A program made the translations under genes and the position numbers. From the NCBI RefSeq assembly GCF_947487515.1, contig NZ_CANKWO010000002.1, positions 310,001-374,000 on the forward strand: a stretch of 64,000 nucleotides of DNA. The letters are read 5' to 3'. This document shows positions 1 through 64,000 of this stretch, one piece after another; within the stretch, counting starts at the first letter, position 1, and each line of letters begins with the position of its first letter. The notes under the pieces were generated by a model. It had not been told where the DNA came from. It ran no database searches and was given only the letters and a program-made list of their open reading frames with translations. The stretch is from an uncultured Litoreibacter sp. (GTDB taxonomy: Bacteria; Pseudomonadota; Alphaproteobacteria; Rhodobacterales; Rhodobacteraceae).

Positions 1-729
1 TTCCAGCTTGGCCCTGATCTGATCCTCACTATAGCCAGCGGCAAGTCCCGCTTGGGCAATTTCCAGAAGGCGACCGAACTCCTTGCTAGGAATATGGCCC
101 CAAGCCTTAAGCGTTTCACCTGTAATTTCTATCTGTGTCATTGTTTTCTCTTCACCCGCTGAATAATCAACGCTTTTTTCAATTTTCAAATATGCCGTAG
201 GCACGTGATCCGTCAGCCAGACACCATTGTCGGCCTGATAGAATGCGTACCCGGCTCGGTGCATTTCACCCGCAGCCACAATCAAGATCACCGGCGCACC
301 ATGGCGCGCGCCAACCTTGAGAGCCGTTTGCGGGTCACCCGATAAATGCACCTGCTGGCGAGACATCGGGCGCAGCCCATCAGTCATGATCGCCGTGACG
401 GTCACCTCTGCTGTACCATGGTAAAGCCGCGATGGCGGTTCAATCGCTTCCACACCGAGATCAACGGCAATCGAATGTCCTTGAGCGGCACGGATTTGGT
501 CGCCCGTATCCGACAAGCTAAGCCGTTTTTTGTCATTGGTTTCCACAATTTCGACCAGTTGAGCTTGGCTTATGGGCAGGTCGTGGTCGGCCAATGCCGT
601 CAGCAACACTTCCACCGCAACCCACCCCTCTGAATCGGGCGTTAGGTCAAGCTTCTCGGGCGTATGGCGCAAAACCTGCGCTAACAACCTGCTCACTTTT
701 TGCAGGTGTTTTTTCTCTTTGTTTGTCAT
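1..729 (-). CDS. kptA: RNA 2'-phosphotransferase KptA/Tpt1, in-frame with an RtcB-like N-terminus (partial)
   Basis: The reading frame starts at the ATG at 729 and stays open to the window edge (243 codons seen). Residues 1-185 match KptA/Tpt1, which removes an RNA 2'-phosphate with NAD+. Visible motifs are LRH (R21-H22), RAAQGHS (R80), LYHGT (about 102-106) and MSRQQVHLS (R124). Known family members are about 180 aa, so a stop is expected near residue 190, but none occurs. The frame continues through EEKT-MTQIEITG into a segment (residue 197 on) that resembles the N-terminus of long RtcB-family ligases. The ATG at 141 has a GAAGAG purine run just upstream and could be an internal start. It begins 5 nt after the helical-repeat gene, so it is the last visible cistron of the Ro60 unit. 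The KptA call is firm; the RtcB reading of the tail is inference. Confidence 0.85.
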   Translation of the reverse strand, partial: MTNKEKKHLQKVSRLLAQVLRHTPEKLDLTPDSEGWVAVEVLLTALADHDLPISQAQLVEIVETNDKKRLSLSDTGDQIRAAQGHSIAVDLGVEAIEPPSRLYHGTAEVTVTAIMTDGLRPMSRQQVHLSGDPQTALKVGARHGAPVILIVAAGEMHRAGYAFYQADNGVWLTDHVPTAYLKIEKSVDYSAGEEKTMTQIEITGETLKAWGHIPSKEFGRLLEIAQAGLAAGYSEDQIRAKLE

Positions 730-734
730 CTTCT

Positions 735-1751
735 TTAACTCTCTTGGGCGGACAGATTTCCGACCCATTTCTTGTGATAATACGTCATGCGCCATTGCAC
801 GGATTTCGCTTTGTCATTGGTCAGCGACATGACCAAACCGTCGCCTTCAGGTGCCCCGACCGTGATCAGGTAATCAGCGGCCAGACTACGCAGTTTGGCG
901 CTTTTGTCTTGACCGGCATGGCGCAGCACCATCGCACGGGTATCCGATGAGACCTCTACCGCGCGTTTTTCGCGACGCGGTACTTTCTGGCGCTGGTTGA
1001 AGACCTTGTCATGCCACACCCAATCAGAGCCTTCGGTCCAACGGGCATGGCCTGTCAGCAAAGTTTCGACTGCAACAGCGCGTACAAATACCGATTGTGC
1101 ACACAGCGCCAAATCGGGCAAAGCCCAATCATAGTCAGGACTGCGCAGAAGTTGCCGTAACGAACCTCCCAACGGCCCAGTTGCGGTTTCCATGAACGTC
1201 GCTTTGACGACCAACGGCCAATCACGATACGCCGCCAACATCTGCGCCACTACAGCACCACCGCGTTCCCAACGGGCAACACGGTCCAGCACAAAAAGGC
1301 AAAGCGGGACCAACTCCTCCTGGCTCAACTTTGGCAAAACAGCCTCAAGTCGAGAAAAAGCGGCTTTGCGAACTTTAGCTGCCCAATCGTTGCGCCGCAG
1401 CAAAAGTGCCGTTAGCGCGGCGGTATCCTCCATTGGTGCAACCCGCACAGCGCGCGCGCGGAGACGCCCATCAGCGGCATGTATTACAAGCAACCCTAAG
1501 GAAGGATTTCTGGAAAATTGCACCCCCCAATCAACAGGGCCTGATTTGGCAATCCACGACACCACCCTGGAAGCAGCTCGCACAGGCGCACGATACGCTT
1601 TGCTCCGAAACGGCTGATCAAGCTGGGCCACTTGTTGCGGGCTTAGTAACTTGCGACGCTCTTCAAACAATGACAGCGCAAACGGATCAAGCTTGCCATT
1701 TGCGGCCTGCCATGCGGCATCAAATCGAGATATGTCTTGGTTCAGTTTCAT
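735..1751 (-). CDS. HEAT-like helical-repeat protein of the RNA-repair operon
   Basis: A protein of about 338 aa from the ATG at 1751; the frame is open further upstream, but only this start leaves the last Y-RNA-like element intact. I recognise no catalytic motif. The middle (about residues 100-250) is a run of amphipathic helices typical of HEAT/ARM-type scaffolds, for example an ALLLRRNDW segment and a VRKAAFSRLEAV helix. The C-terminal third is basic. It lies between the Y RNA/tRNA array and kptA, with 5 nt to kptA, so it is co-transcribed with Ro60. Helical-repeat proteins commonly bind RNA or protein, so an accessory role with Ro60 or the repair enzymes is plausible but unproven. Confidence 0.7.
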   Translation of the reverse strand: MKLNQDISRFDAAWQAANGKLDPFALSLFEERRKLLSPQQVAQLDQPFRSKAYRAPVRAASRVVSWIAKSGPVDWGVQFSRNPSLGLLVIHAADGRLRARAVRVAPMEDTAALTALLLRRNDWAAKVRKAAFSRLEAVLPKLSQEELVPLCLFVLDRVARWERGGAVVAQMLAAYRDWPLVVKATFMETATGPLGGSLRQLLRSPDYDWALPDLALCAQSVFVRAVAVETLLTGHARWTEGSDWVWHDKVFNQRQKVPRREKRAVEVSSDTRAMVLRHAGQDKSAKLRSLAADYLITVGAPEGDGLVMSLTNDKAKSVQWRMTYYHKKWVGNLSAQES

Positions 1752-1779
1752 CTTCTTCACTCTCAAATCAAGCCACACG

Positions 1780-1906
1780 CAGAACAAGGCATTTGCAGGA
1801 TGAATTTCCGCCACCAGATTGCTCTGGGCTGGGGTTGAACCAGCACGGGCCCGAGGGCCCTACCCATGAAGGGCTGCGTCTACCTGTAATCCTGCAGGCA
1901 TTTCTG
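1780..1906 (-). ncRNA. Y-RNA-like element F (T-arm type)
   Basis: Minus strand. The ends pair as CAGAA/TTCTG. Next comes the shared 5' signature AAATGCCTGCAGGATTACAG, and GCAGGAT pairs with ATCCTGC on the 3' side. The 3' signature AAATGCCTTG precedes the closing arm. Inside are a GC hairpin (GGGCCC/GGGCCC), a tRNA-type T arm (GCTGG-TTCAACC-CCAGC) and a CCAGA-GCAA-TCTGG hairpin with a GNRA loop. It is the last RNA before the helical-repeat gene and the most divergent of the six. Confidence 0.6.
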
Positions 1907-1915
1907 ACTATGGTC

Positions 1916-1989
1916 CCGGGGGACGAGGATGCGTGAGATGGGTTTCCCCGACCGTTTTGAGCGATGTAATCCCACGGGCATTCCCCCGG
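1916..1989 (-). ncRNA. Y-RNA-like element E (minimal, no tRNA arms)
   Basis: Minus strand, about 74 nt. An 8-bp closing helix CCGGGGGA/TCCCCCGG is followed by the shared ATGCCCGTGGGATTACATC signature. The upper helix GTGGGAT/ATCTCAC includes one G-T pair, and the 3' signature is ATCCTCG. The only internal structure is GGG-GAAA-CCC; there is no T or D arm. It therefore looks like a bare Ro60-binding stem. It begins 17 nt after the 3' end of tRNA-Gln. Confidence 0.65.
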
Positions 1990-2006
1990 TTGCTTCCTTT
2001 CGTTCT

Positions 2007-2082
2007 TGGCTGGAAGGGCAGGACTCGAACCTGCAACACACGAGATCAAAACCCGTTGCTCTACCAATTGAGCTACCTTCCA
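2007..2082 (-). tRNA. tRNA-Gln (TTG), array copy
   Basis: Complete cloverleaf with encoded CCA. The acceptor is TGGAAGG/CCTTCCA, the D stem GCTC/GAGC, the anticodon arm ACGGG-TTTTGAT-CTCGT (anticodon TTG), the T arm GCAGG-TTCGAGT-CCTGC, and the discriminator G. Its sequence differs clearly from the other tRNA-Gln(TTG) at 9956-10030. It sits 4 nt after tRNA-Asn, so both come from one precursor. Confidence 0.93.
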
Positions 2083-2086
2083 ATAT

Positions 2087-2161
2087 TGGCTCGGCTGGTA
2101 GGGATCGAACCTACGACATCCTGATTAACAGTCAGGCGCTCTACCACTGAGCTACAGCCGA
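2087..2161 (-). tRNA. tRNA-Asn (GTT)
   Basis: Complete 75-nt cloverleaf with encoded CCA. The acceptor is TCGGCTG/CAGCCGA, the D arm GCTCAGTGGTAGAGC, the anticodon arm CCTGA-CTGTTAA-TCAGG (GTT), and the T arm GTAGG-TTCGATC-CCTAC. It lies between Y-like element D and tRNA-Gln in the Ro60-linked RNA array. Confidence 0.95.
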
Positions 2162-2174
2162 ATAAATCTTTGGT

Positions 2175-2277
2175 GGAAGACAAGTGATTGTGAGACGTTT
2201 TCCCCAGATGCGTTCGCGTCTGGTTCGGCGCGACTCGAACGCGCTTTCAACCGATGTAGTCCCACAGGCATTCCTCC
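2175..2277 (-). ncRNA. Y-RNA-like element D (T-arm type)
   Basis: Minus strand, about 103 nt. The closing helix is GGAGGA/TCTTCC (one G-T pair), the 5' signature ATGCCTGTGGGACTACATC, the upper helix GTGGGAC/GTCTCAC, and the 3' signature ATCACTTG. It carries a T arm GCGCG-TTCGAGT-CGCGC and a CCAGA/TCTGG hairpin, but no D arm. It is flanked closely by tRNA-Pro and tRNA-Asn. Confidence 0.7.
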
Positions 2278-2286
2278 TGTTAAGTT

Positions 2287-2364
2287 TGGTCAGGGATGGA
2301 GGATTTGAACCTCCGACTTCCGCAGTCCAAGTGCGGCACTCTAACCAGCCTGAGCTAATCCCTG
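2287..2364 (-). tRNA. tRNA-Pro (TGG)
   Basis: Complete 78-nt cloverleaf with encoded CCA. The acceptor is CAGGGAT/ATCCCTG, the D stem GCTC/GAGT, the anticodon arm CCGCA-CTTGGAC-TGCGG (TGG), the T arm GGAGG-TTCAAAT-CCTCC, and the discriminator A. It is placed 8 nt after Y-like element C and 9 nt before element D. Confidence 0.95.
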
Positions 2365-2372
2365 AGTTTTGG

Positions 2373-2505
2373 TCCCTGGCGACAAGGAAAGGGTGAAACA
2401 TTACGCGCTCTATCCGCTGAGCTATCCCGCCATGGTAGCAGGAGTGGGATTCGAACCCACGACCTCGACATCCACAATGTAGTTCCAACCAGCATTCGCC
2501 AGGGA
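2373..2505 (-). ncRNA. YrlA-type Y RNA, element C
   Basis: Minus strand, about 133 nt. A perfect 10-bp closing helix TCCCTGGCGA/TCGCCAGGGA is followed by ATGCTGGTTGGAACTACAT, whose parts pair with ATGTTTCACC. Its GGCGAATG fits the Ro60-binding consensus I recall for bacterial Y RNAs (G-N-CGAA-N0-1-G). It has a T arm GTGGG-TTCGAAT-CCCAC, then an acceptor-like helix TCCTGC/GCGGGA closed by a loop, then a D arm GCTCAGCGGATAGAGC. The order is a tRNA circularly permuted at the anticodon stem, as in Salmonella YrlA. Confidence 0.85.
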
Positions 2506-2515
2506 TGATTTCGGG

Positions 2516-2634
2516 TCCGGCAACAAGGGACGGTGAAATGGCATGTGCTCTACCAACTGAGCTACAATCGCTTTGTGCGCGAAGGGTGGGGCTCGAACCC
2601 ACGACAAAATGTATTTCCACCAGCATTTGCCGGA
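2516..2634 (-). ncRNA. YrlA-type Y RNA, element B
   Basis: Minus strand, about 119 nt. The closing helix is TCCGGCAA/TTGCCGGA, the 5' signature ATGCTGGTGGAAATACAT, and the upper helix GGTG(g)AAAT/ATTTCACC has a bulged G. The 3' signature is GTCCCTTG. Between them lie a T arm GTGGG-TTCGAGC-CCCAC, a loop-closed acceptor helix around CTTCGC/GCGA and a D arm GCTCAGTTGGTAGAGC. This is the same permuted-tRNA arrangement as element C. Confidence 0.85.
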
Positions 2635-2694
2635 TTGTATTCCTTTCAACTCGTTTCAAGCAGTTGACGCTTTCACGTCTGTGTTCAATTGGTT

Positions 2695-2766
2695 GGGTCA
2701 GGCGGACAAGAAATCCGTGAGACGGGACATTAACAGATGTAGTCCCACAGGCATTCCGCCTGACCC
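2695..2766 (-). ncRNA. Y-RNA-like element A (minimal, no tRNA arms)
   Basis: Minus strand, beginning 6 nt after the Ro60 stop codon. A perfect 12-bp closing helix GGGTCAGGCGGA/TCCGCCTGACCC encloses ATGCCTGTGGGACTACATC, an upper helix GTGGGAC/GTCTCAC and the 3' signature ATTTCTTG. An internal GGGAC/GTCCC pairing could compete with the upper helix. It has no tRNA-like arms. The spacer to element B (2635-2694) holds two weak hairpins (GACG/CGTC and CAACT/AGTTG). Confidence 0.72.
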
Positions 2767-2772
2767 TATGTT

Positions 2773-4329
2773 TTAGACCTCCACAGCTTTGATTTGGCCG
2801 ACCCAGTGGTCTGACCCCATCTTATCGTTCGCGAAGGCCGCGATCTGGTCAAAGACCGTGTCCGAGAACCCGCCAATGTTCAGCACGTCCTCACGCTCTT
2901 TCGCTTGCGTGGTCCCGTAAGGGGCGATGTCGATACAGACCAGTTTGGCCTTGGGGTTACGCTTTTTGAGCTTTTCCCACGCTCGCATCATCACCGTCCC
3001 GTTGTTCCCGTAAGCTGCATGCGCCCACGACTGGTTGTCGGACACCATGATTACCAGATCAGGGGCACGCCCCTTTGCCAGCAACCAATCAAGCGGTGCC
3101 GCACAGTTTGTCCCGCCGCCCCACTGTTCTGCCAAACGCGCGGCGTTAGTCAGAATGGTGTCGCGTGGTTCCAACCGCAGATCACGCACCTTGTCCTCAA
3201 ACGGCAATACTGTTGCCGATGGGTTTTGGCGCAGGATCGCCGCAGAAACGAGACCTGCCACATCCACAAAACGCGTCACCGTGGTGGCCCCCTTGCGGAA
3301 ACCAGTCACAGCGCTAGACATGGACCCAGATACATCTGGGCAGACCACGACCTGACCGCGCAGTTTTGGTACGTTACGCACCGAAAGCTCCATGGCGTCA
3401 TGCAGCGCATTCCGGATTTCCACCGGCATATCAGCAGACAACGCCTGATAGGCGGTCATCAATTGGTATGGGAACACCCGCGCTTTTGCGATCTTGTTAG
3501 GATCACGCAGGGTGGCCGCAATATGCGCCCGCATCTTTGGCAAGGCCAACACCCCATGACGCTGAAACGTGTTCAGATTCATACGGGTCATCTGCCAAGA
3601 AGCGTTTTCAGCGATCTTTGACCACTGCTTGGTGGACAAAGACAGCTGCGTCAGCATCTGGAATGGCACGTTAGGAACTGCCCCCTTGCCGGTTTCCTTA
3701 AACCGGAGGAAGTCCTGCACAACCGCTGGCAGCAACGAGACATCACATGGCCGCCCGATGATCCAAGCAAACAAAGCTTCACGCGCTTGATTGGCCGGCT
3801 TTGGGTGCACCATCTTGATCACATCCGCCAAGGACGGATCGTTGCCGATATTGGCCTGCAAGATCGTCCGGTCGGACGCCTCATTCAGCCAGTTGGCCAC
3901 CATCCGCTTTGGCGCAGAGCCAAGCGATTTCCGTCCCGTCTGCCCAGATCGCATGATCTGCACGAATGTCCGCAGCATTTTGCCGTTGTCCACAACCCGT
4001 CCGAAAACACGCTGGAACAAGATCGGATCACGCCCAGCCAGAACTGCCAGCAAAAAGGCTGGCATGTCCTTCATATGCCCGGATTTGCGGGTATAGACGG
4101 CGGTTTGCGCCAAAAATGACGGATCAACCTTATTTGCCAATTCCAAGGTGCGGGATAGTTCCTGCATCGGATCTTGGTAGTATGTTGCACCAAAGGTCCC
4201 AGTCATCGCGACTTGGGCCAGGGCATGTGCATCAGAATATCGGTAGGCCGGTGCACCCGCAGCGTTTTGGGTATTGGTTGCAGGAAGCAACCGGCCTTTG
4301 ATTGATGCAAACACGGATTTGTTTGCCAT
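2773..4329 (-). CDS. rsr: Ro60/Rsr TROVE-domain RNA-binding protein
   Basis: About 518 aa, the usual bacterial Rsr length. An N-terminal TROVE/HEAT ring (about residues 30-320) is followed by a vWA domain with a MIDAS motif DVSGSMSS near residue 330. Ro60 proteins bind Y RNAs on the ring surface and act in quality control and degradation of damaged or misfolded RNA. I chose the ATG at 4329 because AAGGA lies about 8 nt upstream; an ATG three codons earlier (4338) would overlap that site. It heads the leftward unit whose next product is the Y RNA/tRNA array, and is divergent from rtcR. The pairing of Rsr with adjacent Y RNAs and rtc genes is known from Salmonella and others. Confidence 0.95.
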   Translation of the reverse strand: MANKSVFASIKGRLLPATNTQNAAGAPAYRYSDAHALAQVAMTGTFGATYYQDPMQELSRTLELANKVDPSFLAQTAVYTRKSGHMKDMPAFLLAVLAGRDPILFQRVFGRVVDNGKMLRTFVQIMRSGQTGRKSLGSAPKRMVANWLNEASDRTILQANIGNDPSLADVIKMVHPKPANQAREALFAWIIGRPCDVSLLPAVVQDFLRFKETGKGAVPNVPFQMLTQLSLSTKQWSKIAENASWQMTRMNLNTFQRHGVLALPKMRAHIAATLRDPNKIAKARVFPYQLMTAYQALSADMPVEIRNALHDAMELSVRNVPKLRGQVVVCPDVSGSMSSAVTGFRKGATTVTRFVDVAGLVSAAILRQNPSATVLPFEDKVRDLRLEPRDTILTNAARLAEQWGGGTNCAAPLDWLLAKGRAPDLVIMVSDNQSWAHAAYGNNGTVMMRAWEKLKKRNPKAKLVCIDIAPYGTTQAKEREDVLNIGGFSDTVFDQIAAFANDKMGSDHWVGQIKAVEV

Positions 4330-4458
4330 TTCTTTCATCCTTCACTTGGTTTGTGAGGAAGTTTTCGCCGGTTTTTGCTGAAACGAGAAGAAAAAACGAA
4401 TTAGACGTAAGTTATTGTTTTTGAACCGCAAATTACGATTCGAGAAACTTTGACGTCA

Positions 4459-4486
4459 AAATGGCGATTGATATATATCGCCATTT
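4459..4486. promoter_or_regulatory. perfect 10-8-10 inverted repeat between rsr and rtcR
   Basis: AAATGGCGAT and ATCGCCATTT are exact inverted copies separated by 8 A/T-rich bases. The repeat ends 18 nt before the rtcR start and about 130 nt upstream of the rsr start. This suits an upstream activator site for the leftward unit and an autoregulatory site for rtcR. A separate TGACGTCA palindrome lies at 4451-4458. Binding by RtcR is inference. Confidence 0.55.
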
Positions 4487-4504
4487 ATCCATATAGATAA
4501 CCTT

Positions 4505-6079
4505 ATGAAAAAGAACGTGGTCATTGGCTTTCTGGGAACGAATCTGGATGCAGGCAAACGCCGGCGTTGGCGGCCTTCTGTTCAATTGGTCGAGCATAGT
4601 GATTTTCCGGTGGATCGCTTCGAATTGATCCATTCCGCGCGCTGGTCAGGGCTGGCCGAAAAGATCAAAACCACAATTGAGTATACCAGCCCCAAAACCG
4701 AAGTCTTGCTTCAACCCATGGAGATCCGCGATCCTTGGGACTTTGAAGAAATGTACGGCGCGATGTTCGATTTCGCTAGAAACTATGGCTTTGACGACGA
4801 ACGTGAAGACTATCACATCCATCTAACGACAGGCACACATGTCGCCCAGATTTGCTGGTTCTTGCTGGCAGAGGCCCGTCATATTCCCGCCAAGTTGATC
4901 CAGACTGGTCCGCCACGTGGAGAAGACGAAGGTCCCGGCAGCCTACAAGTCGTTGACCTGGATTTGTCGCGCTACAACGCGTTGCAGCAGCGTTTCGATC
5001 TGGTCAGCAAGGAATACAACACCCTGCTCAAGGGTGGTATCGACACACGCAACGCAGCTTTCAACACGATGATTGAGCGCATGGAGGTCGTGACGTCAAA
5101 CTCTGATGCTCCTTTGTTGCTGATGGGGCCAACAGGGACTGGAAAGTCTGATCTTGCTGCAAGACTGTACGAACTCAAACTGCAACGTCGCCGGATCAAA
5201 GGTCGGTTGGTGCATGTGAATTGCTCAACCCTGAAGGGCGAACGCGCCATGTCGACGCTTTTTGGCCACCGCAAACAGGCGATCCCTGGGGCGGGTGCCG
5301 ATCGACGCGGTTTGCTGCAAGAAGCCGACGGCGGTGTGTTATTTTTGGATGAAATTGATGAACTTGGTCTGGATGAACAGGCCATGATCCTGCACGCAAT
5401 CGAAACGGGGAAGTATTTTCCATTAGGGTCGGACTATGAGGTTACCAGCCGCTTTCACCTAATTGTGGGGTCCAGCCGAGACCTTGCCGAAATGGTGGCG
5501 AAAGGTCGCTTCCGTGCGGATCTATTTGCCCGCTTGAACCTATGGACCTTTACCCTTCCAGCACTGCGCGACAGACCTGAAGATATCGCGCCCAACATCG
5601 CCTTCGAGATGGCCCGCGTTGAAAAATTGCTGGGTAATCGGATCACCTTTAACGCAGATGCGCAGATCGCCTATCAGAAATTCGCTACTGATCCGGGCAC
5701 GTGCTGGCGCGGTAATTTCCGCGATCTGAGTGCGTCAATCCAGCGAATGTGCACCTTGGCTCCTCGTGGGCGCATCACGCACACGATGGTCACCGCCGAG
5801 ATCGAGGCTTTATCGAAAACATGGCATCACGCTAGCAATGATCCCGATATGCAGCTCATCACAGAGCACCTCGGCGAAAGAGCTGCAAACATTGATGAAT
5901 TCGACCGCGTTCAACTGGCTGCTGTCATCCGCGTGTGCAGACAAAGCGCCAGTCTCAGTGCCGCTGGCCGCCGCCTTTTCGCGGCTTCTCGGGCTGCAAA
6001 GGCAAGCCGGAACGATGCCGATAGGCTTCGCAAGTATCTTGAGAAGTTCGGACTGGATTGGGGCTCCTGCCAAAACTGA
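4505..6079 (+). CDS. rtcR: RtcR-like CARF-AAA+ transcriptional activator
   Basis: 524 aa, close to the roughly 530 aa of known RtcR. The N-terminal CARF-type sensor (about 1-180) starts with VVIGFLGTNLD and carries LTTGTHV; in Salmonella this domain senses tRNA fragments. The AAA+ domain has Walker A GPTGTGKS (about 208-215) and Walker B GGVLFLDEID (about 276-285). The sigma-54 contact loop, GAFTGA in the family, reads QAIPGA after LFGHRK (about 257). The C-terminal part (about 460-524) is a Fis-like helical DNA-binding region. It is divergent from rsr and upstream of rtcB2. The degenerate loop raises doubt that it works with sigma-54. Confidence 0.9.
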   Translation: MKKNVVIGFLGTNLDAGKRRRWRPSVQLVEHSDFPVDRFELIHSARWSGLAEKIKTTIEYTSPKTEVLLQPMEIRDPWDFEEMYGAMFDFARNYGFDDEREDYHIHLTTGTHVAQICWFLLAEARHIPAKLIQTGPPRGEDEGPGSLQVVDLDLSRYNALQQRFDLVSKEYNTLLKGGIDTRNAAFNTMIERMEVVTSNSDAPLLLMGPTGTGKSDLAARLYELKLQRRRIKGRLVHVNCSTLKGERAMSTLFGHRKQAIPGAGADRRGLLQEADGGVLFLDEIDELGLDEQAMILHAIETGKYFPLGSDYEVTSRFHLIVGSSRDLAEMVAKGRFRADLFARLNLWTFTLPALRDRPEDIAPNIAFEMARVEKLLGNRITFNADAQIAYQKFATDPGTCWRGNFRDLSASIQRMCTLAPRGRITHTMVTAEIEALSKTWHHASNDPDMQLITEHLGERAANIDEFDRVQLAAVIRVCRQSASLSAAGRRLFAASRAAKASRNDADRLRKYLEKFGLDWGSCQN

Positions 6080-6332
6080 ATGGTCGTTATGGATGTACAG
6101 TTGCTGATTAGCCACACAACTTGACCTGCGCAATATTGTGTTTGCCAGAATCCAACTTCGCGCCTAGATGAGCCCTCCAACCGGTCCGTGAGACCCAATT
6201 TGTAACCCCAGCTAGGAAAGGGCAACACATGACGCTTCATCGCAACGCCCTTCGGGGGCAGATCACCGCTTAAGCCGCAAACCGGCCTTGTGTGATCTCA
6301 TTCACTGACCTTGTGGTCAGCATATCTACATT
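6080..6332 (+). other. long leader between rtcR and rtcB2
   Basis: 253 nt without a convincing gene. It contains the candidate -24/-12 element (6090-6105) and, just before the rtcB2 start, an inverted repeat CTGACC-TTGT-GGTCAG (6305-6320). I found no Y-RNA signature or tRNA arm here. No clear ribosome-binding site precedes the rtcB2 ATG. Confidence 0.4.
6090..6105 (+). promoter_or_regulatory. candidate sigma-54 (-24/-12) promoter for rtcB2-prfH
   Basis: TGGATGTACAGTTGCT keeps the invariant GG and GC with exactly 10 bases between them, and the TTGC of the -12 box. The rest of the -24 box (CACG) is not matched. It lies 11 nt after the rtcR stop and would give a leader of about 215 nt. A match of this quality can arise by chance. 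Confidence 0.35.
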
Positions 6333-7487
6333 ATGAATATTGGGTATTACTCCATGGGCAATTCTGTCTTGGATGGCCGTATGTCTGCTGCGAACAGCGA
6401 CTGCGCCATCACTAAATTCTATACGTCTGCAGCTTGGATCGAGGGCCGCGCTGAACAACAGCTCGAACACGTTGCCGGATGGTCCGGCGTCCGTAAAATC
6501 GCCGCCTTTCCTGACCTGCACCCCGGAAAGTACGGGCCCGTTGGGTGTGCCGTATTGGCGGATCGCATCTTTCCGCAGTTGATCGGCAACGATATCGGCT
6601 GCGGCATGTCCTTGTTCCAGCTTGATTTGCCTTTGCGCAAATTCAAGATGGAAAAGGCGGTGCGCCGCATACGCGTGCTGAGCGAGTCGGTAACCGACGA
6701 CACTGGATGCCGCTTTGAGGAAATTGGCCTGCAACCAGACCTGTTCGCGTCGTCTCTCGGCACGATTGGTGGTGGCAATCACTTTTGCGAAGTGCAAACG
6801 CTGGTCGAGAGCGAGGCTGACCTAAACCTAGACAAAACGGTGACCTACCTGCTTGTCCATTCGGGATCACGTGGTTTTGGGAACGCCGTTCTGGGCGCGA
6901 TCCCGCAGGGCGCATTTTCAGGGATGCATCCCGATGACGCGGCCGCACATGACTACGTGCAAAGCCATGACAAGGCGGTCCTATGGGCTAGCCTAAATCG
7001 CCGGATCATAGCTGAACGCGCGGCCGAGGCATTGCGTACGGACCTGCATCTGATTGCGGATGCGCCGCACAATCTACTGACGCGGGATGTTGATGGTTGG
7101 TTGCACCGCAAAGGGGCGGCAAGTGCTGCCTCTGGTCTTGTTCCACTGGCCGGATCGCGGGCAACACCCAGCTACCTTTTGCGCCCAATGCATCAACCAG
7201 ATGCCTTGATGTCCACGGCTCATGGGGCGGGTCGCCGCTATGATCGATCTTCCATGCATGGTCGGGTGCGGTCTAAGCGATCTGATGTCGAAGCAATGCA
7301 ACGAACGTCCTATGGCAGCCGCATCATTTGTGAAGATCGTGACTTGTTGATTGAGGAAGCGCCGCTGGCCTACAAATCATCGCAAAGTGTGGTGGCGGAT
7401 CTGGAAGCAACCGGTGCAGCAAAATCAGCTGCAATGTTTCACCCGCTTTTGACCTTCAAGAAAACACGAAATGGAGGTCGGACATGA
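6333..7487 (+). CDS. rtcB2: RtcB2-type RNA ligase
   Basis: 384 aa. RtcB enzymes join a 2',3'-cyclic or 3'-phosphate end to a 5'-OH with GTP and Mn2+. Hallmarks present are NDIGCGM with the metal-binding Cys (about residue 90), GGGNHFCEV, LVHSGSRGFG and AHGAGRR, which carries the histidine that is guanylylated (about 297). It is shorter than standard RtcB (about 400 aa), as expected for the RtcB2 group that pairs with PrfH. The gene overlaps prfH by ATGA. RtcB2-PrfH pairs are known to repair ribosomes cut in the 16S decoding centre. The start is uncertain: an ATG at 6354 (MGNSVLDG) is an alternative, and neither has a good ribosome-binding site. Confidence 0.92.
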   Translation: MNIGYYSMGNSVLDGRMSAANSDCAITKFYTSAAWIEGRAEQQLEHVAGWSGVRKIAAFPDLHPGKYGPVGCAVLADRIFPQLIGNDIGCGMSLFQLDLPLRKFKMEKAVRRIRVLSESVTDDTGCRFEEIGLQPDLFASSLGTIGGGNHFCEVQTLVESEADLNLDKTVTYLLVHSGSRGFGNAVLGAIPQGAFSGMHPDDAAAHDYVQSHDKAVLWASLNRRIIAERAAEALRTDLHLIADAPHNLLTRDVDGWLHRKGAASAASGLVPLAGSRATPSYLLRPMHQPDALMSTAHGAGRRYDRSSMHGRVRSKRSDVEAMQRTSYGSRIICEDRDLLIEEAPLAYKSSQSVVADLEATGAAKSAAMFHPLLTFKKTRNGGRT

Positions 7488-8125
7488 AACACTACATGCC
7501 AATTTCCCTTCTCATCACCAGTGGCAATGGACCTGCGGAATGCAATCAAGCTGTCGTAGGCATTTTGCAGCATATGCTGGATGAGGCCGCAGCGATCGGC
7601 CTTGATCTGGATGTGAACACCAAGCCTTCAAAGCATGGTGCAAAGTCCGCTGTGGTTGTTGTAAATGGTCTGAGCAATGATGCCTTTGCCCGACGCTGGT
7701 GCGGGACGATCCGCTGGCGTTCCAAAAGCACGTTACGACCGAACCACAAGCGCGCAAACTGGTTTGTTGGTGTTTTCCAATTGACGCGGAACGCCGCCCA
7801 AAAGGTTGTGGTTAACCCCAGCGATGTTGTGTTTGAGAGCTTCCGTGCAGGTGGCCCCGGTGGTCAACATCAGAACACGACAGATAGCGCAGTGCGGGCA
7901 ACGCATCGGCCAACCGGATTGACAGCAGTTGCGCGTGAAATGCGGTCGCAGCATCGCAACAAGTCCCTGGCGCTTGAGCGACTACAGACCTTGATGAATG
8001 CGCAAGCCACAGCAGATTATGAGGCCCAGAAAAGCGATCAGAACCAACTCCACAACACGCTGGAACGTGGCAATCCTATCCGCTGCTTCAAGGGAACCAA
8101 CTTTCGTGAGGAAAGGTGCCTGTGA
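7484..8125 (+). CDS. prfH: Peptide chain release factor homolog PrfH
   Basis: 213 aa class-I release-factor-like protein with the catalytic GGQ in AGGPGGQHQ (about residues 122-130). It lacks the long N-terminal domain and codon-recognition region of RF1/RF2. Known PrfH proteins release the nascent chain from ribosomes whose decoding centre has been cleaved, after which RtcB2 can reseal the 16S rRNA. The start overlaps the rtcB2 stop (ATGA), and the stop overlaps the next start, so translation is coupled along the operon. Confidence 0.93.
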   Translation: MKHYMPISLLITSGNGPAECNQAVVGILQHMLDEAAAIGLDLDVNTKPSKHGAKSAVVVVNGLSNDAFARRWCGTIRWRSKSTLRPNHKRANWFVGVFQLTRNAAQKVVVNPSDVVFESFRAGGPGGQHQNTTDSAVRATHRPTGLTAVAREMRSQHRNKSLALERLQTLMNAQATADYEAQKSDQNQLHNTLERGNPIRCFKGTNFREERCL

Positions 8126-9243
8126 TGGACATGATTGATAACTTTTTAACCGATGCATTGAAAAGTGACCTCTTCGCTGGCGGTCTAGCTTTAGGTGCTT
8201 TTGGCATTGCCGTCGCGTCTTTGCGCGTCGGGATAACTGCGTTCTACAAGCTGGTCATGCGGCGGGTTTGGGTCAGCCTAACGCTGGACAACCGCAGCGC
8301 GGCTTATCGCCATTTTTGCATTTGGATGGAGCATAACAATGTGCTGTCCAAGTCGCGGCATGTGCGGATGACTGATGGTAGATGGTCCAGCGGCACAAAG
8401 GGATATGCACCAGCACCTGGACTGCATTGGTTTTTAAGCCAAGGTAAGATTTGCCGCCTTGAACGCGACATTGACGAGAAGTCCAAAATTGGGAATCCCC
8501 AGAATCAACGTCCAATGGAAACTTTACATGTCACTGTTCTATTCGGCCATGTTGCGACAATCCTTGGATGGATCGAGGCTGGACGACAAATCGCACAAAC
8601 GAAAGATCGCATCGGCCCCGGGCTACACATCCTGAAAGGCGATTACTGGGATAATGTTGGAGATATCCCGCGCCGCTCCATAGATACAGTTGTGGTAGAC
8701 GACGACCGCGTGCTCCGGGTCTTGGAAGACATGCGTTGGTTCTATTCAGCCAGCAACTGGTATGCTGAACGCGGTGTGCCGTGGCGTCGAGGATATCTGC
8801 TTCATGGCCCACCCGGCACTGGGAAATCTAGCCTAATCCGAGCGCTTGCGTCCGAGCTGTCTCTGGATATCGCAACTCTGGATGCTGGCAGGGCAACGCT
8901 GACAGATGATGATCTTCGTGAAGCGATGATTTGTGCGCCGAAACGCTCGTTGATCATGACGACGAACCATAAGGAAAAGCTGGACCCTGCTCTGATCCGA
9001 CCTGGTCGTGCTGACGTGCATACCGAATTGGGGTTGGTGAATGCTAAAACGGCTCGGCAGTTGTTTGATCGGTTCTTCCCAGATGAGGCGATGCTTGCGG
9101 AGCAGTTTCAAGAAAGCCTGGGATCTCAGAAAGCTAGCCCAGCCGAAATTCAGGGCTGGTTGTTGGCAAACAGCTCTGATCCCTCAAAAGCCGCTCTTGC
9201 GACAGGTTTGTTGCGCGATCCGGACATCATGGCGGCAGAGTAA
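8125..9243 (+). CDS. BCS1-like AAA protein lacking the Walker B segment
   Basis: 372 aa from the ATG at 8125, which has GAGGAAAGG 8 nt upstream and overlaps the prfH stop by one base. An N-terminal hydrophobic segment (about 12-35) suggests membrane anchoring. A BCS1-type middle region leads to Walker A GPPGTGKSS (about 227-235). In BCS1 relatives, APKRSLILLEDID and some 40-50 further residues precede the FMTTNH segment. Here APKRSLI joins MTTNHKEKLDPALIRPGR directly, so the Walker B Asp-Glu is absent. The result could be a non-hydrolysing AAA protein or a decayed one. Its place in the rtcB2-prfH operon suggests a linked role, but its substrate is unknown. Confidence 0.85.
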   Translation: MDMIDNFLTDALKSDLFAGGLALGAFGIAVASLRVGITAFYKLVMRRVWVSLTLDNRSAAYRHFCIWMEHNNVLSKSRHVRMTDGRWSSGTKGYAPAPGLHWFLSQGKICRLERDIDEKSKIGNPQNQRPMETLHVTVLFGHVATILGWIEAGRQIAQTKDRIGPGLHILKGDYWDNVGDIPRRSIDTVVVDDDRVLRVLEDMRWFYSASNWYAERGVPWRRGYLLHGPPGTGKSSLIRALASELSLDIATLDAGRATLTDDDLREAMICAPKRSLIMTTNHKEKLDPALIRPGRADVHTELGLVNAKTARQLFDRFFPDEAMLAEQFQESLGSQKASPAEIQGWLLANSSDPSKAALATGLLRDPDIMAAE

Positions 9244-9467
9244 AGCATGCCGACTTGCGGTGCTGTGGCGCTCCTAAGCCGATCTTGGAGAATTTGATCT
9301 TAATGTCCGCTGTTGATTTTTTACCACCAAAGCTAATAGCAGAATTCTGTTTCAACCCCGTCCCCCACGCAAGTCCGATGTAGTCGCTACACACATATTT
9401 AAACCAACGCCCTGACAATTCATGTCGGGTGTTTTTGCGCGACCAATCGATACATCGTGAGACAGTT
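9244..9467. other. intergenic, island right flank
   Basis: About 220 nt, rather A/T-rich, with no gene I can support. It contains a short stretch whose minus strand reads GACTACATCGG, like part of the Y signature, but without the partner strand in the right place. It may be decayed sequence from the island. Confidence 0.3.
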
Positions 9468-9694
9468 ATGACTACCACAAATACCCGCGTACGCGGCACA
9501 ATGAAGGTTCACGCCTTCAAGTTGGCGATATTGTGGATGATAAACCAATCACAGACCTCAAAGACGAACGCCTGATCGTGGAAGAGAAACGCGACGAGGC
9601 CAACTCAGCCGTATACTTCGACGCGAATGGCAACTTGATGCTGCAGAGCAGTGGGCACTACATGACGGGTGGCGGCACTCTTATGGTCTATTGA
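9468..9694 (+). pseudogene. frameshifted small gene, unknown function
   Basis: The ATG at 9468 opens MTTTNTRVRGT; the frame is then lost. From about 9502 a second frame reads EGSRLQVGDIVDDKP and continues to a TGA at 9694, ending in SGHYMTGGGTLMVY. Removing two bases near 9501 joins both into one plausible protein of about 75 aa. I do not recognise the family. It could also be two unrelated open stretches. Confidence 0.35.
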
Positions 9695-9955
9695 CAGACA
9701 GTCAGTTGGAAACCGACCCAAAGCCGTTTGAGCCGCGTCTTCGGCTGATTGAAAGTCAGTTGCTCCGCCACCTGGGTCACCACTCTCAAAACCAGTTTGT
9801 AGTAGCGCTTTTAGAAACCCGCGGGGACCCCCCCGATCACTCAATATGCCTGATTACCTGAAACCTGTGCATGAAGTTGCGCTCTTACCCGACATAAATA
9901 GGGTTTCTCGCCGGACAAGTTGCGATTCACGCCGGACGGCACATTAGAAGAAGGT
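9695..9955. other. intergenic between pseudogene and tRNA-Gln
   Basis: About 260 nt with no supported gene. It may contain the island boundary; I see no obvious repeat of the tRNA 3' end elsewhere in the window that would mark an attachment site. Confidence 0.3.
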
Positions 9956-10030
9956 TGGCTGGGATGGTAGGATTCGAACCTACGATCTACTGTACCAAAA
10001 ACAGTTGCCCTACCGCTAGGCCACATCCCA
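9956..10030 (-). tRNA. tRNA-Gln (TTG), housekeeping-type copy
   Basis: Complete 75-nt cloverleaf with CCA. The acceptor is TGGGATG/CATCCCA, the D arm GCCTAGCGGTAGGGC, the anticodon arm ACTGT-TTTTGGT-ACAGT (TTG), and the T arm GTAGG-TTCGAAT-CCTAC. It stands alone outside the island. Comparison with the array copy at 2007 shows two different tRNA-Gln(TTG) genes within 8 kb. Confidence 0.95.
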
Positions 10031-10122
10031 ATACCGACTTGTGATTTAATGCGCCTTCCCATCTGCTGCAACCCTAAAAACACGCCTTGCTGCATCGAAT
10101 TGTGCGGTTTATGCCCGAGCTT

Positions 10123-11298
10123 ATGAATGCACAGGTTGTTATCATCGGCGCGGGGGCCGCGGGCATGATGTGCGCGCTGGAAGCTGCGCGTCGCGGGCGC
10201 TCTGTTTTGGTTATTGATCACGCAAAGGCCGCCGGGGAAAAGATTCGGATTTCGGGCGGCGGGCGGTGCAATTTCACCAATCTGGACATTCAGCCCGAAC
10301 GCTTTTTGTCGCAAAACCCTCGTTTCGCGCTATCTGCCCTCAAACGTTTCACGCAGTGGGATTTTATTGCCATGGTCGATGCTGCGGGCATCCCATGGCA
10401 CGAAAAGACCTTGGGGCAATTGTTTTGCGACCGCTCGGCAAAAGACATCATCGCCATGCTGTTGGACCATATGGAAACTGCTGGTGCCAAATTGATGTTG
10501 GGCACCACCGTGACAGATGTTGCCAAGACCGACGGCGGGTTCAGCCTGAACACCTCCGTAGGGCCCGTGAAATGCGAAAGCTTGGTCATTGCCAGCGGTG
10601 GGAAATCCATCCCGAAAATGGGTGCGACCGGTTGGGGGTATCAACTGGGCGAGCAGTTCGGCCTCCCTGTTGTTCCGACACGCCCTGCCCTTGTTCCGTT
10701 GACCTTTGCAAATCAGGATCTGATCAAAACCCAAGGGCTGGCCGGCGCCTCCGTGCAGGCAAATGTGTCATGCAATTCTGCCAGTTTCAGCGAAGGTTTG
10801 CTGTTCACCCACCGTGGGTTGTCCGGCCCTTCAATCTTGCAAGTGTCCTCCTATTGGAGCGAGGGCGATACGCTAACTGTAGACCTTGCCGCCGCCAGCA
10901 ATGTGGGTGAAGCCCTCAAAACTATCCGGTCACAAACCGGCCGTATCTCGATAAAGAATGCATTAGCGCGGGTGATTCCCGAAAAGATTGCCGCCATGAT
11001 CGTTGCCCAAACAGGCCACAGCGGAAACGTGGCAGATCAAAACAACGCCAGTCTAGACGCATTGGCCAATCAGGTGCACGCTTGGCGGGTGAAGCCTGTG
11101 GGCTCGGAAGGGTACCGCACCGCAGAGGTCACCTTGGGCGGCGTCAGCACCGAGGCCCTGAACTCCAAAACCATGGAGGCCAAGAATGTGCAGGGCCTCT
11201 ACTTCATCGGCGAAGTGGTCGATGTCACCGGCTGGTTGGGCGGGTATAATTTTCAATGGGCATGGTCGTCCGGCTGGGCTGCCGGACAAGTGGCCTAA
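10123..11298 (+). CDS. HI0933/YhiN-family flavoprotein (NAD(P)/FAD-dependent oxidoreductase)
   Basis: About 391 aa. The N-terminus carries a Rossmann FAD motif (VIIGAGAAGMMCALEAARRG, about 5-24) and the family signature KIRISGGGRCNFTN. The C-terminal part ends in the second FAD-contact block GLYFIGEVVDVTGWLGGYNF. Enzymes of this family are flavin-binding oxidoreductases of unclear substrate; BaiN is a relative. The start is uncertain among the ATG at 10123, an ATG at 10111 and a TTG at 10087. It is convergent with kdsA, one base apart. Confidence 0.88.
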   Translation: MNAQVVIIGAGAAGMMCALEAARRGRSVLVIDHAKAAGEKIRISGGGRCNFTNLDIQPERFLSQNPRFALSALKRFTQWDFIAMVDAAGIPWHEKTLGQLFCDRSAKDIIAMLLDHMETAGAKLMLGTTVTDVAKTDGGFSLNTSVGPVKCESLVIASGGKSIPKMGATGWGYQLGEQFGLPVVPTRPALVPLTFANQDLIKTQGLAGASVQANVSCNSASFSEGLLFTHRGLSGPSILQVSSYWSEGDTLTVDLAAASNVGEALKTIRSQTGRISIKNALARVIPEKIAAMIVAQTGHSGNVADQNNASLDALANQVHAWRVKPVGSEGYRTAEVTLGGVSTEALNSKTMEAKNVQGLYFIGEVVDVTGWLGGYNFQWAWSSGWAAGQVA

Positions 11299-11299
11299 C

Positions 11300-12133
11300 T
11301 TACACGCGGCAAGGGTTGGCTTTGGCCAGCGCGTCAAACTCCATCAGGTTTTTCATCAACTCTGGCATTTGGTGCAACGGAATCATATTCGGCCCGTCAG
11401 ACGGGGCGCGATCAGGGTCTTCATGCGTTTCGATGAACACGCCAGCAATGCCCAAGGACACGGCCGCGCGGGCCATGACCGGTGCAAACTCTCGCTGCCC
11501 GCCCGAAGATCCGCCTTGACCGCCTGGCTGCTGAACCGAATGAGTGGCGTCCATAATCACCGGATAGCCGGTTTTGGCCATCGTCGGCAGGGACCGAAAA
11601 TCCGCGACCAGAGTATTGTAGCCAAAGGACGCCCCGCGCTCGGTCAGCATAATGTTCTCGTTGCCCGTGCTTTCCACTTTGGAAATCACATTTGGCATGT
11701 CCCAAGGGGCCAAGAACTGGCCTTTCTTGATGTTCACCACGGCGCCGGTTTCACCTGCAGCGATCAACAGGTCAGTTTGGCGGCACAAGAACGCAGGTAT
11801 CTGCATGACATCAACCGCATTGGCGACAGCGGCGCAATGCTCAGGCGCATGGACATCCGTTAAGGTCGGGCAGCCGATCTCGGCGCGTACTTCATCCATA
11901 ACGCGCAGACCTTCGTCGATCCCGAGGCCACGTACCCCCGATACAGATGTGCGGTTCGCCTTGTCATAGCTGGCTTTGAAGACATAGCCCGCACCCGCCT
12001 CGGCGCAGGCCTTGGCCATGGCTTCGGCAATCATCAACGCGTGATCCAAGCTTTCAAGCTGGCAAGGGCCCGCAATCACGGTCAAAGGCAAATCATTGCT
12101 GCACTCAAGCGCGCCGATACGAATAGTTTTCAT
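11300..12133 (-). CDS. kdsA: 3-deoxy-8-phosphooctulonate synthase
   Basis: 277 aa, usual length. KdsA condenses phosphoenolpyruvate with arabinose 5-phosphate to Kdo-8-phosphate for lipopolysaccharide or capsule linkage. Visible motifs are IAGPCQLES, FKASYDKANR, LTDVHAP and MDATHSVQQPGG. It lies 5 nt after a KpsE-like gene, so it appears co-transcribed with the capsule export genes, where Kdo is typically the lipid linker. Confidence 0.96.
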   Translation of the reverse strand: MKTIRIGALECSNDLPLTVIAGPCQLESLDHALMIAEAMAKACAEAGAGYVFKASYDKANRTSVSGVRGLGIDEGLRVMDEVRAEIGCPTLTDVHAPEHCAAVANAVDVMQIPAFLCRQTDLLIAAGETGAVVNIKKGQFLAPWDMPNVISKVESTGNENIMLTERGASFGYNTLVADFRSLPTMAKTGYPVIMDATHSVQQPGGQGGSSGGQREFAPVMARAAVSLGIAGVFIETHEDPDRAPSDGPNMIPLHQMPELMKNLMEFDALAKANPCRV

Positions 12134-12138
12134 TGGGA

Positions 12139-13851
12139 TTATACCTGTTCACGTAGGATGGAAGCGGTTAGCGAGACCATCAAGTAGATGCCTGCAAAGA
12201 TCAAGAATGCCAATAGGGTGTTCTCGAAGGCGCGCGGGTATGTCGGCTCGTCTGGGGCGACAGGGCTGACCCCTACGGACAGGTAGCGCACCTGACGGTT
12301 CGCCTCCAATCGGGCCGCTTCGAACTGGGCTTCGGCAGCGGCAAGGAACTCTTGGCGCATCGCCAAATCCCCTTGGGCGACCATCAGCTCACCCGAAATA
12401 CGCGCCAGAGAGCCCGTTGTTTCACTGCTAACGGTTAGCTGACCACGGTATTCGTCGATCAACTTTTGGAGCTCGGCGATCTTGTTTTCCTCAGCGCGGA
12501 CCTTGGCTTGGTTGGGTCGTGGGTTCGCCAAGAATTGTTGCAAGGAAATGCGTGACGTCAGCAACTCGCTTTCCAGTTGGGTGATCTGCCCGAAAATGGC
12601 CTGCACTTCGCTTTCAGGACTTAGAACGCCCAATTTTTCCTGCAGTTCTACAATGCGGTCTTGTGCAGCACGCATCTTTTCCTCTGCTTCGATCCGGCTC
12701 TCGGATGCCCCTTGCATCTGGTCCCCGCGCAGACGTGAGGTCAGCTCGTCCACGCGCTCTTCGGCATAACTGATCAGTTTTTTGGAAAAGGCGGCAGATG
12801 TTTCTGGGTCCGCCGCACTCACTTCAAGCTTAATCACGCCTTCCGCAGGGTCATATCCGATCTGAACCTGCTTTTTGTACAAAGAGTATGCGGCCTCATT
12901 GGTGCTATCCATTTCAATTCGTTGAAGCGCATCAACGTTGTCTTGCGAGAAGTGGGATTTGAAGCCCTCGTCCTCATTCAGACGAAGCATGGCTTCGCGT
13001 GACTGCAAATAGCCTTGAACCGTAATACTATCTTGCGAGGTCGCCAGACCCGTTCCCGAAAACAGCCCGCCCAATTGTCCAGGCGATGATGCCTCCGCAG
13101 TTTGGATGGTGAATTCAGACTTCGTCGCATACATCGGCGTGGCGATCGCGTAGTAGTAGTAGCCCGCTACAAAGGCAGGCAGCATCACGAAGATCATCAT
13201 ACGAACCGCCAACATCGTCGCGCGGCGGCGGCGGCGTTTGGCAATGTCGCGCTGAATGGCCATGATGTCCGCGGCGCGCCGGTCCTCCGAAATCACTTCA
13301 GTGGAAGGCAAGGATGGTTTGGCCACAACCGTGGAAGGCAGTTGAGGTTTCTGAGCCGCGCCTGTCGCGGCCTCCTCCTTGCCCTCGGGGATCACCAGTT
13401 CCAGCATGTTGGAGCGCTTGAACGGGTCGATCCCCTTCTCACGCAGCAAGCGCACAGCATCATAATCCGATACCGGCGCCAGCCCTTGCTTTTGGGCCAC
13501 CCGACGCGCCATGCGAAGTTGGCGGCCGGTCAAACCCTCGCGGCGAATGCCATCAATCACTTCAGCTGGGCTTTTCGGTTTTGCGTCTTCGACAGGCACC
13601 GGCTTTGCAGCAGCGCCAGCAGAATCTGCCGGGGCGGCCGCATCCACGGGGCGGCGGAAATCTTGTCCCTTGAAACCATCATCGGTGGTCGTCGCAAACA
13701 TCAGCTCTTCTTTTTGCAACATGTCTGCCACAGCCGCATTGGTGCTGTCTGGCGCCGCAGCCTGCACCGTCGGGGCAGCCTTGGGAGTGGCGGAAGCCCC
13801 CCCTTCACTCCGGCGCAAACGATACTTTTTAGCTTTGGGTTTCGTAGTCAT
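12139..13851 (-). CDS. kpsE: Capsule polysaccharide export inner-membrane protein (KpsE/BexC-like)
   Basis: 570 aa, longer than E. coli KpsE (about 380) because of an N-terminal cytosolic region of about 200 residues rich in Ala, Pro and Lys. A membrane segment at about 215-235 is followed by a periplasmic coiled-coil domain (about 370-520). A second membrane segment (about 545-563) sits before the C-terminus. The PVAPDEPTYPRAFENT block before it is typical of this polysaccharide co-polymerase family. It overlaps kpsT by 23 nt. It should span the periplasm and link the ABC exporter to an outer-membrane channel. Confidence 0.88.
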   Translation of the reverse strand: MTTKPKAKKYRLRRSEGGASATPKAAPTVQAAAPDSTNAAVADMLQKEELMFATTTDDGFKGQDFRRPVDAAAPADSAGAAAKPVPVEDAKPKSPAEVIDGIRREGLTGRQLRMARRVAQKQGLAPVSDYDAVRLLREKGIDPFKRSNMLELVIPEGKEEAATGAAQKPQLPSTVVAKPSLPSTEVISEDRRAADIMAIQRDIAKRRRRRATMLAVRMMIFVMLPAFVAGYYYYAIATPMYATKSEFTIQTAEASSPGQLGGLFSGTGLATSQDSITVQGYLQSREAMLRLNEDEGFKSHFSQDNVDALQRIEMDSTNEAAYSLYKKQVQIGYDPAEGVIKLEVSAADPETSAAFSKKLISYAEERVDELTSRLRGDQMQGASESRIEAEEKMRAAQDRIVELQEKLGVLSPESEVQAIFGQITQLESELLTSRISLQQFLANPRPNQAKVRAEENKIAELQKLIDEYRGQLTVSSETTGSLARISGELMVAQGDLAMRQEFLAAAEAQFEAARLEANRQVRYLSVGVSPVAPDEPTYPRAFENTLLAFLIFAGIYLMVSLTASILREQV

Positions 13852-14488
13852 ACAGACGTTTCGCTTCTTCTAAGGTGTCGAACATGACCAGCTTTCCTTG
13901 GCTCAGGACTGCGGCAGATCGGCAGAATTTTTCCAGCGTTTCAGCTTGGTGCGATACCACAATTACAGTGGCTTTCTTCAATCGGTCTTTCAAGATGGAG
14001 CCCGCCTTGCGGTTGAACTCTACATCTGTTGTGGCGGGCATACCCTCGTCGATCAGGTAGATGTCGAATTCCAACGCCAGCATCAAGGAAAAGGTAAACC
14101 GCGCCTTCATTCCCGACGAATAGGTCCCCACAGGCATGTCGAAATATTCCTCAAGCCCGCACAAGTAGCGGCAAAAAGCTTCGATGTAATCTGGGTCCAG
14201 TGAATATAGTTTGGCGATATAGCGTGCGTTTTCGCGGGCGGTATGTTTTGAAACCACCCCCCCCATAAAGCCCAGCGGGAACGAAATCCGCGAGGTCCGA
14301 ATGATCTCGCCCTCGTCCGGCTTCTCTAGCCCTGCCATCATATTGATGATGGTGGTTTTTCCGGTGCCGTTTGGGGCCAGCACGCCAATAGAATGGCCCA
14401 ATTCCACACGAAAAGAGGCGCGATCAAGAATCACCTTGCGCTGCGTGCCAGTCCAAAAGGATTTACTGACGTTTTGAAACTCAATCAT
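13829..14488 (-). CDS. kpsT: Capsule ABC exporter ATP-binding protein (KpsT-like)
   Basis: 219 aa, family length. Walker A is APNGTGKTT, the signature YSSGMKAR is the KpsT-type variant, and Walker B is IYLIDEG. It energises export of Kdo-linked polysaccharide with the permease KpsM. No kpsM lies next to it: upstream is nhaA after a 200-nt gap. The permease must be encoded elsewhere or outside this window. Confidence 0.92.
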   Translation of the reverse strand: MIEFQNVSKSFWTGTQRKVILDRASFRVELGHSIGVLAPNGTGKTTIINMMAGLEKPDEGEIIRTSRISFPLGFMGGVVSKHTARENARYIAKLYSLDPDYIEAFCRYLCGLEEYFDMPVGTYSSGMKARFTFSLMLALEFDIYLIDEGMPATTDVEFNRKAGSILKDRLKKATVIVVSHQAETLEKFCRSAAVLSQGKLVMFDTLEEAKRLYDYETQS

Positions 14489-14692
14489 CTTCGGGGAATC
14501 CCCCTACCTCATTATGCCCGTATGTGTCCCACGGATCGTTAGGCGCATTCTAGGTGCCCTTTAAGGCCGCATTATGTCGGATCAGGCCCCTGTAGTTCAA
14601 CGCTATATCAGTAAATTCCCCGTAAACGAGACAAGACGGCACAAATAAATGCACCGTCTTGCCAAAGAAACACACTGCTTTGGGTAGGGCAG

Positions 14693-15991
14693 CTAGCCCT
14701 CTTGCTTCTCTACGCGGCACAATATGCCCGCCAGAATTGACACGCCTGCCGCCGCAAAGGAGAACAATGCCCCCATCTTGGCCGCATCTTGAACCGGCCC
14801 TGCGTCGAAGGCCACGGTGGCCACGAACAGCGACACCGTAAAGCCGATCGCCGCCACGAAGCCTATCACTACCAGATCGATGATCCGCATGCCCTGCGGC
14901 AATCCCCATCCAAGCGGGCGCGCCGCAACCCAGCCGAATAGCAAGATACCAACCGGTTTCCCGATCAATAGCCCCGCCAGAACCAGCCAAGTCGCATCCC
15001 CGATGGCGTTGAATTCAACGCCTGCATTCAGCAACCCGAAGAAGAACAAAATGATCTCTACAGGGTGCTTCAGCGCATGCTCAATCTGGTTGAGAAGGTC
15101 GGTCAGATATTGCTCGGCTTCCGAGAAGATACCGAAGGCGCGATCCGCATGCGGAATGGTCGGCACGATAGGCAACAAGCCCAAAGCAGGGTGCAGACCG
15201 CTTTCCGCAAAGCCGTACCAGCTCAGGCAGGCCGCGATCAGATAGGGGACGAAATGCAGTTTTCTGCGCACGAAAGTGGACACAGGGCGCGCTTGGTTTC
15301 CGCGGTCCAGTTTGCGCGGCAGCCAGTTTGCCAGCAAATACACACCAATAGCGGCACCAGCCGACAGAAGCAGCCATTCCGGAGCCAATTCGCCCGACGG
15401 GTAGAAAATCGCCAGAATGATCAAGCCGGCCGCGTCATCAGCAATCGCCAACAGCAACAAGAAACGCACCGCAGGGTGCCCTGCACCGAAGACCATCCGG
15501 CCCACGAGGTAGCTGAATGCAATGTCAGTCGCGGTGGGGATCGCCCAGCCATTTGCCACAGCATTATACGTCTCGGAGCCCATGAACCACGCCAGAACTA
15601 GGTAGACACCGATGGGGCCAAACATACCGCCAGCCGTTGCGAACAAGGGCGTTGCAGCCTTCTTGCCGCGCAGGGAGCCGTTCTTGAGAATCACTGCTTC
15701 CCACACCTCTTTCGCCGCAATCGCGAAGAACAGGGCCATCAGGACGTCATTTACAAGGTAATGTAGGCTCAGCACTTTGGTGACGTCGCCGACTTCGTAT
15801 TTGTCATAGCCCTCGCCGTAGGTCTTGGCCCAGTAGGAATAGTCCAAGCCAACCCAGTCGTTGAACCACAACGGGTATTCTACAAAATGATGGTAGGCAT
15901 GGGGATCAGTGTTCGCCCAAACCAGCGCAATCAGCGCGCCAATGATCAGCAACAGCGAGTAGTTGGTGACAAAATTCCAGACGCGATACAT
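14693..15991 (-). CDS. nhaA: Na+/H+ antiporter NhaA
   Basis: 432 aa with about 11-12 membrane segments. Sequence blocks such as LHYLVNDVLMALFFAIAAKE, GWAIPTATDIAFSYLVG and LLLLAIADDAAGLIILAIFY hold the paired Asp of the ion site (ADDAAG). It exchanges sodium for protons, consistent with a marine lifestyle. It stands alone, and no NhaR regulator is nearby. Confidence 0.95.
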   Translation of the reverse strand: MYRVWNFVTNYSLLLIIGALIALVWANTDPHAYHHFVEYPLWFNDWVGLDYSYWAKTYGEGYDKYEVGDVTKVLSLHYLVNDVLMALFFAIAAKEVWEAVILKNGSLRGKKAATPLFATAGGMFGPIGVYLVLAWFMGSETYNAVANGWAIPTATDIAFSYLVGRMVFGAGHPAVRFLLLLAIADDAAGLIILAIFYPSGELAPEWLLLSAGAAIGVYLLANWLPRKLDRGNQARPVSTFVRRKLHFVPYLIAACLSWYGFAESGLHPALGLLPIVPTIPHADRAFGIFSEAEQYLTDLLNQIEHALKHPVEIILFFFGLLNAGVEFNAIGDATWLVLAGLLIGKPVGILLFGWVAARPLGWGLPQGMRIIDLVVIGFVAAIGFTVSLFVATVAFDAGPVQDAAKMGALFSFAAAGVSILAGILCRVEKQEG

Positions 15992-16069
15992 GCCGCTCCC
16001 CCGTTTGATTGTTTTGTTAGGAGTTAACTTAATCCGAGCGAGGGGGCAATCAAGTCAATGAGGTTGATT

Positions 16070-17092
16070 TCACGCAATCATATTCCAAGCCAATCCGGCG
16101 GCGACACTGCCAATGAAGGCAAAGCCAAGATAGGCCGCAAAAACCCTTGGCTTGACCAAAGCCCAAACCGCGATGGCCGCAGGAATACAGCTGACACCAC
16201 CCGCCAGCATAAACGACATTGCGGCCCCGTTGCTCATCCCTTGCGTTAGCAGAGCATCCACCAAAGGCACCGCAGCATACCCGTTCAGATAAGCCGGCGC
16301 GCCCACAAGTGCCCCCAGCAAAATCGGCCCGATGCCAGTTCCCCCAAGAACCGAGGACACCATGCTCGCAGGTACATATTGCAGCATTATGTTTTCCAGC
16401 AAATAGGCCAGAAACAGCCATTTCGCGAGGAAAGCGAGGTTTTCCAGCGCCGACGTTCTAAACACCTGCACCCGCGCCGCATCTTGCCAGAAACGCCAGT
16501 TCGGCTTGCCTTTGAACGGAGAGCCACAACCGCATCCACCCTGCGCCACCTCTCGCAACGGGTCCGCAAAAAGCGCTGTAGTCGACAAGATCATCGTGGC
16601 GAACCCGCCAAACAACCCCAAACCAATTGCCGAAAGTGTTTTTGCCACCGCAAAGTCAAATCCCAGTGTTCCGGACGTGATCAGGAACATCGCCGGATCC
16701 ATCAAGGGGGACGCGAGCCAGAATGCCATCACGGCCGAAAGCGGCACCCCCGCAGCCAAAAGCGCGGCAATAAAGGGGATGACCTCACACGAGCAAAACG
16801 GGGCTAGCCCTCCTAGGGCAGCCGCCAGAAAAATCATGCGCGTCTCGCGGCCCTTGAAGGCTTCGGCAACGACCGCCTCCGCCCCCGTGGCCTTTAAGTA
16901 GCCAATCGCCAAAACCGCGCAAATGATGAAGATTGCTGTATGCCCCATGGCCCCAAATGTGCCGGTCAGGATTGGCAGGCTCTGCGGCGGATCAAGCACA
17001 AACACCAGCGCAAGGATGAATGCGCTCACGATCCAGACTTTCGGGAGACGCCCCCAAAGTGCTGGTCGCGGGGTTTGGGTAAGATCAGCCAT
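16070..17092 (-). CDS. Two-domain permease of the ArsP/DUF318 (SO_0444) family
   Basis: 340 aa with about 8-10 membrane segments. The family hallmark FCSCEVIPF (about residues 98-106) and the matching second-half block GGVSCIP are both present, as is a cytosolic GGCGCG cluster. Members export organoarsenicals or copper/zinc. It overlaps an ArsR-family gene by 8 nt, supporting metal- or arsenic-responsive expression. The substrate cannot be fixed from sequence. Confidence 0.88.
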   Translation of the reverse strand: MADLTQTPRPALWGRLPKVWIVSAFILALVFVLDPPQSLPILTGTFGAMGHTAIFIICAVLAIGYLKATGAEAVVAEAFKGRETRMIFLAAALGGLAPFCSCEVIPFIAALLAAGVPLSAVMAFWLASPLMDPAMFLITSGTLGFDFAVAKTLSAIGLGLFGGFATMILSTTALFADPLREVAQGGCGCGSPFKGKPNWRFWQDAARVQVFRTSALENLAFLAKWLFLAYLLENIMLQYVPASMVSSVLGGTGIGPILLGALVGAPAYLNGYAAVPLVDALLTQGMSNGAAMSFMLAGGVSCIPAAIAVWALVKPRVFAAYLGFAFIGSVAAGLAWNMIA

Positions 17093-17417
17093 GTTGATGC
17101 CCCTCGAGGTCAGCGCAGCATTCGGCCAACAAAAAGTCGTTCAGCCGCTTGAAGGTCGCATAATCCGCCACGGCGCAGATGGTGGAACGCCCCTGTTTGG
17201 TCTGTTTGATCAGCCCCGCCTGTGCCAAAATTTTCAGGTGGTGGGTCAGGTTGGCGCCGCTCAAGTCGGTGGCGGCCCCTAAGGCTCCGATGTTCATTCC
17301 CTTGTCCCCTGCCCGCGTTAGCCTACGCAGCAGGGACAAGCGCTGTTCGGACCCAAGGGCCGCGTAAGCGCTGGCCGCTTGAACAAGAGATAGATTCGGG
17401 TCATCAAATGTTTTCAT
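17085..17417 (-). CDS. ArsR-family transcriptional repressor
   Basis: About 110 aa from the ATG at 17417; an upstream in-frame ATG at 17450 would place the operator-like repeat inside the gene. The winged HTH core contains LGSEQRLSLLRRL and LSGANLTHHLKIL. A C-terminal Cys pair and His residues (LAECCADLEGHQHG) could bind metal. It is followed by the permease it probably controls, and is divergent from a UDG-like gene. Confidence 0.88.
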   Translation of the reverse strand: MKTFDDPNLSLVQAASAYAALGSEQRLSLLRRLTRAGDKGMNIGALGAATDLSGANLTHHLKILAQAGLIKQTKQGRSTICAVADYATFKRLNDFLLAECCADLEGHQHG

Positions 17418-17419
17418 AT

Positions 17420-17435
17420 TTCTAGTTTTATAGAA
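17420..17435. promoter_or_regulatory. operator-like inverted repeat for the ArsR-type repressor
   Basis: TTCTA-GTTTTA-TAGAA lies directly before the repressor start in an A/T-rich stretch. Size and position fit an ArsR-family operator with autoregulation of the repressor-permease pair. Inference from position only. Confidence 0.5.
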
Positions 17436-17469
17436 TAATAAAACATTCACAATCTTTTTCTACACCTCT

Positions 17470-18078
17470 ATGGTCACGGGCATGCCAATTGCCGCCCTCA
17501 AAAAAGACCTAGCCCGCTGCGACATCTGCAAAGATCGTTTCAAGGCGACGCATAGCAATCATGCGCCCCGCCCCGTGGTTTGGTTCGAAAAATCCGCACG
17601 TCTGCTTGTTGCCGGACAGGCACCAGGGGCGCGGGTTCACGAAAGCGGCAAACCCTTCACGGACCCGTCGGGCGACCGTTTGCGCGATTGGATGGGCGTG
17701 ACCGAAAGCGAATTCTATGACGTCACCCGCATTGCAATCCTGCCAATGGCGTTCTGCTTTCCGGGGTATAACGACAAAGGGTCCGACCTTCCGCCGCCGC
17801 CTCAATGTGCCAAAACATGGCGGGCGCCGATCCTCGCACAACTCCCCAACATCCGCCTCACGTTGCTCATCGGCAGCTACGCGCAAAAGTACCACTTGGG
17901 CAAAACCGCGACCACTGTGACCAACACAGTGGCCAATTGGCGCGACCATGGGCCTGACATTATCCCCTTGCCGCATCCCTCGTGGCGCAATACCGCTTGG
18001 ATCAAACGAAACCCGTGGTTCGAGGCGGACCTTCTGCCCGCCCTCAAATCCCGCGTGAAAGAGGCGCTTGCCCTATGA
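17470..18078 (+). CDS. Uracil-DNA glycosylase superfamily protein
   Basis: 202 aa (or 198 from the ATG at 17482). It has the superfamily landmarks GQAPGARVHESGKPFTDPSG (about 50-69, motif 1) and LPHPSWRN (about 173-180, motif 2 with the His). An N-terminal CDICKDRF motif has two Cys but not the four needed for an Fe-S cluster. It probably excises damaged bases or acts on a related substrate. It overlaps the next gene by ATGA. Confidence 0.82.
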   Translation: MVTGMPIAALKKDLARCDICKDRFKATHSNHAPRPVVWFEKSARLLVAGQAPGARVHESGKPFTDPSGDRLRDWMGVTESEFYDVTRIAILPMAFCFPGYNDKGSDLPPPPQCAKTWRAPILAQLPNIRLTLLIGSYAQKYHLGKTATTVTNTVANWRDHGPDIIPLPHPSWRNTAWIKRNPWFEADLLPALKSRVKEALAL

Positions 18079-18854
18079 CGACACCGCTTGACCAAGCCCA
18101 TGCTGTGATGGACGCAGCCCCCGAAGACGATGCCGCCCGCCTGCGTTTCTATGAGCGCATGGGCGATTCAGAGCTGTTCTTGCTGCTAGAAGCCGAACCA
18201 GATGGCGACCAAATCGCCCCGCATGTCTTCGAGGTTGAAGGTGCTTCCTACATTCTGGCGTTTGACCGCGAGGAGCGGCTATCCGAATTCGCCGAAGGCT
18301 CCGCACCTTATGTGGGGCTATCGGGTCGTGCGCTGGCACAGATGATTGCAGGGAAGAACCATGGGCTAGGCGTGAACCTCGGGGTTGCGCCTTCGTCGAT
18401 CCTGCTCCCGCCTTCGGCTGTGGATTGGCTGCATGAAACCCTATCCCACGCGCCCGCCGAGACTTCCGACACACCGACCGAGATCACCCCGCCCAAAGGC
18501 CTGCCCGACAGCCTTGTCACGGCCATCGACACAAAGCTGACGACCGCAGCCGGACTTGCCCAATGCGCCTATCTAGCAGGGGTGACCTACGCCAGCGGAC
18601 AGCGATCGCACATCTTGGCCTTTGTTGGCGCAGACCCCGCCGCCAAGGATGCATTGGCCCGCGCGGCGAATGAAGCATTGGTGTTTTCCGGCATCGAGGC
18701 CGGCGCGTTGGATGTGGCGTTCTTTGATGCAAGCCACCCGATTGTGGGCGCATTGGACAGCCAAGCTTTGCGGTTTGACCTTCCGCAACCTATTCAGCCC
18801 GCAGAGCGCCCCGCGCCTGGTAGCGACCCCGAAAAGCCGCCAAAGCTGATCTAG
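18075..18854 (+). CDS. SseB-like domain protein
   Basis: 259 aa, translationally coupled to the UDG-like gene (ATGA overlap). The N-terminal half resembles the SseB domain: an FYERMGDSELFLLLE start, then VFEVEGASYILAFDREERL and YVGLSGRALAQMI. The C-terminal half has a second alpha/beta region of the SseB C-terminal type. The biochemical role of these domains is unclear. It is convergent with ghrA, one base apart. Confidence 0.72.
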   Translation: MTTPLDQAHAVMDAAPEDDAARLRFYERMGDSELFLLLEAEPDGDQIAPHVFEVEGASYILAFDREERLSEFAEGSAPYVGLSGRALAQMIAGKNHGLGVNLGVAPSSILLPPSAVDWLHETLSHAPAETSDTPTEITPPKGLPDSLVTAIDTKLTTAAGLAQCAYLAGVTYASGQRSHILAFVGADPAAKDALARAANEALVFSGIEAGALDVAFFDASHPIVGALDSQALRFDLPQPIQPAERPAPGSDPEKPPKLI

Positions 18855-18855
18855 G

Positions 18856-19788
18856 CTAATATCCCGCAGCGCGATCCACGACGTGCAAGAACGGTTTGCC
18901 CGCCTCCCCCCGCACGACATTTCGCGCAATGACTTGCGACGCTGTGGTGGCTTTGGTTTCGGCCGCTATATGTGGGGTGACGGTCACCAATGGATGCGCC
19001 CAAAACGGGTGCGTTGCGGGCAGCGGCTCGATGCGGAACACATCCAAGGTGGCATGCGCCAACTGCCCACTGTCCAATGCCGCAATCAACGCCTCGTCAT
19101 CGATCAACGGGCCGCGTCCGGGGTTCAACACATATCCGCCGCGGGCCATCAACGCCATGCGCTCCGCATCTAGGACATTTTCTGTTTCAGGGGTGTCAGG
19201 CAACAAAAGCGCCACGATATCCGCGCCTTCTATCGCCGCATCCAGTCCAGAGCCCCCGTGATGGCAGGTCACCCCATCAACCTGTTTGGCCCTGCGCGCC
19301 CAGCCGTGTACGTCAAAATTCAACGCGGCCAAGGCTTGCCCGCAGGCGGCGCCCAAAGCTCCCATACCCAAGATGCAAACTTTGCGGTCCCGTGCCAAAG
19401 GAGCAGCAAACCCCAGTCGCCAATTGCCGTCTTGCTGCGTCAAAAACTGGTCAATCCCGAGATGGTAGCGCAGCGTATGGCCGGTCACCCATTCCACCAT
19501 GCTTTCGGTTAGCCCGTGGTCTACCATCCGGCACAACGGGGCCGTGATCGTCGAGTTGCCCACCATGGTTTCAACGCCAGCCCAAAGGCTCAGAACGGCC
19601 TTGAGTTTGGTATAGGGGGTGAAGTCCGTCACCGGCCCGTTGGGCGCGTAAACGATGTAGTCCACCTCGACGGGGTCATGCTCGGTACTCAGGGTCACGT
19701 CGATTCCGCTGTCACGAAATGCCGACCGCAAAGGCAATTCATACTCGGCCCAACGTTCCGCCTCAGCTGCGAATAATACGTTTACCAC
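18856..19788 (-). CDS. ghrA: Glyoxylate/hydroxypyruvate reductase A-like dehydrogenase
   Basis: 310 aa D-isomer-specific 2-hydroxyacid dehydrogenase. The NAD(P) motif GMGALGAACGQALAAL is near residue 140. Catalytic blocks NPGRGPLIDDEAL, DVFRIEPLP and HPLVTVTPHIAAET (with the catalytic His) follow. GhrA reduces glyoxylate and hydroxypyruvate. It ends the leftward block just after rodA (6 nt), possibly by chance rather than function. Confidence 0.88.
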   Translation of the reverse strand: MVNVLFAAEAERWAEYELPLRSAFRDSGIDVTLSTEHDPVEVDYIVYAPNGPVTDFTPYTKLKAVLSLWAGVETMVGNSTITAPLCRMVDHGLTESMVEWVTGHTLRYHLGIDQFLTQQDGNWRLGFAAPLARDRKVCILGMGALGAACGQALAALNFDVHGWARRAKQVDGVTCHHGGSGLDAAIEGADIVALLLPDTPETENVLDAERMALMARGGYVLNPGRGPLIDDEALIAALDSGQLAHATLDVFRIEPLPATHPFWAHPLVTVTPHIAAETKATTASQVIARNVVRGEAGKPFLHVVDRAAGY

Positions 19789-19794
19789 TCTAAG

Positions 19795-20934
19795 CTACCT
19801 CGGCCTGTGAACATGGGCACTTTGCATCAGTCCGAACGCCAAAAGCAAAACAATCATCGCAGAGCCGCCATAGCTTACCATTGGCAAGGGGACCCCAACC
19901 ACAGGGGCCAGCCCCATGACCATCGACATATTCACAGCGAAGAACAAAAAGAAGGTCAAGCCGATGCCCATGGTCAGCAGTGACGCGAAGCGGTTCTTGT
20001 TGCTCAGGGCCGAAATGACGCAAAAAACCAGCACCAGCACGTAGAGGCTCAGCAAGGAGATGCCGCCGATAAATCCGAATTCCTCGGCCAAGGTGGTGAA
20101 GATAAAGTCGGTGTGTTTCTCGGGCAGGAAGTTCAGGCGGCTTTGGGTGCCTTGCATATACCCGCGTCCGGTCCAGCCCCCCGACCCCAAGGCGATTTTG
20201 GACTGGGTGATGTGATACCCCGCGCCCAAAGGATCAGAGGCAGGGTCAATAAAAGTATCAATACGGCGGTATTGGTAATCCTTAAGCAGCTGCCACGTCG
20301 TGCCACGGCTCTCGAACACGGCGCTCACAAGCCCCGCAGCGCCGCCAATGACGGCGGCAAAATAGGCCCAGTGAACCCCCGCCAAAAACATGATGCCTCC
20401 GCCACCAAAGGCCAGCAGCAGCGATGTGCCAAGATCCGGTTGGCGCAGGGTCAGATACATTGGCAAGGCGATGATCACTACGGGGATTATCACCCAAATC
20501 GGGCGCGAAATCTTCTTTATGTCGACCCAATCATAATAGGCCGCCAAGAACATGATCAGGGTGATTTTGGTCAACTCGGAGGGTTGCAACCGCATGAACC
20601 CAAGGTCGATCCAACGCTGGGCCCCCATGCCCGTCGCCCCGAAGAACTCCACCGCAAGCAGCAACAGCACAGACAGGCCATAGGCCACCCCCGCGATGTT
20701 GCGCAGAAACCAGACGGGTACCATCGCCACGCAGATCATCAAAAACATGCCAACGGCGAACCGCTTCATCTGTGGTTCGGCCCAAGGCGACATGGAGCCG
20801 CCCGCAACCGAATACAGCATCAAAAAGCCAACACTGGCGATGGCGGACAAAAGTACGATCACCGGCCAGTTCAGATGCAAGACCTTCGAGAACCCGCTGG
20901 GCACCGACTTTACGTTATAGGCCAGATAGCTCAT
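19795..20934 (-). CDS. rodA: Rod-shape determining peptidoglycan glycosyltransferase RodA
   Basis: 379 aa SEDS protein with about 10 membrane segments. FGATGMGAQRWIDLGFMRLQPSE holds the family block, and FTTLAEEFGFIGG and GVPLPMVSYGGSAM are near the end. It polymerises glycan strands for lateral wall growth with PBP2, whose gene overlaps it by 4 nt upstream. Confidence 0.96.
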   Translation of the reverse strand: MSYLAYNVKSVPSGFSKVLHLNWPVIVLLSAIASVGFLMLYSVAGGSMSPWAEPQMKRFAVGMFLMICVAMVPVWFLRNIAGVAYGLSVLLLLAVEFFGATGMGAQRWIDLGFMRLQPSELTKITLIMFLAAYYDWVDIKKISRPIWVIIPVVIIALPMYLTLRQPDLGTSLLLAFGGGGIMFLAGVHWAYFAAVIGGAAGLVSAVFESRGTTWQLLKDYQYRRIDTFIDPASDPLGAGYHITQSKIALGSGGWTGRGYMQGTQSRLNFLPEKHTDFIFTTLAEEFGFIGGISLLSLYVLVLVFCVISALSNKNRFASLLTMGIGLTFFLFFAVNMSMVMGLAPVVGVPLPMVSYGGSAMIVLLLAFGLMQSAHVHRPR

Positions 20935-22874
20935 GCCTGTGTCTCCGGCGGGCGCGGGTCATCAGGGTCCCAGATGTTCAGCTTGCCGAGTGAGGACCGG
21001 ATACGCCCGCGTTGCGAACTTGGGTAGGCCGACAAAGGCGGCATTCCGTCAACCTGCGCCGCCAGCATTATGTCGCGGGCGATCGGGGCGGCGGCGGTCG
21101 AGCCGCCTCCTCCGTGCTCCACAACCACTGCGACTGCATATTTTGGCGCATCCGCCGGAGCATAGCCCACATAAAGCGCATGATCGCGGCGTTCCCACGG
21201 CAAATCCGAGTTCCGAAAGACGCCCCGCGCACGTTCTGCCTTGGTGATGTTGCGCACTTGGCTGGTGCCGGTTTTGCCCGCCATGCGCAAGGATTTGTCG
21301 ACGATACGTGTCGCAGCCCCCGTGCCGCCTCCCTCGTTGGCCACGGCGAACATGCCTCCGCGCACCTGACGCAGCATCTCTTCGTCCAGTCCCAACGGCT
21401 CGCCACCTTCCAGAGGGGTTTCCACCCCATCTACCGATTTCACCAGCCGCGGCGTCACAGAGCGCCCCGTGGCAATCCGCGCCGTCATCACCGCCAGTTG
21501 CAGCGGAGAGGCAAGCACGAACCCCTGCCCGATTGATGCGTTCAGGCTGTCCCCAATGACCCAGTCCTTGTCGCGGTTTTCCTTTTTCCACGCCTTTGTC
21601 GGCATCAGGCCGCCAGCCACCGCCGACATGGGCACATCATGGCGCATTCCCAAGCCTAGTCTGCGTGCCATTGCCGAGATATTCTCGATGCCCACGCGCT
21701 GCGCCAGCTCGTAGTAGTAAACGTCACATGATTGCTTAAGCGAGTCGCGCAGATTCATCCGCCCATGCCCACCTCGCTTCCAGCAGTGGAACCGGCGGCT
21801 GGCAAGTTCGGTGTATCCACCGCAACGAATCTTCTCATCAGGGGCGATCACCCCCGCCTCAAGCCCCGCCAGTGCGGTCACCATCTTGAATGTTGACCCC
21901 GGAGGGTAAGTTCCCTGCACCGCTTTGTTGGCCAGAGGGCGGTACTTGTTGCCGGTCAATTCGCCGTAATCCTTGACCGAAATTCCGCGCACAAACAGGT
22001 TCGGGTCAAACGCCGGCGCAGAACCGATGGACACCAGATCACCGGTTTCAACATCGATGACCACTGCCGCCGCACTTTCGCCCGCCAGCCGCGCCTGCAC
22101 AAAGTTTTGCAGGCGCGTGTCGATCGTCAGCTGAACATTCGCACCCTTCTGGCTTTCGTCACGCCCCAATTCGCGCATCACTCGGCCGATGGCATTGACC
22201 TCGACACGCTTGGTGCCAGCCTTGCCACGCAACGCCCGCTCCAGCTTGTTTTCCGAGCCGGTTTTCCCAATTTGGAACTTCGGAATTTGCAGCAAGGGGT
22301 CTTTGTCATCAATGCGGCTCAGGTCATAGTCGCTGACAGGGCCCACGTAACCTACGATATGGGCGTAATCGGCGCCGCGGGGGTATGTGCGGCTAAGCCC
22401 GACCTCAGGGGTGATCCCTGGCAAGGCGGGCGCGTTTACCGCGACTTGGCTCAGGTCTTCCCACGACAGCCGATCCGCAATGGTCACCGGCACAAGGCGC
22501 GACCGCTTCCGAAGCTCTTCTCGGGCGTGGTCCATGTCTTCGCGAGTCATCGGGATAAGCCGCGCAATTGCTTGGAGAACCGCTTCCGGGTCGTCGACCT
22601 CATCGCGCACCAAAGTGACGCGGTAGTTTTGCTCATTGCCCGCCAGCATCAAACCATTTCGGTCAAATATCTGCCCGCGCGCAGGGGGCAACAGGCGGAT
22701 GTTGATCCGGTTTTCTTCGGCCAGCAGTCGGAATTGGTCGGCTTGGTTCACCTGCAAATGACGCATGCGCAAGGCCAGAATGCCGGTCATCACCGACATG
22801 CCGCCCCCCAAGATCAAACCCCGACGACTAAGGATCGACGCACTTTCCTCGACGTCTTTGGCAGAGCGCTTCAT
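20931..22874 (-). CDS. mrdA: Penicillin-binding protein 2 (elongation transpeptidase)
   Basis: 647 aa with one N-terminal membrane segment (about 17-35). The transpeptidase motifs are present: SxxK in YPPGSTFKM (about 335), SxN in LKQSCD (about 388; Cys in place of Asn), and KTG in RMAGKTGTSQ (about 548). It cross-links peptidoglycan in the elongasome. It overlaps mreD and rodA by 4 nt, forming a translationally coupled series. Confidence 0.96.
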   Translation of the reverse strand: MKRSAKDVEESASILSRRGLILGGGMSVMTGILALRMRHLQVNQADQFRLLAEENRINIRLLPPARGQIFDRNGLMLAGNEQNYRVTLVRDEVDDPEAVLQAIARLIPMTREDMDHAREELRKRSRLVPVTIADRLSWEDLSQVAVNAPALPGITPEVGLSRTYPRGADYAHIVGYVGPVSDYDLSRIDDKDPLLQIPKFQIGKTGSENKLERALRGKAGTKRVEVNAIGRVMRELGRDESQKGANVQLTIDTRLQNFVQARLAGESAAAVVIDVETGDLVSIGSAPAFDPNLFVRGISVKDYGELTGNKYRPLANKAVQGTYPPGSTFKMVTALAGLEAGVIAPDEKIRCGGYTELASRRFHCWKRGGHGRMNLRDSLKQSCDVYYYELAQRVGIENISAMARRLGLGMRHDVPMSAVAGGLMPTKAWKKENRDKDWVIGDSLNASIGQGFVLASPLQLAVMTARIATGRSVTPRLVKSVDGVETPLEGGEPLGLDEEMLRQVRGGMFAVANEGGGTGAATRIVDKSLRMAGKTGTSQVRNITKAERARGVFRNSDLPWERRDHALYVGYAPADAPKYAVAVVVEHGGGGSTAAAPIARDIMLAAQVDGMPPLSAYPSSQRGRIRSSLGKLNIWDPDDPRPPETQA

Positions 22875-23470
22875 CCGATAACCCCGTCGCTGTCCAACTC
22901 GCGGGCGCTGGCCCGTCTGACGCGCAATATAAAGTGGACGAGCGCAATCACAAAGGGGTAGGCAACCGCGGTCGTCAAAATGTGAAGAACGCTCACCCCG
23001 ACGCTGGGGTGCGGCACCGCGAACACAAGGTAAAACACGCTGTTGGCAAGAACGGTCGCAGCAAAGGTGCCGATGACCATGGCCACCTCAAGCGGGACGG
23101 AAATCTCGGCTCCGGTGTTGCTTTGCCGTCGCAAGAATTCATACGCCAGCAATGACACCGCAGCCCAAAGTCCCAAGGGGCGCAAGAACAGTACATCCGC
23201 CAAAAGATGGACCAACACAATCAACACAACAGGGGCCCATCGCGGCCGTCGAAACAAGAAGGCCGCTGTCAGGCAAAACAGCAGATCAGGGCCGGGAAGG
23301 TTGAAGTAACTGCCCCCCTCGCGGGTCAGCTCGCCGGTTTCGGGGTCCAGAAGCTGAACTGCCGCCGGTGCCGTGTTCAGGGGCAATAGCTGGCCGAATA
23401 TGACGATCGCGCTGACCACCAAAAATAACACTCGGAACTGGAAACGCCGCCATGTGATCGGGTCAACCAT
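22871..23470 (-). CDS. mreD: Rod-shape determining protein MreD
   Basis: About 199 aa from the ATG at 23470 (MVDPITWRR), which overlaps the mreC stop by 8 nt; an upstream in-frame start exists at 23515. It has five or six membrane segments and the NLPGPDLLFCLTAAF and LRPLGLWAAVSLLAYEF blocks seen in alphaproteobacterial MreD. It is a membrane partner of MreC in the elongasome. Confidence 0.9.
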   Translation of the reverse strand: MVDPITWRRFQFRVLFLVVSAIVIFGQLLPLNTAPAAVQLLDPETGELTREGGSYFNLPGPDLLFCLTAAFLFRRPRWAPVVLIVLVHLLADVLFLRPLGLWAAVSLLAYEFLRRQSNTGAEISVPLEVAMVIGTFAATVLANSVFYLVFAVPHPSVGVSVLHILTTAVAYPFVIALVHFILRVRRASARELDSDGVIG

Positions 23471-24371
23471 CGGTGCTCTCCGCGGCACCGTCTTGATCGT
23501 TTGCTGGGGGCTCATCTGCTGAAATCAAACCACCCGTGGTGCCAATTACCGCCGAATGCGGTGTCCGCAGAACGCGCAGGAACTCCAGCCGGCCATAGTC
23601 TGCCGCCAGCTTGACGCGCAGACGCCGGTCTGACCCCAAGGCGATCTGCCCGATCAAAATATCTGCGGGAAACACCTTGCCGTCCCCCGAGGTGACCACA
23701 CGGTCCCCTGGGCGCACATCCTCGATGTTTTCAACAATATCGACCGGTGGCGCGAGGGTGTTATCCCCCACAAGCAGCGCCTTTTGACCCGAAGGCTGGA
23801 TTGTCACCGGTACGCGGCTGCTGGTGTCGGTCAGCAATATCACCCGAGAGGTTTTGTTGCCCACACCGGCAATCCGGCCCACCAACCCCAAGCCGTCCAT
23901 GGTGGCCCAGCCGTCTTGGATGCCGTCACGCGCGCCGACATTCAGCAGCACCGATCGCCGAAACGGAGAGCCATTGTCCGTCAAAACCACACCCGTCACA
24001 AACGTGAGCTGCGCATTCAGCCGAACTTTGTTCAGGTCCAGCAATCGCGCGTTTTCCTGCTCCAGCTGAATAGCGGCTTCACGCCATGACTTCATCTGCT
24101 GCAGCTCACGGCGCAACTCTTGATTTTGCTCATAGATTCGGGCGTAGGACTGGAAATCGTCGAACATGCGGCTCACGCGGGTGACGGGCACCAAGGCCCA
24201 GTCAAACGATGGCACAACCTTATCGACCAAATTGGATCGGAACCGCTCTACCCGTGGGTTGTCGATGCGCCACAACCCGAAAATCGCAAGCAAGACAACG
24301 ACCATGATCCCGATCAGAACCCGTCTGACGGGGCGGCCGTAATCTTCTTGTCCGCGTCTATCAATCGCCAT
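23463..24371 (-). CDS. mreC: Rod-shape determining protein MreC
   Basis: 302 aa with one membrane segment (about 19-36), then a coiled coil (about 75-110, rich in Glu/Gln/Leu) and the periplasmic beta domain. Blocks such as VVLTDNGSPFRRSVLLNVG and RVILLTDTSSRVPV are typical. MreC bridges the MreB filament and periplasmic synthases. It follows mreB by 45 nt. Confidence 0.95.
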   Translation of the reverse strand: MAIDRRGQEDYGRPVRRVLIGIMVVVLLAIFGLWRIDNPRVERFRSNLVDKVVPSFDWALVPVTRVSRMFDDFQSYARIYEQNQELRRELQQMKSWREAAIQLEQENARLLDLNKVRLNAQLTFVTGVVLTDNGSPFRRSVLLNVGARDGIQDGWATMDGLGLVGRIAGVGNKTSRVILLTDTSSRVPVTIQPSGQKALLVGDNTLAPPVDIVENIEDVRPGDRVVTSGDGKVFPADILIGQIALGSDRRLRVKLAADYGRLEFLRVLRTPHSAVIGTTGGLISADEPPANDQDGAAESTDG

Positions 24372-24416
24372 GAGGTTCGTCCAAGCTGCCGCGGGCTGCT
24401 GCTCAGCCCGATAGGG

Positions 24417-25469
<1,053 letters not shown>

Positions 25470-25611
25470 CTAAGCGTTCAGAAAGTCCTGCCGACTCAGT
25501 CGCCCACAGGGAAGGTATTGGACTTATAGGCGGGCCGCGCGCGCGATGAAAGGTATCCGCCACGCGATATCAGCACTATTCCGCCTCTAATTAGCAGGTT
25601 AGAAGCGCTGC

Positions 25612-26382
25612 ATGCTGTCTTATCAACATATCTTTCACGCAGGAAACCCTGCCGATGTCCACAAGCACGCGCTTCTGTGCGCGATGCTGTCCTATATGAC
25701 CCGCAAGGATAAACCGCTGAGCTATCTTGAAACCCATTCGGGGCGGGCGCTTTATGATCTGTCTTGCGATGAGGCCCTCAAAACTGGCGAGGCCGAGGCG
25801 GGCATTGCCGCGCTCACGGATCGCTTTCCCGCCAGTCATCCCTACATTAAGGCGCTCAAAACCCTGCGTGAGCGCCACGGTGAGACCGCCTACGCCGGTT
25901 CTCCGATGCTTGCGGCGCTGTGCCTGCGCCCCACCGACAAGCTGCATCTGGCCGAGCTGCACCCGCAAGAGCATCAAGCCCTGCGCGACGTCATGCGCCC
26001 CCATAACGCGAAATGCTACAAACAGGATGGCTTCGAGATGGCGCAAGCCGTCTGCCCGCCAGAACCACGGCGCGGGATCATGCTCATTGATCCCAGCTAC
26101 GAAATCAAATCAGACTATGACGTCATTCCCGCGCAAATCGCAAAGCTGCACAGGAAATGGAACGTTGGCGTCATCGCCCTGTGGTACCCGATCCTGACAT
26201 CAGATGCGCATGTCCAGATGGTCACGGCACTTCGGTCGCAAAACTTGCCAAACCTGTTGCACCATGAGGTGTCATTTCCGCCGGTGCGCGCAGGCCACCG
26301 GATGATCGGGTCGGGCATGTTCATCGTGAACGCTCCCTATGGGTTGGACGCCGAGGCCGACGCCCTAGCCCAGCTATTCTAG
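25612..26382 (+). CDS. rlmJ: 23S rRNA (adenine-2030-N6)-methyltransferase RlmJ
   Basis: 256 aa. The N-terminus MLSYQHIFHAGNPADVHKH is diagnostic of RlmJ. The SAM-binding region includes YLETHSGRALYDL, and the catalytic motif appears as DPSYE. It methylates A2030 of 23S rRNA. It is divergent from mreB and convergent with leuA. Confidence 0.94.
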   Translation: MLSYQHIFHAGNPADVHKHALLCAMLSYMTRKDKPLSYLETHSGRALYDLSCDEALKTGEAEAGIAALTDRFPASHPYIKALKTLRERHGETAYAGSPMLAALCLRPTDKLHLAELHPQEHQALRDVMRPHNAKCYKQDGFEMAQAVCPPEPRRGIMLIDPSYEIKSDYDVIPAQIAKLHRKWNVGVIALWYPILTSDAHVQMVTALRSQNLPNLLHHEVSFPPVRAGHRMIGSGMFIVNAPYGLDAEADALAQLF

Positions 26383-26448
26383 GGGCTCACGCCCGCCACG
26401 CGCTCCAGCTTGAAGCGCGCCGCAGGCGCTCATTGAGGTCAAGCCAAG

Positions 26449-28005
26449 TTAGCTGACATCTTTGTAGGAGACCTCGGCCACGTCGCCGCCGGATCTTTCA
26501 CGGCGCATCACCAGCCGGTTCAGCGCATCAACATAGGCCTTCACAGACGCCACAACCGTGTCCACATCGGCGGATTGCCCCGTGGCGATCTTGCCGTCTT
26601 CCTCCAAGCGCACTGTCACCGTTGCCTGCGCATCCGTGCCTTCGGTCACAGCGGCCACTTGGTACACCTGCAGGCGTGCGCTATGCGCAAACAGCGACTT
26701 CACCGCATTAAACGCCGCGTCCACCGGCCCGTCACCCGAAGCCGTGACGGAGCTGGCCTGCCCGTCAATTTCCAACGTCATATCAGCAGTTTTTTCCAAC
26801 CCCATGCCGCAAGACACCTTCAGCGCCGTCAGCTTGATCGTGTCAGCATCCGCGTCGCCGGTTTGCATCAGGGCAATCAGGTCGTCATCATAGACTTCCT
26901 TCTTTTGGTCCGCCAATTCCTTGAAGCGCACAAAGACGTCCTTCAGCTGGTTGTCCCCCAACTCGAATCCCAACTCGGACAGCTTGGAGCGCAGCGCGGC
27001 GCGGCCCGAATGCTTGCCCATCACCAGATTGGTTTCGCTCAGACCCACGTCCTCGGGGCGCATAATCTCGAAGGTTTCTGCGTTCTTGAGCATGCCGTCT
27101 TGGTGGATGCCGCTTTCATGGGCAAATGCGTTTTTGCCCACAATCGCCTTGTTGAACTGCACGGCAAAGCCAGACACCGACGCCACGCGGCGCGAGATGT
27201 TCATCAATTTGGTGCTGTCGATGCCGGTTTGGAACGGCATGATGTCATTGCGCACTTTCAGCGCCATCACCACCTCTTCCAACGCGGTGTTGCCTGCGCG
27301 CTCACCCAAGCCATTGATGGTACATTCGATCTGCCGCGCGCCCGCCTCCACAGCAGCCAAGGAATTCGCCGTCGCCATGCCAAGGTCGTTGTGGCAATGG
27401 GTTGCGAAAATAATCTCATCTGCGCCTGGCACACGGTCCAGCAGCATTTGGATCAATGCGGCGCTTTCGCGCGGGGCGGTGTACCCCACGGTGTCGGGGA
27501 TGTTGATGGTCGTGGCCCCTGCCCGAATGGCAATCTCCACCACGCGGCACAGGTAGTCTTCCTCAGTGCGCGTCGCGTCCATTGGTGACCATTGGACATT
27601 GTCACACAGGTTGCGCGCGTGGCTTACCGTCTCGTGAATCTTTTCCGCCATCTCGTCCATGTTCAGGTTGGGAATGGCGCGGTGCAGCGGCGAAGTGCCA
27701 ATGAAGGTGTGTATCCGCGGGCGTTTTGCGTGTTTAACGGCCTCCCAGCAGCGGTCGATGTCTTTGAAGTTGGCCCGCGCCAAGCCGCAAATCACCGATG
27801 TTGCCGCTTGCTCCGAGATCGCCTTAACGGCGGCGAAATCACCTTCCGAGGCAATCGGGAACCCCGCCTCGATGATATCTACGCCCATCTCGTCCAGCAG
27901 ACCGGCGATTTCCAGCTTCTCGTCGTGGCTCATCGTGGCGCCGGGGGATTGCTCACCGTCGCGCAATGTGGTGTCGAAAATGAATACTTTATCTTGCTTG
28001 CTCAT
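26449..28005 (-). CDS. leuA: 2-isopropylmalate synthase
   Basis: 518 aa. The catalytic TIM barrel (about 5-280) begins FDTTLRDGEQSPGATM and includes HCHNDLGMATANS; the C-terminal LeuA regulatory domain (about 385-510) gives leucine feedback inhibition. It makes 2-isopropylmalate from 2-oxoisovalerate and acetyl-CoA, the first committed step to leucine. It lies 12 nt after a cupin gene and is probably controlled by the leader region at 28409-28493. Confidence 0.97.
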   Translation of the reverse strand: MSKQDKVFIFDTTLRDGEQSPGATMSHDEKLEIAGLLDEMGVDIIEAGFPIASEGDFAAVKAISEQAATSVICGLARANFKDIDRCWEAVKHAKRPRIHTFIGTSPLHRAIPNLNMDEMAEKIHETVSHARNLCDNVQWSPMDATRTEEDYLCRVVEIAIRAGATTINIPDTVGYTAPRESAALIQMLLDRVPGADEIIFATHCHNDLGMATANSLAAVEAGARQIECTINGLGERAGNTALEEVVMALKVRNDIMPFQTGIDSTKLMNISRRVASVSGFAVQFNKAIVGKNAFAHESGIHQDGMLKNAETFEIMRPEDVGLSETNLVMGKHSGRAALRSKLSELGFELGDNQLKDVFVRFKELADQKKEVYDDDLIALMQTGDADADTIKLTALKVSCGMGLEKTADMTLEIDGQASSVTASGDGPVDAAFNAVKSLFAHSARLQVYQVAAVTEGTDAQATVTVRLEEDGKIATGQSADVDTVVASVKAYVDALNRLVMRRERSGGDVAEVSYKDVS

Positions 28006-28017
28006 GATCTCGGTCTC

Positions 28018-28371
28018 TCAAATACGTGGTTTAGCGGCAGCGGTGCTGGCGTCGCCCGTGTTGGGCAGGCCTTGCGGCTCGATCAGCAGGACTTTGGCTT
28101 CCGTTTCGGCGCGCGGGCGGTGCACCACCCCTTTGGGGATGACACATAGCTCGCCCTGCCCCAAAACAATGCTCTCGCCACCGTCTTGGTCGAGGGTCAC
28201 CTCCCCCTCCAGCACCAAAAAGAAGTCGTCGCTGTCGTCATGCTTGTGAAAGGGAAACTCGCCCTGAAATTTGACGACCATAATGTCGTTGCCATTGTAG
28301 TCAGCCACGACATGCGGGTCCCAATGGGATGAGAACAGGCTTAGCTTTTGTTCAAGATTGACCTTTTTCAT
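28018..28371 (-). CDS. Small single-domain cupin protein
   Basis: 117 aa beta-barrel cupin. FPFHKHDDSDDFFLVLEG carries the metal-ligand His and Glu residues of motif 1, and the LGQGELCVIPKGVVHRP block with a further His is motif 2. AAGGAGTG lies before the ATG. It is co-transcribed with leuA. The substrate is unknown; a link to leucine synthesis is only by position. Confidence 0.85.
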   Translation of the reverse strand: MKKVNLEQKLSLFSSHWDPHVVADYNGNDIMVVKFQGEFPFHKHDDSDDFFLVLEGEVTLDQDGGESIVLGQGELCVIPKGVVHRPRAETEAKVLLIEPQGLPNTGDASTAAAKPRI

Positions 28372-28408
28372 GGGGTCACTCCTTATCTATTCGGTTTTTT
28401 GGGAATGT

Positions 28409-28457
28409 CCGGCGCTGGCACTGCTGAGCGGCACGCGCCGGTAGGGCACGCTCAGCG
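28409..28457 (-). promoter_or_regulatory. mutually exclusive hairpins in the cupin-leuA leader
   Basis: Read on the minus strand, GCTGAGCG...CGCTCAGC (28423-28456) overlaps the stop codon of the leader ORF. The competing pair CCGGCGC...GCGCCGG (28409-28441) uses part of the same bases, so only one can form. This is the layout of a ribosome-mediated attenuator. No U-run follows the second hairpin, so it is not a standard intrinsic terminator. Confidence 0.5.
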
Positions 28458-28493
28458 TAGAATAAGGAGTAGAATTTCGGCTTTGATGCTCAT
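28452..28493 (-). CDS. leuL: Leu/Ile-rich leader peptide upstream of cupin-leuA
   Basis: A 13-codon ORF, MSIKAEILLLILR, with four Leu codons (CTA, CTC, CTT, CTA) and three Ile codons in its second half. Its TGA lies inside the first of two competing hairpins. This matches the principle of leucine attenuators: stalling at Leu codons would favour one fold. A ribosome-binding site is not clear, which is the main weakness. Confidence 0.55.
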   Translation of the reverse strand: MSIKAEILLLILR

Positions 28494-28798
28494 GAGGCGA
28501 TAATACGAATCCCAACCAAAAAGGAAAGCCGCAATTTCAGCCCAATGCAGGGCGGGGCCAATTGAGGCCATTTTTTGTTAATGATTCGTACACATTCAGG
28601 CCCATAGCCCCATTTACCACGGGGTAATTCACCCGCGAAAATTCCGTAAGCGATTGAATTAAAATCGAAATAATTGATGAACCGAAGATGAACGCCAAGT
28701 TCGCATTAGGTTCAACATCCATCCGTCATAACCAAGAGCATGGAAAGAAGGCCGGTCTCGATACGCCGGTTCAACTCAGACCAACAAAGGAGAACGCC
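28494..28798. other. intergenic, divergent promoter region
   Basis: About 300 nt, A/T-rich in the middle. It should contain the leuA-unit promoter (leftward) and that of the small gene at 28799 (rightward). No gene or recognised RNA is seen; an open frame from 28688 merely extends the next gene upstream without a ribosome-binding site. Confidence 0.4.
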
Positions 28799-28990
28799 AT
28801 GACCGGATCATTTGCCGAGATAGCCCGTACCCGTCGCATCGAAGCCCTCCAGGCGATGCACGCTCAACGCGCAGGTGTTGCCCCGACGACTGCGAATCTC
28901 CACGCAGTTAAAACTTCGCGCTTCCCACCGATTGATAAGGTGTTGGCGGCGCTCACAGTTCAGGACCCTCTGCGCCTTATGGCGGCCTGA
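28799..28990 (+). CDS. Small basic protein, unknown function
   Basis: 63 aa beginning MTGSFAEIARTRRIEALQ. An excellent AAAGGAG lies 7 nt before the ATG, and a strong terminator follows at 29043. It has no membrane segment or recognised motif, and is basic with Arg/Ala-rich helices. The clean expression signals argue for a real gene. It is monocistronic. Confidence 0.6.
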   Translation: MTGSFAEIARTRRIEALQAMHAQRAGVAPTTANLHAVKTSRFPPIDKVLAALTVQDPLRLMAA

Positions 28991-29042
28991 ACACAAAAGA
29001 TGACGTATCCCTCCAAGGTACGCCCATCCCTCCAAGCAAAAA

Positions 29043-29068
29043 GGCCGCCTCCTCTGGGCGGCCTTTTT
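29043..29068 (+). terminator. intrinsic terminator after the small gene
   Basis: GGCCGCC-7 nt-GGCGGCC followed by TTTTT, and preceded by AAAAA, so it can act in both directions. It ends the 28799 gene. Confidence 0.9.
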
Positions 29069-29134
29069 CGTGGAAATCTGCAAAAAAGATGGAAACCTCG
29101 GCGCTGTTCACGCTGCATTCATCTTCGGGCTGCT

Positions 29135-29605
29135 ATGAGTCGTCCTATGTTCAAAAGTGTCCTCATTCTTGGCCTTGTCGCCATCGGTGCTACCAGCCCC
29201 TCCAACCCGTCTTTCGCGTCCTCTGCGCGGGAGATGGGGCAGTCTGAGCTTCGCCAGATCGCAAACTCTGGTACCACCGTCAGCATGAAGACAACGCTTG
29301 GCTCTGTCGCCAAGTCCCTCCAAGCCAAAGTCGTTGAAGCACGCGCCTTCACCGCCGATGGTATCTACTACCGCTTTGTTTTAAAGCACACCAACGGCAA
29401 GCTCGTCAGCGTCATCATCGACGCCCAGACCGGTCGCCAAGTTCCCTCCAAGTCCTATGTTGGTCGTAAAATCGCAGCAGCAGCCTCGCCAAAACGGGTG
29501 AATAGACGCCCCGACATTCCGTCCCGATCCAATCGCTCCAACGGTTGGCCGGTACGGGTCGGCGTCCTTCCCCCGCACCAAACCCGCGCAGCAGACGGCG
29601 GCTAG
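29135..29605 (+). CDS. Secreted PepSY-like protein
   Basis: About 156 aa (an ATG at 29147 is an alternative start). A signal peptide (about 5-30, ending SFASS) is followed by a PepSY-type fold, with YYRFVLKHTNGKLVSVIIDAQTGR typical of its C-terminal strands. The tail is basic and Pro/Arg-rich. PepSY proteins next to a two-component system often modulate sensor or peptidase activity. The response regulator follows after 59 nt. Confidence 0.72.
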   Translation: MSRPMFKSVLILGLVAIGATSPSNPSFASSAREMGQSELRQIANSGTTVSMKTTLGSVAKSLQAKVVEARAFTADGIYYRFVLKHTNGKLVSVIIDAQTGRQVPSKSYVGRKIAAAASPKRVNRRPDIPSRSNRSNGWPVRVGVLPPHQTRAADGG

Positions 29606-29664
29606 AGCAAAATCTTCACGCTTCAGCCATAAACCCGCCCGATTCACCGCCTAAATCTGCACGC

Positions 29665-30324
29665 ATGAGAATATTGCTTGCAGAAGATGACGTCACAATC
29701 GCGTCTCAGGTTAAAACCTTGCTCACCGCCGAAGGGCGCGTCGTTGACGTGGCCCATGACGGCGAAGAGGCAGGTTTTCTCGGCTCGACCGAACCCTATG
29801 ATATGATCATTCTTGATTTGGGCCTTCCGACACGCGACGGCATTTCAATTCTAAAAGAATGGCGCGCCGAGGGTATCGAGACCCCGATCTTGATCCTTAC
29901 GGCCCGCGATGGCTGGTCAGACCGCGTCGACGGGCTGGACGCCGGGGCCGATGACTACATGACCAAACCTTTCCACATGCCAGAGCTTGCCGCCCGTGTG
30001 CGGGCCATGTTGCGCCGCAAATCCGGACGCACAAACCCCTTGTTCGAAAAAGACAATGTTGCCTTTGACACGCGCAACGCCAAAGTCACTTTGGGAGGGG
30101 TACCCGTTGATCTCACCTCCCAAGAGGTCGCGGTGCTGTCTTACCTGATCCACAACGCCGGACGCCTGATTTCCCGTACGGAACTCAGCGAACATATCTA
30201 CGAATATGACGGCGATCGCGACAGCAATACCATCGCGGTGTTCATCACGCGGTTGCGCAAAAAGCTGGGGCCGGAATTGATCCAAACCATCCGCGGGCGT
30301 GGTTACATGGTGGATGCGGCCTGA
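29665..30324 (+). CDS. OmpR/PhoP-family response regulator
   Basis: 219 aa. The receiver domain has the acidic pair EDD (7-9), the phospho-acceptor Asp in IILDLGLP (about 51) and the Lys in TKPF (about 101). The C-terminal winged helix carries SNTIAVFITRLRKKLG. Its stop overlaps the kinase start by one base, so the two form a coupled pair. Confidence 0.93.
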   Translation: MRILLAEDDVTIASQVKTLLTAEGRVVDVAHDGEEAGFLGSTEPYDMIILDLGLPTRDGISILKEWRAEGIETPILILTARDGWSDRVDGLDAGADDYMTKPFHMPELAARVRAMLRRKSGRTNPLFEKDNVAFDTRNAKVTLGGVPVDLTSQEVAVLSYLIHNAGRLISRTELSEHIYEYDGDRDSNTIAVFITRLRKKLGPELIQTIRGRGYMVDAA

Positions 30325-31682
30325 TGCTGTCGTTACGCCGCAGGGCCATGATCGGTGGCGCATTATCTGCTATGGCGTCCATTCTGGTGGGCGCCTTTGT
30401 GCTTCTCAGCTCTGTTGAAAACAACGTATTGGATCGGTTCGACCGTGCCCTTGCGGATCGTCACTCGCAGTTGATTGTGGCGCTCAACAGCGTCAGCGAT
30501 GCGCCCGAAACCTTGGCCGCACGCCTGTATGATCCGGCCTATGCCACCCCATACTCTGGCCGGTATTGGCAGATTTCCTCCCCCAGCGGGCAAATTTTCA
30601 CATCGAACTCCATGTTTGGATCCGAGCTGCCCGAACCCGCGGGGCAGGCCGCAAATCTGACGCTGCGCTCGGTCAACGGCCCTGAAGGGGAACCTGTACG
30701 CAGCATTTTCCAAAACATTACCTTGGAAGATGGCAGCAAATGGGGGGTAAGCATCGCCGAAAGCTTGACCGCCTTGACGCTGGAGCGCCAGCGCACCCGC
30801 CGCTCCTTGCTGCTCGCATTTGTTCTTGTGGGGTTGCTGGGCCTTGCCGGTGCCATCGTCCAAACCACAGCGATCCTGCACCCGTTGGACAAGCTGCGGC
30901 GGGACGTCGCCAAACGGTGGGAGCAGGACGAGGATCTCACCGCCGCTGAATACCCCGAAGAGGTTGCCCCTTTGGTCGATGACATCAACGATTTGCTGGC
31001 GCGCAATCGCGACATTATCGCCCGCGCCCGTCGTCAGGCAGCGGATCTGGCCCATGCGTTGAAAACCCCAACCGCGATTTTGCGCAACGAGCTTGCCCTG
31101 CTGGAGGCCCAAAGCCACGACATGGATGCCTCTTTGGACGCATTGGACCGTGTGGACGCGCAACTCGGGCGCTCCCTAGCCCGCATGCGCGCTGCCAACA
31201 GCGGAGCCGCCGCAAATGTCCGGACCGATTTGTCGAACTCGGTGGACAGGTTTACGCGTTTGTTCAGCTCAATGGCCAAGCGCGACGGCAAGTCGATCAC
31301 AACCACCTGCGCACCCGCACTGAGCATTCGGATGGATCAACAAGACATCGAAGAGGTCATCGGAAACCTGCTGGATAACGCCCTGAAGTGGTGTGAAGCA
31401 GAGATCGCCCTGACCGCAAAATCAAAGGACCAAGGCGTCGAAATACTGATCGAAGATGATGGCCCCGGCATTCCCGAAGACAGTCAGCGCGAGGCGTTGA
31501 AATCGGGGGGGCGCCTTGACAGCTCCAAGCCGGGGACCGGTCTGGGGCTCGCCATCGCCATCGATCTTTTACAGGCCTATGGTGCGGAATTGCAGCTGGA
31601 AAAATCCGGCCATCTCGGCGGCTTGGCTGTGCGCATCTTCATACCTGCGAAGATGCGCCAATTGATGCAACACGCGGCCTAA
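30324..31682 (+). CDS. PhoQ-like sensor histidine kinase
   Basis: 452 aa with membrane segments at about 10-31 and 163-187 flanking a periplasmic sensor. The H-box is DLAHALKTPTAIL (His about 243), the N-box NLLDNALKW, the G1 box EDDGPGIP and the G2 box GTGLGLAI. The sensed signal is unknown. It is convergent with the MORN gene, overlapping by 4 nt. Confidence 0.93.
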   Translation: MLSLRRRAMIGGALSAMASILVGAFVLLSSVENNVLDRFDRALADRHSQLIVALNSVSDAPETLAARLYDPAYATPYSGRYWQISSPSGQIFTSNSMFGSELPEPAGQAANLTLRSVNGPEGEPVRSIFQNITLEDGSKWGVSIAESLTALTLERQRTRRSLLLAFVLVGLLGLAGAIVQTTAILHPLDKLRRDVAKRWEQDEDLTAAEYPEEVAPLVDDINDLLARNRDIIARARRQAADLAHALKTPTAILRNELALLEAQSHDMDASLDALDRVDAQLGRSLARMRAANSGAAANVRTDLSNSVDRFTRLFSSMAKRDGKSITTTCAPALSIRMDQQDIEEVIGNLLDNALKWCEAEIALTAKSKDQGVEILIEDDGPGIPEDSQREALKSGGRLDSSKPGTGLGLAIAIDLLQAYGAELQLEKSGHLGGLAVRIFIPAKMRQLMQHAA

Positions 31683-33085
31683 TTTTGCGCTGCGGGCTCC
31701 TCGTCGGGCTGTACCAGTAACCCGTCTTCCCAAATGCCGCTCGCGGTGTCGCCGTTGGCATAGCTCAGCACGCCTTTGCCAGACCGCTTCCCCGCCTTGA
31801 ACGTGCCTTCATAGCTGTCGCCGTTGTCATAGACCGCAGCACCTTGGCCCTCCATCAGGTCGTCTTTCCACGCGCCCACATAGCTGAAGCCCGCAGGCGA
31901 AGTCAGCGTGCCAGTGCCTTCGCGCCGACCATCCACGAAGCTGCCTTCATAGGTCACCCCATTGGCCAAAGTGGTCTTCCCTTGCCCGTGTTTTTGTCCG
32001 GCCAGCCACTGGCCTTCATAGGTTTTGCCGTCCGGAAAGGTCATTTTTCCTTGCCCTTCGTTGCGCGCATTGCGGAACTCACCCTCATAACGCAGCCCGC
32101 TGGGGAAGGTCGTGATACCGGTGCCCTCAATGACGCCTTTGACCCAGTCGCCCTCATAGGTAGAGCCATCTTGGTAGGTCATTTTCCCCTTCCCGTCGGC
32201 AAGTTCATTGCGCAACTGCCCAACGTAGACGGATGTGTCGGGGTAGGTCACCGTCCCTTGCCCATCGACCCGACCGTCGACCCATTGGCCCGAGTATTCG
32301 AACCCATCTGCGCGTTTGAGCGTGCCTTGCCCGTGGCGTTGATCCGCTTTGAACCCACCCTCGTAGAATGTACCATCTGCGTATTCCATCCGGCCCTGCC
32401 CGTCGCGTGCGCCGGCCTTCAACGACCCCGTGTATGTATCGCCGTTGGCCTGAACGCGAACGCCTTCGCCCTCCATCTGGCCCGCAACCCATCCCCCTTC
32501 GTAGGTCAGCCCGTCCGGAAGCCCCAACTTGCCTTGACCGTGACGCAAGCCTGCGGCCATTTCGCCATCATAGGTAGATCCGTCAGGGTAGGTGATCTTG
32601 CCCCGCCCCTCTTTTACGCCGCCAGCCCATTGCCCCTCATACCGGAACCCGTTGGGGTTGGTCAGCGTTCCCACTCCGTGATGATGCCCGTTCAGGAACT
32701 CGCCCTCATACCGCGCGCCATTGGTGAAGATCGCAATGCCGCGGCCAATAATCTTGCTGTTGACCCAGTCGCCCTCATAGGTGCCGCCGTCAGCGAAGAT
32801 CACTTTGCCAAACCCGTTGGGTTTGCCATCGTCGAACTGACCTTCGTATAGCGACCCGTCTGGGAAACGGGCAGTGCCTTGCCCGCTCGCTTCGCCATTC
32901 ACCCAATTGCCGGAGTACTCATAGCCGTTGGGCAGCGTGATAACCCCTTGCCCGTGGCGCTTTCCCTCCTTGAAGCTGCCGGTATAGACCCCGCCGTCTT
33001 CATATTGCTTTGTGCCGGACTCCTGAGCAATCGCGGGGACAACGGCAAGGCCAAGGCAAATTAGGGACACAACACTCAGGCGCAT
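31679..33085 (-). CDS. Exported MORN-repeat protein
   Basis: 468 aa from the ATG at 33085, which starts a signal peptide (about 1-21, ending PAIA-QE). The rest is about 19 tandem MORN repeats of 23 residues, each with a Y-x-G-x-W/F core and a G-x-G turn (for example YEGDW, YEGQF). The repeats stack into an extended beta sheet, and in other proteins mediate lipid or protein contacts. No catalytic domain is present. It is probably a periplasmic scaffold. Confidence 0.85.
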   Translation of the reverse strand: MRLSVVSLICLGLAVVPAIAQESGTKQYEDGGVYTGSFKEGKRHGQGVITLPNGYEYSGNWVNGEASGQGTARFPDGSLYEGQFDDGKPNGFGKVIFADGGTYEGDWVNSKIIGRGIAIFTNGARYEGEFLNGHHHGVGTLTNPNGFRYEGQWAGGVKEGRGKITYPDGSTYDGEMAAGLRHGQGKLGLPDGLTYEGGWVAGQMEGEGVRVQANGDTYTGSLKAGARDGQGRMEYADGTFYEGGFKADQRHGQGTLKRADGFEYSGQWVDGRVDGQGTVTYPDTSVYVGQLRNELADGKGKMTYQDGSTYEGDWVKGVIEGTGITTFPSGLRYEGEFRNARNEGQGKMTFPDGKTYEGQWLAGQKHGQGKTTLANGVTYEGSFVDGRREGTGTLTSPAGFSYVGAWKDDLMEGQGAAVYDNGDSYEGTFKAGKRSGKGVLSYANGDTASGIWEDGLLVQPDEEPAAQN

Positions 33086-33241
33086 AGGTAGATACTCCGA
33101 CGGGTAATTTTGCGAGAGCCTAGTGGAGCGCTCCACCTGTGACAAGCAAGGCCGCAGCAAAGCGCGCCCCTTTTTGCGCTGCCTCTTTCCCTCACGCGCC
33201 GGTCTGCTAAATGTTGGCGCGTTGATCGAAGGACATATCTC

Positions 33242-34900
33242 ATGAACGACACGTTCCGCCTGACTTTGGCGCAGCTGAACCCCACCGTAGGTGATTTCGC
33301 GGGCAATGCCGCCAAGGCGCGTGACGCGTGGCAGCAGGGCAAAGACGCCGATGCGCAAATGGTTGCCCTGCCCGAGATGTTCATAACCGGATATCAGGTT
33401 CAGGATTTGGTGTTAAAGCCCGCCTTTACCGAAGGCGCTGTAGCCGCGGTGGATCAACTGGCGCTGGAATGTGCTGACGGTCCTGCCTTGGGAATAGGTC
33501 ATCCAATATTCATCGATGGCGCTTTGTATAACGCCTATTCGATCCTTGAAGGTGGTAGGGTCAAAGCCCGCATGCTGAAGCATGAGCTCCCGAACACCCA
33601 AGTGTTTGACGAGCGCCGCCTCTACACCCCCGGACCGCTTGGCGGGCCTTATTCGATTGGCCCTTTGCGCCTTGGCTCCCCTATTTGCGAGGATGCTTGG
33701 CACGAAGACGTGTCTGAAACGCTGACCGAATCCGGTGCCGAAATTCTGCTGGTTCCGAATGGGTCGCCCTATTATCGGGGCAAACAGGACATCCGCCTCA
33801 ATCACATGGTTTCGCGTGTGATCGAAAATGACCTGCCGCTGGTATACCTCAATATGGTCGGCGGTCAGGACGATCAGGTGTTCGATGGCGGCTCCTTTGT
33901 GTTGAACCGTGGTGGCAAGCTCGCCTTGCAGATGCCCGCCTTTGACGAGGCCATCGCTCATGTCGATTTCACCCGCGATGGCGACGGCTGGACCGCAGTC
34001 GAGGGGAAGAAGACGCCTCTCCCCGACGTTTATGAACAAGACTACCGCGTCATGGTGGAGGCCTTGCGCGACTACATGCGCAAAACCGGTTTCAAGCAAG
34101 TGTTGCTGGGCATGTCCGGTGGAATCGACAGCGGTTTGGTCGCGACCATCGCCGCTGACGCCCTTGGCCCCGAAAATGTGCGCTGTGTGATGCTGCCCTC
34201 AGAATATACCTCAGAGCATTCACTGGAGGACGCCTCTGAGGCCGCGCGCCTGCTTGGCACTCGCATTGATACGGTTCCGATTTCTGGGCCGCGCGCCGCC
34301 GTGACCGAAGCACTGGCGCCTTTGTTTGCCGATACCAAAGAAGACCTAACCGAGGAAAACATCCAGTCCCGCTTGCGCGGTGTGCTGCTGATGGCCCTGT
34401 CCAACAAATTTGGCGAGATGTTGCTGACCACAGGAAATAAATCCGAAGTGGCAGTGGGCTACGCCACGATCTACGGCGATATGGCGGGGGGGTATAACCC
34501 GATCAAGGATCTCTACAAAATGCGCGTGTTTGAGACCTGCCGTTGGCGCAACGCCAATCACCGCTCTTGGATGATGGGCCCTGAGGGCAAAGTGATCCCC
34601 CAACGTATCATCGACAAGCCGCCCTCGGCAGAATTGCGACCCGACCAAAAGGACGAGGACAGCTTGCCCCCCTATGAGGTGCTCGACGACATTCTGGAGC
34701 GTCTCGTGGACAAGGATCAATCTGTTGCTGAGGTTGTTGCCGCAGGTCATGACCGTGCGGTGGTCAAAAAGATCGAACATCTGATCTACATCTCGGAATA
34801 CAAACGCTTTCAATCGGCCCCTGGTGCTCGATTAACTGAACGCGCGTTCTGGCTGGATCGGCGCTACCCGATCGCCAATCGATGGCGTGATGAATCCTGA
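33242..34900 (+). CDS. nadE: Glutamine-dependent NAD+ synthetase
   Basis: 552 aa. The N-terminal CN-hydrolase glutaminase has the Glu (LPEMFITGY, about 43), Lys (KHELPN, about 112) and Cys (SPICEDAWH, about 147) triad. The C-terminal synthetase starts at the ATP-pyrophosphatase loop LGMSGGIDSGLVA (about 288). It converts deamido-NAD to NAD+ with glutamine as nitrogen donor. Its end overlaps the next gene. Confidence 0.97.
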   Translation: MNDTFRLTLAQLNPTVGDFAGNAAKARDAWQQGKDADAQMVALPEMFITGYQVQDLVLKPAFTEGAVAAVDQLALECADGPALGIGHPIFIDGALYNAYSILEGGRVKARMLKHELPNTQVFDERRLYTPGPLGGPYSIGPLRLGSPICEDAWHEDVSETLTESGAEILLVPNGSPYYRGKQDIRLNHMVSRVIENDLPLVYLNMVGGQDDQVFDGGSFVLNRGGKLALQMPAFDEAIAHVDFTRDGDGWTAVEGKKTPLPDVYEQDYRVMVEALRDYMRKTGFKQVLLGMSGGIDSGLVATIAADALGPENVRCVMLPSEYTSEHSLEDASEAARLLGTRIDTVPISGPRAAVTEALAPLFADTKEDLTEENIQSRLRGVLLMALSNKFGEMLLTTGNKSEVAVGYATIYGDMAGGYNPIKDLYKMRVFETCRWRNANHRSWMMGPEGKVIPQRIIDKPPSAELRPDQKDEDSLPPYEVLDDILERLVDKDQSVAEVVAAGHDRAVVKKIEHLIYISEYKRFQSAPGARLTERAFWLDRRYPIANRWRDES

Positions 34901-36200
34901 CGCAAAACGCATATTGATCCTTGGGGCTTATGGCCTCATCGGGTCTGCAATTGCGCGACGGCTGACCGCCGCAGGTCATCTGGTGACTGGATTGGGGCGC
35001 GATCCGGTCGCTGCTCGCAAAGTTCTTCCAAACATCTCTTGGCAAATAGCGGATGTGGCAGGCCTGTTGGACCCGAATTCATGGGGCGCCCACCTGCAAG
35101 ATATCGATGTCGTGATCAACTGCACGGGCGCGTTGCAGAACGGGCACCAAGACGATCTCGAAGCGCTGCACCATCACGCGGTTGCGGCCCTCTCAAAGGC
35201 CTGCGCATCCCGTGACGCGCAGTTGATCCAAATCTCCGCCGTTGGGGCCACACCCGAGGCCCGCACGAACTTCTTATCCTCAAAGTCCCGTGGCGATGCG
35301 GCCATCAAGGCCTCAGGATGCCGGTATCAAATTCTGCGACCTGGATTGGTGCTGTCGGAAACAGCCTATGGCGGCACTGCGATGCTCCGGATGCTGGCCG
35401 CCGTCCCTGTGATCCAACCGCTGGCCTTCGCGGATGCGCCGATCCAAACCGTCTCGACCAATGACCTAGCCTCTGCGGTGCTTTATGCGGTGTCCGGAGA
35501 CGTCCCCAGCGGGTTTGAGGGGGATCTGGTCGAGCCCATGCCCCGTCCTCTCGGCGAAATTGTAGCGCAGATGCGCCATTGGCTGGGCTTTCCCCGCGCC
35601 ACGCGACAACTTCACATGCCGCGCCCGATCCTTGCGGTTTTGATCGCCGCCGCGGATGGCTTATCCCACCTTGGGTGGCGCTCCCCGTTGCGCCGCAACG
35701 CGGTGACCGTTCTTCAAGACGGGGTCACGGGTGACCCGACCCCATGGGCCAATCTGGGGCTGATGCCTGTGGCGGCGCTCAAGGACACCCTCGCCTGCAT
35801 GCCCGCCCGCGCCGAGGACCGCATGTCGGCGCGAATATCACTGGTTATGCCCCTGCTCGTCGCCACCTTGTCGCTGTTCTGGCTTGTGTCGGGGCTCATC
35901 GGTTTGTTTTACGCCACCCCCGCCGCCCGAGTGCTGCAAGACGTCGGCTGGCCCTATCCGCTCGCTGTCTCCAGCGTGGTCTTTTGGGCCATCGTCAACA
36001 TGGTGCTTGGGGTGACCATCCTGTTTCGCAAACATTCGGCCATGGCGTGTTGGGCGATGATCGCTGTCAGCGCAATCTATCTGATGGCCTCCAGCTTGGT
36101 CACTCCACATCTCTGGGGCGACCCCCTTGGGCCTTTGGTCAAGATTTTGCCTGCAATGGCCTTGGCCCTAGTGGCACGCATCACATTGGAGACCCGCTAG
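34890..36200 (+). CDS. SDR-type NAD(P)-binding protein fused to a DoxX-like membrane domain
   Basis: 436 aa from the ATG at 34890 (a GTG lies one codon earlier). The Rossmann motif LILGAYGLIGSAIA is at about 9-22. An atypical short-chain dehydrogenase domain runs to about 305. The C-terminal 130 residues hold four membrane segments, as in DoxX-like domains. Substrate unknown. It overlaps nadE and shares a base with the DUF2269 gene, so the three are probably co-expressed. Confidence 0.78.
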   Translation: MNPDAKRILILGAYGLIGSAIARRLTAAGHLVTGLGRDPVAARKVLPNISWQIADVAGLLDPNSWGAHLQDIDVVINCTGALQNGHQDDLEALHHHAVAALSKACASRDAQLIQISAVGATPEARTNFLSSKSRGDAAIKASGCRYQILRPGLVLSETAYGGTAMLRMLAAVPVIQPLAFADAPIQTVSTNDLASAVLYAVSGDVPSGFEGDLVEPMPRPLGEIVAQMRHWLGFPRATRQLHMPRPILAVLIAAADGLSHLGWRSPLRRNAVTVLQDGVTGDPTPWANLGLMPVAALKDTLACMPARAEDRMSARISLVMPLLVATLSLFWLVSGLIGLFYATPAARVLQDVGWPYPLAVSSVVFWAIVNMVLGVTILFRKHSAMACWAMIAVSAIYLMASSLVTPHLWGDPLGPLVKILPAMALALVARITLETR

Positions 36201-36676
36201 TGGATTGGCTGGACGTTTTGCGGTTCCTTCATGTTCTGGGAGCATGTGTGTTGATCGGAACCGGCGCGGGCATTGCCTTCTTTATGGTCATGGCGCATCG
36301 CACTGGCTCTGCGGCCGGCATCGCGCACACGGCATCCATCGTGGTAATTGCCGACACAATATTCACAGCCACCGCCGCGGTTTTGCAGCCCGTCACCGGC
36401 GCCGCATTGGCATGGGGGCTGGGGTGGTCGCTGCTTGAGGGTTGGGTGCTGGCCTCGTTGGTGCTTTACGTCGTGATCGGGGTGTTTTGGTTGCCCGTGG
36501 TCTACCTGCAAATCCAGATGCGCAACGAGGCTGCGACCTCTGCCAGAAACGCGACCGCCCTTAGCCCACGCTACTTTAGGTTGTACCGCATTTGGTTCGG
36601 TTGTGGCGTTCCGGCGTTTCTTGCTATCTGCGGAGTGTTGTGGCTCATGTTGATGAAACCCGCGTTGCCGTTTTGA
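36200..36676 (+). CDS. DUF2269 integral membrane protein
   Basis: 158 aa starting at the GTG at 36200, which overlaps the preceding TAG; no ATG precedes it in a suitable place. Four membrane segments are visible; the N-terminus WLDVLRFLHVLGACVLIGTG is typical of DUF2269. Its coupling to the SDR-DoxX gene suggests a shared membrane function that is not known. Confidence 0.8.
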   Translation: MDWLDVLRFLHVLGACVLIGTGAGIAFFMVMAHRTGSAAGIAHTASIVVIADTIFTATAAVLQPVTGAALAWGLGWSLLEGWVLASLVLYVVIGVFWLPVVYLQIQMRNEAATSARNATALSPRYFRLYRIWFGCGVPAFLAICGVLWLMLMKPALPF

Positions 36677-36728
36677 TCCCACGGCCTTGTGATTTGTCGA
36701 TTGATCTGCGGTTTGGCACCAAGTCCGC

Positions 36729-37553
36729 ATGAAACATTTGAAATCACTCGCGACTGCTGTTGCAGTCCTCTTTTCCTCCCCTGCCCTTGCTTGTGGTCCC
36801 GATACGGATTGCGTCTTGGACGATCGAACATACCGCGTGGCGATGCCCGAAGGTCACGACGGGGCCACGCCAGTTGGCGCAATCGTGTTTTCGCACGGGT
36901 ACCGCGGGTCCGCTGCGGGGCTGATGCGCAATCGCAATCTGCGCCGTGTCATATCCGACATGGGTTTGGCGTTTATCGCCCTAAAGTCCAAAGGGGACGA
37001 TTGGGTTTTGCCCAACTCGCCACGTCACATGGACAGCGACGGTTCCGGTGAGTTTGAGTATGTCGACGCCGTCATCGCGGATGCCACCCAGCGCCACAGT
37101 ATAGATGCCGACCGTTTGGTTGCGGCGGGGTTTTCGGCAGGCGGGATGATGACATGGAACCTTGCCTGCGCGCGTTCCGACCTGTTTCGCGGCTTCGTGC
37201 CTATATCGGGCACATTTTGGCTAAAGCCCCCCGCAGCCTGCAACGGGCCGGTCGCAAACATCATCCACATCCACGGCGACAATGATCCAACGGTGCCCCT
37301 GAACGGGCGTCCTATCTTGCGCACCCATCAGGGCAAAGTGTCCGACGCGCTGGAAATGTACCGCGCTTATGGCGCGTTCGCAGAGGTCTCAGCCAGCAAA
37401 ACCGCCCCGACATCCAAACGCCTGTCTTGTAGCAACAGCGCCAATTCTGACGGCGACATTTTGAACTTTTGTATGTTTGAGGGCGGGCATAGTTTCCGCA
37501 GCGAATATCTGCGCTACGCTTGGGAAACCTTCGAGGATGCGGGGCGGCTCTAA
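36729..37553 (+). CDS. Secreted PHB-depolymerase-like esterase
   Basis: 274 aa with a signal peptide (cleavage near SPALA-CG). The alpha/beta hydrolase fold has the nucleophile elbow GFSAGG (about 138-143), an Asp in HGDNDPTVP and a His in EGGHSF. The overall pattern matches the LpqC/PHB depolymerase esterase family. It acts on an extracytoplasmic ester that cannot be specified. Confidence 0.82.
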   Translation: MKHLKSLATAVAVLFSSPALACGPDTDCVLDDRTYRVAMPEGHDGATPVGAIVFSHGYRGSAAGLMRNRNLRRVISDMGLAFIALKSKGDDWVLPNSPRHMDSDGSGEFEYVDAVIADATQRHSIDADRLVAAGFSAGGMMTWNLACARSDLFRGFVPISGTFWLKPPAACNGPVANIIHIHGDNDPTVPLNGRPILRTHQGKVSDALEMYRAYGAFAEVSASKTAPTSKRLSCSNSANSDGDILNFCMFEGGHSFRSEYLRYAWETFEDAGRL

Positions 37554-37569
37554 ACCGCCCCGTCCCGAA

Positions 37570-38484
37570 TTACAGCATCATCTGATAGCTCATCGGGACA
37601 TACTCAAAGCCGTCGTCTTTGCTGGCAACATAGCCCATCGCGGGGAACGGCATGTGGTAGCCAACCATCGGCACGCGGTCCGCCGCCAGCATGCCCAGCA
37701 CTTTGCGGCGAGACGCGGCGGCCTGCGCCTTATCCATGTCGAACCGCACCTCCCAATCGGGCTTGGCCAGCGACCACACGGGGTGATTGGCCAAATCCGC
37801 GATCAGCACCAGCTGGGCGCCATTGCTTTCAATCATGTATCCCATGTGGCCCGGAGTGTGGCCATACATGGCAACTGACGTAATGCCCGAAGCCACGGAG
37901 GCCCCGTCGTCGATCATTGTCATCTTTTCCGACAAAGGTGCGACTTTCCCCGCAAAACCCTTGTTGTCGGCCTTGGCCCAGTGATTGTGCTCTATCGCGC
38001 CGGTCACATAAGACGCATTTTTGAAGGTCTCTCCTGCATCGCTCATCAAGCCGCCAATGTGGTCGCCGTGCATATGGGTGATGACAACTTTGTCGACTTG
38101 ATCCGTGGTGTATCCTGCGGCCTCCACGGCTGTCGTGATGCCTTTGGCGTTCTGTCCGGTGTCAAAGAGGATCAATTCCGACCCTGTGTTTATCAATGTC
38201 GGGGTAAAGAAAAACTGCACCTTGTCGGCGGGCAGGAAGGCCGCATCCGAGGTTTGCGCGAATGTCTCTTTGTCGACGTTCATCCCGAAAATGCTTTGCG
38301 GGTCCTCCACTGACATCATTCCGGCCAGCAATGTGGTCACTTCAAACTCCCCAAGCTTCACACGGCGGGATTTGGCAATATCTATGCCCTTCATGTCCGC
38401 TTTGGCGGCGGCGGCCCGCGGCAGGGCGGCGGCAAGCGGCAGGCTTGCCCCCAACGAAAGTGCGGCGCGTCTGGTGAATGTCAT
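37570..38484 (-). CDS. Periplasmic metallo-beta-lactamase-fold hydrolase
   Basis: 304 aa with a Tat-type signal (TRRAALSLGASLPLAAAL). The metal motif THMHGDHIGG (about 135) and the later GHTPGHMGY and LIADLANHPV blocks are MBL-fold landmarks. It is related to quorum-quenching or arylsulfatase-like hydrolases; the substrate is unknown. It is convergent with the esterase gene and divergent from gltX. Confidence 0.87.
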   Translation of the reverse strand: MTFTRRAALSLGASLPLAAALPRAAAAKADMKGIDIAKSRRVKLGEFEVTTLLAGMMSVEDPQSIFGMNVDKETFAQTSDAAFLPADKVQFFFTPTLINTGSELILFDTGQNAKGITTAVEAAGYTTDQVDKVVITHMHGDHIGGLMSDAGETFKNASYVTGAIEHNHWAKADNKGFAGKVAPLSEKMTMIDDGASVASGITSVAMYGHTPGHMGYMIESNGAQLVLIADLANHPVWSLAKPDWEVRFDMDKAQAAASRRKVLGMLAADRVPMVGYHMPFPAMGYVASKDDGFEYVPMSYQMML

Positions 38485-38632
38485 GGTAAAATTCTCCTGT
38501 GCTGAATGATCTGGGCGGCATCAAACAAGGTTGCGCGCCTAAAATCCAATCAATACCAAGTGAGAACAGCACAGATATGGACAAAGGCGGGCCATTGTGG
38601 TTCACGAACGGCAACCCGAAAAGGACCGATCC

Positions 38633-39958
38633 ATGACCGTCACACGCTTTGCCCCCTCCCCGACCGGCTACATTCATGTAGGCAACTTGCGCACCGCTTT
38701 GTTCAACTACTTGATCGCGCGCAAGGCGGGGGGGCAGTTTATCCTGCGCCTTGACGATACGGATCCGACACGGTCCACGCAGGAATATGCGGATGCGATC
38801 AAAGTCGATCTGGAATGGCTGGGCATTGAGTGGGACCGCGTGGAGACCCAATCCTCTCGGTTGGACCGCTATGTCGCTGCCGCCGATGAGCTGCGCTCCA
38901 AAGGCCGCTTTTATGAAGCCTTCGAGACCCCGACCGAATTGGACCTGAAACGCAAGAAGCTGCTGAACATGGGCAAGCCTCCGGTCTATGACCGCGCGGC
39001 TCTTGATCTGTCCGACGACGAGAAAGCCGCCCTGCGCGCTGAACGTGGCGACGGGGTGTGGCGCTTCAAGCTGGACCAAGAGCGCATTGAATGGGCCGAT
39101 GGCATTGTCGGCGATGTTTCGATTGACGCGGCATCCGTGTCCGATCCGGTGTTGATCCGTGGTGACGGGCAATTCCTCTACACCTTGGCCTCCGTGGTGG
39201 ATGACACCGAAATGGGCATCACCAATGTTGTGCGCGGCTCTGACCATGTGACCAACACGGCAACCCAAATCCAGATCATTCAGGCCTTGGGTGGCCATGT
39301 GCCAAACTTTGCGCATCACTCCTTGCTGACCGGCCCGCAGGGCGAGGCGCTGTCGAAGCGCTTGGGCACATTGTCCTTGCGTGATCTGCGCGAATCCGGC
39401 GTGGAGCCTTTGGCCCTGCTGTCACATATGGCGCGTCTCGGCTCGTCCCAGCCGATTGAGCTGCGCGCGTCCATGGATGAGCTGATCGAAGGTTTCGACC
39501 TCAGCCACTTTGGCGCGGCCCCGACCAAGTTTGACGAACAAGACCTCTACCCGCTGACCGCGCGCCACCTCAGCGCACTCGCCGCCGAGGACGTCAAAGC
39601 TGACCTCGATGCGTTGTCAGTGCCCTCCGACAAGCAAAGCGCCTTTTGGAATGTCGCCCGTGAAAACATCACCACCCGCAAGGACATCGCAGGATGGTGG
39701 GATCTTTGCGTGAACGGTGCCGATCCTGTGGTCGATGACGAGGACAAGGATTTCGTGGTGGACGCGCTGGCCATGCTGCCTGACGCGCCTTTCACGGACA
39801 CCAGCTGGTCTGAATGGACCGCCGCTGTCAAAGAGGCCACCGGCCGCAAAGGCCGCGGATTGTTCATGCCGCTGCGCAAGGCGCTGACCGGAATGAACCA
39901 CGGCCCCGACATGGGATCGCTGATGCCGCTTTTGCAAAAGATCAAAGCGAAGGGCTAG
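38633..39958 (+). CDS. gltX: Glutamyl-tRNA synthetase
   Basis: 441 aa from the ATG at 38633. The class-I motifs are FAPSPTGYIHVGNL (HIGH variant) at the N-terminus and ALSKRLG (KMSKS variant, about 241). It charges tRNA-Glu. At 441 aa it is slightly shorter than many GltX enzymes (about 470). Many alphaproteobacteria encode two GltX, one charging tRNA-Gln as well; which type this is cannot be decided here. Confidence 0.95.
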   Translation: MTVTRFAPSPTGYIHVGNLRTALFNYLIARKAGGQFILRLDDTDPTRSTQEYADAIKVDLEWLGIEWDRVETQSSRLDRYVAAADELRSKGRFYEAFETPTELDLKRKKLLNMGKPPVYDRAALDLSDDEKAALRAERGDGVWRFKLDQERIEWADGIVGDVSIDAASVSDPVLIRGDGQFLYTLASVVDDTEMGITNVVRGSDHVTNTATQIQIIQALGGHVPNFAHHSLLTGPQGEALSKRLGTLSLRDLRESGVEPLALLSHMARLGSSQPIELRASMDELIEGFDLSHFGAAPTKFDEQDLYPLTARHLSALAAEDVKADLDALSVPSDKQSAFWNVARENITTRKDIAGWWDLCVNGADPVVDDEDKDFVVDALAMLPDAPFTDTSWSEWTAAVKEATGRKGRGLFMPLRKALTGMNHGPDMGSLMPLLQKIKAKG

Positions 39959-40072
39959 GCGCCCCTTCGCCCCACATCACCCTGACGAAACTCTTGGCCC
40001 AGAGGTAACATCAGCTCTGCGCGAAACTTGTCGCTGTTCGCGGCCACAGAACAAAGGCCTGTTTCCGGTGGC

Positions 40073-40098
40073 TTGCGGCCCCAGTGGCGAGGCCGCAA
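40073..40098 (-). terminator. hairpin after the ABM-like gene
   Basis: TTGCGGCC-10 nt-GGCCGCAA, a perfect 8-bp stem directly downstream of the leftward gene at 40107. No T-run follows, so termination is uncertain. Confidence 0.35.
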
Positions 40099-40106
40099 AT
40101 CCTAGT

Positions 40107-40421
40107 TCAATGTGTTTCAAGTGAAACGTAGACATCCATCTCGGCCTCAGGGTCGAAGTCACTGAGATCCATGACCGAAAAGAACATCGCGCAGGCGGGC
40201 GATTCCATCTCTTTTTTGACCACGTCCAAATAGTCCTCGTGGCTGCGGAACTGGACGATATCGAGGTAAGTGCCATCAGGCTTGCGAACAAGCTGACGAC
40301 GGAGCACGCCCTCTTCATTTGCGACAAATTCGTTTTGGAAAACTGCCGAAGCGGCGAGCAGATCGGCCTCTGTTTTGCCTTCAGCAAGTTTGATCGGTGC
40401 GAGAACAGTAACGGGTGACAT
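40107..40421 (-). CDS. Small dimeric alpha-beta barrel (ABM-like) protein
   Basis: 104 aa beginning TVLAPIKLAEGKTEADLL. The pattern VLRRQLVRKPDGTYLDIVQF followed by an amphipathic helix resembles the antibiotic-biosynthesis-monooxygenase fold. It is divergent from a WYL-domain regulator 75 nt away, which may control it. The function is unknown. Confidence 0.7.
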   Translation of the reverse strand: MSPVTVLAPIKLAEGKTEADLLAASAVFQNEFVANEEGVLRRQLVRKPDGTYLDIVQFRSHEDYLDVVKKEMESPACAMFFSVMDLSDFDPEAEMDVYVSLETH

Positions 40422-40495
40422 CTTATCTCCTTTGGTGGTTTTGTGTCACGGTGGTACCTATTGCCTAATATGACATTTTGTGTCCTATTTCTTTG

Positions 40496-41230
40496 ATGGC
40501 GCGTGCGAATTCACATGATCGGCTCAAACGGTTTGAACTCTTGGCTGCTCACCTCAAGCAGGAAGGTTTCTGCACCATCAAGGATCTGGCCGAGGTCCAT
40601 GGCGTAAGCGAGCGCACGATCGCGCGGGATCTGCAACTGATGAGGGATCAGGGTCTCCCTATCGATGCAGATCGGGGGCGCGGTGGCGGTGTCCGGCTGG
40701 ACCGTCATTGGGGCATCGGTCGTCTCAACTTGAGTTACCCCGAAGCGGTTGACCTTCTGATCAGCATTTCCGTTGCCGAGCAAATGAAATCACCGATTTT
40801 TCTAGCTAATCTGGCGTCAATCAGAAGGCAGCTCATTGCTTCTTTTTCAATGGACAAACGTGACAAGGTTGAACGGCTGAAATCACGAATACTGATCGGC
40901 GAGACGGCTTCGACATTCGTTCAAGGAAACGTTCTGCCCTCCAGTGGCAAGGCGGTTCAGAAACTGCATCAGGGGTTTCTTGATCAGACAAGTGTAGCCG
41001 TTCGCTACAGGGACGAAAGCGGCAAAATCACCAAGCGGGAGATTGAGCCGCATTACCTTCTGCTGAACTATCCGATCTGGTATGTGCTCGCCGTCGACCA
41101 CCTGCGCGGTGCTTTGCGAACTTTTCGGTGCGATCGCATTCTGAGCGCTGAACCCACCGACACGAAGTTCAAGGTTATGCCGAAAACAAGCTTCGCGCAG
41201 CCTCTGGAGGGTAACGAGCTACTCAAATAG
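40496..41230 (+). CDS. HTH-WYL transcriptional regulator (YafY-like)
   Basis: 244 aa from the ATG at 40496 (an earlier in-frame start at 40478 lacks support). The N-terminal DeoR-type HTH contains EVHGVSERTIARDLQLM, followed by a GRGGGVRL wing. The WYL domain (about 140-215) includes EPHYLLLNYPIWYVLAVDHL. WYL domains bind nucleic acid or small ligands. The divergent ABM-like gene is the likely target. Confidence 0.87.
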   Translation: MARANSHDRLKRFELLAAHLKQEGFCTIKDLAEVHGVSERTIARDLQLMRDQGLPIDADRGRGGGVRLDRHWGIGRLNLSYPEAVDLLISISVAEQMKSPIFLANLASIRRQLIASFSMDKRDKVERLKSRILIGETASTFVQGNVLPSSGKAVQKLHQGFLDQTSVAVRYRDESGKITKREIEPHYLLLNYPIWYVLAVDHLRGALRTFRCDRILSAEPTDTKFKVMPKTSFAQPLEGNELLK

Positions 41231-41255
41231 GCAACCCACCACTCGCAGATTGCAA

Positions 41256-41813
41256 TTAGCCGTCGCCCATCCAGCCGCGCAGCATTGCCAAGGCCGCAGG
41301 GCTATCCCATTCGGCATCCCCGTTCATTCGCGCCACTTCGCGCCCCTGCGGATCAATCAACACTGTAAAGGGCAAGCCGCGGCCACCAATGTCGCGGATC
41401 AAAGTCATTTTGGGGTCAAAGAGCTTTGGCAAATGGGCCAGTTTCTTTTCATCAAAGAAGCGATCAACCGCGGGGCGGGCGTTGCGTCCGGTGGTGATCG
41501 TCACGACCTCAAATTTTGCCCCGCCAAGCTTTGCGTCGAGACGGTCCAATGACGGCATCTCCTTCACGCAAGGCGCACACCACAGCGCCCAAAAGTTCAG
41601 CAAAACATATTTTCCGCGGTAGGCCGACAGGCCCACCTTGTTGCCGCCAGCGTCCAAAAACTTGGTCGCCGGAAGGGCACGTGGCTCTCCATGCACCTGT
41701 AAGCCCGCCAGATCACCCTTCGCCAACGCAAACAAAGCATCCGTTCCGGCAACTGCAGGGTTTGCACCCAAGGCTAGGCCCGCGTATAGCACCAAGAGCT
41801 TTAAGAACCGCAT
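41256..41813 (-). CDS. TlpA-like periplasmic thiol-disulfide protein
   Basis: 185 aa from the ATG at 41813, which opens a signal peptide (about 1-22). The thioredoxin fold has the CxxC site in [13 protein letters not shown] (about 79-82) and the cis-Pro region GLPFTVLID. Such proteins reduce or oxidise envelope cysteines, often in cytochrome c maturation. It is divergent from argH by 24 nt. Confidence 0.9.
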
Positions 41814-41837
41814 TTCACTACTCCAAAAGGCCAGCAC

Positions 41838-43238
41838 ATGACCGACAACAAAAAAGACGAATCCAACGCCATGTGGGGCGGGCGCTTCGCCGCTGGTCCA
41901 GACGCCATCATGGAAGCAATCAATGCCTCCATCGGGTTTGACCAACGTTTCGCCCAGCAAGATATTGAGGGCTCCCGCGCCCATGCCGCCATGTTGGGCG
42001 CCAAAGACATCATTACGGGTAACGATGCCGAGGCGATCAGGGAAGGCCTCCTCACGGTCTTGTCAGAAATCGAGACCGGAAAGTTCCCGTTTTCCGTGGC
42101 TTTAGAAGACATTCACATGAATGTGGAGGCACGCCTGCGCGAATTGATCGGCGAACCTGCGGGTCGTTTGCACACCGGCCGTTCCCGCAATGACCAAGTG
42201 GCTTTGGGCTTTCGCCTCTGGGTGCGCGATCAGGTGGATGCCGCGATTGTCAGCATCAAAGCCCTGCAAAAGGCGCTTGTCGCGCAGGCCGAGGCCGGAG
42301 CGGGCTGGGTCATGCCTGGTTTTACCCATTTGCAAACCGCGCAACCTGTCACATGGGGTCACCACATGCTGGCCTATGTTGAAATGCTGGGCCGCGATGT
42401 GTCTCGTTTTGAGGACGCCCGCAAGCGCATGAACGAATCGCCCCTTGGGGCAGCCGCGTTGGCCGGTACGTCTTTCCCGATTGACCGCGACATGACGGCG
42501 CAAGCGTTGGGCTTTGACCGCCCAGCGGCCAATTCGCTGGATGCCGTGGCCGACCGCGACTTCGTTCTCGACTTCCTTGGAGCGTCCTCGATCTGCGCCA
42601 TGCATTTGTCGCGCCTGTCCGAGGAGCTGGTGATCTGGTCCTCAGCGCAATTCCGCTTTGTGACCATCTCGGACCGTTTCTCCACCGGCTCGTCGATCAT
42701 GCCGCAAAAGAAAAACCCTGACGCCGCTGAACTGATCCGCGCCAAGATTGGCCGCATCTATGGCGCCAACACCGCGTTGATGATCGTGATGAAAGGGCTG
42801 CCGCTGACGTATTCGAAAGACATGCAGGAAGACAAAGAAATGACCTTCGACGCGGCCGACAGCCTGATGCTGGCGCTGGCGGCGATGACTGGCATGGTCG
42901 CAGATATGACCGCAAATCAGCCAGAGCTGGAAAAGGCCGCGGCCTCTGGCTTCTCCACCGCGACCGATTTGGCCGATTGGTTGGTGCGCACGTTGGATAT
43001 GCCATTCCGCGACGCGCATCATGTTACCGGTGCCTTGGTGAAACTTGCCGAAGATAAGGGCTGCGACCTGCCCGACCTCAGCCTTGCTGACATGACTGGC
43101 GTTCATGCTAAGATCACGCGGGATGTCTTCGACGTTCTTGGCGTTCATAATTCCGTCGCCAGCCGCACCAGCTTTGGGGGCACGTCACCGGACAACGTGC
43201 GGGCGCAGGCGGCTCTTTGGAAGGAAAAACTAGCATGA
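41838..43238 (+). CDS. argH: Argininosuccinate lyase
   Basis: 466 aa. [11 protein letters not shown] begins the family pattern, [11 protein letters not shown] follows (about 112), and the signature [12 protein letters not shown] is present. It splits argininosuccinate into arginine and fumarate. The ATGA at its end starts a tiny lipoprotein gene. Confidence 0.97.
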
Positions 43239-43384
43239 AACACGTGATTGCGCTGACGACCGCCGCCCTGCTGGGCGCTTGTGGCATCGATGGTGAACCC
43301 AGCTCTCCGGAGCCTCAGGCCGCGACAAAAACCGGCGTTACCATCACCGGCCGCGCCGAAGTCGGTGCACAGAAAAAGTGGTAG
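43235..43384 (+). CDS. Tiny lipoprotein overlapping argH
   Basis: 49 aa, too short for most gene callers. The start overlaps the argH stop by ATGA. A signal sequence ends in the lipobox LLGAC (Cys 16), and the mature part is only about 34 residues, with [10 protein letters not shown] near the end. Small lipoproteins after argH or lysA are a recurring arrangement in proteobacteria (LptM-like). The role is unknown here. Confidence 0.72.
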
Positions 43385-43510
43385 GCACGGGGAATACCCG
43401 CCTAAATAAGCGATCCCCCGCTGTAGCTACTGCTTGCAAATGGACAGCGGTGCGGGTGAAGTGAATAACAGGGTGCGACCAACGCGCCACCAGATACGGT
43501 AAGTGAGACT

Positions 43511-43981
43511 ATGGAAAAGATCCCAATGACCCCAACGGGGTTCAAGGCCCTCGACAGCGAACTGAAAAACCTCAAGGTCGTGGAACGTCCCGCGATCATC
43601 CAAGCCATCGCCGAGGCCCGCGAACATGGGGACCTGTCCGAAAATGCCGAGTACCATTCCGCCAAGGAAAAGCAATCCTTCATCGAGGGGCGCGTCAAGG
43701 AATTGGAAGGCATGATCAGCCTTGCGCAGGTCATTGACCCCGCCACCCTGTCCGGTGCCATCAAATTTGGCGCGACGGTCAAGATGATCGACGAAGACAC
43801 CGAGGAAGAGAAAACTTTCCAGATCGTCGGCGAGCAAGAGGCCGATATTCACAACGGGCTGCTCAACATCGCCTCCCCTTTGGCCCGCGCGCTCATCGGC
43901 AAGGAAGAAGGTGACAGCGTCGAGGTGAAGACCCCAGGCGGCACCAAAGACTACGAAATTCTGGAAATCCAATACGTCTAA
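43511..43981 (+). CDS. greA: Transcription elongation factor GreA
   Basis: 156 aa, usual length. The N-terminal coiled coil carries the acidic tip region [18 protein letters not shown] (about 36-53), and the C-terminal FKBP-like domain ends [18 protein letters not shown]. It rescues backtracked RNA polymerase by stimulating transcript cleavage. Confidence 0.97.
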
Positions 43982-44006
43982 GAACCACGGCAGAGACAAC
44001 AGCACC

Positions 44007-45029
44007 ATGTCAGACAAAGAGCCAGAGATCATCACCGACAAACCCATGGACTTGGGCGTTTACGCGCGCCCCGAGCGTGGGATGGCGGCTGCGGATGTCA
44101 TCGCCATTGCATTGTCCGTTCTGTGGTTGATCTCTGTGGCGGTGTATTTCTTGATCTTATCCCCTGCCCAAGAGACCACGCGCGGCAGCTTTGTGGTGGC
44201 GATGCTCGCGGTTTTCCTGCCTATAGCGTTGATCTGGATCGGGGCCACCGTGGTGAAAACCGCCCGCGTCATGCGCGAAGAGGCCAGCCGCCTGCAGTCG
44301 GCCATCGACGGGATGCGCCAAGCCTATGTGTCACAGGCGCAAACCTCTGGCATGGGGGTCAAACCCGCGGTGGAACGCAAACTTGATGAAATCGCGTCAG
44401 CGACCAAGCAAACGCAAAACACTGTGGCCACATTCGCAACATCGCGCCCCACAACACCAGAGCAAACCCCATCCCACCCCGCATTGACCAAGCCGGATGC
44501 GGTCCCCGACAGCCAGCCGGTGTTGGCTCTGGGCACGCCAGAAGTCACATCGCGCCCACCTCTATCGGTCGAAGACTTTATCGGGGCGTTGGATTTCCCA
44601 GAGGATGAAAATGACATCGAGGGCTTTCGCCAGTTGCGTCGGGCCTTGGCGGATCACAAAAGTGCCAAGTTGGTGCGATCATCCCAAGATGTGCTGACTT
44701 TGCTGAGCCAAGACGGCATCTACATGGATGACCTAACCCCAGACCGGTCGCGCCCAGAGTTGTGGCGGGCATTTGCCAATGGGGAGCGCGGGCCTTCTGT
44801 TGCTGGCATTGGCGGGGTGCATGACCGTTCGTCTCTGGCGCTGGCCTCCGGCCGCATGCGGTCTGATGCGGTGTTTCGCGATGCGGTGCACCACTTCTTG
44901 CGTGAATTCGATAAGGTTTTCGCCGATTTCGTGGATGCCGCAACGGATCAGGACATCACCAAGCTGGCGGATACCCGCACTGCACGTTGCTTTATGCTCC
45001 TCGGTCGCGTGACCGGCACCTTCGACTAG
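44007..45029 (+). CDS. Membrane protein, unknown function
   Basis: 340 aa with two N-terminal membrane segments (about 28-50 and 60-80), then a helical, probably coiled region (about 85-145), a Pro/Thr-rich linker and a folded C-terminal domain (about 190-340). I recognise no motif. It follows greA by 25 nt. The layout resembles conserved Roseobacter-group hypothetical proteins. Confidence 0.7.
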   Translation: MSDKEPEIITDKPMDLGVYARPERGMAAADVIAIALSVLWLISVAVYFLILSPAQETTRGSFVVAMLAVFLPIALIWIGATVVKTARVMREEASRLQSAIDGMRQAYVSQAQTSGMGVKPAVERKLDEIASATKQTQNTVATFATSRPTTPEQTPSHPALTKPDAVPDSQPVLALGTPEVTSRPPLSVEDFIGALDFPEDENDIEGFRQLRRALADHKSAKLVRSSQDVLTLLSQDGIYMDDLTPDRSRPELWRAFANGERGPSVAGIGGVHDRSSLALASGRMRSDAVFRDAVHHFLREFDKVFADFVDAATDQDITKLADTRTARCFMLLGRVTGTFD

Positions 45030-45049
45030 CCAATACCGCCTATCGCGCC

Positions 45050-45439
45050 CTATAGCTCGTGGCCACAGGTTCCGTTCTCAATGGAATAGACCTGCAAGGC
45101 ATATCGGCCAGAGGCTTGTTCCCCCCAGACAACTCGAACTGCGACAAAGTCAGGTTTGGTTAAGCGCCGCTTCCGCGCGACTGAGGTAATCACCGACGGG
45201 GCGTATTCTTTGCAAATGCGCGCCAAGGCTTTTGGGGCAATACCGCCGGCCGCCCCCGCTGCGCCCTGCGGGGTGGTTTGGATCAACATCTCGACGCCTT
45301 GGCCATAGACCGAATGGCTCAGCACCCCCGTGTTCACCAGATCATACCGCGCTGTTTGGCTATTGGCCGCGTTTGTCATCACCATAAAAGATAGAAGACA
45401 CGACAAAAAGATTTCCCGTCCGAACTGCCGATACATCAT
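45050..45439 (-). CDS. Small secreted protein, unknown function
   Basis: About 129 aa from the ATG at 45439, preceded by AGAGGGAGT. A signal peptide (about 5-30) is followed by a mature domain with several Gly-Ala repeats (GAAGAAGG) and two Cys near residues 80 and 126. There is no recognised family. Confidence 0.6.
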   Translation of the reverse strand: MMYRQFGREIFLSCLLSFMVMTNAANSQTARYDLVNTGVLSHSVYGQGVEMLIQTTPQGAAGAAGGIAPKALARICKEYAPSVITSVARKRRLTKPDFVAVRVVWGEQASGRYALQVYSIENGTCGHEL

Positions 45440-45533
45440 TGGTACTCCCTCTAGGTTTTTGGTAAAACCAATGCGACATATACGCAAACAGCGTTGAGAG
45501 GAAGTTAAGCAACGGGCAGAAATTCCCTTCAAT

Positions 45534-46112
45534 TCAAACTAAATGCCGGACCATTGTCGTGGCTTTGCGAAACCCAAACACGCGGTGCAGCGGCCACGCA
45601 TCGACTTCACCGCAAGCTTCGAACCCTTGGCGCGCATATAGGGCCTGCGCCCTTGGGTTACTGTCAATCACATCCAGCCGCACTTGCGCAAAGCCACCCG
45701 ATTGCGCATGCAAGACAACCGCGTCCAGCAGCGCAGTTCCAACGCCTTTGCCCCGCGCGGCCTCATCCACAAAAATGCCGTCCATCAACAGTTGCCCGTC
45801 GGTCAGGTCGCGCTCAAGCTGGTCCAGCATGAGGCCCCTCCACAAGCCGCCAAACCGGCCATAAATCGGCGTCAGGTCAGACAGGTCTCCGCCGACCAAT
45901 CCGCCCTGCGGGGTCTTGTAGCCCGCGACGCCAAGCAGCTGCGACCCTTCAAGCGCGCAAATGGCGAATTGCGGCTGCAGCACCGATTCAATGAAGGATA
46001 TTCCGCGGTCCTCTGGCCCAAGAATCGCGCCGAGCTTGCCCGAGAAGGCCCCCCAAAACAGATGGGCAACATGGGTGCGTTGAGAGGGCTGAAATCCATG
46101 AACGATCTGCAT
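45534..46112 (-). CDS. GNAT-family N-acetyltransferase
   Basis: 192 aa. The acetyl-CoA loop is seen in GIFVDEAARGKGVGTALL (motif A, RGKGVG), followed by DVIDSNPRAQALYARQGFEA typical of motif B. The substrate is unknown. Its start shares a base with the moeA stop. Confidence 0.88.
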   Translation of the reverse strand: MQIVHGFQPSQRTHVAHLFWGAFSGKLGAILGPEDRGISFIESVLQPQFAICALEGSQLLGVAGYKTPQGGLVGGDLSDLTPIYGRFGGLWRGLMLDQLERDLTDGQLLMDGIFVDEAARGKGVGTALLDAVVLHAQSGGFAQVRLDVIDSNPRAQALYARQGFEACGEVDAWPLHRVFGFRKATTMVRHLV

Positions 46113-47383
46113 TACAAGCCAAAGCTTCGATAAGGAATGTAGCGCACAAGATCCCCTTGCGCGATCACGGCCTCGCCGTCTGGCAGCTCAACCAACCCCT
46201 CAGACCAGCTGAGCCCAGAGATGCGGCCCGACCCTTCCGAGGCGAACACTTCCACCCCTGACGGCCCCATGCGCGCCCGCAGATACTCGCGACGCCCCGG
46301 CTTTTTGCGTTTCTCAAAGGCTGCGGGAACCAAGAAGCCTTGCGGGTCTTGCCAAGCTGCACCGGCCAGCTTCAAACAAGCCGGTCGCGCAAACATCACG
46401 GCGCAGACAAACGCCGCCACAGGGTTCCCGGGAAGCCCCAGCACCGGCACGCCCTGCCACATGGCCAGCGCCAAAGGGCGCCCAGGTTTCAAAGCGATGC
46501 GCCACGCCTGCAGGTTTCCCTGCTCGCGCAATAGGGCCGATACATGGTCTTCGTCCCCCGCCGAGGCCCCTCCAGAGGTCAAAATAATGTCGCAGCGCTG
46601 CGCTGCGTCGTCCAACCCCGCCGCCAATGCGTCGCGGTCGTCGCGGATATGGCCAAGGTCCACCGCTTCGCAGCCCCACGCTTTGGCGACCTGCAACAGC
46701 ATCGGCCGGTTGGCGTCATAGGTGCGATCCGCAGGCGCTTCGATGTCGGGGGTCACCAGCTCATCGCCGGTGGATAAAACGCCGACCCGCAGGGGCTTGA
46801 ACACCTGCACCTCGTCCACCCCCAATGCCGCCAGCAGGCCCGCATCTTGTGCTCGAAGCATGTGGCCTTTTGCGAAGACCTCCGCCCCTTTCACTACATC
46901 TTCCCCTGCCTTTCGGGTGTTGGCGCGCGGACGCAGTGGCCCTCGAAACGCCACATGGGTCGCGGTCACATTGCAATCTTCTTCCAGCACCACCGTGTCC
47001 ACGCCCTCGGGCAAAATTGCGCCGGTCAATATTCGGATCGCCGAACCTTGGGGAACCGAGCCACCGTAGGCTGCCCCCGCCGCCGCGCGGCCATCAGTTA
47101 ACGGGAGCAGCTGATCGCCCTCTCCCGTCGCCTCATGCGCAAACCCATAGCCGTCCACAGCCGAGTTTGGTGCAGGTGGGTTGGATCTGCGCGCAGTTAC
47201 GGGTTGTGCCAGAATGCGACCGACCACATTTGCGTGCGAGACCTGCTCCACCCCAACCACGCAGTCGATCGCTGCGTTCAAAAGTGCCAGAGCCTCATCA
47301 ACCGGTGTCCAGTCGACCCCCGCCGGAAGGGCAAAGCAGTCGTCGCGCAGTTTGGGGGGGCGTGGCATATCCGGTTGCGTCAT
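46112..47383 (-). CDS. moeA: Molybdopterin molybdenumtransferase MoeA
   Basis: 423 aa from the ATG at 47383. Motifs include NSAVDGYGFAHEA, GAILPEGVDTVVLEED, STGDEL and TSGGASAGDEDHV. MoeA inserts molybdate into adenylated molybdopterin. It is the downstream gene of a fdhD-mobA-mobB-moeA set (7 nt from mobB), consistent with formate dehydrogenase maturation. Confidence 0.95.
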   Translation of the reverse strand: MTQPDMPRPPKLRDDCFALPAGVDWTPVDEALALLNAAIDCVVGVEQVSHANVVGRILAQPVTARRSNPPAPNSAVDGYGFAHEATGEGDQLLPLTDGRAAAGAAYGGSVPQGSAIRILTGAILPEGVDTVVLEEDCNVTATHVAFRGPLRPRANTRKAGEDVVKGAEVFAKGHMLRAQDAGLLAALGVDEVQVFKPLRVGVLSTGDELVTPDIEAPADRTYDANRPMLLQVAKAWGCEAVDLGHIRDDRDALAAGLDDAAQRCDIILTSGGASAGDEDHVSALLREQGNLQAWRIALKPGRPLALAMWQGVPVLGLPGNPVAAFVCAVMFARPACLKLAGAAWQDPQGFLVPAAFEKRKKPGRREYLRARMGPSGVEVFASEGSGRISGLSWSEGLVELPDGEAVIAQGDLVRYIPYRSFGL

Positions 47384-47390
47384 TTGCCCC

Positions 47391-47882
47391 TCACAATCCC
47401 ACCCGCGCGAGGATGAAATCCGCGATGGCGGTCGTGTCGTCCAAGTCCAAAACCGGCACAGAGGCCTCAATCCTGCTGTCCGAGGCCACGGCCACAATCG
47501 TGTTGTCCTGTGGCGCGATAAGCGGCTGTCCGGTGGCCGCACGATGCGCTTCGATCTTGTCGTGCCCCTCGCGCTTGTAGCCTTCGATCAGCACCAAATC
47601 CACGGGGTCCAGTTTCTCCAACAAGCTGCTCAGAGAGGGTTCCGGCGCGTCGCGCAGCTCCGACATCAACGCCCAGCGGTTGCGCGAGGCCAAAATCACC
47701 TGTGATGCCCCTGCCTCGCGGTGGCGGTAGCTGTCCTTGCCCTCATGATCCACGTCAAAGGAATGATGCGCATGTTTCAGCGTCGACACAGTCACCCCAA
47801 GCCCGACAATCTCGGCCACCAGCCGTTCCATCAGCCCCGTCTTTCCGGAGTTCTTCCAGCCGGTGACGCCAAAAACCTTCAT
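47391..47882 (-). CDS. mobB: Molybdopterin-guanine dinucleotide biosynthesis adaptor MobB
   Basis: 163 aa from the ATG at 47882. The P-loop GWKNSGKTGL (about 8-17) and the KHAHHSFDVDHEGKDS block are typical. It is a GTP-binding partner of MobA, whose gene overlaps it by 4 nt. Confidence 0.94.
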   Translation of the reverse strand: MKVFGVTGWKNSGKTGLMERLVAEIVGLGVTVSTLKHAHHSFDVDHEGKDSYRHREAGASQVILASRNRWALMSELRDAPEPSLSSLLEKLDPVDLVLIEGYKREGHDKIEAHRAATGQPLIAPQDNTIVAVASDSRIEASVPVLDLDDTTAIADFILARVGL

Positions 47883-48481
47883 AGTAAACCTTCCGCACGC
47901 GCCATATCCTCTGGCGTGTTCACATTGAAAAACGGGTCGAACCCTGCGACCGGAAACTCTGCGGTGGCGGTGCCATGTGTGTCGGTCCATGCCACGACTT
48001 TTCGCACGCCCCGTGCCAAAGCTGCGCGGAGGTCTTCGCGCAGCTCAACCGGCCAAAGCCCGAAGGTCGGATGACGCGACATACCGCGTTTGGGGTCCGG
48101 TGTGGCAGCCAAGGCGATCGGCCCTTTATCCGCCGCCAGCAGCAGCCGAGGCACCAGATCGCACGGGAAGAAAGGCGTGTCTGCCGCTGCTGTTACGATG
48201 TGGCTGTGGCCGCGCGCAGCTGCCCAATCCATACCCGCCAAAACACCTGCCAAAGGGCCTGGGTATTCCGCGACGCTATCGGCCACGATGGGCAGGCCGT
48301 ATCCTTCAAACCGCGACACGTCACCATTTGCGTTCAATGCGACGTCCGCCACCTGAGGCTCCAGCCGGTCAATCACGCGGGCCAGCAATGTCTCCCCGCC
48401 CAAGGTCAGCAAACCCTTGTCACCGCCGCCCATGCGTCGCGATAGGCCGCCCGCCAAGATAACCCCTGCTGGCTGTTTCAT
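47879..48481 (-). CDS. mobA: Molybdenum cofactor guanylyltransferase MobA
   Basis: 200 aa. The nucleotide-binding start VILAGGLSRRMGGGDKGLL is the family signature; AAADTPFFP holds the metal Asp. It adds GMP to molybdopterin to make the MGD cofactor used by formate dehydrogenases and related enzymes. It overlaps fdhD and mobB by 4 nt each. Confidence 0.95.
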   Translation of the reverse strand: MKQPAGVILAGGLSRRMGGGDKGLLTLGGETLLARVIDRLEPQVADVALNANGDVSRFEGYGLPIVADSVAEYPGPLAGVLAGMDWAAARGHSHIVTAAADTPFFPCDLVPRLLLAADKGPIALAATPDPKRGMSRHPTFGLWPVELREDLRAALARGVRKVVAWTDTHGTATAEFPVAGFDPFFNVNTPEDMARAEGLL

Positions 48482-49362
48482 GCGCCCCCCTTTCGGCCGG
48501 ATGTCTTCGGCTCATCGGGCACGTTCTTGGCATCCGCATCCCAGATCAGGCGCTCCTTGCCGGACAGGCAGATGAAACGTTGCCCGCGCATCCGGCCAAT
48601 CAACGTCAGCCCCACTTGCTGCGCGATCTCCACGCCCCACGCCGTAAAGCCCGAGCGCGACACAAGCACCGGAATACCCATCAATGCGGTTTTGATGACC
48701 ATCTCGGAGGTCAACCGCCCCGTGGTATAGAGCAGCTTGTCGGCGGCGGACGCTCCCTCCAGCGCCATCCAGCCGGACAGTTTGTCGACGGCGTTGTGGC
48801 GCCCGACGTCTTCCATATAGACCAACGGGCGCGCGCCTTGGCACAGCACAGTGCCGTGAATCGCCCCCGCGGTCAGATACAGGGACGGTACGGTGTTGAT
48901 CGCTTTCGCCAAAGCATACAAGTCAGACGTGCGCACTTGGGTGGCGGGCAAGCTCAGCCCTTCGAGCCCCTCCATCATATCGCCGAACACGGTGCCCACG
49001 GCGCAGCCCGAGGTGCGGGTTTTGCGCGACAGTTTTTCCTCATGATCGGTCACCACAGCCGTGCGCACCACTACTGTGGCGATCTCGTCGTCATAGTCGA
49101 TGCTGGTGACGTGATCTTGCGCGCTAATCATGCCTTGATTGCGCAAAAAGCCCAACGCCAGATACTCGGGGTAGTCGCCAATTGTCATGGCAGTGACGAT
49201 TTCGCGAGAGTTCAGGTAGATGGTTAATGGCCGCTCTTCAACGACGCGAATATGGGTTTCGCGCCCCTCATGGTCCGTGCCGGTGACGGCGCGGGTCAGG
49301 TCTTCGCGGTCGGGATCGGGGGCCAGCAGCCATCCGTGATCCGATACATCACTATTTGCCAT
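48478..49362 (-). CDS. fdhD: Formate dehydrogenase accessory sulfurtransferase FdhD
   Basis: 294 aa from the ATG at 49362, which has GGGAG upstream; a TTG 12 codons earlier is less likely. FdhD passes sulfur to the Mo cofactor of formate dehydrogenase. The catalytic Cys region reads RTSGCAVGTVFG (about 125), with one Cys instead of the CxxC of E. coli. YMEDVGRHNAVDKL is also typical. Confidence 0.93.
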   Translation of the reverse strand: MANSDVSDHGWLLAPDPDREDLTRAVTGTDHEGRETHIRVVEERPLTIYLNSREIVTAMTIGDYPEYLALGFLRNQGMISAQDHVTSIDYDDEIATVVVRTAVVTDHEEKLSRKTRTSGCAVGTVFGDMMEGLEGLSLPATQVRTSDLYALAKAINTVPSLYLTAGAIHGTVLCQGARPLVYMEDVGRHNAVDKLSGWMALEGASAADKLLYTTGRLTSEMVIKTALMGIPVLVSRSGFTAWGVEIAQQVGLTLIGRMRGQRFICLSGKERLIWDADAKNVPDEPKTSGRKGGA

Positions 49363-49420
49363 TTGAACCCGCTCCCAAGGCGCTTTAGCACTGTTCAAGA
49401 CACAACCTTAAAGGCAGAGC

Positions 49421-50119
49421 ATGCTCCTCACCACCTCCAAAACCGCCCTTTGGCGCGGGGTTCGCGGCAGCCTCCCGTTTACGGTCGTGCTTATCCCTTT
49501 CGCCATGTTGTTCGGAGTCGCCGCAACGGAGGCAGGGCTGCCGCTTGTTCAAATCATGAGCTTCACCTCCATTGTGATCGCAGGGGCCGCGCAATTCACG
49601 GCGCTTCAGTTCATGATCGAGAACGCGCCAGCCGTGGTTGTTGTCGCTTCGGCTTTGGCGGTGAACCTGCGCATGGCGATGTATTCGGCGGCTTTGACCC
49701 CTATGCTGGGCGATCAGCCGCTGTGGAAACGCGCCTTGGCCAGCTATCTGATTTTCGACCACACCTATACTCTCATGTCGCTGGACGCCGAAGAGAACCC
49801 TCACCAAACCACGGCCCAGCGCACCGCCTTCTTCTTCGGGTGCTCGATTATCATAGCGCCCCTTTGGGTGGCTTGCACTTGGGTCGGGGCGGCGCTCGGC
49901 GGGCAAATTCCGCCCGAGTTCAGCCTCGACTTTGCCCTGCCAATTGCCTTTCTCGCGATGGTCGCTCCCGCGCTGCGCACGGTGGCCCATATTGCGGCGG
50001 CGGGAACATCGGTTGTTCTGGCCTTGGCCCTTGGGTTCATCCCGCTGAACCTTGGCTTGATGGTTGCGGCGGTCATTTCCATGATGGTTGGGGCCGAAGT
50101 TGAAAGGCGCATGGCATGA
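49421..50119 (+). CDS. azlC: Branched-chain amino acid exporter large subunit AzlC
   Basis: 232 aa with about seven membrane segments. The IVIAGAAQFTALQFM block is typical of AzlC. With AzlD it forms a branched-chain amino acid export permease. It overlaps azlD by 4 nt and is divergent from fdhD. Confidence 0.93.
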   Translation: MLLTTSKTALWRGVRGSLPFTVVLIPFAMLFGVAATEAGLPLVQIMSFTSIVIAGAAQFTALQFMIENAPAVVVVASALAVNLRMAMYSAALTPMLGDQPLWKRALASYLIFDHTYTLMSLDAEENPHQTTAQRTAFFFGCSIIIAPLWVACTWVGAALGGQIPPEFSLDFALPIAFLAMVAPALRTVAHIAAAGTSVVLALALGFIPLNLGLMVAAVISMMVGAEVERRMA

Positions 50120-50445
50120 CCTACTCAGACACAACGATCTGGTGGATTATTGTGGCCCTCGGCGTGGGGACCTTCTTGATCCGTTTTTCGTTTCTCGGGA
50201 TCATCGGGTCGCGTCAAATGCCCGAGTGGGTGCTGCGGCACCTGCGCTATACCTCGGTGGCGATCTTGCCCGGTCTTGTGGCCCCATTGGTGGTGTTTCC
50301 CGCCGCAACAGGCGGGGAACTTGACCCTGCGCGCCTGCTGGCCGCTGCGGTGACGGTCGGGGTTGGCTATTGGTCCAAAGCGGTGGTGCGTGCGATGCTT
50401 TGCGGGGCCGCAACATTGGCCGCTACGCAGTATCTTCTAAGCTAG
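50116..50445 (+). CDS. azlD: Branched-chain amino acid exporter small subunit AzlD
   Basis: 109 aa with about four membrane segments; the TFLIRFSFLGIIGSRQMPEWV start is typical. It is coupled to azlC by a 4-nt overlap and convergent with the NYN-domain gene, overlapping it by 4 nt. Confidence 0.92.
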   Translation: MTYSDTTIWWIIVALGVGTFLIRFSFLGIIGSRQMPEWVLRHLRYTSVAILPGLVAPLVVFPAATGGELDPARLLAAAVTVGVGYWSKAVVRAMLCGAATLAATQYLLS

Positions 50446-50867
50446 CGGGCCTTGTGCATCCGAGGCCGCGATCCGTCAAAGTCGAGCCACAGCTTGCCTT
50501 TATGATAGCCGCCATGCACCAGATGCCCCTTGCTGCGCACCTCTGGGAACCGCTTGGCCCAATCGCGAAACAGGTCATTGGTGATCACCTTAGCCCCCCT
50601 ATCGCGCGCAGCCTGTAACAGCACCCCATCGGCTTGCACCTGCTTGTCGGCAACCCCGACCCGAGAGGCTGGCAATCCGATCATCGGCGCAAGCGCATCT
50701 GCGTCCAGATATCTCCGGCCGATCCGGTGACCTACGGAGGCGTCAAACATCACATATGGCTCCAAGCCGCGCGCCTCTAGCAACTGGACCGCCGCAAGCA
50801 CCGGATCAAGCGTCGGGGGCGGTCCTTCCCAATACAGAAGGTTGGACCCGTCAATCAGGATGGTCAC
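50442..50867 (-). CDS. NYN/PIN-like ribonuclease-fold protein
   Basis: 141 aa starting at a GTG that overlaps the Lrp stop (GTGA). The opening VTILIDGSNLLYW carries the first acidic residue of the NYN/PIN fold. Further acidic positions occur in DKQVQADGVL and ITNDLFRDW, giving a plausible metal site. Probably a small RNase or nucleic-acid-binding protein; the target is unknown. The link with the Lrp-type gene may be only positional. Confidence 0.72.
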   Translation of the reverse strand: MTILIDGSNLLYWEGPPPTLDPVLAAVQLLEARGLEPYVMFDASVGHRIGRRYLDADALAPMIGLPASRVGVADKQVQADGVLLQAARDRGAKVITNDLFRDWAKRFPEVRSKGHLVHGGYHKGKLWLDFDGSRPRMHKAR

Positions 50868-51325
50868 ACCGGCATGGCTGTTGTTTTGAACACGGTGCGC
50901 AAGGCAAAGCTGGATTGCATCTGCGCCACCCCAGGCAATCGCGCCAATGCACGGCGGTGGGTGGCGGCAAAATCCTCGGTGTCCTCCGCCACGACCTTTA
51001 GCAGGTAATCCGCAGCGCCGGCCATCAGGTGGCATTCCAGCACTTCTGGCACTTTGGCAACAGCCTTCTCAAAGGCCTCCAAGACTTCATCCGCTTGGCC
51101 GCTGAGGGTAATCTCGACAAATACGGTCGTCGGGCGGCCAACTTTTCGCGGATCCAACATCGCCACATAGTCGCGAATGATGCCTTCACTTTCCAACCGT
51201 TGCACACGGCGGTGACACGCTGAGGGCGACAGGTTCACCTTTTCTGAAAGATCGGCATTTGAGATGCGACCAGACGTTTGCAATACCCGCAAAATTCGAG
51301 AATCCGTGTCGTCATATTGAATCAT
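50864..51325 (-). CDS. Lrp/AsnC-family regulator, probably of ald
   Basis: 153 aa. The N-terminal HTH contains SNADLSEKVNLSPSACHRRVQRLE, and the C-terminal RAM ligand domain includes ECHLMAGAADYLLKV. It is divergent from ald, and in many proteobacteria an AldR/BkdR-type regulator in this place activates ald in response to alanine. Confidence 0.92.
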   Translation of the reverse strand: MIQYDDTDSRILRVLQTSGRISNADLSEKVNLSPSACHRRVQRLESEGIIRDYVAMLDPRKVGRPTTVFVEITLSGQADEVLEAFEKAVAKVPEVLECHLMAGAADYLLKVVAEDTEDFAATHRRALARLPGVAQMQSSFALRTVFKTTAMPV

Positions 51326-51459
51326 TTAGAAGATTCCTCCGAATATTGGCTAAGTTTGCGCATAAAGCGTGCTTGCCCTTCGCTCTGCAAGGGACAAATT
51401 GCGAAAACCTTCTGCGCATTCCAAGTTAGCCTGTTTTTAGGGAAGAGGAGGAACCAGCC

Positions 51460-52578
51460 ATGATTATCGGGTGTCCGAAGGAAATCAAACCACAAGAATT
51501 TCGCGTCGGAATGACGCCAAACGCCGCGCAAGAGGCGGTAAATCACGGGCATAGCGTCCTCATTGAGACGGGCGCGGGCCTCGGGGCCGGCTTTGAGGAC
51601 ACGGCCTATACCGACGCGGGCGCGCAGATCATCGCGACGGCCTCGGATGTTTTCGCCAAAGCGGACATGATCGTAAAAGTCAAAGAGCCCCAAGCCACAG
51701 AGCGCAAAATGCTGCGTGAAGGTCAGTTGCTGTTTACCTATCTGCACCTAGCCCCTGACCCCGAGCAGACCAAGGACCTCTTGGCATCGGGATGCACCGC
51801 AATCGCTTATGAAACCGTGACCGACGCGAACGGCGGCCTGCCGCTGCTGGCCCCGATGTCCGAGGTTGCTGGCCGCTTGGCCCCACAAGTAGGCGCGTGG
51901 ACATTGCAAAAGGCCAACGGAGGGCGCGGCGTTCTGATGGGGGGCGTTCCCGGTGTTGGGCCTGCGAAAGTAATGGTTATCGGCGGAGGTGTCGTCGGGA
52001 CGCATGCGGCGAAAATCGCGGCAGGCATGGGGGCAGATGTCACCGTGTTGGACCGCTCCTTGCCGCGCATGCGTTACTTGGATGACGTCTTTGGCGGGCA
52101 ATTCAAAACCCAATATGCCTCAACCGGCAACATCGCAGAGCTGGCCACAGAGGCCGACATGGTGATCGGCGCGGTGTTGATCCCGGGTGCGGCGGCGCCC
52201 AAGCTGATCACACGGGCGCAGCTGTCGACCATGAAGCCCGGTGCGGCCTTGGTCGATGTGGCGATTGATCAAGGCGGCTGCTTCGAGACCTCCAAGGCAA
52301 CCACCCACGCCGACCCTGTCTATGACGTCGACGGCGTGATGCACTACTGCGTGGCGAACATGCCCGGCGCAGTTGCCCGCACCTCAACCATCGCATTGGG
52401 CAACGCCACGATGCCCTTCATGCTGGCGCTGGCGGACAAAGGCTGGAAACAAGCCTGTGAAGACGATTCACATTTGCTAAACGGTTTGAACGTGCACGCT
52501 GGCCAATTGACCTATTACGCGGTGGGCAAAGCCCTTGGGATCGACGTGTTGTCGCCCCAACTGGCGCTAAAGGCCTAA
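51460..52578 (+). CDS. ald: Alanine dehydrogenase
   Basis: 372 aa. MIIGCPKEIKPQEFRVGMTP is the typical start; the catalytic Lys is in VKVKEPQ (about 75) and His in LHLAPDP (about 96). The NAD motif VIGGGVVGTHAAKIAAGMGA lies at about 172. It interconverts alanine with pyruvate and ammonia. GAGGAGG precedes the ATG. It overlaps the LysR gene by 4 nt, convergent. Confidence 0.97.
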   Translation: MIIGCPKEIKPQEFRVGMTPNAAQEAVNHGHSVLIETGAGLGAGFEDTAYTDAGAQIIATASDVFAKADMIVKVKEPQATERKMLREGQLLFTYLHLAPDPEQTKDLLASGCTAIAYETVTDANGGLPLLAPMSEVAGRLAPQVGAWTLQKANGGRGVLMGGVPGVGPAKVMVIGGGVVGTHAAKIAAGMGADVTVLDRSLPRMRYLDDVFGGQFKTQYASTGNIAELATEADMVIGAVLIPGAAAPKLITRAQLSTMKPGAALVDVAIDQGGCFETSKATTHADPVYDVDGVMHYCVANMPGAVARTSTIALGNATMPFMLALADKGWKQACEDDSHLLNGLNVHAGQLTYYAVGKALGIDVLSPQLALKA

Positions 52579-53453
52579 GGCATTCGCCCCTCGAAACAGG
52601 GGCGCATCTTGCGGATGCGGGTGGCGGCGAACTCCATGAATGCCGCCACCCGCGGCACATCCTTCAGGTCTGGATGGGTCAGCAGCCAAATGGCGGAGTA
52701 GTCGAACAATGGAACACCTGGCAGTCGCGCAAGCTCTGGGTCGGTGTCCCCCAAAAAGCAGGCCATGCGCGTCGCGCCAATGCCCGCTCTGACGGCACCG
52801 ATCGCCGCAATCATGTCATCCACAACCAAAGTCACCTGCCTGTTTGGCCAAGCTTTGGTAATTTGCTCCGGCAATCCGGGCCAATGGGCAAACCGCACCC
52901 AGTCCAGTGGCAAGTTTGGATTTTCCGCCAGCCTTTCTATTTGCGCATGGCTGGCATAGGCGGCAGCCATTTGTTCGGTGACGCGATACCCCACCAAAGT
53001 GTCCGACGGGGTGTCGCCAAAGCGAAACGCCACATCCGCCTCTCGCCGCGTCAGGCTGACCTGCTCGTTGGTCGCGACGACATTCACCATGATATCGGGA
53101 TGGGCCGCGCGGAACTCAAGCAAAATCGGGGCCAGCACACGTTCCACCATCAGCTGTGGCGCGGTGATCTTCAACTCGCCGCTGAGGCTTTGATCTCGTG
53201 CGGCAAGGCTTCGGCTCAACTCGATCCCAGCGTCTTCCATGCGCTCGGCGGCGCGTGCTGCCTCTCGTCCGGCCTCGGTCGCGCGATAGCCGCTGGGCAG
53301 CCGGTCGAACAAGCGCGCACCGGTCTGAAGTTCCACCGCTGCAATCCGGCGAGAGACCGTCGCATGGTTCACCTTCAACACACGTGCAGCACCGCTGAGC
53401 CCTCCTTGGCGCACGGTTTCCAATACATATCTAAGGTCATCCCAATCCAGCAT
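52575..53453 (-). CDS. LysR-family transcriptional regulator
   Basis: 292 aa from the ATG at 53453. The N-terminal HTH includes GGLSGAARVLKVNHATVSRRI, followed by a substrate-binding domain. LysR proteins usually control a divergent gene; here that is the DUF1330 gene, 105 nt away. Confidence 0.92.
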   Translation of the reverse strand: MLDWDDLRYVLETVRQGGLSGAARVLKVNHATVSRRIAAVELQTGARLFDRLPSGYRATEAGREAARAAERMEDAGIELSRSLAARDQSLSGELKITAPQLMVERVLAPILLEFRAAHPDIMVNVVATNEQVSLTRREADVAFRFGDTPSDTLVGYRVTEQMAAAYASHAQIERLAENPNLPLDWVRFAHWPGLPEQITKAWPNRQVTLVVDDMIAAIGAVRAGIGATRMACFLGDTDPELARLPGVPLFDYSAIWLLTHPDLKDVPRVAAFMEFAATRIRKMRPCFEGRMP

Positions 53454-53558
53454 AGCCCGTGCATTATTGCACAACCCGCACGCAAAGTTGAGCAGTATTC
53501 GCACCTCCTTCCGCACACCTATGATGGCGTCATTGAAGTTTTACGAGGAACACACCCC

Positions 53559-53840
53559 ATGACCGCCTACGCAATAGTCACCCTTACGATCAACGACCCC
53601 GACAAGATGGCGGCCTACCGAAAGCTGGCTGGGCCTGCACTGGCGAAATATGACGCAAAGCCGCTGCAGGTCTCACCGGATTCGGTTTGGTTGGATGGCG
53701 CGGATGCGACCCCCGATGTGGCCGTCTTACTGACCTTTCCGGATCGAGAGGCCGCGACCGCATGGCGCAATGATCCCGAATTGGCCGACGTCCATCAGCT
53801 GCGCAGCGATGCGGGGATTTGCAAAATCCTGCTGCTTTGA
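53559..53840 (+). CDS. DUF1330 small protein
   Basis: 93 aa from the ATG at 53559, preceded by TTACGAGGAA. MTAYAIVTLTINDPDKMAAYRKLAGPALAKY has the DUF1330 ferredoxin-like pattern of dimeric alpha-beta barrels. It is the likely target of the divergent LysR regulator. It ends at a strong terminator. Confidence 0.85.
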   Translation: MTAYAIVTLTINDPDKMAAYRKLAGPALAKYDAKPLQVSPDSVWLDGADATPDVAVLLTFPDREAATAWRNDPELADVHQLRSDAGICKILLL

Positions 53841-53846
53841 AACGCA

Positions 53847-53877
53847 AAAGGCCCGCTGGGTGAACCAGCGGGCCTTT
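53847..53877. terminator. bidirectional terminator between DUF1330 gene and mscL
   Basis: AAAGGCCCGCTGG-GTGAA-CCAGCGGGCCTTT: a perfect 13-bp stem flanked by A and T runs, set between convergent genes. Confidence 0.9.
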
Positions 53878-53898
53878 CAAAGTTGAAATCCTAAGCGC

Positions 53899-54327
53899 TT
53901 ACTTCTTCAAAGCGGCCAAGATGTCTGCCAGCAACTCTTCTTGAGTTGGGCCGGCTGGCTCTTCCGGAGCAGCTTCTTCTGCTTTGGCGCTCATCTCTTT
54001 TACTTTGTTGACGTAGCGCACCAGCATGAACACCACGAATGCGATGATCAAGAAGTTGATGATCGCCATGATGAACGAACCCCATGCGAAGATCGCCGCA
54101 CCCGATTCACGGGCCGCTTCCAAAGATGCGCCTTCGGCGACGTCGCCGGACAGAACGCTGTATTGGTTGGCGAAGTCGATGCCGCCCATGAACAAGCCGA
54201 TAATCGGGTTGATCAAATCACCCACAAGCGAGGTAACGATGGCGGTGAATGCTGCGCCGATGATGATACCAACGGCCATGTCCATGACATTGCCCTTGGC
54301 GATGAAATCTTTGAATTCGTTTAGCAT
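53899..54327 (-). CDS. mscL: Large-conductance mechanosensitive channel MscL
   Basis: 142 aa, usual length. It has an N-terminal amphipathic helix and a pore-forming first membrane helix with [22 protein letters not shown]. The second helix is at about 80-100, and the C-terminal helical bundle is Ala/Glu-rich. It opens on membrane tension to release solutes in osmotic downshock. Confidence 0.96.
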
Positions 54328-54481
54328 GTTTACTTGTCCCTATTTGTGTCTACCGACGCATTTTTTGTTATAGCTGTGCGCGCCTGCGCAAGTGCATAGC
54401 ACTTCTACGCACGAAACCATCCCTTTTTTAAGCCAACACTTGGTCTAAGTTTAGGGGGAAACAAAAAACTGGATACTCACG

Positions 54482-55180
54482 ATGACCTCCCTTGCAGATT
54501 TTCCGATTACCTCGCGCTGGCCTGCACGCACCCCTGATGTGCTGCAGCTCTATTCCTTCCCGACACCAAACGGGGTGAAGGTCTCCATTGCCTTGGAGGA
54601 GATGGGTATCCCCTATGAGGCCCATACCGTTACCCTGTCGGATGCCGACGTCAAAAGCCCCGAGTTCTTGTCGCTCAACCCCAACAACAAAATCCCCGCC
54701 ATTATCGACCCCAACGGGCCGGACGGCGCGCCTTTGGGGTTGTTTGAAAGCGGGGCAATCCTGATCTACCTCGCTGAGAAATCCGGAAAATTGATCGGCC
54801 GCAACGAGGCGGAGAAGGCCAAGATCATCCAATGGGTGATGTTCCAGATGGGGGGGCTAGGGCCGATGATGGGGCAGCTCGGCTTCTTCTACAAATTCGC
54901 CGGATCGCAATGGGAGGACAAACGCCCGCAGCAACGCTACATCGACGAATCCAAACGCCTATTGGCCGTTTTGGACAAAGAGCTGGAGGGGAAGGACTGG
55001 ATCGTAGGCGCGTATTCCATCGCAGATATAGCCATCGCCCCGTGGCTGCGGGCCATGGAATTCTATGGCACCAAGGCGCTTTTGGGCTGGGAGAATTACA
55101 CAAACCTAGTGGCCTATCTTGACCGGTTTGTCGCCCGCCCTGCCGTGCAAGTCGGGTTGGTCACCCCACCTCGCGACTAA
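54482..55180 (+). CDS. Glutathione S-transferase, YghU/YfcG-like
   Basis: 232 aa. The thioredoxin-like N domain has YSFPTPNGVKVSIALEE (T-P-N-G as in Nu-class enzymes) and NPNNKIPAI; FESGAILIYLAEK contains the glutathione-contact E-S. The helical C domain ends WLRAMEFYG. These enzymes often reduce disulfides or peroxides with glutathione. Confidence 0.93.
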   Translation: MTSLADFPITSRWPARTPDVLQLYSFPTPNGVKVSIALEEMGIPYEAHTVTLSDADVKSPEFLSLNPNNKIPAIIDPNGPDGAPLGLFESGAILIYLAEKSGKLIGRNEAEKAKIIQWVMFQMGGLGPMMGQLGFFYKFAGSQWEDKRPQQRYIDESKRLLAVLDKELEGKDWIVGAYSIADIAIAPWLRAMEFYGTKALLGWENYTNLVAYLDRFVARPAVQVGLVTPPRD

Positions 55181-55442
55181 CCTGCGCACGCAGGCTTAGC
55201 ACATTCGAAAGCGGGACGGAGTAAAACCCGTCCCGTCTAGACAGCATAGGTCATATGGGTCCTCGCGCACGATGGGGGCCACCTTGATCACCGGTGAACA
55301 TGGGGATGTTTCAACCCCAAAGGGTGCGGGACTAATACCCCGTCCGACATGGCCATTCCGGCGGCGCCGCCACCTTGCAACGCATCAAAGAGACCCGTTT
55401 GAACCGCGCCGCCCTGCCAAGGGCCGCGCGGCCTTGGCGCGG
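55181..55442. other. intergenic between GST and ytoQ
   Basis: About 260 nt without a supported gene. It contains a perfect hairpin CGGGACGG/CCGTCCCG at 55212-55235 shortly after the GST stop, a possible terminator without a T-run. Confidence 0.4.
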
Positions 55443-55892
55443 TCAGCTTGGCAATTGCCCCGTCAGAACGTAGCGCAGGATTTCGGATACTTTGGCCGGA
55501 TCATCCGTCACCGCCAACGCCGCCGCATCCACTTCTTTCAAAGCATGTTGATGGTCAGCCCCATGCACCACAATCAATGACTTGCCCAAAGCGGCTGCAA
55601 AGCCCGCGTCAAACGCGGCGTTCCATTGCTTGTACTTCTCGCCAAAGCGCACCACCACAACGTCAGCATCCGCGATCCCCTTGCGGGTCCGAATGGCATT
55701 CACCATCGCGCCTTTATGGTCGTGCCAGTACTTTTGCTCCTCGGCCCCCAGTATGGTCACGCCGCAGTCATCGGATGCACCGTGGTCCGTCACCGGCGCG
55801 TCAAAGCGAACATCCAGCCCCGCGCAGCCCTCGATAATTTGCGCCCGCCAGTCGGTGTGAATTTCGCCCGACAAATATACCTTCAACGTCAT
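55443..55892 (-). CDS. ytoQ: YtoQ-family protein
   Basis: 149 aa. VYLSGEIHTDWR, a DAPVTDHG block, VVVRFGEKYKQWNAAFDAG and IVVHGADHQHALKEVD match YtoQ, which has a nucleoside-2-deoxyribosyltransferase-like fold. The function is unproven. Confidence 0.85.
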   Translation of the reverse strand: MTLKVYLSGEIHTDWRAQIIEGCAGLDVRFDAPVTDHGASDDCGVTILGAEEQKYWHDHKGAMVNAIRTRKGIADADVVVVRFGEKYKQWNAAFDAGFAAALGKSLIVVHGADHQHALKEVDAAALAVTDDPAKVSEILRYVLTGQLPS

Positions 55893-55955
55893 TTTACGCC
55901 CTCCTTTTCAGCTTGGCTTGCAAGGTGACGTGATCGACGCTGAAGGCAAGGCGTT

Positions 55956-56726
55956 TTAGACGATAACCAGCGCTTCGGTCAGGTAGTAGCTCAGGAAATC
56001 GCCGAAATCGACGCCCTCCAGTGTCAGCGTGTCGTTGAAGCCGATGTCGATCAATGTGCCCCCCGCGCCGTTGTCGCCCGCGGTGATGTCGGTTGCGCCC
56101 GAGACGAAAAGATCCGCCCATTCCAGATCCGTCATCCCCCCGACGATGAAGTCATCCACGCCAAGTTCAAAATCGGTGATAGTGACATCCGCGCTTTTCT
56201 TGCTGGACTGGTAGACGAACTCGAATGTATCGGCACCTTCACCGCCGGTCAGCATGTGGTCGCCGCCCTTTTTCATCCGCGCCACAATCAGATCGTCGCC
56301 CGTACCACCATCGGCCGAGGAAGTATGATCGCCGGTGTTCACAACGTCATTTCCAGCGCCCCCGAAGAGGTCGTTGTTCCCCTTGCGCCCGAAGATAAAG
56401 TCGTCGCCGGAGCCACCGTCGATCACGTCGTTGCCGTGGCCGCCGTCGATGTAGTCGCCGCCGCCTGCACCGTTGATCTGATCCGCGCCACGCCCGCCAA
56501 AGACACGGTCCGCACCGTTGCCGGCGTTGATGATGTCATCGCCATTGCCCGCAAGGATGAAGTCATCGCCGCGACCGCTGAAAATGTTATGCGAGACATT
56601 GTTGGTGATGATGGTGTCATTGCCGTCGGCGCCGACGATGACATATTGTGTCACGCCAGATATCGACAGGCCAGAGGTGTTGATGGTGTCGTCGCCAATG
56701 GTGCCAGTCAGTGTAATCGTCGTCAT
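55956..56726 (-). CDS. RTX (hemolysin-type calcium-binding) secreted protein 1
   Basis: 256 aa without a cleavable signal. It is acidic and Gly/Asp-rich. Nonapeptide repeats run from about residue 45 to 145 (for example GGRGADQIN, GGHGNDVID, GGSGDDFIF), forming a calcium beta-roll. The C-terminus ends in hydrophobic ALVIV, typical of type I secretion signals. It is related to the RTX protein at 56910; no T1SS genes are in the window. Confidence 0.85.
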   Translation of the reverse strand: MTTITLTGTIGDDTINTSGLSISGVTQYVIVGADGNDTIITNNVSHNIFSGRGDDFILAGNGDDIINAGNGADRVFGGRGADQINGAGGGDYIDGGHGNDVIDGGSGDDFIFGRKGNNDLFGGAGNDVVNTGDHTSSADGGTGDDLIVARMKKGGDHMLTGGEGADTFEFVYQSSKKSADVTITDFELGVDDFIVGGMTDLEWADLFVSGATDITAGDNGAGGTLIDIGFNDTLTLEGVDFGDFLSYYLTEALVIV

Positions 56727-56860
56727 AATTTTCCCTCGTTAACATACCCACAAGCACCAGAATCGGCGCCCCCGCAGCACGCTAGCAAGGAAAAGACACA
56801 TGGTCGCCCCATTTAGGTCACAATTAACCATTGGCAACACTCTGTTTCGAAACGCGAAAC

Positions 56861-56884
56861 GCCCGCCCCAGAGCTGGGACGGGC
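56861..56884 (-). terminator. hairpin after RTX protein 2
   Basis: GCCCGTCCCA-GCTC-TGGGGCGGGC on the minus strand, a 10-bp stem with one T-G pair and followed by GTTT, 25 nt downstream of the RTX gene stop. Confidence 0.6.
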
Positions 56885-56909
56885 AAATTATCTATAAATT
56901 TTAAGGACT

Positions 56910-57668
56910 TCAGACGATCGCTAAGGCGCTGTATTCCGCCGTGAACTCGGCCATGTCGGTGTCGTCAAAAGTTAACGTCAACCCGCGATCCAAGCGCAAA
57001 ACAAGGTCCGATCCGTCTTGGGTCAGCGTCGCATCTGCCTCGCCTGCAAGAAGGTCGGCCATGAAATCCACATCCGATTGTCCGGCAATGATGAAGTCAT
57101 CCAAGCCGATCTCAAAGTCGGTAATCGTGACGAGAGACCGCTTCTTGGCCCCCATCCCGTAGAACTCGAACGTGTCGGCCTCACTGCCACCTGTCAGGGT
57201 ATGCCAGCCGCCTTTGGTCGCATTCGCCTTGATGTGATCTTGCCCAGAGCCGCCATCCACAACAGAGCCGTTCAACCCTGTGTCGATCGTATCACGGCCT
57301 GCGCCGCCACTCAGGGTATTATTGCCTTTGACGCCGTAGATGATGTCATCCCCTGCGCCACCATCGATCACGTCTTTCCCTTTGCCACCATAGAGCGTGT
57401 CATTGCCCAAGTTGCCAGAAATGTCGTCTGCCCCGTCGCCACCGTTGACGAAGTCATCGTGTTTGCCTGCGATAATGACATCGTCACCTGCGCCACCAAG
57501 TATCGTGTCTTCGCCCTTGCCGCCCTTCAGAATATCATCACTTGAGCTGCCGACCACACGGTCGTCGCCTTTTCCCGCCACAACTTCAAACGTGTCATCA
57601 TCCCCCGGGTATAGAAGTGGGATGCTGATATCATCGTTGTCAGCGGTACCATTAACTTTCGTCACCAT
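56910..57668 (-). CDS. RTX (hemolysin-type calcium-binding) secreted protein 2
   Basis: 252 aa from the ATG at 57668, which has GCGAGGAAA upstream. RTX nonapeptides (GGKGEDTIL, GGAGDDVII, GGDGADDIS, GGKGKDVID) fill about residues 45-140. The ending YSALAIV resembles ALVIV of the neighbour, and the blocks VTITDFEIGLDDFI and VTITDFELGVDDFI are near-identical. It is a tandem duplicate that has diverged. Confidence 0.85.
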   Translation of the reverse strand: MVTKVNGTADNDDISIPLLYPGDDDTFEVVAGKGDDRVVGSSSDDILKGGKGEDTILGGAGDDVIIAGKHDDFVNGGDGADDISGNLGNDTLYGGKGKDVIDGGAGDDIIYGVKGNNTLSGGAGRDTIDTGLNGSVVDGGSGQDHIKANATKGGWHTLTGGSEADTFEFYGMGAKKRSLVTITDFEIGLDDFIIAGQSDVDFMADLLAGEADATLTQDGSDLVLRLDRGLTLTFDDTDMAEFTAEYSALAIV

Positions 57669-57796
57669 TACAATTTCCTCGCTTCGTTCATAAGAATCGA
57701 CGCACGGCCCCCAGCACATCGGATCGCGGCATAGTCACCACCAATTCGTGGCAACACCTGAGCAATTTGAAGACAATTTTAGGATGTGGTGAAAAT

Positions 57797-57818
57797 CCCT
57801 CGCCCAATCAGGCGAGGG
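57797..57818 (-). terminator. terminator after pheT
   Basis: CCCTCGCC-TGATTG-GGCGAGGG on the minus strand followed by ATTTT, 9 nt after the pheT stop. Confidence 0.8.
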
Positions 57819-57826
57819 AGCAGTGA

Positions 57827-60232
57827 TTAGCCACGCAAAGCGCCACCAGTCGCCTTCGAGACTTTCTCGACAATCTTGGCGCTGACGGCCTCGATATCTT
57901 CGTCTTTCAGCGTTTTCTCGGAAGGCTGCAAACGCACGGTGATGGCCAAAGACTTTTTGCCCTCGCCCAGCGAGCCGCCAATGAATTCATCAAACACCCG
58001 CACGTTTTCGATCAGCGCTTTGTCTGCACCAGCCGCGGCATTTACCAAGGTCAGCGCCTCGACATCAGCATCGACCACAAAGGCGAAGTCACGCTCCACG
58101 GCTTGCAGGTCTTGCAACGCCAGAGCCGCGCGTGTTGCGGTTTTCGATTTCGGGAACGGGATTTCCGAAGGCCATAGGGTAAAGGCCATCGCGGGGCCCT
58201 TGATGTCGAAAGCCGCCAGTATTTTCGGATGAACCTCGCCAAAGATACCCAGCACCTTTTTGGGGCCAAGGCAGATTTTACCATGGCGCCCAGGATGCCA
58301 TGTGTCGTCCGCCCCGCGCAAGATTTGCACCTTCGCAGGGGCCCCCAATGCGGCCAGCGCAGCTTCTGCATCTGCCTTCACATCATAAACATCAACCGCT
58401 CGGCGCGTGCCGTGAACATCCTTGGGGCCGGTATGACCAATCAACAGGCCAGCTGCCTGCACGAATTGCTCGGCTGGCTCGCCGCCATGGAATGCAGGAC
58501 CGACCTCAAACAAGGACATATCCGAAAATCCGCGCGCCTGATTGCGGGCTGCTGCCTGCAACAAACCGGGCAACAAGGCGGGACGCATATGCGACATCTC
58601 GGAGCTGATCGGGTTCTCAAGCTTGGTCGCATCCGTGCCACCGCCAAACAGCGCTGCCGATTTGGCATCAATGAAGGAATAGTGAACGCATTCATTGTAC
58701 CCAAGGGCCGCAATTGTGCGTCGCGCGATTTGCTCGCGCTTTTGCAGAGGTGTCAGGATCGGCTTTGGAATACCCGCATCAACACGTGGCAACGGGCGGC
58801 CTTCCAATTTGGTCAGTGACGCGATGCGCGCGACCTCTTCGACCAGATCGGCCTCGCCCTGCACATCCGGACGCCAAGTCGGCACCTGCGCCATATCACC
58901 GTCCATCACGAAGCCCAAAGCCTCTAGGGAAGCGCGTTGCGTGGCTGCCGGAATGTCCATCCCCACCAACGACTGCACACGGTCGGTATCCAGTTTATAG
59001 GCGCGGGAGTGGTCGGGCATCGCCCCCGCCACGACAACCTCAGAGGCCTCGCCGCCGCACAGGTCGATAATCATGCGCGTCGCATGTTCGATGCCCTCCG
59101 GCGTCCATTCAGGGTCAATGCCGCGCTCAAAACGGTAGCGCGCATCGGAATTGATCTTCAGCTTGCGACCAGTATGCGCCGTGCGGATTGGGTCAAAGAA
59201 CGCCGCCTCAAGGAACACATCTGTTGTGCTCTCATCGCAGCTGGAGGTCAGCCCGCCCATAATGCCGCCAAGGCTTTCAATGCCGCCTGCGTCCGAGATC
59301 ACTGTCATACCAGCCTCAAGCTGGTACTCCTTGTCGTCCAGCGCCGCGAAGGTCTCGCCGCCTTTGGACTGATGCACCTTCAATGCGCCGCCCTTTACCT
59401 TGTTGGCATCAAAGACGTGGAGCGGGCGATTGCGGTCGTAGGTGAAGAAGTTGGTAATATCGACCAGCGTGGAAATCGGGCGCAAGCCAATGGCCTTCAA
59501 CGCATCTTGCAGCCACGCGGGTGACGGGCCGTTTTTCACGCCTTTGATCACGCGTCCATAAAAGACAGGGCAGGCGCCGGTCTCAAGTGTTTCTGCGTCG
59601 ATCGTCACGTTGATCGGGCAAGGGAAAGACCCTTTGATCGGATCCGTATCACGCGGCTTCAATGTCCCCACCCCACGCGCAGCAAGGTCGCGGGCAATCC
59701 CCCGCACCCCAAGCGCATCCGGACGGTTCGGCGTGATTGCGATCTCGATCACCGTGTCGACTTTGGAGGGGTCGTTTTCAGCCAGCCAATCGGTGAACTT
59801 CTGGCCCACCTCACCGCTGTCCAGCTCGATGATACCATCATGTTCTTCGGAAAGCTCCATCTCGCGCTCGGAGCACATCATGCCGTAGCTCTCAACGCCG
59901 CGAATTTTGCCAACCTTAATAGTCACGTCCAAACCCGGCACATAGGTCCCCGGCTTTGCCACGACGACATTGATCCCTTGGCGCGCGTTCGGTGCGCCGC
60001 AGATGATCTGCAAATCCCCCTCGTCGGTGGCCACCTGACATACCCGCAGTTTATCTGCATCAGGGTGCTTCTCGGCGGACGTGACGTGACCGATGGTAAA
60101 GGCCGACAAACGGTCGGTGGGGTTTTCGACGCCCTCAACCTCAAGACCAAGGTCGGTCAGCGCATAAAGGATATCATCAAGGCTGGCCTCTGTTTCGAGA
60201 TGATCCTTGAGCCAAGAGAGGGTAAATTTCAT
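57827..60232 (-). CDS. pheT: Phenylalanyl-tRNA synthetase beta subunit
   Basis: 801 aa from the ATG at 60232 (an ATG three codons earlier is less typical). The N-terminal EMAP-like tRNA-binding domain (about 40-150) is followed by B3/B4 editing and B5 domains. The catalytic-like domain contains MSHMRPALLPGLL, and an anticodon-binding FDX-ACB domain ends the protein. It pairs with PheS. Unusually, it is separated from pheS by about 1.3 kb with two unrelated genes. Confidence 0.97.
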   Translation of the reverse strand: MKFTLSWLKDHLETEASLDDILYALTDLGLEVEGVENPTDRLSAFTIGHVTSAEKHPDADKLRVCQVATDEGDLQIICGAPNARQGINVVVAKPGTYVPGLDVTIKVGKIRGVESYGMMCSEREMELSEEHDGIIELDSGEVGQKFTDWLAENDPSKVDTVIEIAITPNRPDALGVRGIARDLAARGVGTLKPRDTDPIKGSFPCPINVTIDAETLETGACPVFYGRVIKGVKNGPSPAWLQDALKAIGLRPISTLVDITNFFTYDRNRPLHVFDANKVKGGALKVHQSKGGETFAALDDKEYQLEAGMTVISDAGGIESLGGIMGGLTSSCDESTTDVFLEAAFFDPIRTAHTGRKLKINSDARYRFERGIDPEWTPEGIEHATRMIIDLCGGEASEVVVAGAMPDHSRAYKLDTDRVQSLVGMDIPAATQRASLEALGFVMDGDMAQVPTWRPDVQGEADLVEEVARIASLTKLEGRPLPRVDAGIPKPILTPLQKREQIARRTIAALGYNECVHYSFIDAKSAALFGGGTDATKLENPISSEMSHMRPALLPGLLQAAARNQARGFSDMSLFEVGPAFHGGEPAEQFVQAAGLLIGHTGPKDVHGTRRAVDVYDVKADAEAALAALGAPAKVQILRGADDTWHPGRHGKICLGPKKVLGIFGEVHPKILAAFDIKGPAMAFTLWPSEIPFPKSKTATRAALALQDLQAVERDFAFVVDADVEALTLVNAAAGADKALIENVRVFDEFIGGSLGEGKKSLAITVRLQPSEKTLKDEDIEAVSAKIVEKVSKATGGALRG

Positions 60233-60451
60233 GCCGCGCACTTTCGTCTATATATATCAAATGAGACCGATTAAGCCTCGTTGCCCCGTGCTACCCCATC
60301 AATAAGGCAAGTGAAAGTGCCGCATCGTCTCGCGGGATCTCTGTATTTGCGACAGATTGGGGCTAAGGGTCATATTCTCGCCACATTTTGGCGCGATCAA
60401 GAACACAAGTGGGGCATTAAACGTGATTCTAAGGTTCTAAGGTTCAAAGTT

Positions 60452-60646
60452 ATGCAATTTCTGTTCAATATCATGTCTTCGGTTTTCAAGCCGTCGCTGA
60501 TTGCACTGTCCATTGCTTTTGGGGTGGCGATCATTTCGTTCAATGACTCCCCGTTGTCGGTCAATCAAAAGTCGATTGATCTGTCTAACATTAGCTGCCC
60601 TACCGTGCTGAGCTTCCTTTGCGGCTCAAAAGGTGCGCTGCAGTAA
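60452..60646 (+). CDS. Small single-pass or secreted protein, unknown function
   Basis: 64 aa starting MQFLFNIMSS, with one hydrophobic segment (about 10-30) and two Cys in the short tail. The frame is open further upstream, but this ATG puts the hydrophobic part first. Only weak evidence of a ribosome-binding site (AAGGTTCAAAG). Confidence 0.4.
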   Translation: MQFLFNIMSSVFKPSLIALSIAFGVAIISFNDSPLSVNQKSIDLSNISCPTVLSFLCGSKGALQ

Positions 60647-60707
60647 ATATCTGGCAACTAATTCAAGTATAGGGTTCCTAAGCAACGCTTCTCCAAGGTC
60701 GTAGCTT

Positions 60708-61400
60708 ATGGAACCCAATCACTCGACCATTCCTCCAATTTGTGTGCTGCATATCGGTAAAACCGGTGGCAGCTTTTTGCGTTCCGTACTCAAGCACAAC
60801 CAAAACCGCTGGACCCTGCCGTTAAATCTGTTGGGGCATGAGGCAACTGCGTTTGGCACCGCCAAGCGGTTTGGACCCGACCGGCAGCTGGCCTTTGTTG
60901 TGCGTGACCCGCTGCTTCGCTTTTCCTCCGGCTTTTATTCACGTCAACGCCAAGGACGCCCCACGTATCAGTCAGATTGGACCGCGGAAGAGGCCGCCGC
61001 TTTCCGTTGGTTTGAGACCCCAGAGGATTTGGCCCTTGCCTTGGCCTCCCCTAAGGAAGTCGAAAAATCTGCCGCGCTCTTTGCCTTCAATTCAATTCGG
61101 CACCTGAAATCTGATTTGCGACATCACCTCGGCGGCGCGCGGCGTCTTGTGAAGGAACGCGACAACATCATCATGTGTGTAGACCTTCCCGATTTGACCG
61201 CGCTGTTGCCTAGGATCATGACTATTCTTGGGGTGCCGGATTGGGACATGCCACCCAATCCGGTGACCCATAAGTCCCCCACCCCACCCGCGCCGCTGAC
61301 TGCACAGGCGACGGCGGCTTTGCGTGCTCATTGGGCCGATGAGTTCGAGGTTTACGATGTTGTCCGCGACATGGCCTACCAATTGGGGTTCAGCCGGTAG
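60708..61400 (+). CDS. Sulfotransferase-family protein
   Basis: 230 aa. The N-terminal phosphosulfate-binding loop appears as HIGKTGGSFLRSV (about 15-27) and the 3'-phosphate site as VVRDPLLRFSSGFYS (about 65-79). This is the pattern of PAPS-dependent sulfotransferases acting on carbohydrates or surface polymers. It lies between pheS and pheT on the opposite strand, so it was probably inserted there. Confidence 0.82.
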   Translation: MEPNHSTIPPICVLHIGKTGGSFLRSVLKHNQNRWTLPLNLLGHEATAFGTAKRFGPDRQLAFVVRDPLLRFSSGFYSRQRQGRPTYQSDWTAEEAAAFRWFETPEDLALALASPKEVEKSAALFAFNSIRHLKSDLRHHLGGARRLVKERDNIIMCVDLPDLTALLPRIMTILGVPDWDMPPNPVTHKSPTPPAPLTAQATAALRAHWADEFEVYDVVRDMAYQLGFSR

Positions 61401-61571
61401 GCCAATTGGCACTGGCAAGGGATTTTGCCTCGCGAAGTAGCAAACGCCGATGCGACTGCTAGCGCGCAGGCCGATCCTGCCCTGCACGCTGCAAGATATG
61501 TTCGCGCAACACAGTCGCCAACACCAATACCGAAGCGGAGCCCTGAAAGAGGCTAATCGCCTGAAGCAAGC

Positions 61572-62645
61572 TTAGCGGCTCAAACCGCCAGCCAAATTCG
61601 GCTGATCCAATGAGGCAAACCCGTAGTGGCGCAACCAGCGCAGATCGCTGTCGAAGAACGCCCGCAGGTCGGGAATGCCGTATTTCAGCATTGCCAAACG
61701 GTCAATCCCGATGCCGAAGGCGAACCCTTGGTATTCATTTGGATCAATCCCAGCGGCGGCCAAAACCTTCGGATGCACCATGCCGGATCCCAGCACCTCC
61801 ATCCAGTCGTCCCCTTCGCCGATCTTAAGCTGACCGTCCTTCCAAGTGCACTGAATATCCACCTCGGCGGAAGGTTCGGTGAACGGAAAATGCGAGGCGC
61901 GGAAGCGGGTCTTGATGCCTTCAATCTCGAAGAACGCCTTGAAGAATTCCTCCAGCACCCATTTCAGGTTGGCCATGGAAATATCCTTGTCGATGGCGAG
62001 ACCTTCGACTTGGTGGAACATTGGCGTATGCGTTTGGTCGTAATCGGCGCGGTACACACGACCGGGGCAAATGATGCGTATCGGCGCGCCCTGCTCCTGC
62101 ATTGAGCGGATTTGAACCGGAGACGTATGCGTGCGCAAAACATGCGGCGGACGGTTATCGCCCTCGGCACGGTGCATGTAGAAAGTGTCCATCTCGCCAC
62201 GCGCGGGGTGATGGCTGGGAATATTCAACGCGTCAAAATTATGCCAGTCATCCTCGACTTGCGGGCCTTCCGCCACGGCAAATCCCAGATTGGCAAAAAT
62301 CGCAGAGACCTCTTCGGTCACTTGGCTAATCGGGTGGATCGAGCCCGCCGGACGATCACGACCAGGCAAGGTCACATCCAGCCATTCGGTGCGCAAACGC
62401 TCGTTCAATGCGGCATCCGCCAAGCCCGCCTTTTTCGCAACCAATGCGGAATTCACTTCATCCTTAAGCGCGTTCAATGCAGGGCCTGCGGTTTGGCGCT
62501 CTTCAGGGGTCATTTTGCCCAGCTCGCGCATCCGAAGGCTGATTTCGCCCTTTTTGCCCAAGGCCGCAACCCGCAGGTCCTCCAGCGCAGATTCATCGGC
62601 CGCATCGGCAATTTGACTTAGGTATTTGGCTTTAAGATCGTCCAT
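61572..62645 (-). CDS. pheS: Phenylalanyl-tRNA synthetase alpha subunit
   Basis: 357 aa from the ATG at 62645. An N-terminal coiled coil (about 1-85) leads to the class-II catalytic core with [11 protein letters not shown] and the motif-3 region [18 protein letters not shown]. It forms the alpha2beta2 enzyme with PheT. Upstream is a Phe-rich leader ORF with a terminator, a possible attenuator. Confidence 0.97.
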
Positions 62646-62755
62646 GACGGCCCCCGCATTTGGTGTTGTGATCCTGCTATCGCCCACCCCGTCTGATTGC
62701 AAGCGCGGCCCTTCGGCTGCACCGTCTTATCACCTATGCGACAATCAACAAAAAA

Positions 62756-62827
62756 CTATGCAAAAAACCCCAAATTAGGGGGTGAAAAAGGTTCAAAACA
62801 CAAAATAATGTGTGTATGCATAGCCAT
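62756..62827 (-). CDS. Phe-rich leader peptide upstream of pheS
   Basis: A 23-codon ORF, MAMHTHIILCFEPF...GFFA, with AAAGG 5 nt before the ATG at 62827. Four of its last 15 residues are Phe, all TTT codons, and the final pair lies in the T-run of the overlapping terminator. E. coli pheST has an analogous Phe-rich leader (PheM). The ORF is on the pheS strand, 111 nt upstream. Confidence 0.55.
   Translation of the reverse strand: MAMHTHIILCFEPFSPPNLGFFA
62762..62783 (-). terminator. attenuator-type terminator in the pheS leader
   Basis: Read on the minus strand, ACCCC-CTAATTT-GGGGT followed by a T-run. It lies between the expected pheS promoter and the gene, inside the Phe-rich leader ORF, so its use would depend on where the ribosome stalls. 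The stem is only 5 bp. Confidence 0.5.
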
Positions 62828-62864
62828 GTCGCCTTTATTAGAGGCAGCACAAGTGGGGAAAACA

Positions 62865-63074
62865 ATGCAAGCCGTGTTATACTCGCACCGCCTCAGGTCG
62901 GTGTTGCAGCATACTGTTATAGATCTGGGGTTGACCCTGTCTATTGATGACGAGGCCGCCCAGATATCCCTAGCTGACCACAAAGACACCATCATCAAGA
63001 CTGCCGCGATGATGCAAGTAGAAGTTAATTTTCAACGAACAGATAGCGCAACGACAGCAACGTTTTATCGCTAG
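62865..63074 (+). CDS. Small protein, unknown function
   Basis: 69 aa from the ATG at 62865 with GGGGA upstream; an ATG at 62826 is an alternative. It is predicted alpha/beta with no membrane segment; LSIDDEAAQISLADHKDTII is a distinctive stretch. It precedes the OmpA-like gene by 19 nt and may be co-transcribed. Confidence 0.5.
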   Translation: MQAVLYSHRLRSVLQHTVIDLGLTLSIDDEAAQISLADHKDTIIKTAAMMQVEVNFQRTDSATTATFYR

Positions 63075-63093
63075 ACAATACACAGGTGAGTAA

Positions 63094-63888
63094 ATGGGAC
63101 TATTCAGCAAACGTAAAACAACCCCTCAATACCGCGCCGGAGGGCTTGGGGGCTTGAGCCAAATTCAACCCACGCGCACAGATGCCAGCGTCGCGCAAAG
63201 TGACTTCAAGCAAACGGCCATCATCGCCGCCCTTGCCTTCATGCTGGTGGGCAGCCTGTCCTACATCGCCATGCAATCCATCGGATCGAACAACAGCTCG
63301 GTCACCGTAGCGCAACCCGCGGCCAGCGAAGTACCCGTCGCACCAGTGGCCGCTGTCGTACCCGAAAAACCAAAATACCCGGAAATCAAGGCCTACGCCC
63401 CAGTCGTCGAAGAACGCGCATTTGTCTCTGCCAATGGCTCCATCGACGTGCTTCTGCCCGAGCGTGAACCGTACTTCGTCTACCCGATCAAAAAGGTTAA
63501 CGCCAACGCGACACCGCTGTGCGTCACCGAACTGCGCAAACCGGCCCGCGCCGCCACGTTCTACTTTGATGTCGGAAGCGCTGAACTCGGCACAGAGCAT
63601 TACGAACAGCTGGCCGCCTTGGGCAAGATGGTAAACGACTGCCCAGAAGCCTTGGTGCATGTCACCGGTCACTCTGACACTTCGGGCAATGACTTGGCCA
63701 ATCTGGACCTCAGCTGGAAGCGTGCGGACAGCACGGTGAATGCACTGGCCACGCTGGGGCTGAACACCACGCAGTTTGAACCCGTCGGCTTCGGCGCGCG
63801 CTCCCCCCTCGCGCAGGGCGCCACCTCCGACGAGGACCGCAACCGCCGCGTTGAGTTCCACGTCTTGTTCCACGACAAAGACCACTAA
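63094..63888 (+). CDS. OmpA-family membrane-anchored protein
   Basis: 264 aa. One membrane segment (about 40-62) is followed by an Ala/Pro/Val-rich linker and a C-terminal OmpA-like peptidoglycan-binding domain (about 155-260). YFDVGSAELGTEHYEQLAALG and VTGHSDTSGND carry the expected Asp, and DEDRNRRVEFHV the Arg. It ties the inner membrane to the wall, as in MotB- or TolR-like proteins without channel genes nearby. Confidence 0.85.
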   Translation: MGLFSKRKTTPQYRAGGLGGLSQIQPTRTDASVAQSDFKQTAIIAALAFMLVGSLSYIAMQSIGSNNSSVTVAQPAASEVPVAPVAAVVPEKPKYPEIKAYAPVVEERAFVSANGSIDVLLPEREPYFVYPIKKVNANATPLCVTELRKPARAATFYFDVGSAELGTEHYEQLAALGKMVNDCPEALVHVTGHSDTSGNDLANLDLSWKRADSTVNALATLGLNTTQFEPVGFGARSPLAQGATSDEDRNRRVEFHVLFHDKDH

Positions 63889-63900
63889 AGGAGCCATGTC

Positions 63901-64000
63901 ATGATGAACTTTATCATTCTTCTTCTTGCCATGAGCGCCAGTGGCGCGATCGGCTTCTACCTTGCCCGCGCCCACTACCTTGGCCAAAGCGCTGTCCAGC
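63901..64000 (+). CDS. Small membrane protein, start only
   Basis: The window ends 33 codons into this frame. It opens MMNFIILLLAMSASGAIGFYLARAHYL, a hydrophobic N-terminus, 12 nt after the OmpA-like gene and preceded by AAAGGAG. Function not assignable. Confidence 0.55.
   Translation, partial: MMNFIILLLAMSASGAIGFYLARAHYLGQSAVQ

Follow-up and report, generated by a model that had tools for sequence, protein, structure and literature searches.

Six bacterial Y RNAs, which represent at least three designs, and three complete tRNAs, each tRNA a divergent second copy, form an array encoded directly beside a Ro60 gene. The array occupies 1780-2766 on the minus strand of the window (the whole stretch of DNA analysed, 64,000 nucleotides) in the order Y, Y, Y, tRNA-Pro, Y, tRNA-Asn, tRNA-Gln, Y, Y. 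It is flanked by Ro60 on one side and by a KptA/RtcB operon on the other, with RtcR on the opposite strand (Table 1). The anatomy of the locus, the homology and covariation of its RNAs, the restriction of two array tRNA types to Ro60 loci and the second-copy status of the tRNAs are shown by the analyses below.

Table 1. Features of the array and its neighbouring genes, with window coordinates and supporting matches.
Feature	Coordinates	Strand	Description	Support
Y1	2695..2766	-	minimal Y RNA; 12-bp outer helix, inner helix, AAUGC / CUUGU core	R1 75.1 bits, E 1.3e-19; RF02565 25.1 bits
Y2	2517..2633	-	YrlA-like, T arm then D arm; acceptor 5/7 pairs, without CCA	RF02553 66.9 bits, E 6.6e-15; R1 38.3 bits
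Y3	2373..2505	-	YrlA-like; permuted tRNA top half, acceptor 7 bp	RF02553 63.8 bits, E 5.3e-14; R1 41.7 bits
tRNA-Pro(UGG)	2287..2364	-	A37, CCA encoded; divergent second copy	ARAGORN, Rfam
Y4	2171..2278	-	T-arm-like hairpin and second hairpin, without D arm	R1 51.5 bits; RF02553 42.6 bits, E 7.2e-8
tRNA-Asn(GUU)	2087..2161	-	CCA encoded; divergent second copy	ARAGORN, Rfam
tRNA-Gln(UUG)	2007..2082	-	A37, CCA encoded; divergent second copy	ARAGORN, Rfam
Y5	1916..1989	-	minimal Y RNA; CUCGU replaces CUUGU	R1 72.7 bits, E 6.5e-19
Y6	1780..1906	-	tRNA-Leu-like module opened in D loop; GCAA-capped acceptor hairpin	R2 129.3 bits, E 1.1e-30
Ro60/Rsr protein gene	2773..4338	-	TROVE and Ro60 vWA	Pfam PF25045 3.7e-16, PF05731 1.7e-7
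Gene downstream of array	738..1751	-	without Pfam match	HEAT-like by eye only
KptA/Tpt1 RNA 2'-phosphotransferase	130..729	-	translated span; gene 3' end not fixed	PF01885 3.2e-44
RtcR regulator	4505..6079	+	divergent	PF06956 2.1e-72

The six elements are identified as bacterial Y RNAs by homology, structure, compensatory change and proximity to Ro60; their expression and their binding to Ro60 are inferred. The two-helix stem with an AAUGC / CUUGU core that defines Y RNAs is supported in all six by covariance model matches and by covariation, and the required position next to a Ro60 gene is met by a distance of 6 nt between the end of the Ro60 ORF and the start of the array. A tRNA-like head is also expected in one or more members of a bacterial Y RNA set, and here Y2 and Y3 (T arm, acceptor and D arm) and Y6 carry one. 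At Rfam gathering scores, only tRNAs are reported in the array and no Y element, the cut-offs being 69 bits for YrlA (RF02553) and 97 bits for YrlB (RF02565). A permissive cmscan matches Y2, Y3 and Y4 to YrlA over its full length; since all three fall under its gathering score, they are termed YrlA-like and left outside the Rfam entry. The YrlB gathering score is likewise unmet, with a weak match to Y1 and none to Y5 at E up to 10. The junction of the array tRNA-Asn and tRNA-Gln itself gives 22 bits with the YrlA model. A tmRNA or two-piece tmRNA was rejected, as ARAGORN gives no tmRNA in the window.

With covariance models built solely from other loci, each of the six Y elements is found, and the 64 kb give no further match. 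Model R1, derived from 43 minimal elements with the window, L026 and L045 excluded, detects Y1, Y5, Y4, Y3 and Y2 with no other match at E up to 1, and model R2, derived from seven elements, detects Y6 with weak matches on Y4 and Y1. In alignment A1, from which L026, L045 and the window are also excluded, 97.1% of paired cells can pair compared with 82.3% after shuffling, and 10 of 15 pairs show changes on both sides. The corresponding values for alignment A2 are 96.8% and 84.1%, with both-side changes in 16 of 31 pairs; none of 500 shuffles equals the pairing of A1 or A2. Alignment A2 comprises six of the 13 D-loop-opened elements of other loci and one element of L041. The seven left out are two from the near relatives L026 and L045, four with a different head (L010, L011, L032 and L046) and one from L019, omitted for no special reason. 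Across 80 non-redundant stretches, a structural descriptor finds 263 elements on the strand of Ro60; in the window it finds five of the six, missing Y5 because of its CUCGU in place of the usual CUUGU. In chance controls, run on one set of Ro60 loci only, the descriptor gives one match in 148,090 nt of the opposite strand and none in 94,891 nt within Ro60 genes. Chance similarity is ruled out by these controls together with the model matches and covariation, and a sequencing artefact is ruled out because the array order recurs in other genera.

Most of what the first-pass annotation had claimed without database searches is upheld. Its order, strand and coordinates for nine RNAs after the Ro60 stop are confirmed, as are the three complete interleaved tRNAs (ARAGORN, Rfam) and the Y-like identity of the six other elements, by homology, structure and compensatory change, with Ro60 binding and expression remaining inferred. 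The shared 5' signature assigned to all six is only partly borne out, Y2, Y3 and Y6 being looser than the string quoted. The argument that covarying closing helices reflect selected folds is supported by the compensatory changes in A1 and A2 across other loci. Additional to it are the circular permutations opened at two points, the CCA end of Y3 and the recognition of the tRNAs as divergent second copies.

At least three designs can be told apart among the Y RNAs. Y1 and Y5 are minimal, Y2 and Y3 are built as a circularly permuted tRNA whose opening lies at the anticodon arm, and in Y6 the opening lies in the D loop. The permuted elements retain a T arm, a D arm and a covarying acceptor. In Y3, a CCA at 2433..2435 (minus strand) corresponds to tRNA positions 74-76; it is preceded by an A at N73 (2436) and followed by a single-U linker (2432) between acceptor strands 2437-2443 and 2425-2431. 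The same CCA is matched by a generic tRNA pattern running from the T arm to CCA (C2:312433-312456). Among the distinct permuted Y RNAs of Proteobacteria, counted after dropping identical elements and those without room for the loop, 23 of 63 have a CCA exactly at the tRNA end, Y3 included.

The array Pro, Asn and Gln tRNAs meet the criteria for tRNAs, with complete cloverleafs, paired anticodon stems, anticodons, encoded CCA and Rfam gathering scores surpassed (64.6-76 bits with the Rfam tRNA model); their charging and use in translation are inferred. Asn, Gln and Pro(UGG) are, CAU aside, the only types with two differing copies among the tRNAs found in the genome, and in each case the second is the array copy; the housekeeping tRNA-Gln lies at 9956-10030. 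Asp (three copies, two at a contig edge) and one initiator-type Met(CAU), present twice, are also repeated, as identical copies. This census rests on 43 Rfam matches and a tRNA-Tyr found by pattern after Rfam missed it, and is incomplete. A second tRNA-Cys end at C1:890444 is only a fragment. Genome G328 repeats the pattern, its array Lys and Asn tRNAs being differing second copies, alongside an unlinked extra Asp/Glu pair. No special operon was recognised around that pair, whose neighbours resemble pheS and pyruvate kinase by eye; the G328 census found no Tyr, Ile or Ala(UGC), and two of its 45 matches are not tRNAs by ARAGORN.

The mixed locus, which the first-pass annotation had called unusual while proposing a comparison with Ro60 loci of related Rhodobacterales, is not a one-off. 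The descriptor places Y elements downstream of Ro60 in 70 of 80 non-redundant stretches, with up to eight per array, and tRNA calls on the Ro60 strand occur within 1.5 kb downstream in 34 of 79 non-redundant loci, the other 45 having none. Duplicates (L002, L028, L033, L035 and L081) and stretches with less than 400 nt downstream were dropped. Across the 79 loci, the downstream 1.5 kb holds 54 tRNA calls on the same strand and none on the opposite strand (117,242 nt), and the upstream side holds seven and none, respectively (114,595 nt). The array tRNAs ending in CCA number 42 in 26 alphaproteobacterial loci and consist only of Asn (14), Gln (12), Pro (11) and Lys (5); Y elements flank 37 of them on both sides. 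Three of the 54 calls, L041 SeC, L042 Pro(agg) and L043 Arg(acg), appear to be misread Y heads and are outside the 42. In L033, apparently only the start of a tRNA-Gln remains, as judged by eye. The anticodon loop is that of the housekeeping copy in 12 of 14 array Asn and four of five Lys tRNAs; position 37 differs in Pro (A37 in 11 of 11 and in the window) and in some Gln (three of 12 and the window). Array-type Asn occurs in eight and array-type Pro in three of 394 family genomes, always at the Ro60 locus, and neither occurs in the 370 family genomes without Ro60. Array size also varies, with six Y elements in the window and eight by descriptor in Octadecabacter algicola, the Ro60 of which is 95% identical.

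Beyond KptA, an RtcB-like ORF lies outside the window (L132 8233-9690), identified by eye. The window's RtcR carries QAIPGA in place of GAFTGA, a position that is unreadable in 15 alphaproteobacterial RtcR stretches and in L085. No PF04552 match for sigma54 (RpoN) was detected in the window's genome, which is 99.83% complete. The criteria for a sigma54-dependent RtcR regulon are thus unmet, and control differs from that in Salmonella. A conserved operator upstream of Ro60 was also rejected, as the inverted repeat at 4461-4484 was not seen by eye in ten relatives.

The best explanation of these features is a tRNA-damage kit composed of ligase, Ro60 with its Y RNAs, and reserve tRNAs, a reading with as much chance of being wrong as right, in which induction, processing, binding and replenishment are all inferred. 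RtcR would sense broken tRNA, as inferred from Salmonella, where it binds tRNA fragments and is activated by damaged tRNA (PMC7790460), and would switch on one long transcript spanning Ro60, the RNA array, the downstream gene, KptA and RtcB. The tRNA processing enzymes would excise the tRNAs and thereby the Y RNAs, RtcB (with KptA) would religate cut RNA, and the Asn, Gln and Pro tRNAs would refill the isoacceptors most often lost, as divergent reserve copies unused in normal growth. The Y RNAs would bind Ro60 through their common stem, and their exchangeable heads, either absent or permuted tRNA tops, may gate Ro60 and recruit tRNA-handling proteins or act as decoys for a tRNA-cutting enzyme. 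A precedent is the silent tRNA operon of Anabaena, controlled jointly with rtcB under translational stress (PMC10272220).

Several observations speak against the kit. The tRNAs are optional, because 45 of 79 loci lack a tRNA call in 1.5 kb; the array Asn and Lys anticodon loops mostly match the housekeeping copies, so nuclease resistance is not obvious; control is unlike that of Salmonella; and a permuted Y RNA might compete with tRNAs instead of assisting them. By term count, the main text of the Salmonella paper does not mention tRNA-Asn, -Pro or -Lys and mentions tRNA-Gln(CUG) once (PMC7790460). What bacterial Y RNAs do in operons for RNA repair remains open, and the link from RtcR sensing to recovery of the tRNA pool is unproven. 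With a ligase, Ro60, many Y designs and spare tRNAs in one apparent operon, both questions become testable in named marine isolates such as Octadecabacter algicola, Litoreibacter roseus and their relatives.

Of the alternatives, punctuation is unlikely: the tRNAs would serve as cleavage sites for RNase P and 3' tRNA nucleases, thereby releasing neighbouring Y RNAs, with decoding incidental. It is favoured by the 37 of 42 array tRNAs that lie between Y elements and by the short gaps in the window, and tRNAs are good processing signals in general. However, Y1, Y2 and Y6 adjoin no tRNA, the 45 loci without a tRNA call are not accounted for, and any tRNA would do, yet only four types are found among the 42. 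A decoy array is equally unlikely; here the tRNA-like Y RNAs, and perhaps the tRNAs, would sequester tRNA-cutting or tRNA-modifying enzymes during damage without refilling any pool. The T arm, D arm and acceptor kept by permuted elements support it, and YrlA has been proposed as a possible competitive nuclease inhibitor, with no YrlA fragments observed (PMC7790460). Against it, the part that anticodon nucleases cut is missing from heads opened at the anticodon arm, and the array tRNAs keep complete cloverleafs with paired anticodon stems. Weakest of all, and very improbable, is that the tRNAs are functionless passengers, raw material or by-products of the recombination that built tRNA-like Y heads and kept by descent. 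In its favour, arrays expand and contract, the Asn/Gln junction resembles YrlA and L033 holds an apparent tRNA-Gln remnant. Against it, the 42 array tRNAs are complete to CCA, all 54 downstream calls are on the Ro60 strand, and the 394 genomes hold no array-type Asn or Pro away from Ro60 loci.

The CCA encoded in permuted Y RNAs points to a specific step in their maturation, of which no description was found in the open-access literature searched. A bolder and unlikely reading is that some Y RNAs are circularly permuted tRNA precursors in which RNase P and 3' processing would open the acceptor loop, leaving on Ro60 an RNA nicked into two pieces, whose free CCA end could be charged or read by CCA-binding enzymes, comparable to two-piece tmRNA. 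If true, one damage-induced package would combine reserve tRNAs with tRNA mimics carried by Ro60 that can be charged or that display a CCA, and those Planctomycete and Phycisphaera members that have G3-U70 and A73 would accept alanine. Outside Planctomycetes/Phycisphaerae, G3-U70 occurs in the alphaproteobacterial elements of L003 (A73) and L024, both lacking CCA, and in one Pragia element (L047; G73, CCA present).

Among known systems, Myxococcus phage Mx1 also has a Ro60-like gene among tRNA genes, but there the tRNAs are spread over kilobases between other genes. By tblastn (E up to 1e-5), 359 phage records match the window's Ro60, and phage tRNAs have been proposed to be insensitive to anticodon nucleases (PMC10264068). 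The Anabaena trn operon with TrcR shares a second tRNA set apart from the housekeeping one, controlled with RtcB under translational stress (induction at the window locus being inferred), but comprises 26 tRNAs on a plasmid under an RHH repressor rather than RtcR; Ro60 and Y RNA are not named in the relevant passages (PMC10272220). In two-piece tmRNA and circularly permuted tRNA genes, the 3' half precedes the 5' half, with a spacer beside the CCA end (PMC3985003, PMC3978253). The permuted elements share this layout, but the window has no tmRNA call and the Ro60 stem replaces the anticodon arm. The Salmonella-type rsr-yrlBA-rtcBA locus with YrlA/YrlB (RF02553, RF02565; structure 6CU1) is alike in its position beside Ro60, its rtc operon with RtcR and its Ro60-type stem (PMC7790460), and the YrlA head superposes on tRNA as a circular permutation (PMC11472068), as in the window. 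Already known are tRNA mimicry by YrlA and the presence of Y RNAs near Ro60 (PMC7790460, PMC11472068), the latter reported in a 2014 abstract on YrlA for over 250 species. In contrast to the two Y RNAs of the Salmonella type, the window has six and other loci up to eight, with scores under the Rfam cut-offs, a D-loop permutation (Y6), a CCA in Y3 and true tRNAs interleaved. As far as the open-access literature searched can tell, three features appear to be new: dedicated tRNAs within a Ro60 array, a CCA encoded where the tRNA ends, and a second permutation point in the D loop.

The RNA array on the minus strand begins 6 nt past the Ro60 ORF and consists of nine structured RNAs in the order Y1, Y2, Y3, tRNA-Pro, Y4, tRNA-Asn, tRNA-Gln, Y5, and Y6; the first-pass annotation, which had proposed six Y-like elements and three tRNAs in this order and on this strand, held. 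At default Rfam thresholds, the array Y elements give no match and the tRNAs alone are detected. At permissive thresholds, YrlA is matched over its full length by Y2, Y3, and Y4 (66.9, 63.8, and 42.6 bits; gathering threshold 69), and Y1 matches YrlB weakly. As these scores fall short, covariance models were built from the Y elements of other loci: R1 from 43 minimal elements, excluding the window and the comparison loci L026 and L045, and R2 from 7 elements. R1 recovers Y1, Y5, Y4, Y3, and Y2 in the window (E 1.3e-19 to 6e-9) with no further match across the 64-kb window at E ≤1, and R2 recovers Y6 (E 1.1e-30) together with weak matches to Y4 and Y1. Pairs changed on both sides number 10/15 in the R1 alignment and 16/31 in the R2 alignment, compared with shuffled means of 5.5 and 6.3, and these counts demonstrate covariation of the Y-element folds. 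The array is real, conserved, and selected, and is a form of the known Ro60/Y RNA system; its function is only inferred.

Of the family's 394 genomes, 24 contain Ro60 relatives, which were also found in 63 named loci. A descriptor of the Y-element structure, consisting of an outer helix, the UGC core, an inner helix, UA[CA]A, and UUGU, detected Y elements downstream of Ro60 in 70 of 80 non-redundant stretches, the window counted, with a maximum of eight per locus and none downstream in the other ten. In controls restricted to the named loci, the descriptor matched once in 148,090 nt of opposite strand and never in 94,891 nt inside Ro60 genes. When 258 distinct elements were sorted by rule, 69 proved minimal, 101 combined T arm, acceptor, and D arm (98, and 3 more that are Leu-type), 14 were of the kind opened in the D loop, 57 had a T arm but fitted no class, and 17 were long and lacked a T arm. 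A long type of Y element that has no D arm but contains a T-arm-like hairpin (TGCCnAAGGAACTACAT...GGTTCAACTCCCCTC...GCGCCCAGACGG...) recurs in L026, L029, L030, L031, L046, and others; none was seen in the window. Inspection of L026 by eye also revealed a non-Y structured element ∼465-580 nt past Ro60, with closing strands GTTGAATGC / GCATTCAAC and a T-arm-like hairpin, that is found in L027 too.

In 102 of 263 Y elements, the D arm comes after a T arm; acceptor pairing was no criterion in this test. Among 88 distinct permuted elements with a loop, which have 64 different 5' acceptor strands, the two 7-nt acceptor strands form a mean of 6.60 pairs, against 3.77 when strands are randomly re-dealt (maximum 4.22 over 1000 runs). 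Because the T arm precedes the D arm and the acceptor strands pair far above the re-dealt control, the head is a circularly permuted tRNA top half in which the Ro60 stem replaces the anticodon arm. Permutation at the anticodon arm is already known from one Y RNA structure (PMC11472068). Y6 and its kin differ from such heads in being opened in the D loop, where the Ro60 stem is inserted, with the D-arm sides at the two ends and the T arm and acceptor internal.

Of the 63 distinct permuted elements from Proteobacteria, 23 (alpha 20/54, gamma/beta 3/9) encode CCA at the tRNA place, exactly one base past the acceptor's 3' strand; counts at five other offsets are 0, 1, 0, 0, 0 and 0, 0, 1, 1, 0, respectively. 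The CCA-bearing elements span 17 different acceptor stems and 20 loci, and the placement exceeds the 1/64 chance (binomial p 3e-27; n=55, loop ≥4; the sequences are related and hence not independent). Since 40 of the 63 elements lack CCA there, encoded CCA marks a subset of proteobacterial permuted elements. None of 25 elements from the remaining phyla has CCA at the tRNA place (Fisher p 1.2e-4 versus Proteobacteria). The tRNAs from nine non-alphaproteobacterial loci mostly lack encoded CCA, the exceptions being the Betaproteobacterium Albitalea (8/9) and one Ala call; the Y-head CCA therefore appears to track the host habit of encoding CCA in tRNA genes. Six elements downstream of Ro60 in Planctomycetes or Phycisphaerae (L056, two in L065, L066, L070, and L074), with mostly long acceptor loops, instead have a G3-U70 plus A73 acceptor. 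G3-U70 with A73 constitutes alanine tRNA identity. Y3 is one of 57 genome matches to a generic tRNA T-loop-to-CCA pattern, versus 10 for the reversed pattern. The U preceding position 1 of Y3 could pair with A73, and as leader-RCCA pairing is reported to impede RNase P binding (PMC9433436), easy processing is possibly disfavored.

Same-strand tRNA calls occur within 1.5 kb downstream of Ro60 in 34 of 79 non-redundant loci. Across these 79 loci, 54 downstream calls lie on the Ro60 strand and 0 opposite, and all 7 upstream calls are on the Ro60 strand. CCA-ending downstream tRNAs number 42 in 26 loci (Asn 14, Gln 12, Pro 11, Lys 5), 37 of them flanked by Y elements on both sides. Dedicated tRNAs and encoded CCA ends are the most telling features of the array. 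Genome censuses, each incomplete to some degree, comprised 43 Rfam matches plus tRNA-Tyr by pattern for the window genome, and, for G328, a second genome with array tRNAs, 45 matches of which 43 are tRNAs by ARAGORN. CAU aside, only Asn, Gln, and Pro(UGG) have two differing copies in the window genome, the second being the array's; the repeated copies of Asp (three sites, two of them at a contig edge) and of one Met(CAU) are identical. The array Lys and Asn of G328 are differing second copies. Housekeeping tRNA-Asn is almost invariant across the 18 genomes searched, and array-type Asn forms a separate lineage. Exact array anticodon-arm patterns, which miss array tRNAs of other sequence, occur in 8/394 genomes for Asn and 3/394 for Pro, always at the Ro60 locus, and in 0/370 genomes without Ro60. 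G328 also carries a second tRNA-Asp and a second tRNA-Glu in tandem, unlinked to its Ro60 locus (L209, G328:C1:793374-793524). Elsewhere in the window's own genome, a tRNA-Cys 3' end is repeated 9.8 kb off with no complete tRNA there (G000:C1:880677-890467), reminiscent of the distal boundary of an integrated element.

Features of the Ro60 locus and its neighborhood
Feature	Position	Strand	Remark
KptA (2'-phosphotransferase)	130-729	-	directly upstream of RtcB (outside the window; L132, 8233-9690)
Y RNA and tRNA array	1780-2766	-	
Inverted repeat	4461-4484		ATGGCGAT-N8-ATCGCCAT; between Ro60 and RtcR
RtcR	4505-6079	+	QAIPGA at GAFTGA place
RtcB-family ligase, PrfH-like RF-1 protein, BCS1-like ATPase	6333-9243	+	divergent unit adjoining RtcR

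Beyond the array, an ORF without a Pfam match, KptA, and an RtcB-like ORF follow on the same strand, and order and strand suggest a single operon of Ro60, array, and downstream genes. KptA is placed directly before RtcB, although no 2'-phosphate is known to remain after ligation by RtcB. RtcR and the three-gene unit have the opposite orientation. The ligase of this unit is inferred to be RtcB2-like from its neighbor, and with the unit beside RtcR, a ribosome-repair pair likely adjoins the tRNA-repair genes. In those relatives whose sequences were inspected visually, the inverted repeat was not apparent.

GAFTGA is absent from RtcR in 34 of 35 alphaproteobacterial readings (four duplicate records among the 35), including the window; L044 and L083 have the near forms GAITGA and GAMTGA, and L025 keeps the motif. 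G[AS][FY]TGA is present in 23/23 readings from other groups. No RpoN turned up in 15 of the 19 family genomes with Ro60 that were tested; the window's own genome is one of the 15. Given these two findings, RtcR control here must differ from that in Salmonella, and this sigma54-type activator appears to have switched to another control mode.

In Salmonella, tRNA fragments activate RtcR (PMC7790460). By analogy, tRNA breakage in this organism would trigger array synthesis; RtcB would repair broken RNA, Ro60 with its Y RNAs may handle or gate damaged RNA, and the reserve array tRNAs would refill the tRNA pool. In Myxococcus phage Mx1 (L208, 48915-66561), a Ro60-like gene that shares 48.5% identity with that of the window is set among clustered tRNAs and a peptidyl-tRNA hydrolase. 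An 8.5-kb Sandaracinaceae MAG contig (L059), conceivably phage, has one-strand tRNA calls, eleven upstream and two downstream of Ro60. Anabaena and phages provide precedent for the reserve-tRNA idea.
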